A stretch of DNA of 64,000 nt, taken from contig NC_015416.1 in assembly GCF_000204415.1 (NCBI RefSeq), forward strand, positions 2,108,001 through 2,172,000, read 5' to 3'. The DNA is from Methanothrix soehngenii GP6. GTDB lineage: Archaea; Halobacteriota; Methanosarcinia; Methanotrichales; Methanotrichaceae. Below, in pieces: positions 1-64,000 of the stretch (the first letter of the stretch is position 1; each line of letters starts with the position of its first letter). The notes below the pieces were generated by a model that saw only the letters and a program-made list of their open reading frames with translations, searched no databases and was not told the DNA's origin. A program made the translations under genes and the position numbers.

Positions 1-271
1 GGTGGATGTGCCTGGGGTCGTTTCCCGGTCCCGGTTCCGCCAGGAACCTGGCCAAAATAGCCGTCTTGTACTCAGATACGACCCTTCTCATCTCCTCTGG
101 AGATGGAGCAAAGGGCGGGCAGCAAAGGTGCTTTCCATAGGCCCGGCAGCCGTATCTGCACTTCAGCCTCACCCAATCCGCCACAACTATAAGATCGGTG
201 GAGATGGGACGGATATCCGGATGGATCGATTGCAGCTCAAAGAGAATGCTGTCCAGATCCTCATCATTCAT
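1..271 (-). CDS. DUF2284 predicted metal-binding protein (N-terminal part, cut by window edge)
   Basis: An open minus-strand frame starts at ATG 271 and runs off the left edge of the window after 90 codons, so only the N-terminus is visible. A good ribosome binding site (GGAGG) lies about 8 bases before the ATG. The visible part carries a cysteine pattern typical of the DUF2284 family (CRYGCRAYG, then CCPPFAPSPEEMRR), thought to bind a metal or Fe-S cluster. The biochemical role of the family is not established. It lies 70 bases downstream of the universal stress protein gene on the same strand and could share its transcript. The plus-strand reading of this stretch is only its antisense shadow. 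Confidence 0.8.
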   Translation of the reverse strand, partial: MNDEDLDSILFELQSIHPDIRPISTDLIVVADWVRLKCRYGCRAYGKHLCCPPFAPSPEEMRRVVSEYKTAILARFLAEPGPGNDPRHIH

Positions 272-340
272 AAGATCTGCCTCCGTTCTTTATTTGCATT
301 GCCCCTTTCTCTATTCACCTATCCGTTATCCGCGCCCGGC

Positions 341-1285
341 TCAGCCCGTCTTTTGCCGGACCACCAGCACCGGCCTATCCGATCGCCGGGCGACATCGAA
401 TGAGGTGCTGCCCAATCTCATCTGCTTGATCCAGCCCTTCCCCTGGGAGCTGAAGATCAGAAGCGAAACATCATGCTTTTTGGCAAGTTCCAGAATCTGA
501 TCGGCAGGCTTGCCCTTGAGGATATGGACTGTGACCATTCTTCCCGGCTGCTCCAGATCCTGACGCATCAGATTAAGCTTTTCTGCCGCTCTGCCAAACT
601 CCTCTTCTTTGGATATTACATGGGCCAGAAGGATCTCTTTTGTTCCCTCCAGTTCCCCTGCCAGTACTATGGCATCCTCTGCTGCCGCCGAGAGGTCAGT
701 TGTGACCAGAATCCTGGAGAAGATATCTGGGCAGAACCTCTCCATATTTGCCTCTTTACCTTTTTCCAGCATTTTGTGGCGGATGATTAATAGATCGGTC
801 TCACCCTGGCGCAGCACCTCTGTGGATACGCTTCCGAGCAGTATCCCCTCCAGCATTCCCTTACCTTCTGCTCCCATGATTATCAGGGATACATTCTCCT
901 CCCATGCCGTCTTCTGAATGGCATCGCCCACAGTTCCTCCGTAAACAAAATCCGCATCCTGCCTGGGCTCCGGAGGATTGAGATTTATCCCATCCGCCCC
1001 ACTCATGGGCTCCACTATCACCTTCAGGATGGGCTTCACCATGAGAGAAACCTCATTTTTGCAGGTAATACTAGCGAGCAGCTTTGCCTCTTCATTGAGC
1101 CGAAAAGCCGCCTCGCTTATGATGGCGTCATAGCTCCATCCGCTCTTCTCCAGGAGCTTGGGATTGCTGGCATCCAGGACATTGAGAAGCACTACCTCTC
1201 TGGTCCCAGGGATCTCCGTTACATATTCGGCCATCTTGCTGGAGTACCTGGAGAAGTCGGTCGGAATCAGAACTTTTTCAAACAT
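341..1285 (-). CDS. Tandem-domain universal stress protein (UspA family)
   Basis: The 314-residue protein has two UspA (PF00582) domains, about residues 1-155 and 185-312. The first has the ATP-binding signature G-x2-G-x9-G-S within GAEGKGMLEGILLGS. The second has the equivalent stretch SSQGKGWIKQMRLGS, where the first glycine is serine. Each domain starts with the usual strand and aspartate (LIPTDFS, LVTTDLS). Double-domain Usps are common in methanogens and are thought to bind ATP and modulate stress responses; the target is unknown. The DUF2284 gene follows on the same strand. Confidence 0.9.
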   Translation of the reverse strand: MFEKVLIPTDFSRYSSKMAEYVTEIPGTREVVLLNVLDASNPKLLEKSGWSYDAIISEAAFRLNEEAKLLASITCKNEVSLMVKPILKVIVEPMSGADGINLNPPEPRQDADFVYGGTVGDAIQKTAWEENVSLIIMGAEGKGMLEGILLGSVSTEVLRQGETDLLIIRHKMLEKGKEANMERFCPDIFSRILVTTDLSAAAEDAIVLAGELEGTKEILLAHVISKEEEFGRAAEKLNLMRQDLEQPGRMVTVHILKGKPADQILELAKKHDVSLLIFSSQGKGWIKQMRLGSTSFDVARRSDRPVLVVRQKTG

Positions 1286-1490
1286 TTTCTCTCACCCCTC
1301 GCCTATTCTCTACTCAGAAATTGTTCATGAATCTGTCTTCGTCAAAATATATCAAAATGGCGATATGTCTTGGATCAATCAAACGACGATGGCAAGGGCC
1401 ATGATGAGGATAAGATCTATTTATACCAATGACGCATTATAATTTGTTAAGATCTATCGGCTCTTTTGGGCTGATATCGAGTGTGGGATT

Positions 1491-3671
1491 ATGTGGAAAT
1501 ACATCTTGCTAATGATAATTGCCATATCTTCAGGCCTGATGAGCCCCGCAGGAGCGGATGGAATCATCATCGTCGATCCGCCACCTGGAGTGGACGTGCG
1601 TCTAGACCAGTCTCTGGCCATCAAGTACCATCATGTGGACATCCAGATAAAGGACCAGGTGGCCACCACCCGGGTGGATCAGGTCTTCGTCAATGACAAT
1701 CCATGGACTGCTGAGGGAACCTACATATTTCCCCTGCCAGAGGGCGCTGCGGTGAGCGATTTTGTGATGTGGGTGGATGGAAAGGCAGTGCACGGCGAGA
1801 TCCTGGAAGCTGATGAGGCCCGGACAATATATGATGATGTAGTGCGGAGGATGAAAGACCCGGCACTGCTCGAGTATGTGGGCAGAAAGGCCCTCAAGGC
1901 CTCAGTGTTTCCCATCCCCCCAGGAGAAGAGCGCAAGATTGAGCTGGAGTATAGCCAGATCCTGCCGGTGGAAAACGGCCTGGTTCATTACATCTATCCC
2001 TTGAGCACAGAACGTTTCTCCTCCCGGCCGCTGGAAGATCTGGTCGTCAGGGCCCAGATCGAGTCGCGAGAACCGCTGAAGGCCGTCTATTCCTCTCGCC
2101 ATGAGGTCTCCATAGATAGGGAGGATGACTACCATGCCCTTCTGGGACTGGAGCAATCGGATGTCCTGCCGGACAGGGACTTCGAGCTCTTCTACACCAT
2201 CAGCAGCGAGAAGATCGGCCTGAACCTGCTCAGCTTTAAAGAGGAGGGCCAAGACGGTTTCTTCCTCCTCCTGGCAGCACCGGATGTAAAGGTAAACGAA
2301 GAGGAGATAGTGGTCAAGGATATAATTCTAGTCCTGGACACCTCGGGCAGCATGCAAGGCGAGAAGATGGACCAGGCCAAGGAGGCTGCCAGATATGTCC
2401 TGGATCACCTCAATCCTCTGGATCGGTTTGCTATCGTCTCCTTTGCCACTACCACCAGATCTTTCAGCCCCAGTCTCGAGCCCGCCGCCCAGGCAGATAA
2501 GGGAAAGGATTTCTTAGACCGCCTGGAGGCCATGGGATCGACGGATATCAACCGGGCGATGATCGAGGCGGTGGGCCTGGCGGAAGAAGTCCGCCCCACC
2601 ACCCTCATCTTTCTCACCGATGGCCTGCCCACCGAGGGAGTGACGGTGACAGGAGCAATACTTGACAATGTAGCGCGAGAGGCACCGGATAATGTGCGCA
2701 TCTTCAGCTTTGGGGTGGGCGACGATGTGGACACCGACCTGCTTGACCAGATCTCTATGGACAACGGCGGTGCGAGCACCTATGTCCGTCCAGGGGAAGA
2801 GATCGATGAGGAGGTCAGCGCCTTCTACCGCAAGGTGAAGATGCCCGTCCTCTCCGACCTCTCCTTAGACTGGGGCGATATCATAGTCGATCAGGTCTAT
2901 CCCCAGAGGATCCCGGACCTTTTCGCCGGCTCTCAGCTCATCATGCTTGGAAGGTACAGAGAAGGCGGACCGGCGAAAATCACCCTGAAGGGAATGGTCA
3001 ACCAGGAAGAGAGAAGCTATACCTATGAGGATCTCAGCTTCCGGAAAGAGGGCGGCGACGACTTCATACCCCGTCTCTGGGCCACCCGGGCGGTAGGATA
3101 CTATCTCACTCAGATCCGGCTTTACGGGGAGAAGCAGGAGTGGATAGACTCCATCGTCTCCCTTAGCACCCGCTACGGCATAATCACTCCTTACACCTCC
3201 TTCCTGGTGCAGGAGAAGGACATCTTCAGCGACAAGGGTAGAGAGGAGGCAATTTCAGACTTCGAGGAGGAAATGGCTGCGGCAGCAGCTGAGCCTGCAT
3301 TTGGGGAAGCTGCTGTAGAGAAAGCCGTCTATCAGAAGTCATTGAGCGCCGCACCAGTGGGGGCAGCGGTGCCAGTTAATATGTCCGTCTCTACTGGGAT
3401 TGATGGAACCAGTAAGATGGTGCGGGTCTCAGAGGTGTTGAAGAATGTGGGCAGCAAGACCTTCCTCTTGAAAAATGACACCTGGATAGACACCACATTT
3501 GACCGCTCCATGAAGACGAAGAAGGTGGCATTCCTGGGCGAGGAGTACTTCGATCTGATCTCCCAAGTGCCGGTTCTGGGAAGCTACTTCGCCCTGGGTG
3601 AGAGGGTGATAGTGGTACATGAGGGCCAGGCCTATGAGACGGTGGCCGAAGACGACTCGGGTTCTGGTTAG
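1491..3671 (+). CDS. Secreted VIT + von Willebrand factor A domain protein
   Basis: The 726-residue protein begins with a signal peptide (hydrophobic stretch to about residue 20, ending near PAGADG). A VIT domain follows at about residues 25-150 (inter-alpha-trypsin-inhibitor type), then a VWA domain from about residue 276. The metal-ion-dependent adhesion site is intact: DTSGSM starts at D283, and a later FLTDGLP supplies a second MIDAS loop. The C-terminal ~130 residues form another, unassigned domain. Such VIT/VWA proteins are extracellular and bind ligands through a divalent metal; the ligand cannot be told. The gene stands alone between two minus-strand genes. The start at ATG 1491 is chosen because it gives a complete signal peptide. 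Confidence 0.88.
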   Translation: MWKYILLMIIAISSGLMSPAGADGIIIVDPPPGVDVRLDQSLAIKYHHVDIQIKDQVATTRVDQVFVNDNPWTAEGTYIFPLPEGAAVSDFVMWVDGKAVHGEILEADEARTIYDDVVRRMKDPALLEYVGRKALKASVFPIPPGEERKIELEYSQILPVENGLVHYIYPLSTERFSSRPLEDLVVRAQIESREPLKAVYSSRHEVSIDREDDYHALLGLEQSDVLPDRDFELFYTISSEKIGLNLLSFKEEGQDGFFLLLAAPDVKVNEEEIVVKDIILVLDTSGSMQGEKMDQAKEAARYVLDHLNPLDRFAIVSFATTTRSFSPSLEPAAQADKGKDFLDRLEAMGSTDINRAMIEAVGLAEEVRPTTLIFLTDGLPTEGVTVTGAILDNVAREAPDNVRIFSFGVGDDVDTDLLDQISMDNGGASTYVRPGEEIDEEVSAFYRKVKMPVLSDLSLDWGDIIVDQVYPQRIPDLFAGSQLIMLGRYREGGPAKITLKGMVNQEERSYTYEDLSFRKEGGDDFIPRLWATRAVGYYLTQIRLYGEKQEWIDSIVSLSTRYGIITPYTSFLVQEKDIFSDKGREEAISDFEEEMAAAAAEPAFGEAAVEKAVYQKSLSAAPVGAAVPVNMSVSTGIDGTSKMVRVSEVLKNVGSKTFLLKNDTWIDTTFDRSMKTKKVAFLGEEYFDLISQVPVLGSYFALGERVIVVHEGQAYETVAEDDSGSG

Positions 3672-3748
3672 AGCAACAAGAAAAATGAGCGAACCGGAGG
3701 GTCGGGAGATATCTGCTCGCCCGGCCCGGATTTTTCCAATTTTTTCCT

Positions 3749-4651
3749 TTATATCTCCATCTGCCCCTTTACATAGAGGTCCTCTGCCACCCGGTTCAGC
3801 CTATCACCCTTCACCTCTCCGCCGTAGTCGGGCAGAATTACAATATCCTTATCATGGTAGCGATTCCGGATATCCTGGATGTAGGAGGTCTGAGAGGCCA
3901 TCTTCTCCTGGCAGAATTGGCAGGGGCATTCTCCAATCACATGGTTTATGACAATGGCGGAGACGTTCACTCCATGCGACTGTACCGTCTCAATCAGCCG
4001 TCTGCTCTCCTCCACTGCCGCCTTCTCCGGGATGGTCACAACGGTGATGCTCGCGGTCTTGGGATCGGTAAGCGCATTTCTCATGGTCTCAGCCTTCAGC
4101 CGCATGGCTCTCACCTCTTTTAGTATGGAATCCCCAAATCCCGATTCAAGCATATTGAGAACCCCAATCCATTTGTTTCTGATCCCCAGCACCTTGGTGA
4201 CAAATCCGGTGGTTATGGAGGGCAGCTGGAGCAGAGGGAGGACCATGGCCGTGGGCGCAGAGTCTATGACCACCAGATCGTACTTCTTCTGGACGTAGAT
4301 GTCATTTAGCTTGTCCATGAATATCAGCTCGGAGACGCCAGGCATGCTGGCAAAGTCCTCCGGCTTCACCTCCACCTCGAAGAGGCCGAAAAGCGCAGTG
4401 ATCATGTTCTTATATCTGCGAAAGAAGCTGCGTGACTCCTCGGCAAGGTCTGGCTCATATGCAAATAGATGCTCTTTGATCTTATTCGGCTGGCTTCCCA
4501 GGTCTATATCGAAGATATCAGAGAGAGAATGAGCGGGATCCATGGAGAAGACAAGGGTCTCTAAGCCCTTTTCAGAGGCCCATATGCCTGTCGCTGCAGA
4601 ACATACGCTCTTTCCCACGCCGCCCTTGCCTGCTACATAAATGAGCTTCAT
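3749..4651 (-). CDS. ArsA/Get3-family anion-transporting ATPase
   Basis: The 300-residue protein has the deviant Walker A motif GKGGVGKS at residues 8-15 and the family motif DPAHSLSD near residue 38. A cysteine cluster CPCQFC lies at about residues 242-247, in the place where archaeal Get3 homologues carry a CxxC zinc-binding pair. It is a cytosolic P-loop ATPase of the SIMIBI class. In archaea, members of this family are candidates for tail-anchored membrane protein targeting or metalloid handling. No arsB or arsR lies nearby, which favours a Get3-like role (inference). Start ATG 4651 is the first possible one and keeps the P-loop at the N-terminus. Confidence 0.88.
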   Translation of the reverse strand: MKLIYVAGKGGVGKSVCSAATGIWASEKGLETLVFSMDPAHSLSDIFDIDLGSQPNKIKEHLFAYEPDLAEESRSFFRRYKNMITALFGLFEVEVKPEDFASMPGVSELIFMDKLNDIYVQKKYDLVVIDSAPTAMVLPLLQLPSITTGFVTKVLGIRNKWIGVLNMLESGFGDSILKEVRAMRLKAETMRNALTDPKTASITVVTIPEKAAVEESRRLIETVQSHGVNVSAIVINHVIGECPCQFCQEKMASQTSYIQDIRNRYHDKDIVILPDYGGEVKGDRLNRVAEDLYVKGQMEI

Positions 4652-4752
4652 GGCCTGTACTGATCGGGGGTGGATTTAATTGTTTGCTAATAAAAAGGTT
4701 TTTCTACTTTCAAGACATTTTAATGAAATTAATTATAAAAGGGGGCGAAAGG

Positions 4753-5172
4753 ATGAGGAAGCAACTAATATTAACTGCAGTGTTCATTCTGTCCATTAGC
4801 TGGGCGCAAGGTATCAGCGACGGGAGGACAGCGAGCCTGGATATCGTTGGGAGCAATGTGAATAACACCACGTTCATATCGCTGGATGGCGTTCCGGTTG
4901 CGCTGGATGTAATAGGAAGCACCACCAGTAATATCCAGGTAGGGGCTCTGGCTAAAGATTTACAATCACAGTGCCGCTATTGCTATGAATGCGGCGCATG
5001 CGGTGAGCCGAAGATCTATACCACGCCATGGGACGACTTCAGAAGGCCTTTATGCTATCCTTGGAGTTCTTATATTCCCACCCGCTACAATAAGCCCATG
5101 ATCAACTGGAATACGGGAACCATGGATCAAGAGCCAGTCTCTCTGGGCCAGGGAAATGGCGTCTCTGGCTGA
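4753..5172 (+). CDS. Small secreted Cys-rich protein with DIVGSN repeat (family member 1)
   Basis: This 139-residue protein is not a family I recognise. It has a signal peptide (MRKQLILTAVFILSISWAQG), then two related segments, LDIVGSNVNNTTF and LDVIGSTTSNIQV, which look like two turns of a short beta repeat. A cysteine cluster CRYCYECGAC and an aromatic, Pro-rich tail follow. The next gene (5307-5723) encodes a protein of the same architecture, so the two are probably tandem paralogues. ATG 4753 is preferred over upstream starts because it begins exactly at the signal peptide and follows GGGGGCGAAAGG. Secretion or cell-surface location is inferred. Confidence 0.7.
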   Translation: MRKQLILTAVFILSISWAQGISDGRTASLDIVGSNVNNTTFISLDGVPVALDVIGSTTSNIQVGALAKDLQSQCRYCYECGACGEPKIYTTPWDDFRRPLCYPWSSYIPTRYNKPMINWNTGTMDQEPVSLGQGNGVSG

Positions 5173-5202
5173 TGGCAAAGAAAGATGGAAAAAAGCCTCT
5201 CT

Positions 5203-5237
5203 GGCTGGCAGGCGGTTAGAGGTCTCTTCCGCCAGCC
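5203..5237 (+). terminator. Hairpin after the first DIVGSN gene
   Basis: GGCTGGC (5203-5209) pairs with GCCAGCC (5231-5237). The hairpin lies 31 bases past the stop of the 4753-5172 gene and before a T-rich stretch. It could end that transcript or protect its 3' end. Only the inverted repeat is seen; function is inferred. Confidence 0.35.
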
Positions 5238-5306
5238 GAAAAGCTTTTCTACTTTCAGTATATATAAAACATCCATTAAATATTATGTCCAATGGAGGGG
5301 AATGAG

Positions 5307-5723
5307 TTGAGGTATTCTATACTGGCAGCAATGCTGATTCTGATGGCATCAAGCGCCATGGCCTTTGGCGGCCCAGGATCAGTGGTCGTGGATATTGTGG
5401 GAAGCAATGTGGAGGATACGAAGGTTGTGGCCGATGGCCGTGGAGATATAGACCTGGAAATCATCGGAAGCACAGCGAAAAACACAATAGTTTCCCCATT
5501 TAAGGCAACAAGTTATTATCAATCATGCCAGATCTGTCCGCAGTGTCCGACATATCCCACACCCATATATCCAACACCTGAATGTCCCACGTGTCCCAGC
5601 CCTAGTGAAGAGCTGTACAAGCAGCTGATGCCCTGGGATTACAAGCATCTGGGTGTTGATGCCTGGTACGGTGCTTTCTGGTATAGGGATGATCCCAATA
5701 TGCCAAAATGGCCGCAGATTTAA
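5307..5723 (+). CDS. Small secreted Cys/Pro-rich protein with DIVGSN repeat (family member 2)
   Basis: The 138-residue protein shares its plan with the preceding one: signal peptide, VDIVGSNVEDTKV, then LEIIGSTAKNTIV, then a cysteine cluster (SCQICPQC, later CPTC) within a Pro/Tyr-rich linker, and an aromatic C-terminus. The start is taken as TTG 5307 because a strong GGAGGGG lies 7 bases upstream and the signal peptide then begins directly. An in-frame ATG at 5292 would place the ribosome binding site inside the gene. A TATA-like TATATATAAA lies about 45 bases upstream. Function is unknown; the spaced cysteines could bind a metal or form disulfides at the cell surface. Confidence 0.68.
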   Translation: MRYSILAAMLILMASSAMAFGGPGSVVVDIVGSNVEDTKVVADGRGDIDLEIIGSTAKNTIVSPFKATSYYQSCQICPQCPTYPTPIYPTPECPTCPSPSEELYKQLMPWDYKHLGVDAWYGAFWYRDDPNMPKWPQI

Positions 5724-5736
5724 AAAGCCATCAGAG

Positions 5737-5847
5737 AAAAAGCTGCCTGATAACTATCTTAAGGCAGAGATAACGCAGGCTCAGGATTTGGTGAAGGGCC
5801 CGAGGAAAAAAGTCCTGAGCCACTCATTCTAAGATAGCGCAGCTTTT
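5737..5847. repeat. Long imperfect hairpin (three paired blocks)
   Basis: Three blocks pair in nested order: AAAAAGCTGC (5737-5746) with GCAGCTTTT (5839-5847), CTATCTTA (5754-5761) with TAAGATAG (5830-5837), and GGCTCAGGA (5778-5786) with TCCTGAGCC (5813-5821). The whole 111-base stretch can fold as one long stem. It follows the 5307-5723 gene and could be a terminator-like structure, a small RNA or a miniature mobile element. Confidence 0.5.
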
Positions 5848-5948
5848 ATGAAGCAGACATCGTCCTCCCAGGACGACCTCGCATTCTCGGATAATTCCTG
5901 TCAATCCGATAGGTTAAATACCTGCAGCTGAAAACCTTGCAGAAATCC

Positions 5949-7850
5949 ATGCAAGACCGCAAAAGATCATTCTCTCCGGGCACAAGTGAGCTCTTCTGGT
6001 GCAGGAAATGTAACCTTCCTCTTTTATCGGAAGACTGTTCCCTCTGCCATCGTTCAGGCTTCAGAATCCCCCTATCTCCCCCAGGCGACGTCCGCCTTTG
6101 CTCTCGCCGGGGAAAGGACCTGCTCAGAGAGCTATTCCTGCAGAACTGGGGTGCAGCAGATTTCCTGGATGACAGGCTGATCCTGCTCAACAAGATCGCC
6201 GGAATGGACCGGAGGGATCAGGTGATACTTGAGGGCCGACATATTGCCACCCTCTGGTTTGATATCACTCTAGATCAGCACAGGCTGGACCTGGAGATCG
6301 CTGGCGCTGCACTGCTTAAAGAAAGGGCGAAGAAGAACCTGGTTGTCTGTCATGACACCATATTGAAGGGCCACATAAAAGGCAAGTGGCTGGCCAGGGA
6401 TCAGATCGTAAGCCTGCCCCCATCTTTAGAAGAAGGAGATAGCCTCGTCTTGAGGATCGGGAAGTTCTCCGGCGTGGGAACCGTGCGCAGGAAAGATGAG
6501 GCCCAGGCAATCAGGATCAAGGATGTAACTCAGAGGGACTTCGTCCTGAGCGACAGACCAACCACATTGAAGGATACCATCCAGGCCAATGCGGAGCACC
6601 TGAAGCGCCTGGAGAGGGAAGCAATGGCCGAGATAAGGGAATATCTCTCCCGGACCAGGCTTCCAGTGAACATATCGTTCAGCGGGGGGAAAGACAGCCT
6701 GGCCTCGCTCATTCTGGCCAGAAAGCTGATGCCCAGAATTGATGTCCTCTTTATCAATACGGGCTTGGAGTTTCCCGAGACCGTGGAGTATGTGCAAAAG
6801 CTCTGCTCAAACAATAAGCTCAGGCTGCATGAGATCAGAGGGGATAGCGACTTTTTCAAGCAGGCTGAGAGCTTCGGCCCTCCTGCCAAAGACTATCGCT
6901 GGTGCTGCAAAACCAATAAGCTTGGACCGATGACCTCCTTTTTGGCCGGGCAATATCCCAGAGGGTGCGTGACCATTGAGGGACGCAGAGTCTACGAGTC
7001 CTTCAATCGCTCCTCCATAAAGGCAGTGGAGAGGAACCCCTATGTTCCCGGCCAGACCATGCTCTCACCCATCCGCAACTGGAGAGCCCTGGAGGTCATG
7101 CTCTACATCCACTGGAATGGTGAGGTGCTCAACCCTCTTTATGATGAGGACTATGAACGAATAGGCTGCTGGCTCTGCCCGGCATCTCTGCAGTCTGAAT
7201 TCTCCCGCCTAAAAGAGAGCCACCCCAATCTCTACAGCCGCTGGAACTCCTTCCTCCATGATTGGAGAGGAAAGAACGATCTTGATGAGAGATATGTCGA
7301 TTGGGGATTTTGGCGTTGGCGAAAGCATCCTCCCAAGATCACCGAGATGGCCGACTCTTATGGTATCGGTCTAACTTCTCAGGGCAGCATGAAAAAGGAG
7401 ATCTCCCTTCAGGCGGTGAGGGGCAGATCCCCATGTGGCCTGGAGTATTCCATTGAGGCCATCTTGAACTCACCCCAGAATCATCCTTTCTCCAGTGTGG
7501 CCAATGCTCTGGGTATGCTGGGTGAGGCGAAGTATGAGGAGGATATGGGAGCCGCATTGCTGAAGACTGATAAAGGAAGGGCAACGGTCTTTGCTAACGG
7601 CCATATCATGATCATCGCCGGAAGAGAGGAGGCGGAAGAGCTTCTGCAGAAGGTGGTGGAAGTCATACTTCGGGCGCAGATGTGCACTAAATGCGGAATC
7701 TGCATTAGAAACTGCAGCAGAGGGGCGATCACCCTGGAAGATACCATTGTTGTAAACCAGGAGAGGTGCAATCATTGCGGGAAATGCGACCGGGGATGCA
7801 TAGCAATAGATGAGGCGAAGAAGATCTGGAAAGGCTTGGGTGCCAGCTGA
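5949..7850 (+). CDS. PAPS-reductase-like PP-loop protein with zinc ribbon, PUA-like domain and C-terminal 4Fe-4S ferredoxin
   Basis: The protein has about 633 residues. Near the N-terminus is a four-cysteine zinc ribbon (CRKC...CSLC). A PUA-like RNA-binding segment follows at about residues 145-205, then a phosphoadenosine-phosphosulfate-reductase/PP-loop ATPase domain with SGGKDS near residue 245. The C-terminus is a two-cluster ferredoxin with CTKCGICIRNC and CNHCGKC. This fusion is known in methanogens as a PAPS-reductase-like protein. The PUA domain hints at RNA modification or sulfur transfer rather than sulfate assimilation (inference). An in-frame TTG at 5937 is an alternative start; neither has a clear ribosome binding site. 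Confidence 0.85.
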   Translation: MQDRKRSFSPGTSELFWCRKCNLPLLSEDCSLCHRSGFRIPLSPPGDVRLCSRRGKDLLRELFLQNWGAADFLDDRLILLNKIAGMDRRDQVILEGRHIATLWFDITLDQHRLDLEIAGAALLKERAKKNLVVCHDTILKGHIKGKWLARDQIVSLPPSLEEGDSLVLRIGKFSGVGTVRRKDEAQAIRIKDVTQRDFVLSDRPTTLKDTIQANAEHLKRLEREAMAEIREYLSRTRLPVNISFSGGKDSLASLILARKLMPRIDVLFINTGLEFPETVEYVQKLCSNNKLRLHEIRGDSDFFKQAESFGPPAKDYRWCCKTNKLGPMTSFLAGQYPRGCVTIEGRRVYESFNRSSIKAVERNPYVPGQTMLSPIRNWRALEVMLYIHWNGEVLNPLYDEDYERIGCWLCPASLQSEFSRLKESHPNLYSRWNSFLHDWRGKNDLDERYVDWGFWRWRKHPPKITEMADSYGIGLTSQGSMKKEISLQAVRGRSPCGLEYSIEAILNSPQNHPFSSVANALGMLGEAKYEEDMGAALLKTDKGRATVFANGHIMIIAGREEAEELLQKVVEVILRAQMCTKCGICIRNCSRGAITLEDTIVVNQERCNHCGKCDRGCIAIDEAKKIWKGLGAS

Positions 7851-8024
7851 GGCTGGGCGCAGGTGCGGAGCAATCGAGATCTCGATGAAAGGGTTGCCGG
7901 GCCAAGCGCATGCTGAGAGGAAAGATCTGCGAAAAGGCTGCCAGGTCTATATCTTCATGGGCTTCTTCTGCCAGTAGATTTAAATATTCGATTAATAGCA
8001 AGAATACCACACTGAGGAATCAGA

Positions 8025-8219
8025 ATGGTATCCGGAACAGTAAAATTCTTCAATAGAACCAAGAGATTTGGATTCATTGCAGGCGACGACGGTAAGGATT
8101 ATTTCGTTCATGCAACCGGCCTCATGCCGGATGTCACCATAACTGAGGGTGACAAGGTCAGCTTCGAGGTAGTTGAAGGCGAGAAAGGCCCCAAGGCAGA
8201 CAGAGTCACAAAAGAGTAA
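8025..8219 (+). CDS. Cold-shock domain protein (CspA-like)
   Basis: The 64-residue protein is a single cold-shock domain. It has the N-terminal GTVKFFN, an RNP1-like RFGFI and an RNP2-like DYFVHA, and the C-terminal KGPKADRV. Such proteins bind single-stranded RNA or DNA and loosen RNA structure at low temperature. They are common in bacteria and patchy in archaea. A TATA-like TTTAAATATT lies about 45 bases upstream of the ATG, consistent with a short leader. The gene is monocistronic, with a hairpin downstream. Confidence 0.93.
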   Translation: MVSGTVKFFNRTKRFGFIAGDDGKDYFVHATGLMPDVTITEGDKVSFEVVEGEKGPKADRVTKE

Positions 8220-8263
8220 TCCAAAATTATCGCGCACATCTCATAAAAGCACATTTTCTCATG

Positions 8264-8281
8264 GGCTGGGAAACCGGCCCA
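8264..8281 (+). terminator. Stable GAAA-loop hairpin after the cold-shock gene
   Basis: GGGCTGG, a GAAA loop and CCGGCCC form a 7-bp stem 45 bases after the cold-shock stop codon. A pyrimidine-rich run follows. It is probably a transcript 3' structure. Confidence 0.4.
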
Positions 8282-8346
8282 GATTTCCCCTTTCTCTGAT
8301 TTATGATTTGCATAGAGCATAGCCTATTTGATCTCCGCCCTCCTGG

Positions 8347-10500
8347 ATGGAGCTCGATATGCTTGATCGTCACATTGAAAGGATAGCTTCAGAGCTATCG
8401 CTCGACCGGAGGGCGGTCGGGGCTGTTTCGGAGCTTCTTGATAGCGGCGCGACCCTGCCGTTCATCGCCCGGTACCGGAAAGAGGCCACGGGAGATCTGG
8501 ATGAGGTAGCCATAGGCAAGATCCGCGACAGCCTCAACCGATCCAGACTGATGGATGAAAGGAGAATAGCAATCATTCGCTCTTTGGCCAGACAGAATCA
8601 GCTGACCGCCGAGATCGAGGAGAAGCTATCGAAGGCTGTAAGCTTGGCGGAGCTGGAGGACATCTATCTTCCCTTCCGGCCCAAGAGACGAACCCGGGCT
8701 ATGGTGGCCAAAGAGCGCGGCCTGGAGACCCTGGCCCGGATCATCCTCGCTCAGGATGAGAGAGAACGCGATCCTGAAGAGGAGGCTGCCCTCTATATCG
8801 ATCCCGAAAAGGGCGTATCATCGGTCTATGAGGCTATCCAGGGGGCTATGGACATAATAGCCGAATGTATCAGCGAGGATATTAGGGCCCGATCTGAATT
8901 GAGATCCCTCTTCTGGTCCGCGGGCGTCCTCGAGAGCCGGGCGAAGGCCGGGAATGCTCATCCGGAGGAGGGCAAGTTCAGGGACTATCTGGAGCTTTCC
9001 GAGCCCATTGCCCGCATGAGTTCCCACCGTCTGCTGGCCGCCCTCCGAGGGGCCAAGAGGGGGGTGTTCAGCTTGCGCCTGGCGGTGAACGAAGATGACG
9101 CCCTGGCGGTCTTGGAGGAGATATTCATTAAGGGGGACGGCCCGGCATCCGGCATGGTCATGGCTGCCGCCCAGGACTCTTTTCGCAGGCTTCTTGCCCC
9201 GTCCCTTGAGACGGAGACGATATCTATAGCCCGTCAGCGGGCGGAGGAGAAGGCGATAGAGATCTTTGCCGATAACCTCCGCCAGCTTCTCTTAGAGCCA
9301 CCCCTGGGCAGAAGATGCGTCCTGGCGGTAGATCCGGGTTTTCGCACCGGCTGCAAGCTGGTGGTTCTCGACCCACTGGGCCGGCTGATCAAGAGCGATG
9401 TGATATACCCTCATGAGCCTCATAATAAGACCCGAGAGGCGGGATCAAAGGTGGCCAGGATCTGCCAGGAAAATGATGTGGAGGTGATCGCAGTGGGCAA
9501 TGGCACTGCTGGTAGGGAGACGGAATCATTTCTGCGCAGGCTCAATCTGCCTCGAAGCATATCGATAGTTCCTGTCAATGAGTCGGGAGCCTCAGTCTAT
9601 TCCACCTCTGCAAGAGCGCGGAGCGAGTTTCCAGATCAGGATGCCACGGTGCGTGGTGCTGTCTCCATAGGCAGGCGACTGCAGGATCCTCTGGCAGAGC
9701 TGGTCAAGATCGAGCCCCAGGCTATTGGTGTCGGCCAGTACCAGCATGACGTGGACCCATCAAGCCTTGGCCGCTCTTTAGACGATGTGGTTGCGGCCTG
9801 CGTGAATCAGGTGGGCGTGGATGTCAATGCCGCGAGCATTGAGCTTTTGGCCCGGGTCTCCGGCCTGGGGCCGAAGCTGGCAGAGGCAGTGGTGAGATAC
9901 AGAAATGAGCACGGACCATTCCGCTCCCGCCGGGATCTGCTGGCGGTCCCCCGCCTGGGGCCGAAGGCCTTCGAGCAGGCGGCGGGATTTCTGCGCATTC
10001 ACGATGGGGACAATCCGCTGGATCGCACGGCCGTGCATCCCGAGAGATATCCGATTGTGGAGAGAATGGCAAAGGATCTCGGGGTCTCTATCAGCGAGCT
10101 GGTGGAGAACGAGAGGCTTTTGTCGGGACTGAGTCTGGAGGACTACATGAACCAGGAGGGGGGCGTCGGCCTCTGCACCCTTCAGGACATATTAAATGAG
10201 CTCTTCCGGCCGGGGAGAGATCCGCGCCGGGAGTACGAGGCCTTCAGCTTTGCCCCGGGCATAAACGAGATCGGCGACCTGCTGGTGGGAATGAGCGTTC
10301 CCGGCATTGTGACCAATGTCACATCCTTTGGAGCTTTCGTGGATGTGGGTGTGCATCAGGATGGCCTGGTGCACAAAAGCGAGCTTGCCAAAAGTTATGT
10401 CCCGGTGCCGGGGGACGTGGTGAGGGTTCGGCAGAAGGTCATGGTGAAGGTACTGGATGTGGACCTGGAGAGAAAGAGGATATCCCTTTCCATGAAATGA
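8347..10500 (+). CDS. tex: Tex-like RNA-binding transcription accessory protein
   Basis: At 717 residues this matches the usual length of Tex. In order it has the N-terminal helical region (SGATLPFIARYRKEATG), a YqgF/RNase-H-like fold near residue 327 (AVDPGFRTG), helix-hairpin-helix repeats at about residues 495-560 (VSGLGPKLAEAVV and VPRLGPKAFEQAA), and an S1 domain at about residues 645-717 (TNVTSFGAFVDVGVHQDG). Bacterial Tex binds nucleic acid and acts in transcription and RNA quality control; it is less common in archaea. A second in-frame ATG at 8359 could be used instead. A dispersed 160-bp repeat follows the gene. Confidence 0.93.
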   Translation: MELDMLDRHIERIASELSLDRRAVGAVSELLDSGATLPFIARYRKEATGDLDEVAIGKIRDSLNRSRLMDERRIAIIRSLARQNQLTAEIEEKLSKAVSLAELEDIYLPFRPKRRTRAMVAKERGLETLARIILAQDERERDPEEEAALYIDPEKGVSSVYEAIQGAMDIIAECISEDIRARSELRSLFWSAGVLESRAKAGNAHPEEGKFRDYLELSEPIARMSSHRLLAALRGAKRGVFSLRLAVNEDDALAVLEEIFIKGDGPASGMVMAAAQDSFRRLLAPSLETETISIARQRAEEKAIEIFADNLRQLLLEPPLGRRCVLAVDPGFRTGCKLVVLDPLGRLIKSDVIYPHEPHNKTREAGSKVARICQENDVEVIAVGNGTAGRETESFLRRLNLPRSISIVPVNESGASVYSTSARARSEFPDQDATVRGAVSIGRRLQDPLAELVKIEPQAIGVGQYQHDVDPSSLGRSLDDVVAACVNQVGVDVNAASIELLARVSGLGPKLAEAVVRYRNEHGPFRSRRDLLAVPRLGPKAFEQAAGFLRIHDGDNPLDRTAVHPERYPIVERMAKDLGVSISELVENERLLSGLSLEDYMNQEGGVGLCTLQDILNELFRPGRDPRREYEAFSFAPGINEIGDLLVGMSVPGIVTNVTSFGAFVDVGVHQDGLVHKSELAKSYVPVPGDVVRVRQKVMVKVLDVDLERKRISLSMK

Positions 10501-10520
10501 TAAATCTGGCAAAAAGGAAG

Positions 10521-10679
10521 AGGCTCCTCGTTATTTGCATGGGTGAACTGAATCGCAAATTCTCTGCGTCTCCATGCCTATGTGGTGAACCGCTATGCTC
10601 TGACCCAACCACAGAGTCACAGAGGAACAGAGGCCATATTCTCTGCCTGAACTCACCCCCATAATTCAGCGAAGAGCCA
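10521..10679 (+). repeat. Dispersed palindromic repeat, copy 1
   Basis: First of five copies of a ~160-bp element. The ends are imperfect inverted repeats (GGCTCCTCG... and ...CGAAGAGCCA) and the centre has a second inverted pair around TGTGGTGAACCGC and CAACCACAGAG. This copy lies between the convergent tex and pyrF genes. Confidence 0.85.
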
Positions 10680-10714
10680 AAGAAGATTCTCCGTATTTTG
10701 AGCTCATCAGGCAG

Positions 10715-11374
10715 CTAATTGGATCTTCTTGACTGCTCCACCTGGGCAGCAAGCTCTTTTGCCTGAGCCACGGGATCTGCGCTCCCATAGACCGACCTTC
10801 CCACAATCAGATAGTCCGCTCCCGCCTGCAGAGCCTCTCCGGCTGAGCCACCCTGAGCTCCTACCCCGGGGGAGATGATGAGCTTGTCTCCGATTATCGA
10901 GCGGATCATCCTTATCCTCTCCGGGCGGGTGGCGGGGGCTACGACGCCGCTGGCTCCTGACTCCACTGCCAGCCGGGCCATCCTCTCCGCCAGTGGGGCC
11001 ATGAACTGCTCTGCACCGGGGTGGCTCATCTCCGTGACCACAAACAGGTCGGCGCCAAAGCTCTCAGCGCAATCAGCACAGGCGACCAGGGAGTCCTTTC
11101 CAGGAAAGGCCTGGGCGATTATGGCGTCGGCGCCTGCACCCAGCACCGCTTCGCATATCAGGCGGTTGGTATTGGGAGTATCAGCGATCTTCAGGTCGGC
11201 GATGACCGGGGAGATGGAGCTGATCTCCTCCACTATCCCCAGGCCGGCATGGAGGATGAGTGGATAGCCGACCTTGATGGCATCGAAGTGATCAACGAGC
11301 TGCTCGGTTAGCTCCAGGGCTTTATCCCGGGAGAGCACGTCCAGCGCCAGGATCAAAGAGTTCTTTTTATTCAT
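10715..11374 (-). CDS. pyrF: Orotidine 5'-phosphate decarboxylase
   Basis: The 219-residue protein is a full-length archaeal OMP decarboxylase, catalysing the last step of de novo UMP synthesis. The catalytic D-x-K-x2-D signature is seen as ADLKIADTPNT near residue 60. The N-terminal LALDV and the phosphate-binding SPGVGAQGG and GRSVYG motifs are present. Start ATG 11374 leaves a short N-terminus typical of the family. No other pyrimidine gene is in the window. Confidence 0.95.
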   Translation of the reverse strand: MNKKNSLILALDVLSRDKALELTEQLVDHFDAIKVGYPLILHAGLGIVEEISSISPVIADLKIADTPNTNRLICEAVLGAGADAIIAQAFPGKDSLVACADCAESFGADLFVVTEMSHPGAEQFMAPLAERMARLAVESGASGVVAPATRPERIRMIRSIIGDKLIISPGVGAQGGSAGEALQAGADYLIVGRSVYGSADPVAQAKELAAQVEQSRRSN

Positions 11375-11426
11375 TTTAATTCATATCCCTAAATATTCTC
11401 TAGTATTTATTTCCTTTCATGCTAAA

Positions 11427-11831
11427 TCAAAATTGTACATCCACCTCTACCAGCATAGCACCCAGCTTTAGGGCCTCCTTTACCGATTCTTTGTCCTTCA
11501 TCAGGAAAATGCGCCACTCAGCAGTCTCAATTCGGGCGAGAGAGTTCTTCAGCACCCAGGAATATCTGCTCTTGCGGCTCAATTTCACCACATAACCACG
11601 GGAGCTCTCAATTACCTTAACCGAAAATCCCCTTCTCTCCAGGATCTTTGCGACCAGGTTCCTCTCGCCGGGAGTCTTGAGGATGAAACGAAACCCATCC
11701 TTGTCATAGTAATCGGCAAGCTCTTGAAAGATCTCCTTATCCTCAAAGAAATGTTTGAAGGCCCAATAGCTGCCAGCTCTGATTATGGTGATCTCCTTTT
11801 TGGGAGTAACTGGCAAGATATTTTCCGGCAT
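11427..11831 (-). CDS. Hypothetical protein, 134 aa
   Basis: The frame is open further upstream, but the sensible protein begins at ATG 11831 (MPENILPVTPKKEIT). Before it the same frame is only the shadow of the 11929-12300 gene. The protein is basic, without signal peptide or membrane span, and mixes alpha and beta predicted segments (GERNLVAKILERRGF, RGYVVKLSRKSRYSW). I do not recognise a family. It lies 98 bases downstream of the 11929-12300 gene on the same strand, so co-transcription is possible. Confidence 0.6.
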   Translation of the reverse strand: MPENILPVTPKKEITIIRAGSYWAFKHFFEDKEIFQELADYYDKDGFRFILKTPGERNLVAKILERRGFSVKVIESSRGYVVKLSRKSRYSWVLKNSLARIETAEWRIFLMKDKESVKEALKLGAMLVEVDVQF

Positions 11832-11928
11832 AAAGAAATCCTGTAGAGGGCAAATGCGCATTGCCCATTGCCCATGCGCCTGTCGCTGGGCAAATTTCTC
11901 GTGATCAGAGTACAGATTTCGGCGATTC

Positions 11929-12300
11929 TCAATCCTCTTCCAGCCGACAGAAGGTGCAGCTGTGATGCCAGATCGGCTCAACCTCGACTCGGATCGGATT
12001 CTCGCTGGTGTAGTTGCCTTCGGTAATCTCCTGGATGAACGTGCGCACCTGATCTGCAGACATACCCTTAGGCTTGATCCTGCCCACCTCGCGTCCATGG
12101 ACTCCATGATGGCCCTCAGTCTTGTCGACGGTGGTTACGGCATATTCGGGATCGCTCTCACTGTCTCCATCGCCCAGATAGAGATGATTACTGTAATAAA
12201 AACCATAGCAAATGGGCCAATGGTGATTGGTCATGGCCTCAACCAGATCGTCCTCGCTTTCAAGCTCCTTAAACGAGAACACGCGGTCAGGATGCTTCAT
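11929..12300 (-). CDS. Hypothetical acidic protein, 123 aa
   Basis: The soluble acidic protein ends in a short Cys/His motif (HHSCTFCRLEED) that could bind a metal. ATG 12300 is chosen because AGGTGA lies 5 bases upstream; an in-frame GTG at 12309 would overlap that site. I do not recognise the family. It sits at the left edge of the accessory island, just outside the insertion sequence that begins at 12433. Confidence 0.65.
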   Translation of the reverse strand: MKHPDRVFSFKELESEDDLVEAMTNHHWPICYGFYYSNHLYLGDGDSESDPEYAVTTVDKTEGHHGVHGREVGRIKPKGMSADQVRTFIQEITEGNYTSENPIRVEVEPIWHHSCTFCRLEED

Positions 12301-12432
12301 TATCTTCACCTTTATCCATAAAATACTAATTGCAGACCAGAATTAAATAGTTATTGTATCAAGTTTCTCGGTATACAGCTATCGAATCTCTTGGCGATTT
12401 GCAGCAATCTTATAGTCTTTAAAGATAGCTAA

Positions 12433-13991
12433 CCTTAACTCTGCCCATTGGGGAATAGGTCTGCCTTTTTAGACTGGTTCTTAATTGACAGATCACTGTT
12501 TTAGCGATATTTTTATCTACTAATATTCCCCATATGACGAATATGGAATCTTGGGTAGTTGACTGGATTAAAGAGCAAAGAAGTTTGGGAGTTAAGTGCC
12601 TTGAGATAAAACAGCGAGGAACGAAATATTATGTTTATCATTCAACTACTCATTGGGATAAAAATATCAAGAAAGCAATAAAGACTTCAAAATATCTGGG
12701 ACGACTTGATCGCGAAAGGGGGATGGTAGAATCTCATGAAAACCAAGAAAGCCAGAGATCAGAGGCGCAATCGACAGATGTGCGTAATGTTACCGAGTAC
12801 GGAAACTCTATCTTGCTTCAGGAGTCCTTAAAAGACTTAAAACCATTATTGATAAGAGCTTTTCCTGGAAATTGGGAAGAAGTTTACGCTCTATCAAAAT
12901 TGCGAGTCACTGGAAACGTTCCGTTAAAAAGAGCTGAAAGTGCGTGGGAGAAATATTATAATATAGAATCAATTAATCCTAACCTCAAACCAAAAAATCT
13001 TTCTAAGATGTTGCATGAGGTTGGAACAAATCGCGATGGTCAATGTGTTGTTTTTAGGACGCTTCTTGACCGGAGTGAACAGCTTGTTTATGATCTGAGC
13101 TATGTTTTTTCGCGGTCGGTGAGTATAAGCTTGGCCGAAAAGGGCTACAATAAGGACCGAATTTATATCCCTCAAATCAATATTGTTCTGCTTTGTAGCG
13201 CTGATACAGGATTGCCGACGATGATAAGACCTCTCCCCGGCAGTGTTAAAGATATTAAGACGTTAAGCAACTCACTTCTTGAACTCGATATTCGTGGCAA
13301 GGTATTGATTCTTGATAGAGGATTCTTCTCAGAAGAGATATTTAATTTCCTTGATAAATTGGAGATATCATATCTAATTCCTGCAAGAAGAAATAGCCAC
13401 TACTATGAGGAACGCATTCATCTTAATGAACATTTTCGCTATCATAAGCGATTGATAAGATGCGGATGCAAGAAGCTAGGAAACAAATATCTCTATCTCT
13501 TCGAGGATCAAGTCCTGATGCTTGAAGAGCGCGATACCCTTTATGATAAACTGGATGCAGGTAGGATCACAAAGGTAGAACTTCACGAGGAGATGAAAAA
13601 ATCAGGGCGTATTCTCATCATATCTAATCGAAAAATGAATGAAAAAGAAGCCTATGAATTATTTAAGAGAAGAGAAAGTGTTGAGAAGATGTTTGACACC
13701 TATAAATCAACATTATCAGCTGATAGGTTATATTTGCATGATGATGAAAGCGTCTTTGGACATGTGTTTATAGCATTTTTATCTCTTTATGCCTACTGCA
13801 AACTCGAATTGCTATTAAAGAAGGCTGGGGCAAATAAAAAAATGACACCTGACGACTTACTCTTTAAGTTCAGCAAAGTATATCATATTGATTTTGGAGA
13901 ACATGGGAAAATAATGGAAGTTCCTAAGAAAATTAGAGATATTGAAGCTAAACTTGGGCTAAACATATTCCCCACGTAGGCGGAGTTTAGG
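12433..13991 (+). mobile_element. Intact insertion sequence, IS4/IS1634-like, 1559 bp
   Basis: Terminal inverted repeats of about 25 bp start with CCTTAACTCTGCC on the left. On the right, read inward on the other strand, they start with CCTAAACTCCGCC. Both continue to a shared GGGGAATA. The 6-base sequence AGCTAA flanks the element directly on both sides (12427-12432 and 13992-13997), a target-site duplication. The single transposase gene inside is uninterrupted, so the copy looks recent and possibly active. Confidence 0.85.
12534..13979 (+). CDS. DDE transposase, IS4/IS1634-like
   Basis: The 481-residue transposase has the RNase-H-like core of IS4-superfamily enzymes. ILDRGFFS (about residue 260) fits the second catalytic aspartate. 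The C-terminal RRESVEKMFDTYK fits the Y-R-E-K signature, with the catalytic glutamate in SVEKMF. An N-terminal region with many Lys and Glu residues probably binds the ends. The stop lies inside the right inverted repeat, and codon use is more AT-rich than in the flanking core genes, as expected for a mobile gene. Family assignment between IS4 and IS1634 is by resemblance only. Confidence 0.85.
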   Translation: MTNMESWVVDWIKEQRSLGVKCLEIKQRGTKYYVYHSTTHWDKNIKKAIKTSKYLGRLDRERGMVESHENQESQRSEAQSTDVRNVTEYGNSILLQESLKDLKPLLIRAFPGNWEEVYALSKLRVTGNVPLKRAESAWEKYYNIESINPNLKPKNLSKMLHEVGTNRDGQCVVFRTLLDRSEQLVYDLSYVFSRSVSISLAEKGYNKDRIYIPQINIVLLCSADTGLPTMIRPLPGSVKDIKTLSNSLLELDIRGKVLILDRGFFSEEIFNFLDKLEISYLIPARRNSHYYEERIHLNEHFRYHKRLIRCGCKKLGNKYLYLFEDQVLMLEERDTLYDKLDAGRITKVELHEEMKKSGRILIISNRKMNEKEAYELFKRRESVEKMFDTYKSTLSADRLYLHDDESVFGHVFIAFLSLYAYCKLELLLKKAGANKKMTPDDLLFKFSKVYHIDFGEHGKIMEVPKKIRDIEAKLGLNIFPT

Positions 13992-13997
13992 AGCTAA

Positions 13998-14226
13998 ATA
14001 CGTTCTGCCTCTTGGGGCTTTGCACAAGAACTGAATTATGCACGAAAATGATATATCATATAGATGAATTTATCATATCTATTTATAAGAAATTTGGATT
14101 AACAATTAAAAATATATATCAATGTAGGAAAGAAATGCGCAACGTATGCATTATCTGCAAGTTTGACCGAATAATCTATTAACTACTTGAGATACTACTC
14201 GAATAAAAAGACGTGGATGGCATGAG
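13998..14226. other. AT-rich intergenic stretch, nothing recognised
   Basis: No convincing gene, repeat or RNA was seen between the insertion sequence and the zinc-ribbon gene. Confidence 0.5.
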
Positions 14227-14541
14227 ATGAAACTCAGTTTAGATAAAAAGAAAAAATTTGTTGAGTTCATCAATCAGAAATGGATGGAGCCGCAGGCTTG
14301 TCCAATATGCAAGGAACAAAATTGGGCCATTCCAGATAACATATATGAATTGAGAGAAATAAAGTATAAAGAATTAAAAAATTTGAAAATTACTCCCCTT
14401 GTTGAGATAATATGCTTAAATTGTGGATATACTATCTTAATGAATGCAATGGTTTCTGGAATATACAAAGAAGGCGAAGCGAAGGCATCAAATGAAGCTG
14501 GATGTACCTCCTCAAAGACTGGTATTAGCGAGAAGCGATGA
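14227..14541 (+). CDS. Small zinc-ribbon protein
   Basis: The 104-residue protein has two Cys pairs, CPIC near residue 25 and CLNC near residue 75, spaced as a zinc ribbon. The following GYTILMNAMVSGI resembles the short hydrophobic end of small zinc-ribbon proteins widespread in bacterial accessory regions. The gene overlaps the next one by about 50 bases, which points to translational coupling and a shared function. It is AT-rich and lies next to an IS, consistent with transfer. The function is unknown. Confidence 0.65.
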   Translation: MKLSLDKKKKFVEFINQKWMEPQACPICKEQNWAIPDNIYELREIKYKELKNLKITPLVEIICLNCGYTILMNAMVSGIYKEGEAKASNEAGCTSSKTGISEKR

Positions 14542-14911
14542 ACAGTTAGAGTATGAAATTTCCTCGCACGATTGGGACCATTTAAAGGATTTAATCGATG
14601 ATATTTGCCCGCTAGAACAAATTCATCTAACACTTGCGACTTTCTTTCTCGGAATTTCAATCACGGCTTTTTTTGGGGTGCATTCATTCACAGATGATAT
14701 TGTCATTCTTGGATATCCCGGCAAACTTTTGTCTTGGGCGATTTGTGCGGTTTTTTTCTTAGGTTTTATCCCATGTTCAATATATGCTTATAAGCAACGC
14801 AACGATATAACCGCTTCTAAGGATAGCGTAATTAGGTACCTCAATCATTTAGAAAAGAAATTTGGCATTGAATCAGATTCGGAAAACGAACCTGAATCTG
14901 ATGAAATCTAA
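14492..14911 (+). CDS. Two-span membrane protein paired with the zinc-ribbon protein
   Basis: Starting at ATG 14492 the protein has 139 residues. It has a soluble N-terminus of ~45 residues, two membrane spans (LATFFLGISITAFFGV and LLSWAICAVFFLGFI) and a charged C-terminal tail ending in many Glu and Asp residues. The start lies inside the preceding zinc-ribbon gene in another frame. The overlap suggests a two-gene unit. No family was recognised. A longer frame starting at 14444 is possible but would extend the overlap. Confidence 0.6.
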   Translation: MKLDVPPQRLVLARSDEQLEYEISSHDWDHLKDLIDDICPLEQIHLTLATFFLGISITAFFGVHSFTDDIVILGYPGKLLSWAICAVFFLGFIPCSIYAYKQRNDITASKDSVIRYLNHLEKKFGIESDSENEPESDEI

Positions 14912-15170
14912 TCAGATCAGATTGTCGTAGATTTTTCGATAATTGCCATCTTGCCTTCCATCCTCGCCATTAAAACATCACAGATCTTAAACGGAAAAGC
15001 ACTTCCTTCACAAAATCGCTTGGCAGATTTATGCTATGTCGCGATTTTCTGCCGCAAAGCTTGACCTTCGCTTGACTTGCCATGCTACGTATATCGATAT
15101 TGGTAAATAATACTATCGTGTACACAATAGTACATAAACATAAAAAATTTAGAGTGGTATACACTATGGT
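14912..15170. other. AT-rich intergenic stretch
   Basis: No gene was identified. Short symmetric AT-rich sequences around 15115-15165 (GTGTACACAATAGTAC, GGTATACAC) lie just before the SWIM relic and may be the remains of that element's promoter or end. Confidence 0.35.
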
Positions 15171-15274
15171 ATGCAAACGGCACCAGATTCCCGCGAAATC
15201 AAAGGAAAGGCGATAGCCGAGAACGGCAACGTTAAAAAGGTCAGCGATCAATCTTTCAGGGCAAAATCCCAAAC

Positions 15275-16313
15275 TGTAGAGTCCCGAAATTATTTCGCCT
15301 ATCATCTAAGCTTGGACGCATAGTCCAAGATATGAAATTGAACAAGACGAAGGTTCGCTATATTCTTCGTCAAAACCGCAAAAGGGTGCCCACAAAAGAG
15401 ATTGCGCGGGATGTCAAGGTCTCACAAAGGAGAGTCCAGCAGATCATTAAAGAATACAAGAAGACCGGGCAAGAACCTGTCTTAGGCGAAAAAGTTGGTC
15501 GCACCCGCAAACCCTTCACTGAGAAAGAGACAGAGGTCATCAGAGCAGCTCATGCTCGCTACCGCTTTGGAGCGCGCATGCTGGAGACTGTGATCCGGAA
15601 CAATTTAAGATCTGCATATCACATAATCGCATACACATGTACCTGAAGGCAGCAGGTCTGGCCCAGGAAGATCTAAAGAAACAGAAGCGCCGGAAGTGGG
15701 TTCGTTATGAACGAAAGCAAAGCATGTCAGCGGGGCATATTGACTGGCATGAATGGGATGGGACTGGTGTCAAGGTTTGCGTAATTCTGGATGATGCATC
15801 CAGGATGGTGCTGGCTGGTGGGGAGTTTACCGAGATCAATACAGAGAACAGCATGCTGATAATCGATCAACTGGTAGACAAATTCTGGTGGCTCTGTCCC
15901 CTGAGGGAGCTGATGCTCGATCATAGAAGCGAGTTTGGAGCCCACAGAATCCACGACGACGGAAGCTGGAACAGCGAATTCAAAGATCACCTCAAAAAAT
16001 ATGGAATCAAGCCCATATTAGCCAGAGTGAAGCATCCTCAGACAAACGGAAAGCTAGAACGGTTTTTCGGAGAATACGTCAAGCGCAGGTCTGCTTTTCA
16101 TTCATTCGACGAGTTTATCACTTGGTATAACGATAAAACTCATGGAAGCTTGAATTTCCAAAGCTTGGAGACTCCAGAAAGGGCTTTCAGGCGAAAAATG
16201 CCTTTGGAAGCTTATTTCGCAATTGGCCATAGACTGTTTGGGTTGTGAAATTATATGAATAATTTAAACACTATAAAACTAGGTCGGGCGCGAAATAATT
16301 TCAGGACTACACA
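15275..16313 (+). mobile_element. IS481-like insertion sequence, 1039 bp, with 15-bp target duplication
   Basis: The left end begins TGTAGAGTCCCGAAATTATT; the right end read inward begins TGTGTAGTCCTGAAATTATT. They are clear terminal inverted repeats beginning with TGT. The 15-base GGCAAAATCCCAAAC occurs directly outside both ends (15260-15274 and 16314-16328). IS481 elements have TGT ends and duplications up to 15 bp, which fits. The element interrupts the SWIM relic. Confidence 0.85.
15332..16248 (+). pseudogene. IS481-like transposase with a -1 frameshift
   Basis: Two frames together form one transposase. The first (15332-15646) has a helix-turn-helix region (PTKEIARDVKVSQRRVQQI). The second (open before 15637, ending 16248) has the rve integrase core, with D in WHEWDG, D in LDHRSEFG and E in NGKLERFFGEY. 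The family consensus SHNRIHMYLKAAGL is restored by moving back one base near 15610-15620. No good slippery heptamer is seen there, so a one-base loss is more likely than programmed frameshifting. The copy is probably inactive. Confidence 0.7.
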
Positions 16314-16571
16314 GGCAAAATCCCAAACCGGAAAGTGCTTCTACAAGGTCAAAGCAACACCAAGCTGCATAACTTGCACGTGTCATGATTTCGTCTATTG
16401 CAGAAGGAAATGCGAGCACTTACAGGCAACCCGATACTACTTGGAAATCGAGAAGGACACCCCCAACAGGAAACGTTACCGAAAAGGTCCACATAACGTA
16501 TAAGCAATTTGCGAATATTTAAAAGGTTAGTCAGCTATCTCTATCACCAAGTCAGGAAGAGGTTAAGAACT

Positions 16572-17156
16572 ATGCGATCCAAATATTTGATTTTCGCTAT
16601 TGCATGCCTGTTAGTGGCTACAATACCAGCAGCGTCAAAGATGTTCGACCTGAAAAACTATACAATCGATACGGGCACCTATTCGCCACCTTTAGATGCT
16701 GAAGTGAGCGGCCCAGATACCTTAGAGTGGTCTTGGAACGAGGGCGAGAGTACCTATATAATTTTACGTAGGGCTACTCATACTCCTAAACAACCTGAAG
16801 ATCTTAATATTAGCATTGAAGACTTTATGAACGCGAATGCTATGAACCTGCTCATGAAATTTTATTCGGGTTTTGAGAATATCAATTTAACGTACACTAA
16901 TGCCGAGGAATTTCTAAATAATTTTCAGAGTCTAAACCCGTCATTTGTATCAAAACCATATAGCGGCTACATAGTTATATCTGATCGTTATCCACCTGCA
17001 AAAATTTACGTTGGTGCAATTGATTTGTATAATTATATTATTATTTGCAGCACGGAATCTGATGAAATTGTGGCCTTTATAATGCGTGAGTTGAAGGTAT
17101 ATTCGAGAGGAGAGAGTAAAACTGCCAGACTTCAGGTCATCCAAGAGATATTATAG
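16572..17156 (+). CDS. Hypothetical secreted protein, 194 aa
   Basis: ATG 16572 begins a signal peptide (MRSKYLIFAIACLLVATIPA) and follows an AGAGGT-like site. Upstream in-frame starts add a basic segment and are less likely. The mature part is a mixed, Asn/Tyr-rich domain with no family recognised. It is AT-rich like the rest of the island. Export is supported by the signal peptide; function is unknown. Confidence 0.55.
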   Translation: MRSKYLIFAIACLLVATIPAASKMFDLKNYTIDTGTYSPPLDAEVSGPDTLEWSWNEGESTYIILRRATHTPKQPEDLNISIEDFMNANAMNLLMKFYSGFENINLTYTNAEEFLNNFQSLNPSFVSKPYSGYIVISDRYPPAKIYVGAIDLYNYIIICSTESDEIVAFIMRELKVYSRGESKTARLQVIQEIL

Positions 17157-17280
17157 GCAAGTATCTGGAGGCGGCGCTGTGAGGGAGCTGAAGGCTCGCG
17201 GACGAGGATGGATGCAATCTTTATCTGCAGGATGCCATCCGACTGTTCTCCGGGGAATCGCTGGATGAGATCCGAGAGGT

Positions 17281-17441
17281 CGCTTCAAGATCGGCTTGCA
17301 GGGGCAATACGGTCTGGACATCAATGACCCCATGTTGAGCGAACTCCTGCGTTGTGCGCCCGTTACGCGTTCTCCGGATGAGGTCCAGCAGCTATTGGCA
17401 AAGGCAAAAAATCCGCCTGTTAGTTGGGGAACTAAATACAT
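17281..17441 (+). pseudogene. Decayed coding fragment
   Basis: A plus-strand frame reads RFKIGLQGQYGLD, then INDPMLSELLR, CAPVTRSPDEVQQ and LLAKAKNPPVSW without a start codon. It has core-like codon use, unlike its AT-rich surroundings. It looks like the internal piece of a lost gene; the parent family was not identified. The rest of 17157-17558 holds nothing recognised. Confidence 0.35.
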
Positions 17442-17558
17442 GCCAGGAGCTAAACACAAACAAAACCTTTAAATATTAAGATCACATTTAAGTTTTTAAA
17501 TAATCAATATACATTATAAATAAAGCGAAAAGTTGGAAAGTACAGGGAGATAGATTGT

Positions 17559-19202
17559 ATGAAGATAGGGACATTTGTTACTATATTAGGATTATTTTTA
17601 GTTTTAATGTCTTGTGGGTGCGTGGAAGAGGAAAAATCATCTTCAAATGCGACCGAAACGAAAGCTATGCAAGTATCAACAGTTTCAACTAATGCTGAAA
17701 CAACATCATCTTACTCAGTTGACTTTGATCTCCGGAACATGGTTGGGTTCAACGATAACGCAATTACTGCAAATGATATTGAAGAATTTATCCATGAAAA
17801 ATATCCTAGCTCCCCGATGTTAAATGAAGCTAATATTGGTACTTGCTTTATTGTCGCTGGACAAAGCAATAATGTAAACCCAGCATTCCTTGTTGCGACA
17901 GCCTGTCTAGAAGGAGGTTTTGGAACTCTTGGATGGGCTGCTTCACACCCGGAATGCCATAATACCTTTGGATATGGAATACCAAATGGTTCGACGTCGC
18001 CAGACGACTTTAACTGCATGGATAGCTGGTGTGCAATGGTACAGAAGGTAGCTTCGGTGATAGCACACGGAACTAACTACTATTCACAAGGGAGATATAC
18101 CATTAGTCAAGTTCGTGCAAAATACGCTGCTGATCCGAATGCTGATTCAATAGCTAGTTTGATGAACGAATTATATACATTCAGCATAAATCATAAGTTA
18201 GCTAGTCTAAGCACTTCGATTGCAGCTGATCAAACACCTACAACAAATGTGCAAGCTCATCCAGTTTCAGAAGAGAAAATAGTTGCAGGAACTCTGCTAC
18301 AACAATTGAACTGCAGTCAGTATAGGGGGGTATGGTCGGTAGCTTTTAGCCCCGACGGCAATAAACTAGCAGCCTCAAGTTATGAAGGACCTCTACTCAT
18401 TTGGGATATAGCAAGCGGGACTGAGCTACAGACGCTGGAAACTTATGATTTTTATGGATTTAGATTAGCATTCAGCCCTGATGGTAGCAAGCTGGCAGCA
18501 GTCACTATTGGATCGATGGGCAGAATTCTCATATATGACGTGAATAGCGGAGAGAAGCTGCAATGGATCGACCATTGGGCCATTTTACCAGCATTCAGAC
18601 CTAGTGGTACTGAACTGGTCACTAGTGATGGGGACAACACCATATATATTTGGGATGTGATACGAGGGACGAATCTAGAGACACTGTACACCGAAACGAA
18701 TCGCACTATGGCTCAAGCTATTAGTCTTGATGGCAGCAAATTGGCTGCATGCAATTATGATGAGAGAACTGTTAGCATTTGGGATACAACAAACGGAGTG
18801 AAGCTACAAGAAATCGAACTCAATCATCCGGCGGATTTTGCAGCTTTCAGCATTGATGGTAGCAAGTTGGCTTTACACAGTATGCTTAGGGATGAAATCT
18901 CAATTTGGGATGTGAAAAGCGGGACGAAACTGCGAGAATTTAACCTAAAAGACAATTCAGGAAGTCGATTATCTCCTTTGGCATTTAGCCCTGACGGCAG
19001 CAAGTTGGCTGCAGTCACTGTGGGATCTTTTGACAAAATTCTCATATATGACGTGAATAGCGGAGAGAAGCTACTAGATCTAAAGCTAAATTCTACTTTG
19101 AAGCAGCTATTGAACGGACCTTATGCTATAGCCTTTAGTCTGGACAGCAGTAAATTAGCCATAGGCCAGAATGATGGTTATGTTCCCATCTGGGCGGTTT
19201 AG
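17559..19202 (+). CDS. Lipoprotein with glucosaminidase-like domain and seven-bladed WD40 propeller
   Basis: The 547-residue protein starts with a lipoprotein signal (LVLMSCGC, lipobox Cys19) and a Ser/Thr-rich linker. Residues ~70-220 resemble a mannosyl-glycoprotein endo-beta-N-acetylglucosaminidase/FlgJ-type domain: LVATACLEGGFG places the usual catalytic glutamate at E118, followed by HNTFGYG. From about residue 250, seven WD40 units follow (repeated AFSPDGSKLAA and IWDxxSG), enough for one propeller. Methanogens of this kind lack murein, so the substrate of the first domain is unclear; a sheath or surface glycan is possible. The combination is unusual. Confidence 0.75.
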   Translation: MKIGTFVTILGLFLVLMSCGCVEEEKSSSNATETKAMQVSTVSTNAETTSSYSVDFDLRNMVGFNDNAITANDIEEFIHEKYPSSPMLNEANIGTCFIVAGQSNNVNPAFLVATACLEGGFGTLGWAASHPECHNTFGYGIPNGSTSPDDFNCMDSWCAMVQKVASVIAHGTNYYSQGRYTISQVRAKYAADPNADSIASLMNELYTFSINHKLASLSTSIAADQTPTTNVQAHPVSEEKIVAGTLLQQLNCSQYRGVWSVAFSPDGNKLAASSYEGPLLIWDIASGTELQTLETYDFYGFRLAFSPDGSKLAAVTIGSMGRILIYDVNSGEKLQWIDHWAILPAFRPSGTELVTSDGDNTIYIWDVIRGTNLETLYTETNRTMAQAISLDGSKLAACNYDERTVSIWDTTNGVKLQEIELNHPADFAAFSIDGSKLALHSMLRDEISIWDVKSGTKLREFNLKDNSGSRLSPLAFSPDGSKLAAVTVGSFDKILIYDVNSGEKLLDLKLNSTLKQLLNGPYAIAFSLDSSKLAIGQNDGYVPIWAV

Positions 19203-19224
19203 GTAACATAAAAGATCGGCGATG

Positions 19225-19475
19225 CTAGAGCAGTCGATCCTCTTATCAAGACCCCCCTAGAAGCCCCTAAAGGGGGATCAGATCCCGGAGGTATTCCAGG
19301 AACCCCGGGAAGCAGCTTAAGGTAGCTACAAAGGGGCAATACATCTCCCCCGCTTTCCAGGAGGTTCAGCTACCCCCTGGAGGGCTAGGAGAGAAGGGCC
19401 CTCCCTTGTGGAGCAGCTTGAAAGCTACGGAGGGGACCAAGCCCGCAGTCCATTGAGGCCTAGGCTGCGCCATCT
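19225..19475. other. GC-rich, strongly structured intergenic sequence
   Basis: This stretch stands out from its AT-rich surroundings. Several local hairpins can be seen: CCCCTAAAGGGG, AGCTTAAGGTAGCT nested between CCCC and GGGG, GGAGGGC with GGCCCTCC, and AGCTTGAAAGCT. No open frame fits. It has no SRP or RNase P signatures that I can find. It could be an unrecognised structured RNA or the end of a degraded mobile element. Confidence 0.4.
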
Positions 19476-19488
19476 TTATTTATTCGAA

Positions 19489-19508
19489 TAACCCACAGCT
19501 TGCTGCGG
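19489..19508. repeat. Short CAGC-TT-GCTG hairpin
   Basis: CCCACAGCTTGCTGCGGGG forms a short stem-loop. A similar hairpin (CCGCAGCGAGCTGCGG) occurs at 59453-59468. They may be scattered copies of a small palindromic repeat, perhaps IS-associated. Confidence 0.4.
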
Positions 19509-19641
19509 GGATCGTCAGGAAAACGACTTAAACTAAATTGCAAATCTTTCTTAGAATGGTAAGGCTTGAAAGCGCATGTTGGAGTGAACCCCTTCGAGTG
19601 AACCAAAAAGCTAAGCAATGCCGACTAATGGAGAGAAGTGC

Positions 19642-19851
19642 ATGAAGAAGACCCGGCGGCGTTACGACCGGGACTTCAAGATATTAGTATTAGCCGAACT
19701 TGAGGCAGGCAAGCCACTTGCTCAGATCGCCCGCGAATATAGTATCCATCTGAGTCTTCTTTGCCGGTGGAGGAGAGAGCTGGACGAAAATCCCGAAAAA
19801 GCATTCAGGGGGACGGAAACAAGTATAAAAAATCAGGAGAAGATGGTTTGA
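19642..19851 (+). pseudogene. IS3-family OrfA remnant
   Basis: The first ~50 residues (RRRYDRDFKILVLAELEAGK, then SIHLSLLCRWRRELDE) are the helix-turn-helix of an IS3-family OrfA protein. After AFRG the frame changes: the expected continuation DGNKYKKSGEDG lies in another frame. OrfB is missing altogether. This is therefore a truncated, frameshifted leftover of an IS3 element. Confidence 0.75.
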
Positions 19852-19987
19852 AATGCGGTCAAAAAAGGATGATCATTGGATAATTCAGCTCTTATTACCT
19901 TGAATGCGATCCTGAGATTCTCCTCTCTTTGCCCCTTATAATCATCTGACAAAATCTATAAGCTGCCCTATCCATTCTCCTGAATGA

Positions 19988-20830
19988 ATGGCGGGCATTA
20001 AGCATATCAAAACAAGACCTATGGCCAGGCTGCTGCTTTTGGTCCTCTTGGCAGCAGCGCTAACAGCAGGCTCTGCATCTGCAGATAAGGTTGATATCGA
20101 TTCATTCACCAGCAGCTCCATCAAGACCTATAGCTATAGGATTGTTAATTCCTATCCGCATGATCCCAATGCCTTCACTCAGGGCCTGGAATATGACGAT
20201 GGCCTACTGTACGAAGGGACTGGGGGTTACGGCCAATCCAGCCTACGCCGGGTCGATATCCAGACAGGCAGGGTTGTGGACATAGTCCACCTGGAGGATG
20301 AGTTCTTTGCCGAGGGCATAGCCATCTGGAAGGACAGGATCATCCAGCTTACCTGGCGGTCTTATCAGGGCTTTGTCTGGGATAAAGAGAATCTAACCCG
20401 AACTGGGAGCTTCTCCTACCGGAGGGAGGGGTGGGGGATTACGTCGGACGCATCCAGGCTGATCATGAGCGATGGATCTGATGCTCTTTATTTTCTTGAT
20501 CCAAATGACTACTCACTGCAGGGAAGCATAAGGGTCACCGCCGATGGCGAGCCAGTAAAAGGGTTGAACGAACTGGAGTACATCAACGGCATGATCTATG
20601 CTAACCTCTGGCCCAGCACCTGGATAGCGATCATATCCCCGGATACCGGCGAGGTGACCGGAAGGATAGATCTCTCCGGGATCATGGATGAGGGCGACAT
20701 CCCCAAGAGATGGGTGGATGTATTGAATGGCATAGCCTATGATCCATCAGAAGACCGACTCTTTGTGACGGGAAAGCTCTGGCCCAGCCTCTTTGAGATC
20801 GAGCTAGTAGAAGATACAAAGGAGGAATAA
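19988..20830 (+). CDS. Secreted glutaminyl-peptide cyclotransferase (plant/bacterial QC type)
   Basis: The 280-residue protein has a signal peptide (LLLLVLLAAALTAGSASA) and a five-bladed-propeller-type glutamine cyclotransferase domain (PF05096). Typical motifs are HDPNAFTQGLEY near residue 58, EGTGGYGQSSLRR, LNELEYINGMIYANLWPS, and the C-terminal LNGIAYDP and LFVTGKLWP. The enzyme converts N-terminal glutamine of exported proteins to pyroglutamate. ATG 19988 and a later ATG within PMARLLLL are both possible starts. The gene lies at the right edge of the accessory island and is followed by a dispersed repeat copy. Confidence 0.9.
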   Translation: MAGIKHIKTRPMARLLLLVLLAAALTAGSASADKVDIDSFTSSSIKTYSYRIVNSYPHDPNAFTQGLEYDDGLLYEGTGGYGQSSLRRVDIQTGRVVDIVHLEDEFFAEGIAIWKDRIIQLTWRSYQGFVWDKENLTRTGSFSYRREGWGITSDASRLIMSDGSDALYFLDPNDYSLQGSIRVTADGEPVKGLNELEYINGMIYANLWPSTWIAIISPDTGEVTGRIDLSGIMDEGDIPKRWVDVLNGIAYDPSEDRLFVTGKLWPSLFEIELVEDTKEE

Positions 20831-20832
20831 AA

Positions 20833-20996
20833 TGGCACCTCGCTATTTGGCATGGGTGGATTTGAATCGGAAATTCTCTGTATCTTTTGCTTCTGTGGTG
20901 AACCGCGATGCACTGACCCAACCACAGAGACACAGAGGAACAGAGGCCATATTCTATGCCTGAACTCACCCACATATATAATTCAGCGAAGAGCCA
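20833..20996 (+). repeat. Dispersed palindromic repeat, copy 2
   Basis: Same element as at 10521-10679, beginning TGGCACCTCGC and ending GCGAAGAGCCA. It lies between the convergent glutaminyl cyclase and rhomboid genes. Confidence 0.85.
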
Positions 20997-21168
20997 ATAA
21001 AATCAACAAAGACAGAGGATATCATGGTCTGCAATGATGGATAAATTGCGGCTGAGCATCACTGCCTAACTCTGGCCCAGCAGCGGATTGCAGGTCGGCA
21101 GCGCCAGATCACAGCCAGACTGCATTGCTCAATTGTTTCCCATTTCCATTTTCAACAGTTCGACTTTT

Positions 21169-21936
21169 CTACCTATAATAAAACTGGGGCTGATTTTTCA
21201 TCATCTGCCCGAAGGCCAGCCCCACAAAAAGCCCGGCGATATGGGCCATATGGGCGATGTTGTCCGCAGAGCCCATGAAGAGAAAATCTATCAGGGCAAA
21301 GACCACCACTGCCCAGCGGATGCTCATCGGTATCACGAAGAAGAGGAGCACCCGAATCTCCGGAGCGATTATGGCCAGACATCCCAGAGCGCCGAATAAC
21401 GCGCCGCTCGCTCCCACCATTCCTACCATTGAACCGCTGGTGACCGCCGTCTGGGCCAGGGCAGCCACAATGCCGGACAGTATGTAGATCTGCAGGAACT
21501 TTCTCCCCCCAACCCTTCTCTCCAGCTCCATGCCAAAGAAGAAGAGGAAGAGCATATTGAAGAATAGGTGATCGAAACTGAAGTGGACGAACATATGGGT
21601 AAGAATCGTCCAGGGCCTTTCGACCACAAAATGGGGAATGAGGGCCAGGTAGTCATACACGAACCCGCGGGCTACCAGGCTTAACAGGAACACCAGTATG
21701 CAGATCAGCAATATTATGCCCGAATAGGATACGGGCATCAGGGCCCCGATGCGATCCTGCCAGCTAGCGTTGGGAGCCGTTGGATATCCCCATTCGTCCC
21801 TATTTCTGTAGTCCTCTCTTCTTCCCGCCCGTGCCAGGAGCGGTCCAAGCCCGCTCCATCTCTCCTGAGCAAGCCTTTTCCGGGCGAACCATGAAAAAGA
21901 GGATAGATTCGACTGCAATTGCACCTTATACCTCAC
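21169..21936 (-). CDS. Rhomboid family intramembrane serine protease
   Basis: The 255-residue protein has six predicted membrane spans after a ~65-residue cytosolic N-terminus. The catalytic dyad is visible: Ser177 in GASGALFG and His232 in AHIAG. The oxyanion-related HLFFNMLF (H123, N127) is present. It cleaves membrane proteins within the bilayer; the substrate is unknown. The start is GTG 21936, 12 bases after the stop of the NYN gene, so the two are likely one transcript. Confidence 0.93.
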   Translation of the reverse strand: MRYKVQLQSNLSSFSWFARKRLAQERWSGLGPLLARAGRREDYRNRDEWGYPTAPNASWQDRIGALMPVSYSGIILLICILVFLLSLVARGFVYDYLALIPHFVVERPWTILTHMFVHFSFDHLFFNMLFLFFFGMELERRVGGRKFLQIYILSGIVAALAQTAVTSGSMVGMVGASGALFGALGCLAIIAPEIRVLLFFVIPMSIRWAVVVFALIDFLFMGSADNIAHMAHIAGLFVGLAFGQMMKNQPQFYYR

Positions 21937-21947
21937 AGAATCACTCT

Positions 21948-22496
21948 TTACTCGGTAACATACTGGCCATCGCGCAGCACTATCACATAATCGGCCGAAT
22001 TTCTCAGGGCCACAGAGAACCCGGGCTCCGCCCCGAAGATGATGGTCTCTTTGCCATGCTCCATGGCCTTCATTAAAACCGGCTTCAGGTCCGCATCGCG
22101 GGTGACCAGGGCCAGGGTGTCGATGACTGGATTGTAGATCATATCCACACCCTCCACCGCCATCCTCACATCCACGTCGCTTGTGCAGATCACCGGCTCG
22201 AATCCCTGGTTCTCCACCGCTTCGACCAGCTTCTCAGATGCATACTGATTCAAGAATACCTTGCCCATCTTGATGTCACCATAGTCCTTCAGGATGTCCC
22301 TGATCTCCTCCAGGTCCATCTGGAACTCCTTCCTGAGCATATTGGGCCCATCTACCAGAAGGCCGATTCTCTTTCTTCCCTTTTCCTTTCTCGAGCCCAG
22401 ATACTTCATTATATGCTCGAAAGGCACAGTCATCCGATCCATGTTGACCCTTTTCTTGATGTCATGACCTGATTTCCAGTCTTCATCCCTGCGCAT
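21948..22496 (-). CDS. NYN-domain (PIN-like) protein, TIGR00288 type
   Basis: The 182-residue protein carries an NYN/LabA-like nuclease fold. The first acidic residue is in GLLVDGPNML. DVDVRMAVEGVDM and LVTRDADLKPVLMKA supply the others, and IIFGAEPGFSVALRNSADY ends the domain. These residues form a Mg-binding RNase-like site in PIN/NYN proteins; the substrate here is unknown. The true start may be the internal ATG of MDRMTVPFEHIM. It is followed closely by the rhomboid gene. Confidence 0.85.
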   Translation of the reverse strand: MRRDEDWKSGHDIKKRVNMDRMTVPFEHIMKYLGSRKEKGRKRIGLLVDGPNMLRKEFQMDLEEIRDILKDYGDIKMGKVFLNQYASEKLVEAVENQGFEPVICTSDVDVRMAVEGVDMIYNPVIDTLALVTRDADLKPVLMKAMEHGKETIIFGAEPGFSVALRNSADYVIVLRDGQYVTE

Positions 22497-22569
22497 GAAC
22501 GTCTCGGCCTCAGGAGTTCTTGGCCTCAGAGGCTCTTAATGCAGGACGTCTCAATCATTTTAGGTCATT

Positions 22570-23400
22570 TCAACGGATGTTATAAATTCGTTTGGTATTA
22601 GTGGCGGTCTGCGCCGCCACCTCCTGCGGCTCTAGCCCCTTTATCCTGGCGATTAGCCGGACGGAATCCAGTACATTTGCCGGCTCATTTCTGCCCTTGC
22701 GAGGGGAGAGGAAGGGACTGTCCGTCTCTACCAGCAAATGATCGAGGGAGACATTCCGGGCCAGGATCTGATGATGTCCGGATCGGCAAACGTTTGTGGC
22801 CAAAGATATGTAGTATCCCCTATCCTGGGCCTCTTTCATGGTGGGAAGGGTGCCGCTGTAGCAGTGGAAAACGACTTTATCCAGGTGCTTGACCATGTCC
22901 AGAGCAGGCTGTTCTGCATCCCGGGAATGGATGACCAAGGGCAGGTTCAGGGACTCGGCTATAGCGATAACCTTTTTGAAGATCTCTGCCTGCCGTTCTC
23001 TGCTGGGAGCATCTTTAGTGTGGTAGTAATCCAGGCCTGCTTCGCCTATTCCCACTGCCTGGCTGGCGTTGCTCTCGATCTGATCCAGGATCATCTTGAT
23101 TTCCGGATCGTTCTTCCCGTCAATTGAGTTCGGGCTGAGGCCCAGGGTGGCAGAGATGAAGTCGTAATTCTTTGCCAGCTCCAGCGACTTGCTGTTGGTG
23201 GAGTAGTCCACGCCGGAGTTGATCATCCTGACCACACCGGCCTTCCGGGCGTTCTCCATCACCGCTTCCCGATCTTTATTGAAATGCTTGAAATCCAGAT
23301 GGCAATGCGAATCGATTGCCTCGACTATTGCCTTCTGTACGTTTCCCTGCATATTCCCTTGGGTAGTTCCCTGCATATATCTCTGCACATCCCCTATCAT
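22570..23400 (-). CDS. TatD-family metal-dependent hydrolase
   Basis: The TIM-barrel hydrolase starts with DSHCHLD (about residue 30), the family metal-binding motif. GEAGLDYYH, LVIHSRDAE, FHCYSGT and ETDSPFLSPRKG supply the remaining ligands. TatD proteins are Mg-dependent DNases/RNases or related phosphoesterases. Before the domain is a short Gln/Gly/Met-rich stretch with three repeats of MQGN-like sequence, which suggests that the true start may be nearer the barrel. The gene ends the leuA unit and follows LeuA by only 4 bases. Confidence 0.9.
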   Translation of the reverse strand: MIGDVQRYMQGTTQGNMQGNVQKAIVEAIDSHCHLDFKHFNKDREAVMENARKAGVVRMINSGVDYSTNSKSLELAKNYDFISATLGLSPNSIDGKNDPEIKMILDQIESNASQAVGIGEAGLDYYHTKDAPSRERQAEIFKKVIAIAESLNLPLVIHSRDAEQPALDMVKHLDKVVFHCYSGTLPTMKEAQDRGYYISLATNVCRSGHHQILARNVSLDHLLVETDSPFLSPRKGRNEPANVLDSVRLIARIKGLEPQEVAAQTATNTKRIYNIR

Positions 23401-23404
23401 TGAT

Positions 23405-24961
23405 TTAGCGAGCAGCGGCCTCCTCCAGCAGCATCAATCTGTTGATGGCGCTTACCAGGGCCTCCACCGAGGCCATGACGATATCCTCTCGTGCCGAGCG
23501 GGCGCTGACTCTCCTGCCCCGGTCATCCTCCACCCCAATCACCACCTCAGCCAGAGCATCGGCACCGCCGGATATGGCCTCGATCCGGAAGTCGCAGAGG
23601 TGTATAGATGTATCGCTATCCAATAGTCCCTGTACGGCATTGACCGCAGCATCCACCGGGCCCACCCCGGTATTGGCCAGGACCTTCTCCTTTCCCCTGA
23701 CCATGGCCTTAACCGTAGCGGTGGGAGTGATGATGTTCCCGGTCATCACTGAGACCTCCTTGAGCACCACCGCCTGGCTCTCTTTGGCCACATCTCCTAT
23801 GACCACATCGGCTATGGTCTGAAGATCGATGTTCCCGACCTGCTTGCCCTTGTCGCCCAGCTCCTTGATCCTCTCTAAGATCTCCTGAAGCTGCTCATTA
23901 GACGGCCGGTAACCCGCCTCCTCCAGGACCTTGGCCACGGCATGCTTTCCGGTATGCTTGCCCAGGACTATCCTCCTTTTATGGCCCACCATCTCCGGGG
24001 TCATTATGCCAGGCTCGAATGTCTTGCTGTTCTCGATAATCCCGTGGCTGTGAATTCCGGACTCATGGGAGAAGGCGTTCTCACCCACAATAGGAGCAGT
24101 TATGGGTATCTTCACCTTGGTGAGCCGCTCAATCATCCTGGCGGTCTCCACCAGGTACTCGGTCTTAATGCTGGTCTTGGCGTTGTAGATGGAGTGCAGG
24201 CCCATCACCACCTCCGCCAGGTTGGCGTTGCCCGCCCTCTCCCCCAGGCCGTTAACGCAGACCTGGACCTCCCTTGCACCTGCTTCCACTGCAGCCAGGC
24301 TGTTGGCCACCGCCAGGCCGAAGTCGTTGTGGCAGTGAACATCCACCACCATATGGACATCGTCGCAGATGTCCTTGACCAGCCGGTAGAATGAGGAGGG
24401 GACTGCCACTCCGACCGTATCCGGTATATTTATAATATCGCAGTGCACTTCCTCCACAGCTTTAAATATGCGATGCAGGAACTCAGGCGATGTGCGGGTG
24501 GCATCCATGGCCGAGAAGAGGCAGGTCCGTCCGTTATCCTTCACAAGCTCCACCGTCCTCATTGCTCCCTCTACGATCTCATCATGGCTCATCTTGATGG
24601 TATGAGCGATCTGAATATCGGAGGTGGGAGAAAAGACATGGACCAGGTCCACATCAGCGTCAAGGCAGGCCTGGGCATCCTTTTTTACTATGCGGGAGAG
24701 GCCGCAGACCTGAGCCTGCAGGCCGGATCTGGCGATCTGGCGGACGCTGTCAAACTCGCCCTTTGAGGAGACGGGAAAACCGGCCTCGATAACATTCACT
24801 CCGAGTTTGTCAAGCTGCCGGGCGATCTGGATCTTCTCATCCGTGGTGAGAGAGACGCCAGGAGTCTGTTCTCCATCGCGAAGGGTGGTATCAAAAATGC
24901 GCACTTTTTCATTAACAAGCGAATGAACGTCGTAGAAGACGATTCCCCACAGAGGTTTCAT
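23405..24961 (-). CDS. leuA: 2-isopropylmalate synthase / (R)-citramalate synthase
   Basis: The protein of up to 518 residues has the DRE-TIM metallolyase core, with [13 protein letters not shown] near residue 23, [12 protein letters not shown] and GIHSHGI, and a C-terminal LeuA dimer/regulatory domain (about residues 390-505). It condenses acetyl-CoA with 2-oxoisovalerate (leucine) or pyruvate (isoleucine, citramalate route). The two activities cannot be separated from sequence by eye. A start nearer [13 protein letters not shown] would match the family better than ATG 24961. TatD follows directly. Confidence 0.9.
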
Positions 24962-25096
24962 GTGTCATAGATTGAGCAATGATATCCTGCCCTATAAAAC
25001 CTTTGCCGGCCAATACACCGGACGACGTAGAGCAGCTTAAGGGAAGGCTAGGTCTCAGATGCTTCTTTTTATGATGAAAAGGATGAAGGAATAAAT
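24962..25096. other. leuA upstream region
   Basis: No gene is seen. The region presumably holds the leuA promoter; I did not find a convincing leader peptide. Confidence 0.35.
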
Positions 25097-25252
25097 TGGC
25101 CTCTTCGCAATTATGTGGATGAGATCCGGCAGAAATTTTAGCCTCATTTCCTCTCCGTCCCTGTGGTTGGGTCAAAGCATCGCGGTTCACCACAGAGAAA
25201 AAGAGGCTATAATCTCCGCTGGGCCCACGCATATAATTCAGCGAAGAGCCAA
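25097..25252 (-). repeat. Dispersed palindromic repeat, copy 3 (inverted)
   Basis: This copy is in the opposite orientation: its core reads CTGTGGTTGGGTCAAAG and GGTTCACCACAG, the reverse complement of the other copies. Both ends carry the same terminal inverted repeat. It lies between leuA and the TPR gene. Confidence 0.8.
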
Positions 25253-25354
25253 AAAGAAGAATATGCTATAGCAGGACATTCTTCCAGATTCTCCTACACT
25301 TTATAAGAACGACGATCCCATAAAGATGCGCCTCTGCTATAGCCTCCATTGCCA

Positions 25355-26812
25355 CTACCCCTGGTAGCCCAGCATCTTTGCCTTTTCCCGGGCCTCCTGG
25401 GCCTCAGGTCCCCGATCGGCCATATCCAGGGCATTGGCCTTGTTCACCCAAGCCTCCACGGAACGGGGATCGATCTGGATGGCCCTGTCAAAGCTCTGGA
25501 GGGCACCAGCAACATCCTCATATCCAAGCACCATAGCGATCCCCCGATTGTTCCAGGGCTCCATGTAGCTGGAGTTCAGCTCAACGGCCCTATCATAAGC
25601 CTCAATGGCACTGTCATACTGCTCCAGTCTGGCCAGAGCCAGGCCCAGGTTATTCCAGCAGACGGCACAATCAGGGTGCTGCTCCACTGTCCTGTTCAGA
25701 ACGGCAACCTCTTCGCTATAGTTTCCCAGTTTGTTTAAGGCCAGAGCCTTGTTATACTGAAATCCGATCTCATCGGGATCTATTTCGATAGCCCTATCGA
25801 ACCACTCTAAGGATTCATTGTACCTTTCCATCTCCACATGGCTGATCGCCAGGCCGTTCCAGGCATCAGAATTCCCCGGTTCCAGCTCAACTGTTCGATT
25901 ATAGGCCTCAATGGATTCGTTATATCTGCCGGAAAGGCGCAGAGCCATTGCCCTGCCATACCAGGCATCGGCATTGATGGGATCGATCATGGTGGCTCTG
26001 TAGAAAGACTCGCTGGATTCAGCTGCTCTTCCCAAGGTGAGCAGAGCCTCGCCCTTCTTGATCCAGGCATTGGCATTGATCGGATTCAACTCGGTGAGAT
26101 TCTCATAAGCAGCAAGGGCATCACTGTTGTTTCCCTTGCTCATAAGGGCCAGCCCCAGGTTTAGCCATGCTTCCTCACTGCTCTTGTCCAGCTGCGCAGC
26201 TCTTCGAAATGAGTCTACAGATTCGTCGTCTCTGTCCAGCTCTGCCAGGACCAGGCCCCGGTTGAGCCAGACGTCAGAGAGATTTCCATCCATTGATGCG
26301 GCCATATCCATGGCCTGCAGAGATTCATTGAACAATCCCATATTGGCTAGGCTGATTCCTTTGCTGAGCCAGGACAGGGCAACCTCTGGTTGAATAACGA
26401 TTGCCTCGTCAAAAGCGGCAATCGACTCATTGTACAGGCCCAAATTGGCTAGGGCCAGTCCTTTGCTGTACCAGGCCATTGCCTGCTGGGGGTCGAGGCG
26501 GATGGATTCATTGTAGGCAAAGAGAGCTTCTGAATACCTGTTCAGGCCGACCAAGGCCCTTCCCTTCTTTATCCAGATGGAGGCATTGGTGCTATCCAGC
26601 TCAATGGATTTATTATAGCAGTCAAGAGCGATTTCGAAGGTGGAGTTCCTTAAGAATTCGTCCCCCTTTTCCAGCCAGTAATTGGCAGTGTATTCTTCGC
26701 TGCATGAGCATACAAAGCACATGGATTGCGTTAAAGCTATCAGAATGAAGATGGTAAAGGCTTTGATATGAGATCCTCCTGTGAATTCGGTCCTCTGAGA
26801 ATATGGATTCAT
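25355..26812 (-). CDS. Secreted TPR-repeat protein (13 repeats)
   Basis: The 485-residue protein has an N-terminal hydrophobic export signal (IKAFTIFILIALTQSM) followed by CFVCSC, possibly a lipid-attachment site. Thirteen consecutive 34-residue TPR units then fill the protein, each with the W/G/Y/A/P pattern (for example AWYSKGLALANLG). TPR arrays bind peptides and assemble complexes. Here the location is outside the membrane. The repeats have diverged from each other, unlike the array at 60.3-61.5 kb. Function is unknown. Confidence 0.85.
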   Translation of the reverse strand: MNPYSQRTEFTGGSHIKAFTIFILIALTQSMCFVCSCSEEYTANYWLEKGDEFLRNSTFEIALDCYNKSIELDSTNASIWIKKGRALVGLNRYSEALFAYNESIRLDPQQAMAWYSKGLALANLGLYNESIAAFDEAIVIQPEVALSWLSKGISLANMGLFNESLQAMDMAASMDGNLSDVWLNRGLVLAELDRDDESVDSFRRAAQLDKSSEEAWLNLGLALMSKGNNSDALAAYENLTELNPINANAWIKKGEALLTLGRAAESSESFYRATMIDPINADAWYGRAMALRLSGRYNESIEAYNRTVELEPGNSDAWNGLAISHVEMERYNESLEWFDRAIEIDPDEIGFQYNKALALNKLGNYSEEVAVLNRTVEQHPDCAVCWNNLGLALARLEQYDSAIEAYDRAVELNSSYMEPWNNRGIAMVLGYEDVAGALQSFDRAIQIDPRSVEAWVNKANALDMADRGPEAQEAREKAKMLGYQG

Positions 26813-26837
26813 CCTATTTGAGATCTGCCCTTTCCAT

Positions 26838-27260
26838 CTAAAGTTCTTTTCCCATGGATGTAGTGGTCAGCTTGACATGCTTTACCCCCTTCAAGGCCAT
26901 CATGCTCTCCGCTGCTTTCCTGACTTCCGGACCATCTCCTCGGAGAACCACGACCTCAAGGCATATGTCCTGGTCCAGATGAACATGCAGGCTGGACTGA
27001 ATTATGCTGCCGAAATCGTGCTGAATCTCGGTGAGATTGTCCATCAGGCCCCTTTGAGAATGGTCGTAGAGGATGGTGATCACTCCCACCCTCTCCCCTT
27101 CCACGTCGCTCATCCATTCGAAGTTGACTATATAATTTCTTATGGCATCTCTAACGCCCTCAGAACGAGAGGAATAGCCCCTATTCATTATTATCTCATC
27201 GAACTTATTAAGAAGATTCTCTGGCAATGATATGCCTATTCTCATCAGGTCTTGCTCCAT
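26838..27260 (-). CDS. nikR: Nickel-responsive transcriptional regulator NikR
   Basis: The 140-residue protein has the ribbon-helix-helix DNA-binding domain at the N-terminus ([18 protein letters not shown] and [15 protein letters not shown]). The C-terminal ACT-like nickel-binding domain carries the metal ligands His and Cys in [20 protein letters not shown]. NikR binds palindromic operators when nickel is plentiful and represses uptake. A nickel ECF transport cluster begins 1.9 kb away, and a perfect palindrome lies 24 bases upstream of this start, which suggests autoregulation. Confidence 0.95.
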
Positions 27261-27283
27261 TTTTATCGCAAACGAAATGATGG

Positions 27284-27298
27284 TATTACTTAGTAATA
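27284..27298. promoter_or_regulatory. Candidate NikR operator
   Basis: TATTACTTAGTAATA is a perfect 15-base palindrome (TATTACT, T, AGTAATA) lying 24 bases upstream of nikR. NikR operators are palindromes. A related TTATTACTAATAG occurs at 30315-30327, before the second nikK-like gene. Binding is inferred. Confidence 0.45.
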
Positions 27299-27440
27299 AG
27301 CCTATTGGAATAGAACCTTAAAAAGGTTAATTTATTTCTGCAATAGATCTATTGATATAAAATTTATATGAATATTTAAGAATAATCGTAAGTTTTATAT
27401 GATAATTATATTTATTAGTAGCAAAAGAGATGAAATATTT

Positions 27441-27569
27441 ATGAGACGCGTTCTGAGCAAGTTGATATCAGCTCCGATTCACAAAATTGGCGCTCCCAGT
27501 ATTGTGAAGTCTGCCAGCATCTGTGGGATATTCAATTCGGACAGTCTTCTATCTGTGAAGAGGGCCTGA
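27441..27569 (+). CDS. Possible 42-aa leader ORF coupled to the methyltransferase
   Basis: An ATG at 27441 opens a 42-codon frame whose TGA stop shares one base with the ATG of the next gene (TGATG). This layout is typical of translational coupling. The peptide is basic (MRRVLSKLISAPIHKIG) and not recognised. The ribosome binding site is weak, so it may be only an untranslated leader. Confidence 0.3.
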   Translation: MRRVLSKLISAPIHKIGAPSIVKSASICGIFNSDSLLSVKRA

Positions 27570-28432
27570 TGAGCTTTTGGACCGATCAGTGGAGGAGCTT
27601 CATCAGAGAGACCAGTTATCTGCACGATCTTGGAGAGGAGAAGATCTCCAATGATCAATTCTGGAGGGGATACGGGATCTATGACCAGGCTCTCAAGCAC
27701 TCCGGCTATCCAGGAGAGGTTCTTAACAGGATCATATCCTTTATCAAATCCGGCTCGACCCTCCTGGACATCGGAGCAGGCACGGGAGCCTTTGCCATTC
27801 CCCTCTCTCATCTAACCACTGCAACTGTTGCCCTCGATCCCTCGGCATATCATCTGCAGATCTTGACTGGCAAGGCCAGAGAAGAGGGCCTGACAAACAT
27901 CGCTATAATCGAGAAGGAATGGAAGGATGCGAGGCCGGGAGAGATCAATGAGCTGATCGAGATGAATATCAACTGCCGGAACGGTCGGTTCGATCATCAT
28001 GAAAATGGATTGCTAGAGAAGATAAGCCGACCTGAAGTTGACTACGCCCTTGCCGCCTACAGCCTCTTCGACGAGGAGATAGAGGGCTTTCTGGCTAGGA
28101 TGATCAAGATCGCTCGAGAGGGCACTTTTATCGTCTTTCGGGGCAGCCCCCCAGACTCATTGAGCGAATTCGCCTATGGTCCCAGGCCCCAGGCTAACTA
28201 CCTCTGCCTCTATAACATCCTCAAAGATATGGGACATCAATTCGATGTGATGCTATTCCCCAGAGATTATCATCTTCCTTTAGAGATGGTGCAAAAACAG
28301 TATCGTTTCAGCAATAGGAAAGCAGAGGAGATCGCCGATCACCTGCGGTCGGAAGGGCGGCTGCACGAGAGGGAGGACGGATTGTGGGCCTCCTTCTCGA
28401 GCAAAGACGCTTTGCTTTATCTTTTAAGATAG
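27569..28432 (+). CDS. SAM-dependent methyltransferase (class I)
   Basis: The 287-residue protein has a Rossmann-type methyltransferase core. Motif I is LLDIGAGTGAF near residue 65, an acidic residue follows in ALDPSAY, and DYALAAYSLFDEE fits motif IV. The C-terminal part is a longer, family-specific extension. The substrate cannot be deduced. It stands between nikR (divergent) and the nickel transport cluster, but no nickel link is evident in the sequence. Confidence 0.8.
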   Translation: MSFWTDQWRSFIRETSYLHDLGEEKISNDQFWRGYGIYDQALKHSGYPGEVLNRIISFIKSGSTLLDIGAGTGAFAIPLSHLTTATVALDPSAYHLQILTGKAREEGLTNIAIIEKEWKDARPGEINELIEMNINCRNGRFDHHENGLLEKISRPEVDYALAAYSLFDEEIEGFLARMIKIAREGTFIVFRGSPPDSLSEFAYGPRPQANYLCLYNILKDMGHQFDVMLFPRDYHLPLEMVQKQYRFSNRKAEEIADHLRSEGRLHEREDGLWASFSSKDALLYLLR

Positions 28433-28647
28433 AGGATATCAGAAGAATGTCTCTGGCAGGAAAAAGAGAGAAAGCCTTCTGGGGCGGGAACCTCGCGAGG
28501 ACTGTGCCAGAGGTGGGGCCATTGCAGTGTGATGCTCCTGGTGCCCAAGGTCATCATCAGAGACGAGCATAGGCTATAATCCTGCAGAGCGGTGCCATCC
28601 GACGAATCCTGATGGGAGAAGACGCATGGCCGCCTCCAGCAAAAAAG
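28433..28647. other. Intergenic stretch, nothing recognised
   Basis: The stretch is GC-richer than its right flank and has no open frame with support. It may hold a degraded sequence. Confidence 0.35.
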
Positions 28648-28810
28648 AGGCTCCTCGCTATTTGGCATGAGTGAACTTGAATCGGAAACTCTCTGTATCT
28701 TTTTGCCTCTGTGGTGAACCGCTATGCTCTGACCCAACCACAGAGGCGCAGAGGAACAAAAGGCCATATTCCCTGCCTCAACTCACCCCCCATAATTCAG
28801 CGAAGAGCCA
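28648..28810 (+). repeat. Dispersed palindromic repeat, copy 4
   Basis: This is the clearest copy: AGGCTCCTCGCTATTTGG at the left, CAGCGAAGAGCCA at the right, and the central TGTGGTGAACCGC with CAACCACAGAGG pair. It lies between the methyltransferase gene and the nickel cluster. Confidence 0.88.
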
Positions 28811-29024
28811 AAAAAGAAGAGCAGAGTTCGATACCCATGAGCCTTTAAAAGGCATACATCGATTATGGACGTAGATATATGCTCTGCAAGATGCATGCCA
28901 GCCTCGCAAAGATGGAGTGTTGGTATCGACTCCGCACTGGTACTCTGCCATCATATTATAAATTGTTTTCGTAATACAAAATTTTAAGATTTCTATTACT
29001 ATTGCATGAGATAAATGTAAATAT

Positions 29025-29036
29025 TATATATAAAAG
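29025..29036 (+). promoter_or_regulatory. TATA-like promoter element of the nickel cluster
   Basis: TATATATAAAAG lies in an AT-rich 120-base region about 95 bases upstream of the first nikK-like gene. It fits an archaeal TATA box. The intervening TTATTAATGTTACTAC may contain a NikR half-site. Confidence 0.4.
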
Positions 29037-29130
29037 CAGCTTCTTGTTTGTGTGTTAATATATAATAAATAAATAGTATAAAATCATATTTTAGAAGAGT
29101 TTATATGTTATTAATGTTACTACTTATCTG

Positions 29131-29919
29131 GTGATTAATACGAGAGCAACATTAGCACTGTTCCTGCTCCTCATTGGAGCAGTGACCATGAACGCCAGCG
29201 CCCACGGTGTATGGGCTGAAGTGAAGGACTTGGTAGAGGTCGGCGAGAGCCAGGACGCCTATGTGTTCTACGGACATGCCAATGACCCGGCAGGTTTTGC
29301 TCTTCCGGCTATGGAATCCTCCTATCTCATGACCCCTGACGGCCAGAAGATCACGTTGAATACGAACAAAGTCGAAGGGGAATGGGTTCCTGGATACGGC
29401 TGGACAGGAGACTTTGGCGTCAGCCCAGTCGTCGCCTACTGGCCGGGCAACTACGTCTATGTCGCACCCCGCGCCCCCTCCTACAGCAACAAAACCCTTC
29501 GCCTGACCTACAGCGCCGCTGAGGCCGTCATTAATGCCGGCAACGATAGCTCCGCCAGCTTCAAGTCCGGCCTGCCGATGGAGATATCATCCCAAAAGCC
29601 TCTCTATCAGATCAAGAACAAGGAGAACGTAACCTTCACCGTTAAGTATCTGGATCAGCAGGTCAATGCTACTTATTCCGCTTATCCGCAGATGACTGCT
29701 ACCAAGGTGCAGAAAGGATTCACCAATGATAAGGACTCCTTCGTCATCAACTTCAACCAGACCGGCATGTGGGTTGTCAACTGCTACTATGATGTGATCG
29801 GCGATGGCGAGTGGACCGCAACCTACGACTCCAGCAGCAATATATTCAAGACCGGAGACGCAGTGCCATTCAACACCACCAGATACTCCACTATCCTCTC
29901 AGTCTGGGTCAGGAAGTAG
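29131..29919 (+). CDS. NikK-like (DUF4198) secreted protein 1
   Basis: The 262-residue protein begins at GTG 29131 with a signal peptide ending NASA, so the mature protein would begin with His (HGVWAEV). The rest is a beta-rich DUF4198-type domain (PF10670), seen in NikK components of nickel ECF transporters. FNTTRYSTILSVWVRK closes it. Its role is probably to bind nickel outside the membrane and hand it to NikM (inference). It is the first gene of a run of same-strand transport genes reaching 35047, and is closely similar to the protein at 30369-31163. Confidence 0.78.
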   Translation: MINTRATLALFLLLIGAVTMNASAHGVWAEVKDLVEVGESQDAYVFYGHANDPAGFALPAMESSYLMTPDGQKITLNTNKVEGEWVPGYGWTGDFGVSPVVAYWPGNYVYVAPRAPSYSNKTLRLTYSAAEAVINAGNDSSASFKSGLPMEISSQKPLYQIKNKENVTFTVKYLDQQVNATYSAYPQMTATKVQKGFTNDKDSFVINFNQTGMWVVNCYYDVIGDGEWTATYDSSSNIFKTGDAVPFNTTRYSTILSVWVRK

Positions 29920-29945
29920 TCGAGGATAGCCATTCCTTTTTTTAG

Positions 29946-30263
29946 GTGATCAGCTTGAGATTGCTCGTTTTATTGATATTGCTTTTGACATTGATGGCCG
30001 GTAGCATGGCCGCCTCCGGGCATAGGATGTTCGTGGGCCAGAGCCTGACCTTGGGGATTTCTGCGATCTATGACGATGGCGAGCCGGCAGCAGACGCATC
30101 GGTTCAGGTCTTCCTTAACGGTGCGCTTTATTCCCAAAATCAGACCGATTCCACTGGATTCTTCCGCATGGCCCTGCCAGGAACGGGAGCTGGAGACTGG
30201 ATGTTTGTGATATCCGGGGATGGACACGATGAGGTGATCCAATTCAGCATAAAGGAGAGCTAG
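29946..30263 (+). CDS. NikL-like small secreted protein 1
   Basis: The 105-residue protein has a signal peptide ending AASG, followed by His (HRMFVGQSLTLGI), and a compact beta domain with YDDGEPAADASVQVF and GTGAGDWMFVI. It strongly resembles the protein at 32688-33005. Such NikL-like subunits accompany NikM in nickel ECF systems. The start is GTG 29946, or TTG 29955. It lies 26 bases after the preceding gene and is probably cotranscribed. Confidence 0.75.
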   Translation: MISLRLLVLLILLLTLMAGSMAASGHRMFVGQSLTLGISAIYDDGEPAADASVQVFLNGALYSQNQTDSTGFFRMALPGTGAGDWMFVISGDGHDEVIQFSIKES

Positions 30264-30368
30264 ACAACCTCAGCGGTATGACATGCTGCAATATTTAAAT
30301 ATTTAACACACATTATTACTAATAGAAAAGTATTTAACAAAAGAGGCTGATAAGGATTGGTGAATTCC

Positions 30369-31163
30369 ATGAAGAAGGCTTTGTTTGTGTTACTGCTCCT
30401 CATTGGAGCAGCGACCATGAATGCAAGCGGCCACAGTGTGTGGCTGGAATCGCGGGATCAGGCGGATGTAGGAGATAGCGATAGGCTGTATGCTCTCTAC
30501 GGCCATCTTGATGATGTAACCGGCATAACCTCTCCTGCAATTGAATCTGCCTTTTTGCTGGCTCCAGATGGTCAGAAAACGGACCTGGATATGAATACCG
30601 GAGATTGGCTTCCCGGATATGGCTGGATAGGCTATGCTTACAGCGATATGACCTATTCCTCGCCGGGCGACTACCTCTTCGCTATCGCTCGGACTCCATC
30701 GGTCTATGATCCCTCCTGGCATGGCAGCGGCCCCAGCAATCCCAGGCTCGGCTATAGCGTTGCCAAAATGGCGATCAATGTAGGGAACGAGAGCAACAAA
30801 ACCAGCTGGGATACCGGATTAGCATTTGACATAAATCCCGATAAAGCGCCCTATGCAATACATGCGGGAGAGAACGTGACCTTCCTGGCTAAATACAACG
30901 GCCAGCCTGTGAACGCCACCTTCTCTGCCTTCCCCAACAATGCCATGGCCCTCACTCAGACCGGATCCACTGGAAGTGACGGCTCATTTATGGTCAATTT
31001 CAGCCAGGGAGGATTATGGCAGGTCAGCGCCAGCTATGATATCAACGAGCCCGCAACCTGGACGGCAACAATGGAGAGTGCCGGCCACTACAAGGTTGGT
31101 GATATGGTCCCATACAACACAACCAGATACAGCACCTATATGATGGTGTATGTGAGGAAGTGA
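30369..31163 (+). CDS. NikK-like (DUF4198) secreted protein 2
   Basis: This paralogue of the 29131-29919 protein has 264 residues. The signal peptide ends NASG and the mature protein would start HSVWLES. It shares the C-terminal YNTTRYSTYMMVYVRK. ATG 30369 is preferred to GTG 30357 because GGTGA lies about 7 bases upstream. The 90-base AT-rich region before it contains ATATTTAAATATTT (TATA-like) and TTATTACTAATAG, related to the nikR palindrome. It may thus have its own promoter. Confidence 0.77.
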   Translation: MKKALFVLLLLIGAATMNASGHSVWLESRDQADVGDSDRLYALYGHLDDVTGITSPAIESAFLLAPDGQKTDLDMNTGDWLPGYGWIGYAYSDMTYSSPGDYLFAIARTPSVYDPSWHGSGPSNPRLGYSVAKMAINVGNESNKTSWDTGLAFDINPDKAPYAIHAGENVTFLAKYNGQPVNATFSAFPNNAMALTQTGSTGSDGSFMVNFSQGGLWQVSASYDINEPATWTATMESAGHYKVGDMVPYNTTRYSTYMMVYVRK

Positions 31164-31262
31164 GCCCTTCGGATTTTTCATTTTTTTTCCCACAAAAAAT
31201 ATGATTTAATTCTAATATGGAAAGGTTTTTTAACACTAAGGCATATCTGTATATGTGATACT

Positions 31263-32048
31263 ATGAGGACGATTGCTTTGTTGATACTGTTGGGATTGAT
31301 GATATCCTCAGCAGCAGCTCATTCTCTCTATGCTGAGTTTCCCCAAGACACAGGCCCCGACTCCCAGACCGAATTCTGGATCGCTTATGGCCACGGAGGA
31401 TCTGCTGATTCCCAGATTGAATCGTTGCCTCTGGCCCGCCTGATCTCTCCAGACGGCAGCGAGAGCGAGCTATTTTTTGAGCCCTATCAGGATGGGCTCA
31501 AGGGATCTGTTGCTTTCGATGATCCTGGCTGCTATATATTGGACCTGCAGATGGATACAACCTTATTTGATCCCGCCTCGTTTGGAGCAGCGGGCAAAAA
31601 GAGCCTGGTGGAGAAGTACGGCCGGGTCCTCATGCCATACCAGTCGGGCGAGGGCTATGACTGGTCCAGCGGAAAAGGCCTGGAGATCGTGCCCGAAGCC
31701 GATCCCTATCAGCTCAAATCAGGTGAAGACTTCCGGGCCCGTGTGCTCTACGACGGCAAGCCAGTGCCTGGCAGCTACAGCGCAATCATCACCCGCTCTC
31801 CTGAGGATGTCCTGGTGGTCCAGCATGCCCAGGAGAGCGAGATCTCCGGAGAGAGCGAGGACGGCATCATCAGCTTTGCCACTGGAAGAGCGGGATTATG
31901 GGTGCTGGCATTTGAGGCCACCATAGATGAAAGTGGAACCTGGACTGCAGTTAAGGACGATCCATCTGAAAACTACAAGAAAGGAGACCAGATCGAGTAC
32001 GAAGAGGTTGCTCCCACCGCATACCTCACCTTCTGGGTGAACGATTGA
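31263..32048 (+). CDS. NikK-like (DUF4198) secreted protein 3
   Basis: The 261-residue protein has a signal peptide ending SAAA and a mature start at His (HSLYAEF). It is a more distant member of the DUF4198 group; TAYLTFWVND is the closing strand. It lies 9 bases upstream of nikM, so it is the NikK most tightly coupled to the transporter. Substrate delivery to NikM is inferred from family context. Confidence 0.78.
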   Translation: MRTIALLILLGLMISSAAAHSLYAEFPQDTGPDSQTEFWIAYGHGGSADSQIESLPLARLISPDGSESELFFEPYQDGLKGSVAFDDPGCYILDLQMDTTLFDPASFGAAGKKSLVEKYGRVLMPYQSGEGYDWSSGKGLEIVPEADPYQLKSGEDFRARVLYDGKPVPGSYSAIITRSPEDVLVVQHAQESEISGESEDGIISFATGRAGLWVLAFEATIDESGTWTAVKDDPSENYKKGDQIEYEEVAPTAYLTFWVND

Positions 32049-32056
32049 GGCGATAG

Positions 32057-32686
32057 ATGGTCCATATATCAGATGGCGTACTGCCCCTGGCCATGCTGGC
32101 GGCAGGATTCCTCTTCACTCTTATCTTGCTTGTTTTCTCTATGAGAAACATTCGGATAGAGGAGATTCCCAAGGTCTCATTGATCACTGCAGCGCTGTTC
32201 GTGGCCAGCCTGGTCCACTTCCCCATAGGCCCAACATCGGTGCACCTGATCATGAACGGTCTCGCTGGCATACTGCTGGGACGAAGGGCCTTTATCGGCG
32301 TTTTTGTGGCCCTTACTCTGCAGGCGGTCTTCTTTCAGCACGGAGGCCTGTCCGTGTTGGGGGTCAATGCATTTAATATAGGCGTTCCAGCTCTGCTCGC
32401 CTGGCAGCTATTTGAGAAGAGAAGAGGCCTGGAGTCACCCCATCTGGAGGCGGTCTTCGGAGCTCTGGCCGGGGGGCTGGCAGTGCTGACTTCAGTGCTA
32501 CTGGTCTCCCTGGAGCTATTGGCTCTGGGTGAGGCATTCAACGAGATATCGCTCCTGGTGATAGGCGCTCACCTGCCGGTGATAATCATAGAGGCCCTGG
32601 TTGTGGGAGCAGCAGCAGGATTTCTCCTGAAGGTCAAGCCAGAAATGCTTGCGGATAGCAGCAGTAAGATTATGGAGGTAAATTGA
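32057..32686 (+). CDS. nikM: Nickel/cobalt ECF transporter substrate-binding membrane subunit NikM/CbiM
   Basis: The 209-residue protein has about six to seven membrane spans and the N-terminal signature VHISDGVLP of the CbiM/NikM family. In this family the N-terminal amine and nearby His bind the metal. Here the order is Met-Val-His, so the His stands third rather than second as in most members. HFPIGPTSVHLIMNGLAGILLG is the conserved second metal-binding loop. It forms the S-component of an ECF importer together with the NikQ and NikO encoded downstream. GAGG precedes the ATG. Confidence 0.9.
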   Translation: MVHISDGVLPLAMLAAGFLFTLILLVFSMRNIRIEEIPKVSLITAALFVASLVHFPIGPTSVHLIMNGLAGILLGRRAFIGVFVALTLQAVFFQHGGLSVLGVNAFNIGVPALLAWQLFEKRRGLESPHLEAVFGALAGGLAVLTSVLLVSLELLALGEAFNEISLLVIGAHLPVIIIEALVVGAAAGFLLKVKPEMLADSSSKIMEVN

Positions 32687-32687
32687 T

Positions 32688-33005
32688 ATGAGGTGGATAC
32701 TAGCTGTGATTATTGCCGCCCTGCTCCTGGCAGGAGCGGCCAGTGCTCACAGGATGTTTGTGGGCCAGCAGATAACCCTGGACCTTTTCGTCTTCTATGA
32801 CGATGGCAGCCCGGCAGCCAATGCTGAGGTGAAGCTCTATCAGGAGGGAGCTCTTTTTGCCGAAAACGTCACCGATGCAACAGGGAGGTTTACCTTCACT
32901 CTTCCGGGAAAAGGAACGGGAGACTGGAGCTATGAGGTCGAGGGAGGAGGACATACTGAGAAGGGATCCATTATCATCAATAATACCCTCGCAAAAAGCA
33001 GGTGA
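32688..33005 (+). CDS. NikL-like small secreted protein 2
   Basis: The 105-residue protein starts 1 base after the nikM stop, with TGGAGGT upstream of the ATG. The signal peptide ends ASA, then His (HRMFVGQQITLDL). The mature domain has YDDGSPAANAEVKLY and GTGDWSYEVEGGGH. It is close to the 29946-30263 protein. In nickel ECF systems this position is occupied by NikL, an accessory part of the substrate-binding unit. Confidence 0.8.
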   Translation: MRWILAVIIAALLLAGAASAHRMFVGQQITLDLFVFYDDGSPAANAEVKLYQEGALFAENVTDATGRFTFTLPGKGTGDWSYEVEGGGHTEKGSIIINNTLAKSR

Positions 33006-33009
33006 TGGC

Positions 33010-33432
33010 ATGAAGGCTCGATTAGTCCTGATTCTCCTTCTTTTCCTTTTGACCTTAAATACTTCTTGCGGCCATAGGATGATGATGGGCTATCAGGTAA
33101 ACGAGATTCAGGTGACCGCCCTATATGACGATGGAACCCCCGCAGGAGGAGTAGAGATCGAGGTTCAAAGCGACGGCAAGACCATAGAAAAAGGGGTGAC
33201 GGACGATGAGGGTGCCTATGTCCTCCGCCCCAGCAAGGGAACTGGAGATCTCAGGTTTGTGAGCTACTCTGCCGGACATAAGGCAGAGCTGGAGCTTGAC
33301 CTGGAGCAGAAGGAAGCGGAAGAGCAGATCTCACGGCCACTCCGAGCAGCGGCAGGCCTTGGCTATCTGCTGGGGATCGCAGGATTGTCAATGATCTTCA
33401 TATCCAGAAAGAGAAGCCAGAAGAAAGCATGA
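33010..33432 (+). CDS. NikL-like protein 3 with C-terminal membrane anchor
   Basis: From ATG 33010 (after GGTGATGG) the protein has 140 residues. The signal peptide is followed by CGHRMMMGY, so His again lies near the mature N-terminus, perhaps after a Cys-Gly. The domain has YDDGTPAGGVEIEV and GTGDLRFVSYSAGH. Unlike its relatives it ends in a membrane span (LGYLLGIAGLSMIFI) and a basic tail. It is probably anchored beside NikM. Its last bases overlap the nikQ start (ATGA). Confidence 0.75.
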   Translation: MKARLVLILLLFLLTLNTSCGHRMMMGYQVNEIQVTALYDDGTPAGGVEIEVQSDGKTIEKGVTDDEGAYVLRPSKGTGDLRFVSYSAGHKAELELDLEQKEAEEQISRPLRAAAGLGYLLGIAGLSMIFISRKRSQKKA

Positions 33433-34178
33433 GCATCTTCGACCCGGAAAGGTACTCTGACCTCGATTCTCCCTTGCACCGCTGGGAGACGCGAGCCAAA
33501 CTCATATCCCTTTTTATGCTGCTCATCTCCATTGTAATTGCGGGAGGGATCGGTCAGGCCCTGGCTGGGCTGATAGTATCGATGCTGTTGGTCCTTATAT
33601 CTGGGCTTCCTTTGAGTCATGTCCTGAGATTCATGAAGTGGCCTTTCCTATTCCTTCTCCCCTTGCTGGTCATCCTTCCCATCACCGCTGGAGGGGATAA
33701 CCTGTTTAGCTACCATATTCTGACTGTCAGCCGTCAGGGTCTGCAACTCGGAGTGCTGTTCATGATCAGGGGAATTGCCGCCGCCCTGCTTGCCCTGATT
33801 ATGGTGGGAACAGCTCCATTCAATGTGAACATCAATGCCCTGAGGAGCCTTGGCATGCCCGGCCCTCTCACTCAGATCTTCCTATTCGCCTATCGCTATA
33901 TCTTCCTCTTCTACGATGATCTGCAGACCATGAGAAGGTCTCTTGCCTCCAAGGGATTTGAGATGAGGTCATCTGCCAGATCCGCTCGCATCCTTGCGGT
34001 GTCTGTGGCAATGCTTCTCATCAGGAGCTATGAACGATCGGAGGATGTCTTCAATGCCATGCTCTCTCGTGGCTACCAGGGAAGATTGCCCTCTGGCCAG
34101 AAGATGATGATCAAAGGCGATGATCTGCTCAAGGGCTTTTTGGTCATCGCTGCAGCTCTCATTATACAATACGTCTAA
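33429..34178 (+). CDS. nikQ: ECF transporter transmembrane coupling subunit NikQ/CbiQ
   Basis: The 249-residue protein has five to six membrane spans and the two cytosolic Ala-Arg-Gly-type coupling motifs of the T-component. They appear as RRSLASKGFEMR and NAMLSRGYQGR, where ARG is replaced by SKG and SRG. It couples NikM to the ATPase. The start overlaps the stop of the preceding gene by four bases, which implies cotranslation. Confidence 0.9.
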   Translation: MSIFDPERYSDLDSPLHRWETRAKLISLFMLLISIVIAGGIGQALAGLIVSMLLVLISGLPLSHVLRFMKWPFLFLLPLLVILPITAGGDNLFSYHILTVSRQGLQLGVLFMIRGIAAALLALIMVGTAPFNVNINALRSLGMPGPLTQIFLFAYRYIFLFYDDLQTMRRSLASKGFEMRSSARSARILAVSVAMLLIRSYERSEDVFNAMLSRGYQGRLPSGQKMMIKGDDLLKGFLVIAAALIIQYV

Positions 34179-34216
34179 TGACTCTCATTTGATCGGCGAT
34201 ATTGGCAGGTATTACG

Positions 34217-35047
34217 ATGAATCAAAAAATGGCCATAGAGGTTGAGAACCTCAGCTACAGCTACTCTGATGGAACGCGTGCCCTGAATCAAGTCAGCTTC
34301 TCCCTGGCAGAAGGTGAATCCTTGGCGATTCTCGGGCCCAATGGAGCAGGCAAGTCCACATTGCTGCTTCACTTGAATGGACTATTGAGGGGGCAGGGAA
34401 AGGTCAGGATCAGGAATAAAGAGATAGGCGATGAGAGCCTGAGATGGGTTCGAAGCCAGGTGGGAATGGTCTTTCAGGACCCGGATGATCAGCTCTTCAT
34501 GTCCCGTCTGGAGGAGGATGTGGCCTTCGGTCCGACGAATATGGAATTATCCCAAAAGGAGGTGGACGAGAGAGTGCAGTGGGCACTGAAATGCGTTGGC
34601 CTTTCCGACCAGGCGGCAAAGGTGCCTCATCACCTGAGCTTCGGCCAGAGGAAGAGAGCCGCTTTTGCCACCGTCTTGTCCATGAGGCCACCGGTGTTGG
34701 TCCTGGATGAGCCCACCTCGAACCTGGATCCCCGTTCCAGGATGGAGATGGTCTCCCTTATCCGAGAGCAGCAGAGGAATGGGACGGCCATTATCACCGC
34801 CACCCATGATGTAAACCTTGTACCCCTGCTGGCGGACAGGGTTCTTCTCCTCAATAGGAGCATTGTGGCAGAGGGCAGTGTTCATCAGATCATGAGCAGG
34901 AGGGATTTGATGGATGATCTGGGCCTGGAGATGCCCATCCTTGCTGATCTATTCGAGACTCTGCAGGAGGAGGGCCTGTATTCCGGTGCCATTCCCTTTA
35001 AAAAAGGTGAGGCCATTGGGACTATAAGAGAGATGCTCCATCGATGA
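34217..35047 (+). CDS. nikO: ECF transporter ATP-binding subunit NikO/CbiO
   Basis: The 276-residue ABC ATPase has Walker [11 protein letters not shown]-loop [10 protein letters not shown], signature [10 protein letters not shown] (LSGGQ-like, with F for G), Walker [10 protein letters not shown] and the switch His in [12 protein letters not shown] 34217 is preferred to the upstream TTG because it begins directly before the family start [12 protein letters not shown]. It powers the NikMQ importer. The gene ends the transport run; a GC-rich hairpin follows. Confidence 0.93.
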
Positions 35048-35118
35048 GATAGGCAGCAGACCTCGGATACGATCTTCATGGGCCAGGGCATCCCATCTTA
35101 CTGGCCCAAAAAACCCCG

Positions 35119-35182
35119 CCCCGCTCCCCACAAGCACGGCGGCCTGACCGGAGAGCTATGATGAAGTGTGGAGGAGTGGGGC
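35119..35182 (+). terminator. GC-rich hairpin after nikO
   Basis: GCCCCGCTCCCCAC pairs imperfectly with GTGGAGGAGTGGGGC across about 35 bases. It lies just past nikO and before a convergent gene, so it may end the transport transcript. Confidence 0.4.
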
Positions 35183-35240
35183 AAATCTGAGCAGGCTTCC
35201 ATTAGGAATAGGAAACGCAGATACCAAAGCTGGTTGTTAC

Positions 35241-35981
35241 TCAAGGCGTCTTCTCGCTCATCCATGTCCTTATTTTATCAGAATTGATTTGCATCTCCTT
35301 TGCCAGAAGCGTCATGTTATTGTATACAACCGAGGATTGACTGAAGATGACTGCCGTCTCATTATGCAATAAATAAGTGCGGTTTTGGCTCTCGATTGCC
35401 TGACCAGCGCTTTTTGCAGATGCATTGGCATAATCTCTGGCTTGCTCCATCATAGACTCTGTCCGGCTCGCATTTCCTTCTACCTCCTTAGAGAGTGCCA
35501 GCGTCTTTCTGCAAGCCTCATCAGTCATATTGAACAGGCCTCCTGCCCGAACGGCATTTGTGGCAGAGACATCTGCCCAGGATTCTGCTTTTACCAGTTG
35601 GGATTGGATATTTTTCTCCGCCTCGTTCATCTCCGCCAACAAGGATTTTGCCTCGCCATATGCCGCTTTTGCTTCATCTCTGGCAGATAAAGACTCATTT
35701 CTGGCAGCTACAGACTCGTCTTTGGCTCTAGCAGCCTCATCCATTAAGTTCTTAGCTTGAGTGATCATAATATTAGGGCTCAGGGCCATTGGCTGGGGAA
35801 TGCTGGGCGCTACGAAACCGGACCTGGTAAACTGGTAGTTCTGGCCGGGCACCCTTGCACCCGCATCGAGATTTATGACCTGGTCTCTGATTCCGCTTCC
35901 CAGATAGATGCAATCCGATCCAACAGACGGCCAGGACAGTACGAGGAGCATCAGAATTGATACCGCGATTTTGCTATTCAT
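35241..35981 (-). CDS. Secreted coiled-coil protein
   Basis: From ATG 35981 the protein has 246 residues with a signal peptide (MNSKIAVSILMLLVLSWPSVG). After a ~55-residue N-terminal segment it is a long Ala/Glu/Ser-rich heptad-type region (KDESVAARNESLSARDEAK and similar), so an extended coiled coil. The same frame stays open to 36212, but that upstream part has no signal and looks noncoding. The gene is convergent with the nickel cluster. It has no recognised family; a cell-surface spacer or stalk is plausible. Confidence 0.6.
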   Translation of the reverse strand: MNSKIAVSILMLLVLSWPSVGSDCIYLGSGIRDQVINLDAGARVPGQNYQFTRSGFVAPSIPQPMALSPNIMITQAKNLMDEAARAKDESVAARNESLSARDEAKAAYGEAKSLLAEMNEAEKNIQSQLVKAESWADVSATNAVRAGGLFNMTDEACRKTLALSKEVEGNASRTESMMEQARDYANASAKSAGQAIESQNRTYLLHNETAVIFSQSSVVYNNMTLLAKEMQINSDKIRTWMSEKTP

Positions 35982-36085
35982 GCAAGCTATCACTCCAATT
36001 TTGCTAGGTTTTTCTTTTTGCCTCTCCTCCTGACGAACCACGCATTGAGGAACCAGACCAGGAGAGGATGGTCTTTGAGGAAGAG

Positions 36086-36109
36086 TCCGGCCTGGCAACT
36101 CTGGCCGGA
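36086..36109. terminator. Perfect 7-bp hairpin between minus-strand genes
   Basis: TCCGGCC and GGCCGGA flank a 10-base loop. It lies between the NikK-like gene at 36350-37216 and the coiled-coil gene and may end the former's transcript. The rest of 35982-36349 contains nothing recognised. Confidence 0.35.
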
Positions 36110-36349
36110 GCCCAACGACAGATAGACGACGGTAAAGGAGGTCAATGTGCTTTGTCGCTATTCGGTGAGTTAGGATAATACTAGTTAATAAACTTTTTGT
36201 TTTTAGTAGCAATAAGAGGGATATTTCGGATTCTGATTGGAATTGATTTCTCTGGATGGCGGTACAGGCCTCTCAAGAAAGAAAGACCAGGGAGAATGGC
36301 ATAAGCCACCAAAAAAGAGAAAAGGAGGACCAGCAAATAGTCCACTGGA

Positions 36350-37216
36350 TCAAAAGTCGGTTCTCAGGACCACGGTCGCCCTGTAGACAGGACCTACATA
36401 CGACTTCTCATTGGAGGCCTCACCTCTGGGTGCGTCCCTCACCTCCACCACCCTGGTGTCCATGAGCGTATCGGCAACAACCACCCACTCGCTCAGCTCA
36501 TCTGTGCTGGACAGATTGAGCATCGCCTTTCCCTCTGCATCGGTCGTGCCTCTTATCTTCGTATCATCGCCAACCTTCTGAGCGATCAGTTCCAGGTCGC
36601 TGAAAGGCTGGCCCTGATATAAAACCTGGAACTCGAAGTCGCCATTGCCCACTTCTGTGATATTGGTGAGGGGAATGATCTCCAGGATCTGTCCCACTGG
36701 CTTTGAGGCTATGGAGTAATCAGATTCTGGACCGGCAATGAATGATTTGCCATAGGTGTGGAGGGGATAAGACCTCTCGACATACCAGTCCTTGGCCCAG
36801 CCGGTCTTGTTGATGGCGTCAAAGTCGATCTCATCTACTATTCCCGCCTCCCAGTATCCAATCGCCGGGGGATTGGTGATGATGTGAGTCCAGGCTCCAC
36901 CGCCGTTATAGGAGGTTATGACATACAATCCCGGATGCTCAACGTCGAAGCTGAATATGGGCCAGTTGCCCATGGTATCGCTCTTCTCATTGAGGATATG
37001 ATCGATCACGCCGCCATCCTGTCTGATTACGGTCAGGTTGGTCAATCCCTCCGGCATCTCTGTGGAGGAGGTATTATGACCGGCGGCCACAGGGAGCATG
37101 GCTGTATCTCCTAAATTCGCAAAGCCGGATATGGGCCTGACGAAAATCTGATGCGCATCCACCGCTGCCGAGGAAAATAGCATTAGCAGCACAGCTATCA
37201 GCAATAGTCTTCTCAT
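36350..37216 (-). CDS. NikK-like (DUF4198) secreted protein 4
   Basis: From ATG 37216 the protein has 288 residues. The signal peptide ends AVDA and the mature protein would begin with His (HQIFVRPISGF). The N-terminal half resembles DUF4198 proteins; the C-terminal part (LYQGQPFSDLELIAQKVGD) is the same fold segment seen in the other NikK-like proteins. It is on the opposite strand to the nickel cluster, so it is separately transcribed. A longer frame from 37276 lacks the signal at its start. Confidence 0.72.
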   Translation of the reverse strand: MRRLLLIAVLLMLFSSAAVDAHQIFVRPISGFANLGDTAMLPVAAGHNTSSTEMPEGLTNLTVIRQDGGVIDHILNEKSDTMGNWPIFSFDVEHPGLYVITSYNGGGAWTHIITNPPAIGYWEAGIVDEIDFDAINKTGWAKDWYVERSYPLHTYGKSFIAGPESDYSIASKPVGQILEIIPLTNITEVGNGDFEFQVLYQGQPFSDLELIAQKVGDDTKIRGTTDAEGKAMLNLSSTDELSEWVVVADTLMDTRVVEVRDAPRGEASNEKSYVGPVYRATVVLRTDF

Positions 37217-37461
37217 ATATTGTACACCGATCTGATTTAGCGCTTCACTATACTTAAGCTTTGCTACAAATTCCAAAAAACCTCATCTTAAGTCATATTA
37301 AATATCTATATGGTGAACGCCCCCCACCCTAAACACTCATGGGCCTCAGGACTGGAGCCATACGAGGCAAATAAAAAGCAAGATCTATCGACATCTTAAT
37401 CTTGTTTTCAAGGAAAAGACGGGGGCTTCCCGCTTCGTCCTTCGCAACCCTACAGGTTAAA

Positions 37462-37622
37462 TGGCTCCTCGCTATGTGGTATGGGTGAACATAAATCGGA
37501 AAAACTCTATGTCTCCGTGCCTTCTGTGGTGAACCGCTATGCTCTGACTCAACCACAGAGGCGCAGAGGAACAGAGGTTATAATCTCTGCCGGGCCTGAT
37601 CCACATAATTCAGCGAAGAGCC
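37462..37622 (+). repeat. Dispersed palindromic repeat, copy 5
   Basis: It starts TGGCTCCTCGCTATG and ends AATTCAGCGAAGAGCC, with the same central pair as the other copies. It lies between two minus-strand genes and is the last copy seen in the window. Confidence 0.87.
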
Positions 37623-37696
37623 GGTTAAATAGATTCCCTGAATCCTGTTTAAGATTCTCTTAAATTATCAGGAAAAGCAAACTAAACTACTGCATT

Positions 37697-37720
37697 AAAA
37701 AAAAAAGAGCGATTGCGCTC
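37697..37720 (-). terminator. Intrinsic-type terminator of the 37733-38524 gene
   Basis: Read on the minus strand, GAGCG-CAAT-CGCTC is followed directly by a run of ten T, 13 bases after the stop codon. This is a strong candidate for a transcription end. Confidence 0.65.
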
Positions 37721-37732
37721 GCTCTATGCCAA

Positions 37733-38524
37733 TTAAGCTGCGTTCAGCCACCTGTCTATTCCAATGGCCCAAGCAATATCGTTGTCGGAACTGCTCCAAT
37801 ACTCGCTGTTGATCTTCTTCTGGTATTCCTTTAAAGCAGCCTTATTGTCCAGGCCGGCTTGCGGGCCCATGCTGGTCTTGGGTACGCCGAAGATGGATGC
37901 CAGATAATCTCCGCCAGCCTCTCCTGCCAAGTAGCCTGTATCTACTATTGTCGGGGTAGTACCCAATGCATCTATCATCACTGTATTGCTAGCTGCCCCA
38001 TCCATAATGAAGGAGACCTGATAGCTTCCAGGTGCATCAGCATATAGCTGAAGCTGGCTGGTGGGGAAGAGGAGGCAGTTGAAATCATATCTCTGCCCGT
38101 TGGGATGGTAGACGACAAAGGTTCCCTGACCTTCCTTGGTAGAGATGGCCAACAGATTCACCAATGAGCCCTGGGGTACAATGGCATATTGTGACCAGCT
38201 CGTTGCTCCAGCAATCCATAGGGAATCGCTGACTGCTGCGGGTTGATATGCAGAGTAGTCAACCTTCTGCATCGCTGTGCCTAAATAGACATATGCAGGT
38301 GCATTGCTCGTCAGATCAACCTGCACGGGAACTGTGAGCAGAGAGGTTGGCACAGATCCCATAATCGATCCATAGTATTCATTGAATGGGGCTGAGTTAT
38401 CAAAATTGGCCAATGTGCCGCCTTGTTGGCTGTTTAATGCCACAGCTTCCGCTCCATTAGCTCCAGACATAAATGCAAATAGAATAAATGTCATTAAGGC
38501 CGAAGATAGCCAGTCAATTTTCAT
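37733..38524 (-). CDS. Hypothetical secreted protein, 263 aa
   Basis: A signal peptide (about residues 1-24, ending SGANGAEA) precedes a Ser/Thr/Ala-rich beta-type domain (VPVQVDLTSNAPAYVYLG, YADAPGSYQVSFIMDG) and a short helical C-terminus with aromatic residues. No family was recognised. It has its own AT-rich promoter region and a clear terminator, so it is probably a well-expressed single gene. Surface location is inferred. Confidence 0.65.
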   Translation of the reverse strand: MKIDWLSSALMTFILFAFMSGANGAEAVALNSQQGGTLANFDNSAPFNEYYGSIMGSVPTSLLTVPVQVDLTSNAPAYVYLGTAMQKVDYSAYQPAAVSDSLWIAGATSWSQYAIVPQGSLVNLLAISTKEGQGTFVVYHPNGQRYDFNCLLFPTSQLQLYADAPGSYQVSFIMDGAASNTVMIDALGTTPTIVDTGYLAGEAGGDYLASIFGVPKTSMGPQAGLDNKAALKEYQKKINSEYWSSSDNDIAWAIGIDRWLNAA

Positions 38525-38703
38525 ATTTCATCCTCCAAAGATTGATTACAGCTGGTACAATTAATTCCAAGTATATCTATTTTGCCTAATATTGCCAGGT
38601 ATTAGAATAGTTAAACCTATGATATTTATATGCTTTTCGCTATTAAATACTTAAATAATTTTTTAATTAACAAATACATTAAAATGCATGGGGCAAATTT
38701 TCC

Positions 38704-38768
38704 GGGAGGGAGCATGAGATGCTCATCAATTGCTGCCGCTGGCAAGATTGATCGGTGCCAGCCCTCCC
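38704..38768. ncRNA. Possible structured RNA with three-way junction
   Basis: The outer stem is GGGAGGG (38704-38710) with CCCTCCC (38762-38768). Inside are two hairpins, GAGCATGAGATGCTC and GCTGGCA...TGCCAGC. This compact 65-base fold lies between the initiator tRNA gene and the secreted-protein gene, both on the minus strand. It could be a leader element, a processed 3' fragment or a small RNA. No known class was recognised. Confidence 0.4.
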
Positions 38769-38842
38769 TTATCATGAAATATCTGCAATTGAAGGGGAAT
38801 TAGAATGATTTTCTGCAGGACGAGAACGATGGCAAAAGTGAT

Positions 38843-38916
38843 AGCGGGGAGTAGATTTGAACTACTGGTCTACGGGTTATGAGCCCGTCGGGATATCCTG
38901 ACTACCCTACCCCGCT
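38843..38916 (-). tRNA. Initiator tRNA-Met (anticodon CAU)
   Basis: The 74-base minus-strand sequence folds as a complete cloverleaf. The acceptor stem is AGCGGGG with CCCCGCT, the anticodon arm ACGGG-CTCATAA-CCCGT and the T arm AGTAG-TTCAAAT-CTACT. The A1-U72 terminal pair and the three G-C pairs at the base of the anticodon stem are initiator features. No CCA is encoded and no intron is present. Confidence 0.93.
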
Positions 38917-39182
38917 TCATATGGGACATACTCAGTGATTTATACTTGCTTATAAGGCTTGCGTATAGAAGCCATCGCCATTTGCCTGGATAGGCCCATA
39001 TGGAGGATCGTCCTGCCCTCACTTCTCTTGAATTGTCCTCACCTACCGATGCCGTTCAGAATAGGCGAGGATAGATTAGGGGCTGGATTTGCTGTCTGCC
39101 ACTGGTTGGCAATCATCTGCCTGCCGGGATACGTTAATCTGAGACTCGTTTACTTAATGTATCACCTGTTCAATCATCTTTT

Positions 39183-39815
39183 ATGCTGCTGATGGGCGCA
39201 GACGAGGCAGGAAAAGGGCCTGTTATTGGTTCCATGTTCGTCGCTGGACTGGTGATCGATGAGGAGAGGTTTTTTGACCTGGCTGTTCTGGGGGTGAAAG
39301 ACTCCAAGATGCTCTCGCCAGCGAAGAGGGAGGCTCTGGCAAGGAAGATCACCACCATTGCTACCGATCAATACATTCTAGAGGTCAGGGCGGAGGTGAT
39401 CGACGAACTGCGCCTGGTTATGACCATGAATGATATCATGGTGAGAAGCTTCTCCCAGGTGGTGGGACGACTGCATGCCGATAGGGCGATTCTCGATGCC
39501 GCTGATGTTAATGCGGAGAGGTTTGCCCAGGCAGTTCGCAATCATTCAAAAACCAGCATGGATCTGATCGCAGAGCATAAGGCAGACCAGAGGCATCATG
39601 TAGTCTCTGCCGCCTCAATTCTGGCCAAGGTACGCAGGGACCGGTCCATGCGGGAGCTGGAGAACGAGATGCACTGCAAGATCGGGAGTGGATATCCTCA
39701 TGATCGCGATACTATCGCCTTTCTCTCGGAGTGGGTTCGAGAGAATAAAGACCTCCCGCCCTGCGCCAGGCATAGCTGGACAACGGCGCAACGCATCAAA
39801 GCTAGTTTTATATAG
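39183..39815 (+). CDS. rnhB: Ribonuclease HII
   Basis: The 210-residue protein is a full-length archaeal RNase HII. The catalytic acids are visible as D7 and E8 in GADEAGKGP, D in ADRAILDAADVN and D in EHKADQRHHVVSAASILAKV. It removes ribonucleotides and RNA primers from RNA-DNA hybrids. The start ATG 39183 places the first catalytic residues at the expected distance from the N-terminus. The aminotransferase gene follows after 35 bases. Confidence 0.95.
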   Translation: MLLMGADEAGKGPVIGSMFVAGLVIDEERFFDLAVLGVKDSKMLSPAKREALARKITTIATDQYILEVRAEVIDELRLVMTMNDIMVRSFSQVVGRLHADRAILDAADVNAERFAQAVRNHSKTSMDLIAEHKADQRHHVVSAASILAKVRRDRSMRELENEMHCKIGSGYPHDRDTIAFLSEWVRENKDLPPCARHSWTTAQRIKASFI

Positions 39816-39850
39816 GCCGCCTGAAATCAAGATGCCTAAGAAGGGATCAA

Positions 39851-40996
39851 ATGGATATAGAGGATACTTTGCTCATGATTCCAGGGCCGGTCAAGGTCGC
39901 ACCTCGAGTGTTGCGCGCCATGTCCAAGCCCATGATCAGCCATAGAAGCGGCGAGTTCGGAGCCATTTACAGCGAGTGCGCCGAACTGCTCAAGGAGTTC
40001 TTCCAGACCAAGAACCAGATCGCGATAATGACCGGCAGCGGAACGCTGGGCATGGATGCGGCCGTAGCAGGCATCATCGGTCATGAGGATAAGATAGTCA
40101 CCATATCCAATGGCAAGTTCGGCGAGCGATTCACTGAGATCGGCGAGCGATATGGCAAGTGCGTGCCCGTGAAGTTCGACTGGGGCATGCCATTTGATCT
40201 GGATAGAGTCGAGGCTGCCCTGGAAGAGGGGGCCAAAGCGGTAGCCATGGTCCATAATGAGACCTCAGTAGGCCTGACCAACCCCGCGAAAGAGGTGGGA
40301 AGGCTGGCGAAGAAGTACGATGCGGTGTTCATAGTAGACGGCATATCCTCCATCGGCGGCAATGAGTTCCTCACCGATGAGTGGAACATTGACATCGCCA
40401 TCACCGGCTCGCAGAAGGCTCTGGCTGTGCCCCCGGGCCTGGCGGTGGTATCCGTCTCCCCCAGGGCAGAGGAGAGGTTCCTTGCCCAGAGCGCAAGCTA
40501 CTATGCCGACCTGAAGGCCCATCTGAAGAGCGCGAGAAAGAGCCCGGCTCAAACTCCGTTCACCCCAGCAGTGCCACTGTTCTTCGCCATGCAGGAGGCC
40601 TTGCATATGGCGGCGGAGGAGGGATTTGCCGCCCGGAGAGAGAGAGCAGCAAAACAGGCGGAATCGGTTCGATCTGCGGCCAAGGCGCTGGGGATAGAGC
40701 TCTTCCCCCAGACCAATGAAAACTCTCATTACTCCAATACAGTGACCGCTATGAAGATGCCTGAGGGCGTGAGCGATGACAAGCTGCGCGGCGGCATGAA
40801 GAAGAAAGGAGTCATCGTCTCCGGAGGCCAAGAGCAGCTAAAGGGCAAGATCTTCCGCATCGGTACCATGGGAGTCTGCTCTAGCGGCGACCTCTTGAGG
40901 ACTATTCAGACCCTGGAGCTGATCCTGCTCAAAGAGGGCAATATCCACTCCTGCGGCGTAGGAGTGGAGGCGATGAGCAGAGTGCTGGACAGCTGA
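39851..40996 (+). CDS. Class V aminotransferase (aspartate or alanine-glyoxylate type)
   Basis: The 381-residue PLP enzyme belongs to the serine-pyruvate/alanine-glyoxylate group. The N-terminal IPGPVKVAPRVL is the family start and the PLP lysine is K189 in TGSQKALAVPPG. FIVDGISSIGG supplies the PLP-binding aspartate. Related methanogen enzymes act as broad-specificity aspartate aminotransferases; the substrate here is not certain. The C-terminal ~20 residues with CGVGVEAM are an extension. Confidence 0.88.
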   Translation: MDIEDTLLMIPGPVKVAPRVLRAMSKPMISHRSGEFGAIYSECAELLKEFFQTKNQIAIMTGSGTLGMDAAVAGIIGHEDKIVTISNGKFGERFTEIGERYGKCVPVKFDWGMPFDLDRVEAALEEGAKAVAMVHNETSVGLTNPAKEVGRLAKKYDAVFIVDGISSIGGNEFLTDEWNIDIAITGSQKALAVPPGLAVVSVSPRAEERFLAQSASYYADLKAHLKSARKSPAQTPFTPAVPLFFAMQEALHMAAEEGFAARRERAAKQAESVRSAAKALGIELFPQTNENSHYSNTVTAMKMPEGVSDDKLRGGMKKKGVIVSGGQEQLKGKIFRIGTMGVCSSGDLLRTIQTLELILLKEGNIHSCGVGVEAMSRVLDS

Positions 40997-41019
40997 TTGC
41001 TCTGCACTAAAATTTTTTT

Positions 41020-41250
41020 TGGTCGAAGATCAAGGCCTACCACAAGGATATTAGCCTGCCAATTCGTGCTCTGGCAGATAGAGCTATCACTTCCTGGGCC
41101 ATTATCAGATATCTTGAAGAGAAAAGCATACTTCTACCATCTGGCAGAGAAAACGGGAAGCATAGCACGAAAGCGATTTCCCGGATCTGGATCCACATGA
41201 GCTGCTTGCGGAATCCTGGGTGGCCATTCATTAACAATGCTTGAGAGCAG
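41020..41250 (+). pseudogene. Decayed coding fragment upstream of trpB2
   Basis: One plus-strand frame reads plausible protein for about 70 codons without a start (KIKAYHKDISLPIRALADR, then AITSWAIIRYLEEKSILL), then stops. It has the codon bias of real genes but no initiation signal. The parent family was not identified with confidence. The rest of 40997-41462 is otherwise empty. Confidence 0.35.
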
Positions 41251-41462
41251 AGGACCTGAAGCTCATGGCTGAAGAAGGCCAAAGTGATCTGATCTCCCTT
41301 CAGAAACCTTCTCCTCTAGGGCAAGGATTGGGGAGATCAGGCAAAATCTATTCAGACCATTTCAAAGCATTTAAATAATGACGCGTGGAAACCATCGATG
41401 TACATCAGACAGCATCTCAGCACAACGATGGAGTGCGCTAGCATAAAGATGGAGTGTCCCAG

Positions 41463-42815
41463 ATGAAGATCAAGTACTTGCTCGACGAGGAAGAGATACC
41501 CAAAAAGTGGTACAACGTAGCCGCAGATATGCCAACGCCCTTGAAACCGCCTTTGAATCCAGGAACGCTCAAGCCGCTGACTGCCCAGGATATGGAAGCG
41601 ATCTTTCCCAAAGCGCTTATCCAGCAGGAGATGAGCACTGAGCGCTGGATAGATATCCCAGAGGAGGTACGCGAGATCCTCAAGCTATGGAGGCCCACTC
41701 CGCTTTATCGGGCCGCTTCCCTGGAGAAGGCGCTCAAGACCCCTGCAAAGATATACTATAAATATGAGGGTGTGAGCCCCGCCGGTAGCCATAAGCCAAA
41801 TACCGCTATCCCTCAGGCCTACTACAATATGAAGGAGGGAATAGAGAGGCTGGCGACGGAGACCGGAGCCGGGCAGTGGGGCTCGGCCCTAAGCCTGGCC
41901 ACCTGTTTATTCGGCCTGCAGTGCACAGTCTATATGGTCAGATCAAGCTTCGATAGCAAGCCCTACCGCAAGAGCGCCATGCGAGTCTGGGGCGCTGAAT
42001 GCCTATCTAGCCCCTCGGACCGGACGAACTTCGGCCGGCAGATTAGGGAAAAGATGCCTGACACGCCGGGAAGCCTGGGAATAGCCATATCTGAGGCGGT
42101 GGAGGATGCAGCAAGCCATGATAACACCAACTATTCATTGGGATCGGTCCTAAACCATGTCCTGCTCCACCAGACCATCGAGGGCCAGGAGCTGAAAAAG
42201 CAGTTCGATATGACTGAGGACTATCCCGATGTGATGTTCGGCTGCTGCGGTGGAGGGAGCAACTTCCCAGGAATGGTCTTCCCCTTCATTCCCGATAAAC
42301 TAAAGGACAAAAAGGACCTGAGAATGGTAGCCTGCGAGCCCACAGCCTGCCCTACCCTTACTGAAGGTCTCTTTGCTTATGACTACGGCGATACCGCAGG
42401 CATGGCGCCGGTGATCATGATGTACACCCTGGGCCATGATTTCATTCCACCGGGCATTCACGCAGGCGGCCTGCGCTACCATGGAGATGCACCACTGCTC
42501 AGCAATCTGGTGCACGACGGCCTGATCGAGGCCACTGCTCTGCAGCAGACTGAGGTCTTCGAGGCGGCCACCCTCTTCGCCCGCACTGAGGGCATAATCC
42601 CCGCCCCAGAATCTGCCCATGCTATCAAGCCGGCCATAGACGAGGCCCTTAACTGCAGGAAGACCGGAGAAGAGAAGGTCATCTTCATCTCCCTGAGCGG
42701 CCACGGCCACTTCGATCTGTCATCCTATGATGCCTATAACGATGGCAAGCTGGTGGACTATGTATATCCCGCCGAATTGGTCAAGCAGTCCCTGGCCAAG
42801 CTGCCTAAACCCTGA
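41463..42815 (+). CDS. trpB2: Tryptophan synthase beta chain, TrpB2 type
   Basis: The ~450-residue enzyme has the longer N-terminus of TrpB2 ([12 protein letters not shown]) and the PLP lysine in GSHKPNTA. The phosphate loop is [10 protein letters not shown]. It condenses indole and serine to tryptophan; TrpB2 enzymes often work without TrpA. No trpA is nearby, which is usual for TrpB2. ATG 41463 is chosen over GTG 41454 because GGAG is correctly spaced 8 bases before it. Confidence 0.92.
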
Positions 42816-42880
42816 TCCAAAGAAGGAAAAAGCGCGAAGAAGCAAGATTGAGCAAGAATTGAGAGGAAGAGCAAGACATA

Positions 42881-44005
42881 ATGGCAGCCGGTAAAGGGCG
42901 CATTGGCTTTCTGGTCAATCCCATTGCCGGCATGGGCGGGCCGGTAGGCCTCAAAGGGACGGACGGGCTGGCAGAGGAGGCAATAGCTATGGGAGCTAGG
43001 CCTAGGGCGATGGAGAGGGCCAGAGCGTGCCTTGATCTCCTTTCCAAAGAGAGGGATGCCATTCTCTTTTTTACTGCCAGCGGCTCTATGGGCGAAAGCT
43101 GTCTAGAAGAGTGCGGCCTGGACTATAAGGTGGTATATTCCGCTTTGCCCGTCACCAGCTCCAGGGACACCATCAGGACTTGCCAGGCTTTTTTGGATGA
43201 GGGGGTGGATCTCATTTTATTTTGTGGCGGCGATGGCACCGCCCGGGACGTGGCGGGAATAGCAGGCAGCACCCCGATACTTGCAATTCCAGCTGGTGTA
43301 AAGATGCATTCCGGGGTATTTGCCGCCAGCCCACAGGCAGCAGCTGATTTGGTGATACGATTTCTAAATGGAGAGCTGAATCTAAGGGATACGGAGATCG
43401 TGGATGTGGACGAGGAGCTCTATCGTGCAGGGATTCTCCAGACAAAGCTGTATGCTCTGGCCAAGACTCCCTACCTCCCCGTTCTGGTAGCGGAGCGAAA
43501 AAGGATCTATAGCTCAGACCAGGAGGATGAGTTCAAAGATCAGATCGCCTTATTCGCCAGCGAGTTCATGAGAGATGGCTCAGCTTATATAATCGGAGCA
43601 GGAACCACTACCAGCCGGATAGCGGATATCCTTGGTCTGGAGAAGACCCTTCTGGGGGTGGATGTGGTCAAGGACGGAAGGCTGATGATCACGGATGCTT
43701 CTGAGCAGGACCTTCTGGAGCTGCTTGACCGAGAGACCAGGGTCATGATCATCATCTCTCCCATAGGAGCGCAGGGTTTCATACTGGGCAGAGGAAATCA
43801 GCAGCTGAGCGCTGAGGTGATCCGCAGGGTGGGCATAGATAAGCTGATAATCATCTCCACCCCTCATAAGCTGGCTGAGATACCCTATCTCTTGGTGGAT
43901 ACAGGAGACGAGGATCTGGATGAATCTCTGGCCGGAAAGAGGCAGGTGGTGACTGGCTATAGAATTGCTCAGATGAAGGATACCCTAGCAGCTTCCAGAC
44001 TGTAG
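42881..44005 (+). CDS. ATP-NAD kinase family protein
   Basis: The 374-residue protein starts with IGFLVNPIAGMGG, typical of the ATP-NAD/AcoX kinase group. It has the phosphate-binding GGDGT near residue 115, followed by PILAIPAGVKMHSGVFA. The C-terminal half is longer than in NadK and belongs to the uncharacterised branch of this family. NAD phosphorylation is possible but not proven. The start lies 65 bases after trpB2, so the two may share a transcript. It converges with the ATP synthase operon. Confidence 0.85.
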   Translation: MAAGKGRIGFLVNPIAGMGGPVGLKGTDGLAEEAIAMGARPRAMERARACLDLLSKERDAILFFTASGSMGESCLEECGLDYKVVYSALPVTSSRDTIRTCQAFLDEGVDLILFCGGDGTARDVAGIAGSTPILAIPAGVKMHSGVFAASPQAAADLVIRFLNGELNLRDTEIVDVDEELYRAGILQTKLYALAKTPYLPVLVAERKRIYSSDQEDEFKDQIALFASEFMRDGSAYIIGAGTTTSRIADILGLEKTLLGVDVVKDGRLMITDASEQDLLELLDRETRVMIIISPIGAQGFILGRGNQQLSAEVIRRVGIDKLIIISTPHKLAEIPYLLVDTGDEDLDESLAGKRQVVTGYRIAQMKDTLAASRL

Positions 44006-44015
44006 AGTGATATGG

Positions 44016-44219
44016 TTAACTCGCGCTGGTGAAGTGCTCCCAGGCCTGAATTATATACTCACCATAGAGTAGCCAGATCAGCACAAATATCCCAAAAATA
44101 ACGTAGAGGTTGGTGATATACACCAACCACTGCAGAAGACGCATCTTCTTCTCAGGCGTCCCAAACCAGTCTTCAGATTTTCGCTCAAACCAGTTGCCCA
44201 TTGCTTCAGGTTTACGCAT
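44016..44219 (-). CDS. ahaG: A-type ATP synthase small membrane subunit AhaG
   Basis: The last gene of the operon encodes about 67 residues: a charged N-terminus (GNWFERKSEDWFG) and one membrane span (YVIFGIFVLIWLLYG). Position and size fit AhaG, described at the end of the Methanosarcina aha operon; its role is not established. ATG 44219 overlaps the ahaD stop; ATG 44201 is an alternative start. Confidence 0.7.
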   Translation of the reverse strand: MRKPEAMGNWFERKSEDWFGTPEKKMRLLQWLVYITNLYVIFGIFVLIWLLYGEYIIQAWEHFTSAS

Positions 44220-44907
44220 CAGCCATGGCAGCGGCTGCAATCTCCGCTTCCTTCTTGGCCAGTTCTGCTGCGGCTTTCCTCTCGGACTTGCCCTTGAGCA
44301 TCTTCATCTTGACCAGATTGTCCCTTTCCATCTCCTCCAGGGCCATGGAGATGAACTTGATGGTTAGCTTGAGGTCAGGAACCACCTTGAACTCCAGAGC
44401 ATTGACACGCCTCTTAGTGCTATCGATATCCTCGACGAGCCTTATCATGGCGGTCTCTACCTCTGCAGCCAGGATGATCTTATCCAGCAGGACCTCATAG
44501 GCATCCGCAGCTTCATCAATTGCAGCACTGGTCCCAATTACGCCGTAGCCTCGCTCGTACATCTTCTTCTGCACGGCTTCAGCCTCGATCTTGGGAACCA
44601 CTACGCCCATGATGTTTCGGGACTCGAGCTGGATGGTTGGCTCTTTTTGCAGGGAGTAGGCCACGCTTCCGATGGCAACTGTTCCCTCGATGGCCATGGC
44701 CATTTGAAGCCTCTGCTCAGCTATGAGCAGAGCTTCGACCAGCTCTTTCCGGACTGTCTTGGCCTTATTCAGCACCTCGAAGAACTCGATCATGAGGCCG
44801 TCTCGCTTCATTTTGAGGAGCGAGTGGCCAGTTTGAGCTACCTTCATTCGTTTCTTGAGAGCGATCAGGACCGCCCTGGTCGGTTTCGTTCCAGGAATTA
44901 CGGGCAT
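44212..44907 (-). CDS. ahaD: A-type ATP synthase subunit D (central stalk)
   Basis: From ATG 44907 (MPVIPGTKPTRAVLIALKKR) the protein has 231 residues. It is a long helical hairpin typical of subunit D, which forms the rotor shaft inside the A3B3 head. It contains STKRRVNALEFKVVP, the conserved D-family segment. The same frame remains open upstream into ahaB but is noncoding there. The Ala/Lys-rich C-terminus is longer than minimal D subunits. The gene lies 4 bases after the ahaB stop. Confidence 0.95.
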   Translation of the reverse strand: MPVIPGTKPTRAVLIALKKRMKVAQTGHSLLKMKRDGLMIEFFEVLNKAKTVRKELVEALLIAEQRLQMAMAIEGTVAIGSVAYSLQKEPTIQLESRNIMGVVVPKIEAEAVQKKMYERGYGVIGTSAAIDEAADAYEVLLDKIILAAEVETAMIRLVEDIDSTKRRVNALEFKVVPDLKLTIKFISMALEEMERDNLVKMKMLKGKSERKAAAELAKKEAEIAAAAMADA

Positions 44908-44911
44908 GATC

Positions 44912-46297
44912 TCACTTCTTCGCCGTGCTTGCGTACTTGGGATGATACTGCTTGATGTATTTGTCGTCAATCCTGGTGAGCATTGCTTCCGGAAGGTCGG
45001 CCAGGAGATCCCATCCGATCTGGAGGGTCTCGAATATGGACCTATCCTCATCTCTGCTCTGGTTGACGAATCTTCTCTCGAACTTGTCGGCGAACTCCAG
45101 GACCAATTTATCGCGTTCAGAGAGAGCCTCTTTGCCCACGATAGCCGCCAGGCCGCGCAGATCATTGCCCTCTGCATAATAAGCATAGAGCTGATCGGAC
45201 ACTGCTCTGTGATCCTCTCGAGTATGGCCTTTTCCGATACCGGAGTTCATCAGCCGGCTTAAGCTAGGCCTTATGTCAACGGGCGGATAGATGCCCTTTC
45301 TGTGCAGCTCTCGGGAGATGAGGATCTGACCCTCGGTGATGTATCCGGACAGGTCCGGAATGGGGTGGGTGATGTCGTCGCCGGGCATGGTCAGGATGGG
45401 GAACTGGGTGATGGATCCCTTCTTGCCCTTGATGATCCCTGCTCTCTCGTACTGGCAGGCCAGGTCGGTGTACATGTAACCTGGGTAGCCACGTCGTCCG
45501 GGCACCTCTTCACGAGCAGCACCCATCTGTCTGAGCGACTCGCAATAGTTGGTCATGTCGGTGTAGATGATGAGCACGTGCATGTCCAGATCGAATGCCA
45601 GGTACTCGGCGGTGGTCAGCCCCAGCCTGGGGGTGAGAATCCTCTCCACAGCCGGGTCATCGGCCAGGTTGAGGAAAACGACTGCTCTCTCCAGAGCGCC
45701 AGTTCTCTCGAAGTCAGCCAGGAAGTGCTGAGCCTCTTCGTTGGTGATGCCCATGGCGCAGAAGATAACTGCGAAGGACTCGGCCTCACCAAGGGCCTTG
45801 GCTTGCCTGGCGATCTGCAGAGCAAGATCGTTGTGAGGCAGACCAGCGCCCGAGAAGATGGGCAGCTTCTGGCCGCGCACCAGGGTATTTGTGCCATCGA
45901 TAGTTGAGATGCCCGTCTGGATAAATGCACGAGGCTTCTCACGGGAAGCTGGATTGATGGCAGCTCCTGCAATATCTCTCAATACATCGGGTACGATCTC
46001 AGGGCCGCCGTCTCTGGGCTTTCCAGATCCGGACAGAACGCGTCCCACGATGGCGGGAGACAATGGCATCTTGATGACGTCTCCGGTGAAACTGACGGCA
46101 GAATCCTTGGACAGACCACCGGTTCCCTCGAATATCTGAATAACCACGATGTCATCAGAGGAATCCAGCACCTGTCCTCTTTTCAGATCTCCGCCAGTTC
46201 TGATTTCGACGAGCTCCATGTAGCCCACTGGCTCGGTCTTCTCCACGAAGATGAGTGGTCCGGAGATCTCAGTAATCGTCTTGTATTCCTTTGTCAT
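44912..46297 (-). CDS. ahaB: A-type ATP synthase regulatory subunit B
   Basis: The 461-residue subunit B alternates with A in the catalytic head and carries non-catalytic nucleotide sites. Family landmarks are [21 protein letters not shown] without a P-loop, [26 protein letters not shown] and [15 protein letters not shown] strong GGAGGG precedes ATG 46297. The gene follows ahaA by 12 bases. Confidence 0.97.
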
Positions 46298-46309
46298 TTT
46301 GAACCCTCC

Positions 46310-48040
46310 TCACTTCAGCGCCTTAAACTCGGCATCCATCTGAGTCAGAACCTTTGCCAGTATGGGCTCATACTCAGCTTCCAGTCTTACCTTGGCCAGA
46401 GCATCCTTGGATGGAACAGATGTGATCTGCCCAACAGGTATGCCTTTCTGGACTGCCTCGAAGGCGTAGTCCCTGTACTTCAGGATGGCTTCCAACAGGT
46501 CGAACTGCTTCTTGTAGGGAGAGAAGGTATCAACCGGGTGGAATGCGCTCTGTGCCAGCCAGAAGTTGATGATCATCCTGGCTACTTCCAGTGTGACCTG
46601 CTGATCCTCAGGCAGCGCATCGGATCCTACGAGCATCACAATCTCTTCCAGCTCGGCGTTCTCCTGCAGTATAGCCATGGCCCGTCTCTTGTTCTTGTTC
46701 CAGTCAGCGCTGACGTTCTCTACGAACCAGGGCTCGAGGTCCAGGTCGTATAGCGAGTAGGAATCCAGCCAGTTGATGGACGGGAAATGCCTGCGCTGCG
46801 TCAGCTTGGAGTCAAGAGCCCAGAATACCTTGACCATTCTCAGTGTGTTCTGAGTAACGGGCTCGGTGAAATCTCCGCCGGCCGGGGACACGGCGCCTAC
46901 AATGCTAACGGAACCCTGTCCGCCATTTAAAACCTCGGCACGCCCGGCACGCTCATAGAAGTCAGCAAGTCTGGCACCCAGGTATGCGGGATAGCCTTCC
47001 TCACCAGGCATCTCTTCCAGACGAGAGCCCATCTCTCTCATGGCCTCTGCCCACCGGGAGGTGGAGTCAGCGGTCATCAGCACATCGTAGCCCATATCTC
47101 TGTAATACTCTGAGGTGGTCATTCCTGTGTAAACAGAAGCCTCACGAGCAGCCACAGGCATGTTGGAGGTATTGGCGTAAACGATGGACCTCTCCATCAG
47201 AGGCCTGCCGGTTCTGGGATCCTGCAGCTCGGGGAACTCATGGAGCAGGTCGGCCATCTCATTGCCACGTTCGCCGCAGCCCACATAGACCACAATGTCG
47301 ACATCTGCCCACTTGGACAGGGTCTGCTGCATAACCGTCTTTCCGGTGCCGAATCCGCCGGGAATGGCTGCCGTTCCGCCTTTGGCCAGGGAGAAGAATC
47401 CGTCTATGACCCTCTGTCCTGTTCTCAGAGGAATGGTGGGTGCCAGTTTTTCTGTAACTGGTCGGGCCTGTCTTACCGGCCACTTATGCATCATGAAGAG
47501 CTTGGTTCCGTCATCCAAGACCGCAATGGTCTCATCAACGGTGAAGTTTCCATCATAGATCTCTTTGATGGCACCGCCCTTTAGGTTGGGTGGGACCATG
47601 ATCTTATGCTTGATAAGAAGTTGCTCTTGGACCTCGCCAATGGCCTGGCCGGGCTTGACCGTATCGCCCTTTTTCACTACGGACTTGAACTCCCACTTCT
47701 TCTTGTGGTCGATGCCGTCTACGAACAGACCCCGGCTGATGAAATCTCCCGATGCCTCTGCCAGCTTGGGTAGCGGCCTTTGAATACCGTCGTAAATCTG
47801 GGTCAGAATGCCTGGTCCCAGTTGTGCTACGAGAGGAGCGCCTGTCTCCTTGACGGGCTCGCCAGGCCTGACGCCGCCCGTATCCTCGTATACCTGAATG
47901 ATATGTTTATTGCCGGAAATGCCGATGACCTCGCTCATCAGGCCTTCCTCGCCGACCAATACCAGGTCGTACATGGAAGCCTTCAGGCCAGTGGCCTGAA
48001 CCAGTGGTCCGGCGACTCGCTTAATTTTCCCTACTTCCAT
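46310..48040 (-). CDS. ahaA: A-type ATP synthase catalytic subunit A
   Basis: The 576-residue catalytic subunit has the P-loop GGFGTGKT near residue 230, the A-subunit-specific non-homologous region before it, and [12 protein letters not shown]. The later [14 protein letters not shown] and [12 protein letters not shown] are also family landmarks. It makes ATP from the ion gradient. Its start overlaps the end of ahaF by 10 bases, implying coupled translation. No intein is present. Confidence 0.97.
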
Positions 48041-48330
48041 AAATCAACACCTATTGCCCTTTTAATCTTCTCTCTCATCTCTGTGCTCTGCTCGGTTCCG
48101 ATGGTAATCATGGTAGGCTTGATAGACTCGGATAACTGCTCCTGAAGCCTCTTGGGCAGCTTATTATAATCCGATTGCTTCAACACCAGAATTCCAACAC
48201 TGGAATCGGCCATGACATCGCCAATCTTTGAGACCATCTCATCTTCCGTGTTGGCAGCATATGACTTCTTGACTCCTGCCAGATTGAACCCGAGGACACT
48301 CTCGCTTCCACCTACAAAAGCAATCTCCAT
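48031..48330 (-). CDS. ahaF: A-type ATP synthase subunit F
   Basis: The 99-residue Rossmann-like subunit F has the start IAFVGGSESVLGFNLAGVK, expected for this family. It binds the central stalk with D and helps regulate turnover. It lies between ahaC (1 base apart) and ahaA (overlapping). Confidence 0.95.
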   Translation of the reverse strand: MEIAFVGGSESVLGFNLAGVKKSYAANTEDEMVSKIGDVMADSSVGILVLKQSDYNKLPKRLQEQLSESIKPTMITIGTEQSTEMREKIKRAIGVDLWK

Positions 48331-48331
48331 T

Positions 48332-49381
48332 TTAGGCCACCACCACTTGTTCCTCTATGAGTTCAGAGGGGAGTCCAGCTTCCTTGCCCCTAACGATCTT
48401 TCTGATGTTGGAAACCTCTGTCTCTTTGCTCACCATATATCCGAGCACCGGCAGGATGGATAGCGGATGATAATTGGAAAGAGCCCATGCATACCGTATG
48501 AGATAAGCCTTTAACCTGGCTTCGACTCTGCTAACGGCGTCAAGATCTGATGTTGCGATATCGGATATTGACGACCAGAAGGGGTATCCCTCCAATCCGC
48601 GCAGAAACTCGCCAAAAGGCTGACCTGCCATGCGGGACAGCTCATCGTGCAGCTTTCCTCCAGGAATAAGGTTCTCCTGTATTACGGCTGCATCGATGCC
48701 TGCTTTGTTCATCCGGAAGAGAGTGATCAGATTCTTGATATCTATCTCCCTGCGAACGTATTTGAGCAGCAGTCCTCCTCCTACCGATAATGTGCCGCCT
48801 ACAGCGCGTTCCATCCTGAAGTAATAGAGCTTGTCCAGTGCATTCTCCAGAGATGCAAGATTCTTGCCATCGTATTGTGCCAGAGCGCTGGCATAATCGG
48901 TGCCATCAAAGGCGGAGATGATATCCTGAATGCTATCCTTCTTCGCCAGCTCCTCGAGGTGCTCTGGGGATAGCTCGCCCGCAGGCACGAGATATTTCAT
49001 GATCTCTGTGTCGGAGGCTCCCGAGAACTTTCCTCGCAGGAGTGTCTTGATGTTCCAGACATCCCAGCGCCTCAGATACTCCAGAATCAGGAATGATGGC
49101 TCGTCTATGGAGACTTCCGCCAGCTTCCTGAAGGTCTTCGCCATATTGTCGAATGTGGCGTGTTCTATCAGATCCACTCCGGAGTAATCCTTGGCGAGCG
49201 CGTCGATTTCCTCTTTGTACTGGGTCTCTTCCAGGTATCGTGCGATCTCTGACATCTCCATGTTCATCATGCGGGGATACATCTCCGCAGGAATGAGCTT
49301 GGTCTTCATCGCTCTGACTCTGCCCGTGATGTAAGCGTACTTCACCGGTAAACCGAACTTCGGCAAACGTAGTACAGGCAT
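48332..49381 (-). CDS. ahaC: A-type ATP synthase subunit C
   Basis: The ~350-residue helical protein connects the proteolipid ring with the stalk (V-ATPase d homologue). [16 protein letters not shown] and the repeated three-fold helical pattern are family features. ATG 49381 is chosen because GGTGAGG lies at the right distance; GTG 49390 is in frame but overlaps the ahaE stop. Confidence 0.95.
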
Positions 49382-49386
49382 AGTCC

Positions 49387-49935
49387 TCACCCGAATAGTA
49401 CCTTGGAAACCTCTTTCATGCGGTTATTAAAGACCTCACGCGCAAGAGTTTCATATGACAAATCGTAACGTAGAGCTCCATCACCGCTCTCAACCACAAC
49501 GCCGCCGATGATATCCAGGTTCCCGCCGTAATTGGGGGCGAGAGAGGATAGGAAGGCCTCATCTCGCTTGTTGGAGTAGACCTTCATATCCTTGAGATCG
49601 TATGGCTCGAGCATCTTCTTAAGCATGGCCTCATTATCCTTCTTGGGAAGATTGGATATCTTCTCAAGGAGCTTCGTCCTTGCTTTCTCCAGGAGATCCT
49701 TGTGAACATTAAGCTCCGATCTCTTAACCTCGAGATTGGCGCTGGAGATCTCCCTGCGCTCGATAGCCTCTATGGCGTGTCCGACCTCAGACTCCTTCCT
49801 GGATTTGATTTCAGCGGCACGTTCCCTAGCTTCATTGAGTATTCTTGCAGCCTCAAGGTCCGCTTCGCTCGTTATCTGAGCGACCTTGTCCTTACTGGTT
49901 GCCAGAACCGACTCAACCACTGCATCTAGTGCCAT
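49387..49935 (-). CDS. ahaE: A-type ATP synthase subunit E (peripheral stalk)
   Basis: The 182-residue protein has a long charged N-terminal helix ([20 protein letters not shown]) and a globular C-terminus with [20 protein letters not shown], the conserved VatE end. With H it forms the peripheral stalk. It precedes ahaC with a close junction. Confidence 0.95.
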
Positions 49936-49963
49936 TGCCTCTCACCCTTTGGAAATGGCCAGC

Positions 49964-50230
49964 TCAGGGTGTCACTATTGCAGAGAAGGGCGTCCAGGCG
50001 AACATCAGGATCAGCGATACAGCGAGGCCGAAGATGATCAGGGTCTCAGGCAGAAGCATGAGGAAAAGACCCTTACCCAGGAATCCAGGCTCCTCAGCCA
50101 CTACACCAACCACAGCCGCTCCGATACCCTGCTCACCAACACCTGCACCGATGCCTGCTAATCCAGTAGCGAGGCCAGCGCCGACAGCTATCAATCCATA
50201 CAGTATTCCCGCATCTGCTACAACTACCAT
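49964..50230 (-). CDS. ahaK: A-type ATP synthase proteolipid subunit K (c ring)
   Basis: The 88-residue protein is a two-helix hairpin with Gly-rich helix 1 (GAGLATGLAGIGAGVGEQG) and helix 2 carrying the ion-binding glutamate E62 in LLPETLIIFG. The helix-1 glutamine Q34 and Thr63 next to the glutamate resemble residues that coordinate Na+ in known Na+-coupled rings, but the Tyr five positions later is Phe. ATG 50230 follows AAGGAGG by 10 bases; TTG 50239 is less likely. It is a simple one-hairpin c subunit, not a fused multimer. Confidence 0.95.
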   Translation of the reverse strand: MVVVADAGILYGLIAVGAGLATGLAGIGAGVGEQGIGAAVVGVVAEEPGFLGKGLFLMLLPETLIIFGLAVSLILMFAWTPFSAIVTP

Positions 50231-50297
50231 TTTCCTCAATCCTCCTTTTTATGAATATTACAATCTGTGCTCATATTTCTAATTTCAAAGATCGCTT

Positions 50298-52331
50298 TCA
50301 TGCCTTCAAGAACCTCCGGACATGTCCGAAGGGGCTATACTCCACTCCACCACCATGCGCGCTGTAGAATTTGGTGAACATCTCCACATAATGCAACCTG
50401 AGAGGATGCATGAAGGGAGAGAGAATTCCCAGCAGAATGTTGATGAAATGCACTGCTACCAATACCATTATGCCTACGATGATCGCAAGTATCGAGAAAT
50501 CGGCACTGTTAGTCGCTCCACCGCTCAACATGGGCATTATGACATAGAACGATAGCTGGTTGGCAGCATATGCCAGACCTACCGAAGCCAAGCCAATGGC
50601 CAGAAGCCTAAGGTAGGATATCAGGTTGCTCACATAGGATGGCACGTGTGCCAGACCCATGGCGCCTTCCGGACCCATGACCATCATCACTATGGATAAT
50701 ACGATCACTGCGGCACCGATGTACACCATGATCATCTGTCCCATGACCAATCCAAGAAGCGCCACGGCGAAGAACACCTGGAAGAGCATCACAGGAAGCC
50801 GCTCGAAATAGGCATGCCTCTTCTCGCCATAGTTCAACTCCGTCTTGATTCCCAGAATGGATCCCACAGAACAATGGATCACGCCGATGAACAGACTCAC
50901 GCCGATCAAAAGCAGAACAGCATTCGTTGCCAATCTATATAACGGGAAGATCCCCAACGGGCCAAGCCTTCCCAGCGGGCCGAAAGTTCCTTCGCCGAAG
51001 AACAAGCCCATCTCCTGAAGCTCAATCATCTCATGATGAGATAGCATTCCTACCATATAGTTCCACAGGCCAAGGGGCCCGAAGATCTCACCGTAGAATA
51101 TGCCGAATATGACTGACCATACTCCCGCAATCATGACGATGTTGATCAGCTGCTGCCACCCTTCTGTCCTGAATCTCTTCTTTAGCAGAGTCAGAATCAG
51201 CAGGATCACAATGCCATAGCCTACGTCTCCCAGGATCATGCCGAACATGATCGGGAAGAAGACGAATATAAGCAGCGATGGATCGAACTCCTTGTACTCC
51301 GGAATGGCGAATAGCCTGGTGATCAACTCATATGGCTTGACAATGCTTGGATTGTCCATCTTGGTTGGAACGTCTTCGCCGCCTTTGACAAGGTCATCGG
51401 CCTCTTTGTCGGCTATCAATTGGACGTCCAGCTTTCCTCCAGCAGCACTCTCCAACTCGCTCTTCAGCCGGCCGTACTGATCGCTAGGAACCCAGCCGTC
51501 TATCACAAAGGCGTTGTCCGTCTCTGCGAACCTGAGAGGAGACTCAGTCTTGCTGACCTGCATCGACAGATACTCATCCGTCGCCAGCATCAGATCTTCA
51601 TATTGCTTCTTCACATCGACAAGCTTCTTATGGAGAGGCGCTAGCTCGCCTTCCAGAGATTTTATGCTGCCATTGAGTGAAGCAATAGCTGAATCAACAC
51701 TGCCTTCGAGCTTGGGAACGGACATCTCAGAGAAACCGTGCTCGGAAAGGACCGCAGATACCTCGCTGGCCTTTTCTGCAGGCACAAATACTGCCACATA
51801 AGTCGCATTCTTGGCGGTGCCGGTAAAGATCTCATTTACTGGAGAGACCCGGGCTACATCTGCATCCACAGGCGTAACAGCAGTGCCTACGAATGTCGCC
51901 AGAGAATCATAACCATGATAAGCTTCCAGGGGCAACGGCAATATGGATAACGGAGTTAAAGCCCTGATCTGATCCTGCTTGGACTTGATCTCTGCTTCTA
52001 TAGCAACGATCCTCTCGTAGGTGGCAGTGACATCGCCCCCCACGTTATTGAGAAGATTGTCCATCTCGGATAGAACCTGTGACTCAGGATATGTCTTCTC
52101 AGGCGCCTTGTTCTTTATATCAAGGTACCTGGTGACCGATCTGAGCTTAATGAGGTTCTCAGAGTACTCCCTGGCTTTGCCTATGGGCTTTCCCAATGCA
52201 AATTCAGGCTGGTTGCCATTGTAATTCACAATGTGCAATAAGCGCAACTCATGCAGCTTTTCTACTACTGGAGATATTACGTCCTTTGACCCGGCTACGA
52301 CCACACGACTCATATTAACGGGCCTAAGCAT
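50298..52331 (-). CDS. ahaI: A-type ATP synthase membrane subunit I (a subunit)
   Basis: The 677-residue protein has a large cytosolic N-terminal half (about 1-340) and seven or eight membrane spans in the C-terminal half, as in V/A-type a subunits. It forms the ion half-channels against the K ring. The segment SNLISYLRLLAIGLASVGLA contains the essential arginine. It overlaps the end of ahaH by 8 bases. Confidence 0.96.
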   Translation of the reverse strand: MLRPVNMSRVVVAGSKDVISPVVEKLHELRLLHIVNYNGNQPEFALGKPIGKAREYSENLIKLRSVTRYLDIKNKAPEKTYPESQVLSEMDNLLNNVGGDVTATYERIVAIEAEIKSKQDQIRALTPLSILPLPLEAYHGYDSLATFVGTAVTPVDADVARVSPVNEIFTGTAKNATYVAVFVPAEKASEVSAVLSEHGFSEMSVPKLEGSVDSAIASLNGSIKSLEGELAPLHKKLVDVKKQYEDLMLATDEYLSMQVSKTESPLRFAETDNAFVIDGWVPSDQYGRLKSELESAAGGKLDVQLIADKEADDLVKGGEDVPTKMDNPSIVKPYELITRLFAIPEYKEFDPSLLIFVFFPIMFGMILGDVGYGIVILLILTLLKKRFRTEGWQQLINIVMIAGVWSVIFGIFYGEIFGPLGLWNYMVGMLSHHEMIELQEMGLFFGEGTFGPLGRLGPLGIFPLYRLATNAVLLLIGVSLFIGVIHCSVGSILGIKTELNYGEKRHAYFERLPVMLFQVFFAVALLGLVMGQMIMVYIGAAVIVLSIVMMVMGPEGAMGLAHVPSYVSNLISYLRLLAIGLASVGLAYAANQLSFYVIMPMLSGGATNSADFSILAIIVGIMVLVAVHFINILLGILSPFMHPLRLHYVEMFTKFYSAHGGGVEYSPFGHVRRFLKA

Positions 52332-52650
52332 GTAACGACCCCATAAACTCCTTTAGCAAATATTCAACTGCTTTGTCCAGCTTGGCACTGGCGCTGCCGC
52401 TCATTGAGGCGACGTTTTTATCGCCACTCTGGATGATTGACTGCTTCTTTGCCTTTACATCGCTCTCTGCTTTGGCAACGCTCTTGTCATAGTAGTCCTG
52501 TGCATCAATCTCGGCGGATTTGACGAGGTTCATTGCTTCGGTAGTGGCAGCGGCTATTTTTTTCTCCTTCTCCTCCAGAGCCTGCTGGACTGCAGCCCTG
52601 GATTGGGCCTCTGCCGATTTGATTTTCGATAAGATTTCGTCTCTAGCCAT
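52324..52650 (-). CDS. ahaH: A-type ATP synthase subunit H (peripheral stalk)
   Basis: The 108-residue coiled-coil protein (AEAQSRAAVQQALEEKEKK) is the first gene of the operon. It pairs with E in the peripheral stalk. A candidate TATA box lies about 100 bases upstream. Confidence 0.92.
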   Translation of the reverse strand: MARDEILSKIKSAEAQSRAAVQQALEEKEKKIAAATTEAMNLVKSAEIDAQDYYDKSVAKAESDVKAKKQSIIQSGDKNVASMSGSASAKLDKAVEYLLKEFMGSLHA

Positions 52651-52751
52651 CTGATCCCTCTACATATTCCCTCACTACACCACTCCTGTTTTTCAAACAG
52701 CGCTACATCACTTTTGGCTCGTGATAAACGCTCTTTTGCATCCTCATCTAC

Positions 52752-52761
52752 CAATATAAAC
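52752..52761 (-). promoter_or_regulatory. Candidate TATA box of the aha operon
   Basis: Read on the minus strand, CCGAAGAGTTTATATTGG contains a TATA-like TTTATATTGG with a purine-rich BRE-like sequence before it. It lies about 100 bases upstream of ahaH and is the best promoter candidate for the whole operon. Confidence 0.45.
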
Positions 52762-52806
52762 TCTTCGGTTTTGGTTTGAAGAGAGGAGGGGCCATTGCCT
52801 CATCGC

Positions 52807-53909
52807 TTAACATCCCCAAAATTTCAGAGCAACTTCCAGCTCTTTGTGGTCTTTTGCATATTCTTTTAAGTCAATATGCTTTAACCAGGCCTCTGTCGCC
52901 TGCACCATTGCCCGCGCTCCAGCGGTGGTACCATCCGGATGGCCGTGGACGCCGCCCCCTGCCTGGACGATGCAGTCTATGCCATAGCCATCCAGGTTCC
53001 CGTGGACCTTTGCTGGATAGATCCCGCCCGAGGCCACGGGGAAGAACCTCTTATAGCTACCCATTCCTCTCGCAGAGCGTCGCGGCACAGGTCGTTCTCC
53101 TCCCTCTCAAGAGACATCTTGCCCATGCAGCTTCCGGTATGCAGGTTAGTGCCTCCCACCATGCGCACCAGCTTGGCTATGACCAGCATGGAGATGCCGT
53201 GGCTCTTGTCCCTGGCAGAGGCGCCTTGCAAGGTTCTGTGCACATGTATGGGGACGTTCAGGTTCTGGGAAAGGGGCTCAAGGGAGGAGAAGCCTGCGGG
53301 GAGGACATCGATCATGACCATATTGGCCCCATGGTCCACTGCTTCTTCCGCCCGCTCCAGGATTCTGTCCGCCCCAGCGGTGACACTTACTGCATAGAAG
53401 GCCTTCTTGCCCGTCTCCTTCTCCACCCGGCCCAGAGCGGACATGACCGCCTCCAGCCTGAGAATAAGGGGGCAAAAGCCCTGATCGGTGAGGGCCTCGT
53501 CGTCCTTGACCAGGCCCATCCTGGGCTTGACGATGGTGCCGACGAGGGGCTGGTCGTAGACGCCCAGAATCCTTCATGCATCCTCTATCCCGAACCGGGG
53601 ACCCTTATGCGCCCGGATTATGCTCTGAGGAAAGATGACATCCTGCAGGCGCACCTTCTTGAGGTTTCCTGCCACCACCGAGAGGTACTGGGGGACGTTT
53701 CCCGGCTCGAAGAGATCATCGGGAAATGCGATCTCGACCTCACTGCCCTGAACGGATATCACCCGCGCGGCCAACGGATTGTCCTGGCCCCGCACATCGG
53801 TCCAGTTGCCGGTCGGCTGCTCGGCAGCAATGGCCTCCGCCGCCTTTTAGATGGGAAGGTCGGTTTCAACATGATATTTTGCAGCAAGTTCCATTACCGC
53901 TCCTGGCAT
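52807..53909 (-). pseudogene. Decayed form III (archaeal) RuBisCO large subunit
   Basis: Three minus-strand segments reconstruct most of a form III RuBisCO, from KYHVETDLPI through VGTIVKP, LVKDDEALTDQGF and HVHRTLQGAS to [15 protein letters not shown]. The gene is broken. An in-frame TAA at 53847-53849 follows residue ~20. Frameshifts lie near 53575 and 53080. About 20 residues are missing in frame between VKPRMG and LVKDDE, and about 8 after VVAGNL. The active-site HRAMH-type motif has become HRTLQ. No function as carboxylase is likely. Confidence 0.88.
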
Positions 53910-54158
53910 CAATCATAGCCACCCATCAGACCGAGCAAGATCGTTCGCTATTAATAGCATTAGGCTTCATTGGCCGACTCCGCAGATAGATATCTCTGGC
54001 AAATACAAGTACTTCTGCAAAGATACCGAGAATTTGCGATTCACATTCATCAAAAAACGGCAATTAGAGAATCGATAATACATTTTTTTCAGTATGGGGC
54101 AACATCTTTATTATCGAGGAAAAACTTGCAGACTGCTAAAAGATATCGAGGAGAATCC
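53910..54158. other. Intergenic region between RuBisCO relic and FBPase
   Basis: The region presumably holds the FBPase promoter. The FBPase frame stays open through it, but no signal supports translation before ATG 54159. Confidence 0.4.
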
Positions 54159-55097
54159 ATGGTTGACGGCATAAATAATCATACTCGATTTATCGTTGAT
54201 CTGAGGCGGCACATGTGGATGAGTGGCATCGAGGTGGAACTGCGGCGGCTCATCTGGCAGATTGCTGTTGTTGGCAAGTATATCTCTGCAAAGATCCACG
54301 AATCAAACCGAAAGCTGGCCGGCTTCAAAAACGTTTATGGCGAGGACCAACTGGCGCTGGACCGCATCTCCGACGACATATTGAAAAATATGCTGCGGAA
54401 CTCCGGATTTGTCCGCGAGTATGCCTCCGAGGAGCAGGAGGATATCATCACCATCGGTCAAGGGCAGGAACAGTATATTGTCACCGCTGATCCAGTGGAC
54501 GGCTCTTCCCTGGTGGATACCAATCTGGCCATTGGGACGATCATCGGCATCCACAGAAATTCAATATTCGACTGCGGCAAAAATTCGATGGTCGCCGCTC
54601 TTTATATCACCTACGGCCCGCTCATCACCATGATCTACTCTGCAGGAAAGGGCGTGCATGAGTTCGTATTGGATCGCGAAGGAGAGTATGTCCTGTCCGA
54701 GGAGAATATCAGGCTCAATGAGAGAGGATCCATCTTTTCCCCTGGCGGTCTGCGCAAAGACTGGACGGACAGCCATCATAGGTATATCGATAAGCTGGAG
54801 GCAGATGGCTACAAGCTGCGCTATAGCGGTGGTTTCGTCCCCGATATTAATCAGGTCATCATCAAGAGGGGAGGGTTGTTCACCTATCCGGCACTGAAAA
54901 AATCGCCTCAGGGAAAGCTGCGGTTGCTGTTTGAGCTTCAGCCCATGGCCTTTATTGTGGAGCAGGCAGGAGGCATGGCAACTGATGGGAAAGACGATAT
55001 ACTATCCCTCAAAGTGAATTCAGTTAATCAGCGCTCGCCCATCTATATCGGTTCGAGGACGGAAGTGACCATGGCGAGAGAATTCCTGTCGCAGTAA
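54159..55097 (+). CDS. fbp: Class I fructose-1,6-bisphosphatase
   Basis: From ATG 54159 (GAGGAG 6 bases upstream) the protein has 312 residues. It has the class I FBPase metal and substrate motifs: EDQLALDRISDD, EYASEEQEDI and ADPVDGSSLVDTNLAIGTIIGIH (the DPLDGSS motif with V for L). The C-terminal LLFELQPMAFIVEQAGG is also typical. It hydrolyses fructose-1,6-bisphosphate in gluconeogenesis. Class I enzymes are uncommon in archaea, so transfer from bacteria is possible. The aldolase gene follows after 54 bases. Confidence 0.92.
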   Translation: MVDGINNHTRFIVDLRRHMWMSGIEVELRRLIWQIAVVGKYISAKIHESNRKLAGFKNVYGEDQLALDRISDDILKNMLRNSGFVREYASEEQEDIITIGQGQEQYIVTADPVDGSSLVDTNLAIGTIIGIHRNSIFDCGKNSMVAALYITYGPLITMIYSAGKGVHEFVLDREGEYVLSEENIRLNERGSIFSPGGLRKDWTDSHHRYIDKLEADGYKLRYSGGFVPDINQVIIKRGGLFTYPALKKSPQGKLRLLFELQPMAFIVEQAGGMATDGKDDILSLKVNSVNQRSPIYIGSRTEVTMAREFLSQ

Positions 55098-55151
55098 ATG
55101 AGTTATAATTAACATATAAATAATAAATACATTAGAGGGAAAGGTGCAGCA

Positions 55152-56546
55152 ATGATTTACCAGAATGAAGATCAGCTGAAAAGGGGATGCGAATCCATAC
55201 TCACCTGTCAAGAGGGTGATGTTCGCGTCCTGAATGAGCCCAGTTTTAGAGAAAAGCTAATCGATGATTTGATCTATACTGCCGTCTTCAGCCCCGACCC
55301 GGCTATTCAAGAAGCAGCGGCATATCTGATTCGTCGGGGCGCTGCCAGTATGGGAATTTTGCCTGCATCGATCCAATCCCTGTATGAGGCCATGGGCAGA
55401 AAAGAGGTCAGCGGGTTTACCGTTCCAGCGATAAATATCCGGGGCATCACTTACCACGTGGCGCAAGCGGTATTCAGGGCGTCAATGAAAGGCAATGTTG
55501 GTCCGGTCATTTTCGAAATCGCCCGTTCGGAGATAGGCTATACCAAGCAAAGGCCGCGGGAGTATGCCTGTGCCGTATTGGCGGCAGCGATCAAATCCGG
55601 ATGGCGGGGCCCGGTCTTCCTGCAGGGCGATCATTTTCAGATAAACGCCAAAAAGTTCGCCGCGGACGGGGAAAAGGAGACCCAGTCGGTCAAGGATTTG
55701 ATCCGGGAAGCCATCCAGGCCGGCTTTTACAATATCGACATCGATACCTCCACCCTGGTTGATCTATCTAAGGCCACCATCAAAGATCAGCAGAGATTGA
55801 ACTACACCTTGGCGGCGGAGCTGACTGCCTTGATTCGCGATCTGGAGCCGGAAGGCATAACCGTCTCCGTGGGTGGGGAGATCGGTGAGGTTGGCGGCAA
55901 AAACAGCACAGTCGAGGAGCTGCAGACATTCATGGACGGCTACCTGGAAGAGCTCAAAAAGCGTGGACCGGCTTTAAAGGGAATCAGCAAGATCAGCGTG
56001 CAGACCGGGACGACCCATGGCGGCGTGCCCCTGGCCGACGGCACAGTGGCTAAGGTTAAGATCGATTTTGAGGTGCTGGAGAAGCTCTCGGAGACCGCCC
56101 GCGCCGAATACGGCCTCTCAGGGGCGGTTCAGCACGGGGCATCAACCCTTCCAGATGAGGCTTTTGATCGCTTTCCAGCTACCGGAACGGCCGAGATTCA
56201 CCTGGCGACAGGCTTTCAGAACATAATCTATGATAGCAGGAGCTTCCCTGGCCAGCTGCGGTCTAAGATCTATGATCACCTGCGGGGAGAATTGAAAGGA
56301 GAATGGAAGGAAAAGGATACGGAAGAGCAGTTCATCTATAAGACCCGCAAGAAGGGCTTCGGACCGTTCAAGCCTGAGCTGTGGCAGCTGCCGACTGACG
56401 TCCGGGATGAGATCTGCGCAGAACTGGAAGGCAAATTCGCCTTTTTATTCGATAAGCTCATGGTTATGGGCACCCGGCCAGTGCTGGATCAATTCATCAA
56501 GCCTGCGGATGTGCCGCTGGAAATGCCGAAGATGCTGAAGGGCTAA
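55152..56546 (+). CDS. Class II fructose-bisphosphate aldolase-like protein with N-terminal extension
   Basis: The 464-residue protein has a class II (zinc) aldolase barrel from about residue 85. It has FTVPAINIRG, the zinc-binding His in LQGDHFQ, GGEIGEVGG, QTGTTHGG and QHGAST. The ~80-residue N-terminal part (FREKLIDDLIYTAVFSP) and the ~70-residue C-terminal part are longer than in standard FbaA. It could act on fructose- or tagatose-bisphosphate. GGGAAAGGTG precedes ATG 55152. It is in tandem with the FBPase, so the two likely act together. Confidence 0.85.
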   Translation: MIYQNEDQLKRGCESILTCQEGDVRVLNEPSFREKLIDDLIYTAVFSPDPAIQEAAAYLIRRGAASMGILPASIQSLYEAMGRKEVSGFTVPAINIRGITYHVAQAVFRASMKGNVGPVIFEIARSEIGYTKQRPREYACAVLAAAIKSGWRGPVFLQGDHFQINAKKFAADGEKETQSVKDLIREAIQAGFYNIDIDTSTLVDLSKATIKDQQRLNYTLAAELTALIRDLEPEGITVSVGGEIGEVGGKNSTVEELQTFMDGYLEELKKRGPALKGISKISVQTGTTHGGVPLADGTVAKVKIDFEVLEKLSETARAEYGLSGAVQHGASTLPDEAFDRFPATGTAEIHLATGFQNIIYDSRSFPGQLRSKIYDHLRGELKGEWKEKDTEEQFIYKTRKKGFGPFKPELWQLPTDVRDEICAELEGKFAFLFDKLMVMGTRPVLDQFIKPADVPLEMPKMLKG

Positions 56547-56762
56547 AAGTTATCAATTAAGCAATGCCGGCATAAATGCGGCTGTGTTGGAGAACATCAG
56601 GAATGATCTGGGGAACTCCCAGACGCTCTCTTTTCAGGAGATCCCGCATTAGAGATTTTGGTCCACAAAGATTTATGACCATAAAGGCCATAATATATCG
56701 TATCTATTAGAGATAATAGTGATAAATACGCCGTTCTCCAGGGAGCGTCAGGTGGGATTGAT
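56547..56762. other. Intergenic region upstream of the aldolase/phosphatase
   Basis: It contains a TATA-like CATAATATATCG near 56690. GGTG and GATAT lie just before the next ATG. No other feature was seen. Confidence 0.4.
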
Positions 56763-57878
56763 ATGACAAAGATAACTATAAGCTTAATAAAAGCCGATGT
56801 AGGCGGCTATCCCGGCCACTGTTCGGTCCATCCAGAATTGATCAAGACTGCGGAGGAGAAGCTGGAAGAGGCCAAAAAGTCCGGCTGTCTGGTGGACTAC
56901 AGGGTTATGGCCTGCGGCGACGATCTGGAGCTGCTCATGAGCCACAGGACGGGCTGCGACTGCGGCGACATCCACGGCCTAGCCTGGGAGACATTCGAGG
57001 CAGCCACTGAGACGGCCAAGGGCCTCAAGCTTTATGGCTATGGCCAGGACCTGCTGGCGGACGCCTTCTCCGGAAACATCAAGGGCATGGGTCCAGGGGT
57101 TGCGGAGATGGAGATAACCGAGCGCACGGCAGAGCCCATCATCGCTTTTATGATGGACAAGACCGAGCCCGGAGCCTTCAATCTCCCCATCTTCAAGATG
57201 TTTGCCGATCCATTCAACACCGCCGGGCTGATAATAGATCCCTCCTTCCATCACGGCTTCACTTTTGAGGTCTGGGATATCCTAGAGCACAAGAAGGTCC
57301 TCATGAACTGCCCGGAGGAGATGTACGATATGCTGGCGCTGATCGGTGCCAAGAGCCGATATGTGATCAAGAGAGTCTTTGCCAAGCCCGGCAGCAAGAT
57401 ACCCCAGAGTGAGCCGGTGGCGGTGATCAGCACTGAGAAGCTCTACCAGACCGCTGGCAAGTATGTGGGCAAGGACGATCCCGTGGCCTTAGTGAGGTCG
57501 CAGTCCGGCCTGCCCGCGCTGGGCGAGGTGCTCGAGCCCTTCTCCATCGGGCACCTGGTGAGCGGATGGATGCGGGGCAGCCACAACGGGCCACTTATGC
57601 CCTGCTCATTTGATACCGCTCATCCCACCAGGTTCGACGGCCCGCCACGGGTGATAGCCGCCGGATTCCAGCTAGCCGAGGGGAAGTTCGTGGGGCCGGT
57701 GGATCTCTTCAATGACCTGGCCTTCGACCGCGTCCGGCAGAGGTGTCTGGAGATCACCGATTACATGAGGGCGCACGGCCCCTTCGAGCCGCACCGGCTG
57801 CCCATGGAGGAAATGGAGTATACCACCCTGCCTCATGTAATGGATTGCCTGAGAGATCGGTTCGTGGATACGGAGTAA
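56763..57878 (+). CDS. Bifunctional fructose-1,6-bisphosphate aldolase/phosphatase (archaeal type)
   Basis: The 371-residue protein is a full-length FBPA/P, the ancestral gluconeogenic enzyme that both forms and dephosphorylates fructose-1,6-bisphosphate. The N-terminal SLIKADVGGYPGH (D12, H19) supplies metal and catalytic ligands. The aldolase Schiff-base residues appear as Tyr234 and Lys237 in KYVGKDDP. DCGDIHGLAWETF and GSHNGPLMP are also conserved. It is the usual methanogen enzyme; its presence makes the neighbouring class I FBPase and aldolase seem redundant. Confidence 0.95.
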   Translation: MTKITISLIKADVGGYPGHCSVHPELIKTAEEKLEEAKKSGCLVDYRVMACGDDLELLMSHRTGCDCGDIHGLAWETFEAATETAKGLKLYGYGQDLLADAFSGNIKGMGPGVAEMEITERTAEPIIAFMMDKTEPGAFNLPIFKMFADPFNTAGLIIDPSFHHGFTFEVWDILEHKKVLMNCPEEMYDMLALIGAKSRYVIKRVFAKPGSKIPQSEPVAVISTEKLYQTAGKYVGKDDPVALVRSQSGLPALGEVLEPFSIGHLVSGWMRGSHNGPLMPCSFDTAHPTRFDGPPRVIAAGFQLAEGKFVGPVDLFNDLAFDRVRQRCLEITDYMRAHGPFEPHRLPMEEMEYTTLPHVMDCLRDRFVDTE

Positions 57879-57955
57879 TTTTGTTGGGACACTGCGCATG
57901 GGTGTTATCCGCGGAGGAGCATAAAGCCAAATATTTGTAGCTTTATGAATCTGCC

Positions 57956-58837
57956 ATGAACCTTCCAGATGATGACAGGAAACTATTCCTGAAGCTGTAC
58001 CATCCACTATTGCTTTATGTAAATAACAAACATAAAATTCTGAAGGACTTTCAGAGTCCTGAGGATCTCTTCAAGGAGGCTCTGGAGGACATTGAGAAGC
58101 TCAAAGAGAAGCTCTACTCCAAGCCCGATCAGATCGATTCATTTGTGCGGGAGAATCCTCAGGGCTTTTCAGCAGAAGAGCTGGAGATCATATCCAGCTG
58201 GCAACATTTCGTGAAAGGCAGATTCTACATCGTCCGATTTCTCAAGGATCATGCAGTCTTCATGAATGAAGGCCGTTCACCCAAGGCTTACGGCGTTAAG
58301 GGACTGGCCATGCAGTGGGAGCTGATCGGCAATCTGCCCAGAATCGTCCAAGCCACCCTTCTGCCCTTTAAAGGAAAGATCATCTTCGATGGCTCATTCA
58401 GCTGCTACAATATATTTTTCGGTTCAGGGATGAAAAGCAGCATCAACGACAGCTTCCGCCAGGCTAAAGCGAGCTATGGAATTATAACCTCGCTGCCTTT
58501 CTCACCCAAGGATGCCGCCCCCAGCGATGCAGAGAGGCTGAGGGCATTTCTGCGGTCCCAGGAGAGCAGAGACATTCACTGGCAGGAGATTGAGGAGCTG
58601 CTCAGTAAAAAACCAGAGCTATTGCCCATATACAGCGAGGAGATGGGCAGGGTCCAGGCAAGAAAGTATCGAAAGAAGCTTAAAGATATCGGCATTAACG
58701 AAGGCTGGTTTGCCATAATCGAAGGGATAATAATCGCCGGCGGGCAGGATCAAAAGGAGGTGGAAAAAATAGCATATTCACTCCTCCCGGAGGAGAAGAG
58801 AAAGCTCGTCCACATATTCCACCTGAAGAGAAAATAG
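57956..58837 (+). CDS. Hypothetical protein, 293 aa
   Basis: The soluble, largely helical protein (KLFLKLYHPLLLYVNNKHKI at the start, KKLKDIGINEGWFAIIEGI near the end) has a central segment FKGKIIFDGSFSCYNIFFGSG that may be a conserved core. The family was not recognised. It is 77 bases after the aldolase/phosphatase with its own short upstream region. The end contains a Lys/Glu-rich helix. Confidence 0.7.
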   Translation: MNLPDDDRKLFLKLYHPLLLYVNNKHKILKDFQSPEDLFKEALEDIEKLKEKLYSKPDQIDSFVRENPQGFSAEELEIISSWQHFVKGRFYIVRFLKDHAVFMNEGRSPKAYGVKGLAMQWELIGNLPRIVQATLLPFKGKIIFDGSFSCYNIFFGSGMKSSINDSFRQAKASYGIITSLPFSPKDAAPSDAERLRAFLRSQESRDIHWQEIEELLSKKPELLPIYSEEMGRVQARKYRKKLKDIGINEGWFAIIEGIIIAGGQDQKEVEKIAYSLLPEEKRKLVHIFHLKRK

Positions 58838-59627
58838 ACCCGCTCAGCGAAAGGCTCGAAGCAGCAGCTTTTCACTTTGTCCACCCAATATTTTAGTCTA
58901 TCACATATTACAATATATATTGATTATTTTATCATTGGAAGAGTAGAGTAGAATCAGGATACAGGCCCAATGCGGAATTACAGCAGATATGGCACGCGAC
59001 CAAAATCAGCTCTGTGTCCCTCCTGAGTTTTGCGACTTGGGGATACAGGGCCAATTATAATATCTCGTAGAAATAACTTGCTGTCATCTCGTAAGCAGCA
59101 AGTCGTTTTCTGCTACGGAATATTCCTGTAAATTTTACAGCAAAATCGTCACACTACCGAAAAATCTTGGGAACTTTGAGAAATAGAAAGGGAACTGCTA
59201 TTCATGAGCTAATCATGACGGTGCTGGCAACATGGGGACAAAGAGGATTGGATTGTCTCCAAATGCTAACCATAAGACTAGCCAGCTAAACACGTATTAA
59301 AAATTTAATAAATAATATACTATGAACAGTAAAATGACGGCAGCTCATCTCCGCCGCAAGCGTCGGGGCATCCAAGGCGCTGCCGCATGATGTTGGAAAC
59401 AGGTTAAGCAGATCCAAGCCCAAGTTGAATACTCATACCCCTTTATCCCAGCCGCAGCGAGCTGCGGGGTATTACGTTTAAAAAAAATTAAGAATAGCAT
59501 GGAAACTACAGTGCGTGCATGCAAAAATATGAAAAGTATTAAATAGAACCACAGTTACGCACAATGCTCGGAACTGGGATCAGCGTGGATATCCTGATTA
59601 CTTGGCCTCGGCGAATGCGGTTGTTAA
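58838..59627. other. Gene-poor region with a small hairpin
   Basis: No supported gene was found in 790 bases. CCGCAGCGAGCTGCGG at 59453-59468 forms a stem-loop similar to that at 19489-19508. The flanking ATACCCC and GGGGTAT could pair in an alternative fold. The rest is AT-rich and looks like degraded accessory DNA. Confidence 0.45.
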
Positions 59628-60278
59628 TTACGAAACCATTTCCTGAATTACTGCATTCAGGTGGGAGGGCGACATTTCCAATGCAGAAGCGAGTTCTGTC
59701 AGCAACCTCTTTTCCTCACTATCAATCTTACCATCTGCGGATGCGGTTAGAAATGCGGCTTTAATCACCATCTCCTTGCCATAGTCGTTTAGGCTAGGGG
59801 TCATAGACTTCAATAGTTCCTGCATTGAAAGCTTTGAATTTTTTACTTGGTACATTTCCTGGATAAGATCGACTTCATCCAAAGGATGTCCGGCTAAATT
59901 GATGTAAACTCTTGAAATTAGCTGCTTTTCAGATTCCTCTATTTTTTCATCTGCAAGCATCATAGTCACCATTACTTTGAGTATGGCTTTATGAAACTCC
60001 GCCTTAAATTTTTGCTTTTTCGCGGCGGGATCATATTGCAGAGCCTCCAATTTATATGTACACTTGCAGATCTTGCATTCTACGTACTCTTGGAGAATGT
60101 CAAGAGGGATAATTGGTATGAAATAGAGGGTGAAAACCCTCCTGCACCGTTTTTGCTCATAGTCTCGGAATTCATTGCAGCTTGGACAAAAAAATGTTCC
60201 TTTTCCTGAATTATATGTGATCCCCCTTGTTCCGAAAATGATAAAGAGTATAGCGGCAAGGGCTTCAAATCGTTTCAT
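59628..60278 (-). CDS. Zinc-ribbon protein with TerB-like domain
   Basis: The 216-residue protein has a hydrophobic N-terminal segment (residues 4-15) and cysteine pairs C31/C34 and C68/C71 that form a zinc ribbon. A C-terminal helical TerB-like domain follows (about residues 95-216, with MVTMMLADEKIEESEKQLI and AAFLTASADGKIDSEEKRLL). These acidic Asp/Glu motifs (ADGKIDSEE) are typical of TerB, which binds divalent metal. The role is unknown. The start overlaps the end of the TPR gene by 14 bases, so the two form one unit. Confidence 0.8.
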   Translation of the reverse strand: MKRFEALAAILFIIFGTRGITYNSGKGTFFCPSCNEFRDYEQKRCRRVFTLYFIPIIPLDILQEYVECKICKCTYKLEALQYDPAAKKQKFKAEFHKAILKVMVTMMLADEKIEESEKQLISRVYINLAGHPLDEVDLIQEMYQVKNSKLSMQELLKSMTPSLNDYGKEMVIKAAFLTASADGKIDSEEKRLLTELASALEMSPSHLNAVIQEMVS

Positions 60279-61605
60279 TCTTGGAGACCCCTATTGATTT
60301 TGCGGCATTTAGCTCTCTTGCCTTGGCGAAGGCCTCATGGGATCCGGGCCTATTTTGGTTATGGAGAACTACGCCCTTGTTATACCAGGCATTAGCATCG
60401 GTCGAATCCAATCTAATGGCTTCATCATAGGCCTGGATGGCCTCGTCATGCTTGCCTTGATCATCGAGAGAATTGCCTTTGCCAATCCAAGGCTCCGCAA
60501 GATCAGGATTCAGCCTGATGGCCTCATCATAGGCTTTTATTGACTCATCGTACTTCTTTTGTTTGTTGAGGGAGTTGCCTTTATTGAACCAGGCTGTAGC
60601 ATCGGTTGGATCTAACCTAATGGCTTCATCATAAGCCTCAATAGCTTCATCATACTTACCCTGATCAGCGAGAGAGACACCTTTGTTGCCCCAAGCCGCT
60701 GCATTGGCCGGATCTAACCTAATGGCTTCATCATAGGCCTCAATAGCTTCATCATACTTGCCCTGATCAACGAGAGAGACACCTTTGTTGCCCCAAACCG
60801 CTGCATCGGTGGGATCTAACCTAATGGCTTCATCATAAGCCTCAATGGCTTCATCATGCTTCCCCTGGTCAGCGAGAGAGACGCCTTTGTTGCCCCAAAC
60901 CGCTGCATCGGTCGGATCTAACCTAATGGCTTCATCATAGGCCTCAATAGCTTCGTCATACTTGCCCTGGTCAGCGAGAGAGACACCTTTGTTGCCCCAA
61001 GCCGCTACATTGGCCGGATCTAACCTAATGGCTTCATCATAGGCCTCAATAGCTTCATCATACTTGCCCTGGTCAGCGAGAGATTTGCCTTTGCCAATCC
61101 AAGGCTCCGCAAGGACAGGATTCAGCCCGATGGCCTCGTCATAGGCTTTTATTGACTCATCGTACTTCTTTTGTTTGTTGAGGGAGTTGCCTTTATTGAA
61201 CCAGGCTATAGCATCGGTTGGATCTAACCTAATGGCTTCATCATAGGCCTCAATAGCTTCGTCATACTTGCCCTGATCAGCGAGAGAGGCACCTTTGTTG
61301 CCCCAGGCCGCTGCATCGGTGGGATCTAACCTAATGGCTTCATCATAAGCCTCAATGGCTTCATCATGCTTCCCTTGGTCAGCGAAAGCAACACCTTTAT
61401 TGGACCAGGCAGCGGCAATGGTTGGATCTAACCGAATAGCTTCATCATAAGCCTTAATGGCCTCATCATACTTACCCTGGTCAGCGAGAGCAACTCCTTG
61501 ATAGAACCAATCCTCTTCCGTCTGCTGACATTGCGCCGATGTCAGCAATGCCAGAAGGAGGACTAAAATGGCAAAGATCAATCTCATGAGGTTGGAAATG
61601 ACCAA
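60265..61605 (-). CDS. Exported TPR protein with near-identical repeats
   Basis: The 446-residue protein has a signal peptide (LMRLIFAILVLLLALLTSA) followed by eleven full and one partial 34-residue TPR units, most of them nearly identical (for example GVSLADQGKYDEAIEAYDEA). Units 3-5 match units 9-11, which shows that a six-unit block was duplicated. Each unit ends in RLDP or RLNP. Such arrays bind partner peptides outside the cell. The gene for the zinc-ribbon/TerB protein follows with overlap. Confidence 0.85.
   Translation of the reverse strand: MVISNLMRLIFAILVLLLALLTSAQCQQTEEDWFYQGVALADQGKYDEAIKAYDEAIRLDPTIAAAWSNKGVAFADQGKHDEAIEAYDEAIRLDPTDAAAWGNKGASLADQGKYDEAIEAYDEAIRLDPTDAIAWFNKGNSLNKQKKYDESIKAYDEAIGLNPVLAEPWIGKGKSLADQGKYDEAIEAYDEAIRLDPANVAAWGNKGVSLADQGKYDEAIEAYDEAIRLDPTDAAVWGNKGVSLADQGKHDEAIEAYDEAIRLDPTDAAVWGNKGVSLVDQGKYDEAIEAYDEAIRLDPANAAAWGNKGVSLADQGKYDEAIEAYDEAIRLDPTDATAWFNKGNSLNKQKKYDESIKAYDEAIRLNPDLAEPWIGKGNSLDDQGKHDEAIQAYDEAIRLDSTDANAWYNKGVVLHNQNRPGSHEAFAKARELNAAKSIGVSKNETI
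60355..61518 (-). repeat. Tandem ~102-bp repeat array within the TPR gene
   Basis: About eleven direct repeats of 102 bp lie in frame and are highly similar at the DNA level (shared CTAATGGCTTCATCAT and GCCTCAATAGCTTC on the plus strand). The array is coding, not CRISPR. Copy number is likely to vary between strains. Confidence 0.85.
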
Positions 61606-61701
61606 CTAAAATATATACATATCTTTAGCTAGGAACAGATCTATGCATGCGTCTTCGGTTAGGAGATCATCTCGTCGCAATATCCAGGTTGTATACTCAT
61701 A

Positions 61702-62108
61702 TCACTGAAAAGGAGCCATGAATGTCATTAGTTCCTTAATGGTCTAGACATGATTGGCCAAACCTTCTGCCATAGCAGGTGTCCTTTTCATCCATTTCTC
61801 CTTGCCCTGATCCACTCTTAGCCCCCAAAGCAAGTTGTGAGGCTTGGCAAGGTTACTAAGCCTGGAAAAATGTCCAGCACATGAGTATACCGCCCCAAGA
61901 TCCAGCTGTAATTCATGCTCTTACAGACGGATCAAACCAATGAATTGCGAATTGTGAGATTCAGACGATCAACATATGCCGTATTAATCTCTCCATGAGA
62001 ATCAACTCCATGCATCCGCATTACCTCACCCAGATCGCCATAATGATTCACGGATCGCGGGTGGTAATTACCGAAAATTCTTGCTAAAATCGGTTGCATA
62101 GGGTTCAT
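61702..62108 (-). pseudogene. IS1-family transposase relic
   Basis: A minus-strand reading gives HGEINTAYVDRLNLTIRNSL, then after stops KEKWMKRTPAMAEGLANHV and IKELMTF. These match the C-terminal half of IS1-type transposases (typical VERLNLTIRNSLAR and RTPAMAAGL). Several stop codons break it and the N-terminal half is absent. The rest of 61606-62446 contains no other gene. Confidence 0.65.
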
Positions 62109-62446
62109 TTTGACCTCATGTGCCCATCATATCACCTGTTTGAACTTTTCTGTATATCACGTACGCGACCACATTCAGGATACCAATTCAATGATTCGAG
62201 TACACGACCCGGTTTTGTTCTTCTTTCCGATGAACCAGTGATAGGTATACAAAGTCAATAGCTTCTGCACTACACAAGAAGAGACCTCAACCAAAAAGCT
62301 TAAATGCATAACGATTTGTTTGGATTCTAAGGAGGGTAATCATTAATATAATTGCAGTAGCTTTGGCTGTATTCAACTATTAGCATGACAAGACAGCTTC
62401 GTGAACCGCCATCCTATGACACATTTTAGCAATCGATTGATAAATA

Positions 62447-62947
62447 TTGAAATTCTGGCAGGAGATGCAAAAATTGAATCTAAAGATTTTGATAGGCATA
62501 ATAGCGGTTATTATTATCATAGATATTTTACAATATGCGTCATATCAAGGAGATTACAATAAAATGGATCAATTAAGCAGTGAGATCTCGCAGGATAAAC
62601 AAGCCATTGCATCCTTAAATGAAACGATCTCCCTGGAAGAGAAAGAAATAGATCAAAGAAAAGCAGAGAGAGATAGCATAAAGGCTCAATTGGATGCTTG
62701 GGAGATGCGAATGGACAAAATGACTCCTTCTGAATACAATCAAAATGTAGATCCATATAACGCTCTCGTTAGTCAATACAACTCTTTGCGTGACCCATAC
62801 AATGAGTTAGTAAATAAGTACAATGCTGATATTGAAAAGTACAATCTGCAAAGAGATATTATAAATATAAAAATCGATGAATACAATGAATTGGCAAAAA
62901 AACCACGACAATATTTGATTCCTATGCCGATTCCTCATCATAGATAA
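62447..62947 (+). CDS. Membrane-anchored coiled-coil protein, 166 aa
   Basis: One membrane span near the N-terminus (LKILIGIIAVIIIIDILQYA) is followed by a long charged coiled coil (SSEISQDKQAIASLNETI and onwards). A Tyr/Asn-rich segment has repeats of YN (PYNALVSQYNSLRDPYNELV), and the tail is short and Pro-rich. The start is TTG 62447 or ATG 62465; neither has a well-spaced ribosome binding site. No family was recognised. Confidence 0.55.
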   Translation: MKFWQEMQKLNLKILIGIIAVIIIIDILQYASYQGDYNKMDQLSSEISQDKQAIASLNETISLEEKEIDQRKAERDSIKAQLDAWEMRMDKMTPSEYNQNVDPYNALVSQYNSLRDPYNELVNKYNADIEKYNLQRDIINIKIDEYNELAKKPRQYLIPMPIPHHR

Positions 62948-62982
62948 CATGTCGCAATCTGATTTCTGATACAAAGATTATG

Positions 62983-63172
62983 ATGGCATGCGTCATCGGT
63001 TAAGACCAGCATGCATAGAATTAGGCTTCCGAGCTTTTTGAGATCAATTTTTGCAGAAAAGGTTTGAGACCACAGAGTACTGATTTCAACAAATTCGAGT
63101 TTTTGGCTCAATAGCAAAATGTAAAATTAAGTATTAATATAGTATCAGAAAATCCTTAACCGATGCCGTATG
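62983..63172. repeat. Possible small element with inverted ends
   Basis: GGCATGCGTCATCGGTTAAG at the left and TCCTTAACCGATGCCGTATG at the right are imperfect inverted repeats about 150 bases apart. A third relative, GCATGCGTCTTCGGTTAGG, lies at 61645-61663. No gene is inside. It could be a miniature transposable element. Confidence 0.4.
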
Positions 63173-63282
63173 ATTATGATGGCCAATATGGGTGACCTTA
63201 ACCACCTTATGAAACTAATTAGAGACAACTACATAAAATTAGTCTCCAGTTAACGATTGTATAGGCTAAACAAGTACGCGCA

Positions 63283-63483
63283 TTGAAATTGAGTCTCTTT
63301 GATCTCAAATCAAGCGGAGCGGCAGATCCAGGTGAATTCTTTGGAGTCCAAGAGGGCTTTGATCTATCGAGCGCCTGCATTCTCAGGAGGATTTATGAGA
63401 CGATCTGCGCATTGGGAATGGCAACCCCTGAAATGATAGAGGTGGTGCTGCTTCTATACCGGAAAAAGGGAGGCTGGTGCTAA
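63283..63483 (+). CDS. Possible small protein, 66 aa
   Basis: A TTG-started frame gives a 66-residue peptide with a helical central part (SSACILRRIYETICALGMAT). No ribosome binding site is clear and no family was recognised. It could be a gene fragment; support is weak. Confidence 0.2.
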   Translation: MKLSLFDLKSSGAADPGEFFGVQEGFDLSSACILRRIYETICALGMATPEMIEVVLLLYRKKGGWC

Positions 63484-63602
63484 ACGAACCGGCAAAAGAA
63501 AAATCCGGCAATATCAATCATCTGGGCAGCTCGATGATCGCCTTCCCGCTCAGGTCCGGCTGCGCTCACTTATGCCGCTTCGGTGATATTCATAGTAAAT
63601 CA

Positions 63603-63965
63603 CCAAGGAGACCCACTCCCTTTAGGGGTGGGAGGAATTGGGTACATGTCCCAGTTTACTTTCACTCCACGCTGCAAATCTATTTAATATGTCAAATCCA
63701 CCTCCATATGTTGTTTTCTCAGACCACAAGACACTCTCCGGAGCCAACGGTTCGATGGGATGACTGAGAGACACACACAATAACTCAGATCGGAATAGGC
63801 AGCAATGCCTAAGCTGAAATGCATTTGAAGCTATGATCTGTTTACGGGCTGCCTCGACCACGAAATGGCTCGACCGATTTTGCAAGTCGGTGTCAACCAG
63901 CCTATTGTCTCGGAGCATTCAATCCTCCAGGGACAAGCCTCTCCCCTTCAGGGGAGGGGTAGTTG
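63603..63965. mobile_element. IS200/IS605-like hairpin pair, possible miniature element
   Basis: Two hairpins with similar sequence bound a ~360-base stretch: CCCACTCCCTTTAGGGGTGGG at 63611-63631 (GTGGG closing) and CTCCCCTTCAGGGGAG at 63941-63956. Such palindromes mark the ends of IS200/IS605 elements and their gene-less derivatives. No transposase is found in the window. The element may continue past the right edge. Confidence 0.4.
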
Positions 63966-64000
63966 ACCTCACAGGCACTCTACAAATCCGCCGTTCTCTC

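Follow-up and report, generated by a model that had tools for sequence, protein, structure and literature searches.

Decay of the native form III RuBisCO gene of Methanothrix soehngenii GP6 and its probable displacement by a RAD-type enzyme

Does the broken RuBisCO gene that stands beside the A-type ATPase operon of Methanothrix soehngenii GP6 record the loss of a pathway from this lineage, or the exchange of one enzyme for another within a pathway that was kept? The gene lies in the window, the 64,000-nucleotide stretch of the GP6 chromosome analyzed here. The original prediction described it as a form III RuBisCO in decay, took RuBisCO to be lost from the lineage, and read an enlarged fructose-bisphosphate block next to it as the sign of a change in carbon metabolism.

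The relic and its native slot

Codon-level alignment with 17 intact orthologues, which are 387 codons long in the relatives that carry them, puts the start codon of the relic at 53894 and the end of its stop codon at 52807 on the minus strand. There is a RuBisCO relic at the predicted place. This alignment and the position in the native slot identify it as what is left of the form III gene native to the Methanotrichaceae; a decayed form III RuBisCO had been proposed. The host genome, labeled G000 among the genomes compared, comprises 3,026,645 bases in two contigs (the larger of 3,008,626) and is 99.96% complete. The gene and its lesions, each lesion placed by the ortholog alignment, are as follows.

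52807..53894, minus strand: pseudogene of the native Methanotrichaceae form III RuBisCO (codon-level alignment, 17 intact orthologues)
53847..53849, minus strand: nonsense codon TAA at relic codon 16
53660..53665, minus strand: junction of an 18-nt in-frame deletion, relic codons 79-84
53574..53576, minus strand: nonsense codon TGA at relic codon 113
53512..53519 (near 53516), minus strand: junction of a 57-nt in-frame deletion
53057..53060 (about 53059), minus strand: -1 frameshift at relic codon 304

With two nonsense codons, in-frame deletions of 6 and of 19 codons, and a single -1 frameshift, the relic has no intact reading frame, and we therefore class it as a pseudogene. The original prediction of one in-frame stop and two frameshifts was right about the decay and wrong in both counts; its two in-frame deletions, one of them removing some 20 residues between VKP and KDDE, are both present, the larger taking out 19 codons (about 133-151) between VKPRMG and LVKDDE. 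The TGA at codon 113 is CGA in the closest intact relative. Two conserved motifs are altered, KPK to KPR and HRTMH to HRTLQ, the second being the change that the prediction had noticed in an HRAMH motif. Homology nevertheless runs through the whole gene, the pieces between codon 1 and the stop being 69-86% identical in amino acid sequence to the intact orthologues, with E-values down to 8e-82, a similarity far beyond chance. The native protein of an intact relative scores 390 bits against its best model, TIGR03326, which is below the cut-off of 497.

Two neighbors define the slot.

52324..52650, minus strand: ahaH, first gene of the A-type ATPase operon, which marks the native RuBisCO slot in relatives
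53970..57878, plus strand: class I fructose-bisphosphatase (FBPase), a divergent class II aldolase, and a fructose-bisphosphate (FBP) aldolase/phosphatase, on the other side of the slot

The native RuBisCO is complete in 37 of 50 Methanotrichaceae genomes and cut by a contig end in one more. When the locus is compared across the family, the intact gene occupies the same slot in every readable intact locus (25 of 25 reached by the contig), directly upstream of ahaH and in the same orientation. This fixed position of the native RuBisCO upstream of the A-type ATPase operon, which corresponds to 44912-53894 on the minus strand of the window, extends across Methanotrichaceae genera, and we know of no earlier description of the linkage. 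One genome of another genus (G043, genus g11) has in place of the native gene a longer form III RuBisCO of 429 aa, 42% identical, which stands away from the ATPase operon (L128:7831-9063).

On the other side of the slot, relatives usually have either the FBP aldolase/phosphatase alone or the block of FBPase, aldolase, and FBP aldolase/phosphatase. An FBPase-aldolase block adjoins an intact native RuBisCO in G012, G017, G003, and G007, as does at least the FBPase in G006; the block is thus unrelated to the loss of the native gene, and we reject both its supposed tie to RuBisCO decay and its reading as a mark of changed carbon metabolism. The class II aldolase of the window (464 aa; 55152-56546, plus strand) falls far under every NCBIfam aldolase cut-off, with a best score of 51.6 bits, and its sequence suggests a divergent aldolase of unassigned substrate.

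Repeated breakage of the native gene

GP6 is not the only carrier of a broken native gene. In G019 the gene has a -1 frameshift at codon 73, a +1 frameshift at codon 271, and missense changes at conserved positions; all of these lesions differ from those of GP6, and an ancestral lesion common to the two is rejected. In G013 and G056 only fragments of the gene are found at the same slot, where the G056 contig ends, and in G046, a member of another genus, the gene at this slot has frameshifts and stops (L125:8050-9210). In an EF-2 tree, G013, G056, and G016 form one clade, G019 falls with G018 in another, and GP6 stands apart, a placement that calls for at least three independent decays within Methanothrix. 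Taken together, the alignments and the tree show independent breakage of the native gene in at least three lineages of Methanothrix and in another genus. The apparent absence of the native gene from six further assemblies (G002, G015, G018, G023, G016, and G042) was not scored as loss, since atpI, next to the slot, is missing from those assemblies as well; as a control, atpA was found in G000, G012, G020, and G023 and not in G002, G018, G016, or G042.

The RAD-type RuBisCO and competing explanations

A search of the whole GP6 genome found one other RuBisCO gene, the only intact one, at C1:2607530-2608981 (L005:7531-8982), 447 kb from the relic. Its product scores over the NF010002 cut-off, contains the RAD insert, is closest to the family of the Methanococcoides burtonii enzyme (the closest solved structures are 8vgs and 5mac, the latter being that enzyme), and keeps the active-site lysines and metal ligands K173, K175, K199, D201, E202, K336, and S405. 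Between Methanothrix species the dN/dS of the gene is 0.06-0.07, and it is under purifying selection. By these features it is a RAD RuBisCO (form II/III or 'IIIB', of the M. burtonii type), with predicted activity. Its presence intact on the same chromosome rules out a loss of RuBisCO function, and with it the loss from the lineage that the original prediction had assumed.

The partner enzymes are also in place. GP6 has intact genes for phosphoribulokinase (PRK), AMP phosphorylase, and ribose-1,5-bisphosphate isomerase, the last two scoring over their model cut-offs (AMP/pentose bisphosphate pathway). The PRK of M. concilii (another name of M. soehngenii) has been shown to be active, and Hps and Fae are reported for this species (PMC5241800). 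The genes of the reductive hexulose-phosphate (RHP) pathway, to which PRK belongs, were reported to be transcribed in an M. concilii bin; the text of that paper does not specify the RuBisCO gene behind the reads (PMC6411985).

Besides GP6, the RAD gene occurs in G019, which has the same pair of dead native gene and intact RAD gene; in G024, a metagenome-assembled genome (84% complete, 6% contaminated) in which both RuBisCO genes are seemingly intact; and, as a fragment with Ns at a contig end, in G016, a close relative of G013 and G056, both of which hold only native fragments. In the three carriers with a readable native slot, the native gene is dead in two and intact in G024. No RAD gene was found in the relic bearers G013, G056, and G046 (86-96% complete assemblies), nor any other RuBisCO in G046 (96% complete). 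Carriers of the RAD-type gene thus lie in or near lineages with a broken native gene. The association of the RAD gene with native decay is only suggestive, since G024 has both genes intact and three relic bearers have no detected RAD gene.

In a tree, the full-length RAD copies from Methanothrix group together as a single clade (support 100/100). A clade uniting them with the Methanosarcinaceae copies is not rejected (p 0.388 in a tree test), and with the position of the Methanothrix clade thus unsettled we name no donor. No neighboring genes are common to the GP6 site and the sites in G019, G024, and G016, or to G016 and either G019 or G024. The left flank of the GP6 site is syntenic in relatives, where the RAD gene is absent, even in the carriers G019 and G024; the right flank was not found in the relatives compared. 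Synonymous divergence (dS) of the RAD gene between GP6 and the other carriers is 0.51-0.57, against 0.8-1.3 for most host genes (EF-2 0.96-1.03, atpI 0.93-1.06). These values are suggestive of a RAD gene younger than the host split, and lateral spread of the gene within the genus seems likely; since the dS of atpA and atpB is also low (0.57-0.67 between GP6 and G019), the case for lateral spread stops short of proof. In GP6 the RAD gene adjoins a tRNA-His guanylyltransferase-like gene and a 298-aa ORF (L005:5518-7322), and the GP6 copies of these adjoining genes are unusually diverged from those of relatives (dS 2.3-3.0).

We think it probable that the native enzyme has been displaced by the RAD-type enzyme, the pathway having been kept and the enzyme swapped, and that such displacement of the native gene has recurred. 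The lineage would have acquired an intact RAD-type gene at another chromosomal site; the native form III gene would by that acquisition have become dispensable and would then have decayed in place; and ribulose bisphosphate (RuBP) from PRK and from the AMP route would now be carboxylated by the RAD enzyme. We infer both the order of events, with acquisition first and then the decay that it permitted, and the takeover of the native enzyme's role by the RAD enzyme. Since G013, G056, and G046 combine a broken native gene with no detected RAD gene, breakage may not need a replacement. Those same three genomes are what lends some weight to a different account, in which the native function became unneeded, the RAD gene has a different task, AMP scavenging for example (RAD enzymes have been described as RuBP scavengers [PMC5399129]), and loss and gain are unrelated. 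We consider this unlikely, although worth keeping in mind: PRK is kept, and is active in the species (PMC5241800), so that a RuBisCO is still required for its RuBP, and of the RuBisCO genes only the RAD gene is intact.

It is also conceivable that the relic was kept for a new role, for example to serve the ATPase operon as a leader or promoter or to encode a short protein. One further feature bears on this.

52690..52772, minus strand: BRE/TATA-like block and short inverted repeat upstream of ahaH, conserved family-wide, just outside the relic

In this block the BRE/TATA-like sequence AAAACCGAAGAGTTTATATTGGTAGATGAGGATG precedes an inverted repeat that hardly varies, TTTATCAC-N9-GTGATGTAGCGC; the two are probably, to judge from their motifs and conservation, the promoter of the A-ATPase operon and an operator or leader hairpin. 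As a structured RNA the hairpin was rejected: it is near-invariant, shows no real covariation, and folds no better than shuffled sequences. Over the last 25 codons of the native RuBisCO (52807-52881, minus strand), synonymous variation among intact genes is 0.30, against 0.45 elsewhere (permutation p 0.00025), and this 3′ end is retained in the relics of G019, G013, and G056; it may carry an upstream regulatory element. The low synonymous variation and the retained 3′ end would suit a relic kept for a new role. The promoter-like block, however, sits in the intergenic stretch, outside the gene, and Rfam returned no match over threshold, and we regard retention for a new role as improbable.

The decay itself appears to be late. 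In a codon model applied to three quartets, dN/dS on the relic branch is 0.12-0.20 against a background of 0.05-0.07; equality of the two is rejected (2dL 6.2, 17.5, and 8.4), as is neutrality along the whole branch. This rise is as expected for late loss of constraint in the gene, and if constraint ended abruptly the neutral phase would occupy roughly a tenth of the relic branch. The G019 relic branch shows no rise (dN/dS 0.066), so that the decay there is either more recent or partly an assembly error. That the GP6 relic is itself a sequencing or assembly artefact, the gene being intact in the cell, is very hard to credit: the relic is known from one strain's assembly, and errors of this kind could account in part for the G019 frameshifts, one of which lies in a G run, but the GP6 relic has five distinct lesions, of which two are clean deletions and two are stops made by substitution, its dN/dS is raised, and the genome is in two contigs and 99.96% complete.

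Comparison with known systems and meaning

That M. concilii has a RAD RuBisCO, and M. thermophila and M. harundinacea form III enzymes, was reported by Gunn et al., who also remarked on rampant RuBisCO transfer (PMC5399129). In the papers searched on RuBisCO and pseudogenes in M. concilii and Methanothrix we found no earlier report of a dead native copy, and the RuBisCO pathway of Methanothrix has been treated as one enzyme set genus-wide (PMC10470525). What appears to be new here is the presence of the relic in the native slot, the decay of this gene on several independent occasions, and a PRK species apparently dependent on a RAD-type enzyme alone. Kono et al. (2017) tied PRK to form III-a RuBisCO (PMC5241800). 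The GP6 relic is an ortholog of the form III gene of the Methanotrichaceae and PRK is kept, as in their scheme, but the native gene is dead, which makes this PRK species an exception to the rule. The second RuBisCO resembles the M. burtonii enzyme (5MAC; PMC5399129) in its RAD insert and active-site lysines and is 78% identical to Methanosarcinaceae members; it differs in residing in a PRK-bearing genome and in belonging to a Methanothrix clade of its own outside the Methanosarcinaceae clade, in a position not firmly resolved. Methanomethylovorans hollandica likewise has a RAD and a non-RAD RuBisCO in one genome (PMC5399129), but both are annotated as genes there, whereas the non-RAD copy is dead here. 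As in other cases of gene displacement by a foreign analogue, a functional analogue is found elsewhere and a native pseudogene at the old slot; the difference is that here the displacement has apparently been repeated, between the same two enzymes, in more than one lineage of a single genus.

In Methanothrix, a major methane producer, one species with an active PRK has lost the usual form III partner of that enzyme and keeps only a RAD-type RuBisCO, usually described as a RuBP scavenger. In a broader reading, which we offer tentatively and would not yet back at even odds, a RAD RuBisCO is moving between Methanothrix species and, wherever it establishes itself, taking over the PRK-dependent pathway while the native gene decays, an ongoing and repeated displacement by which the form of RuBisCO and the pathway become uncoupled. 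Since the native enzyme, the RAD enzyme, or apparently both occur in sister species, these lend themselves to a natural comparison of what each form of RuBisCO can do, and the case of GP6 cautions against inferring a pathway from the form of RuBisCO that a genome encodes.
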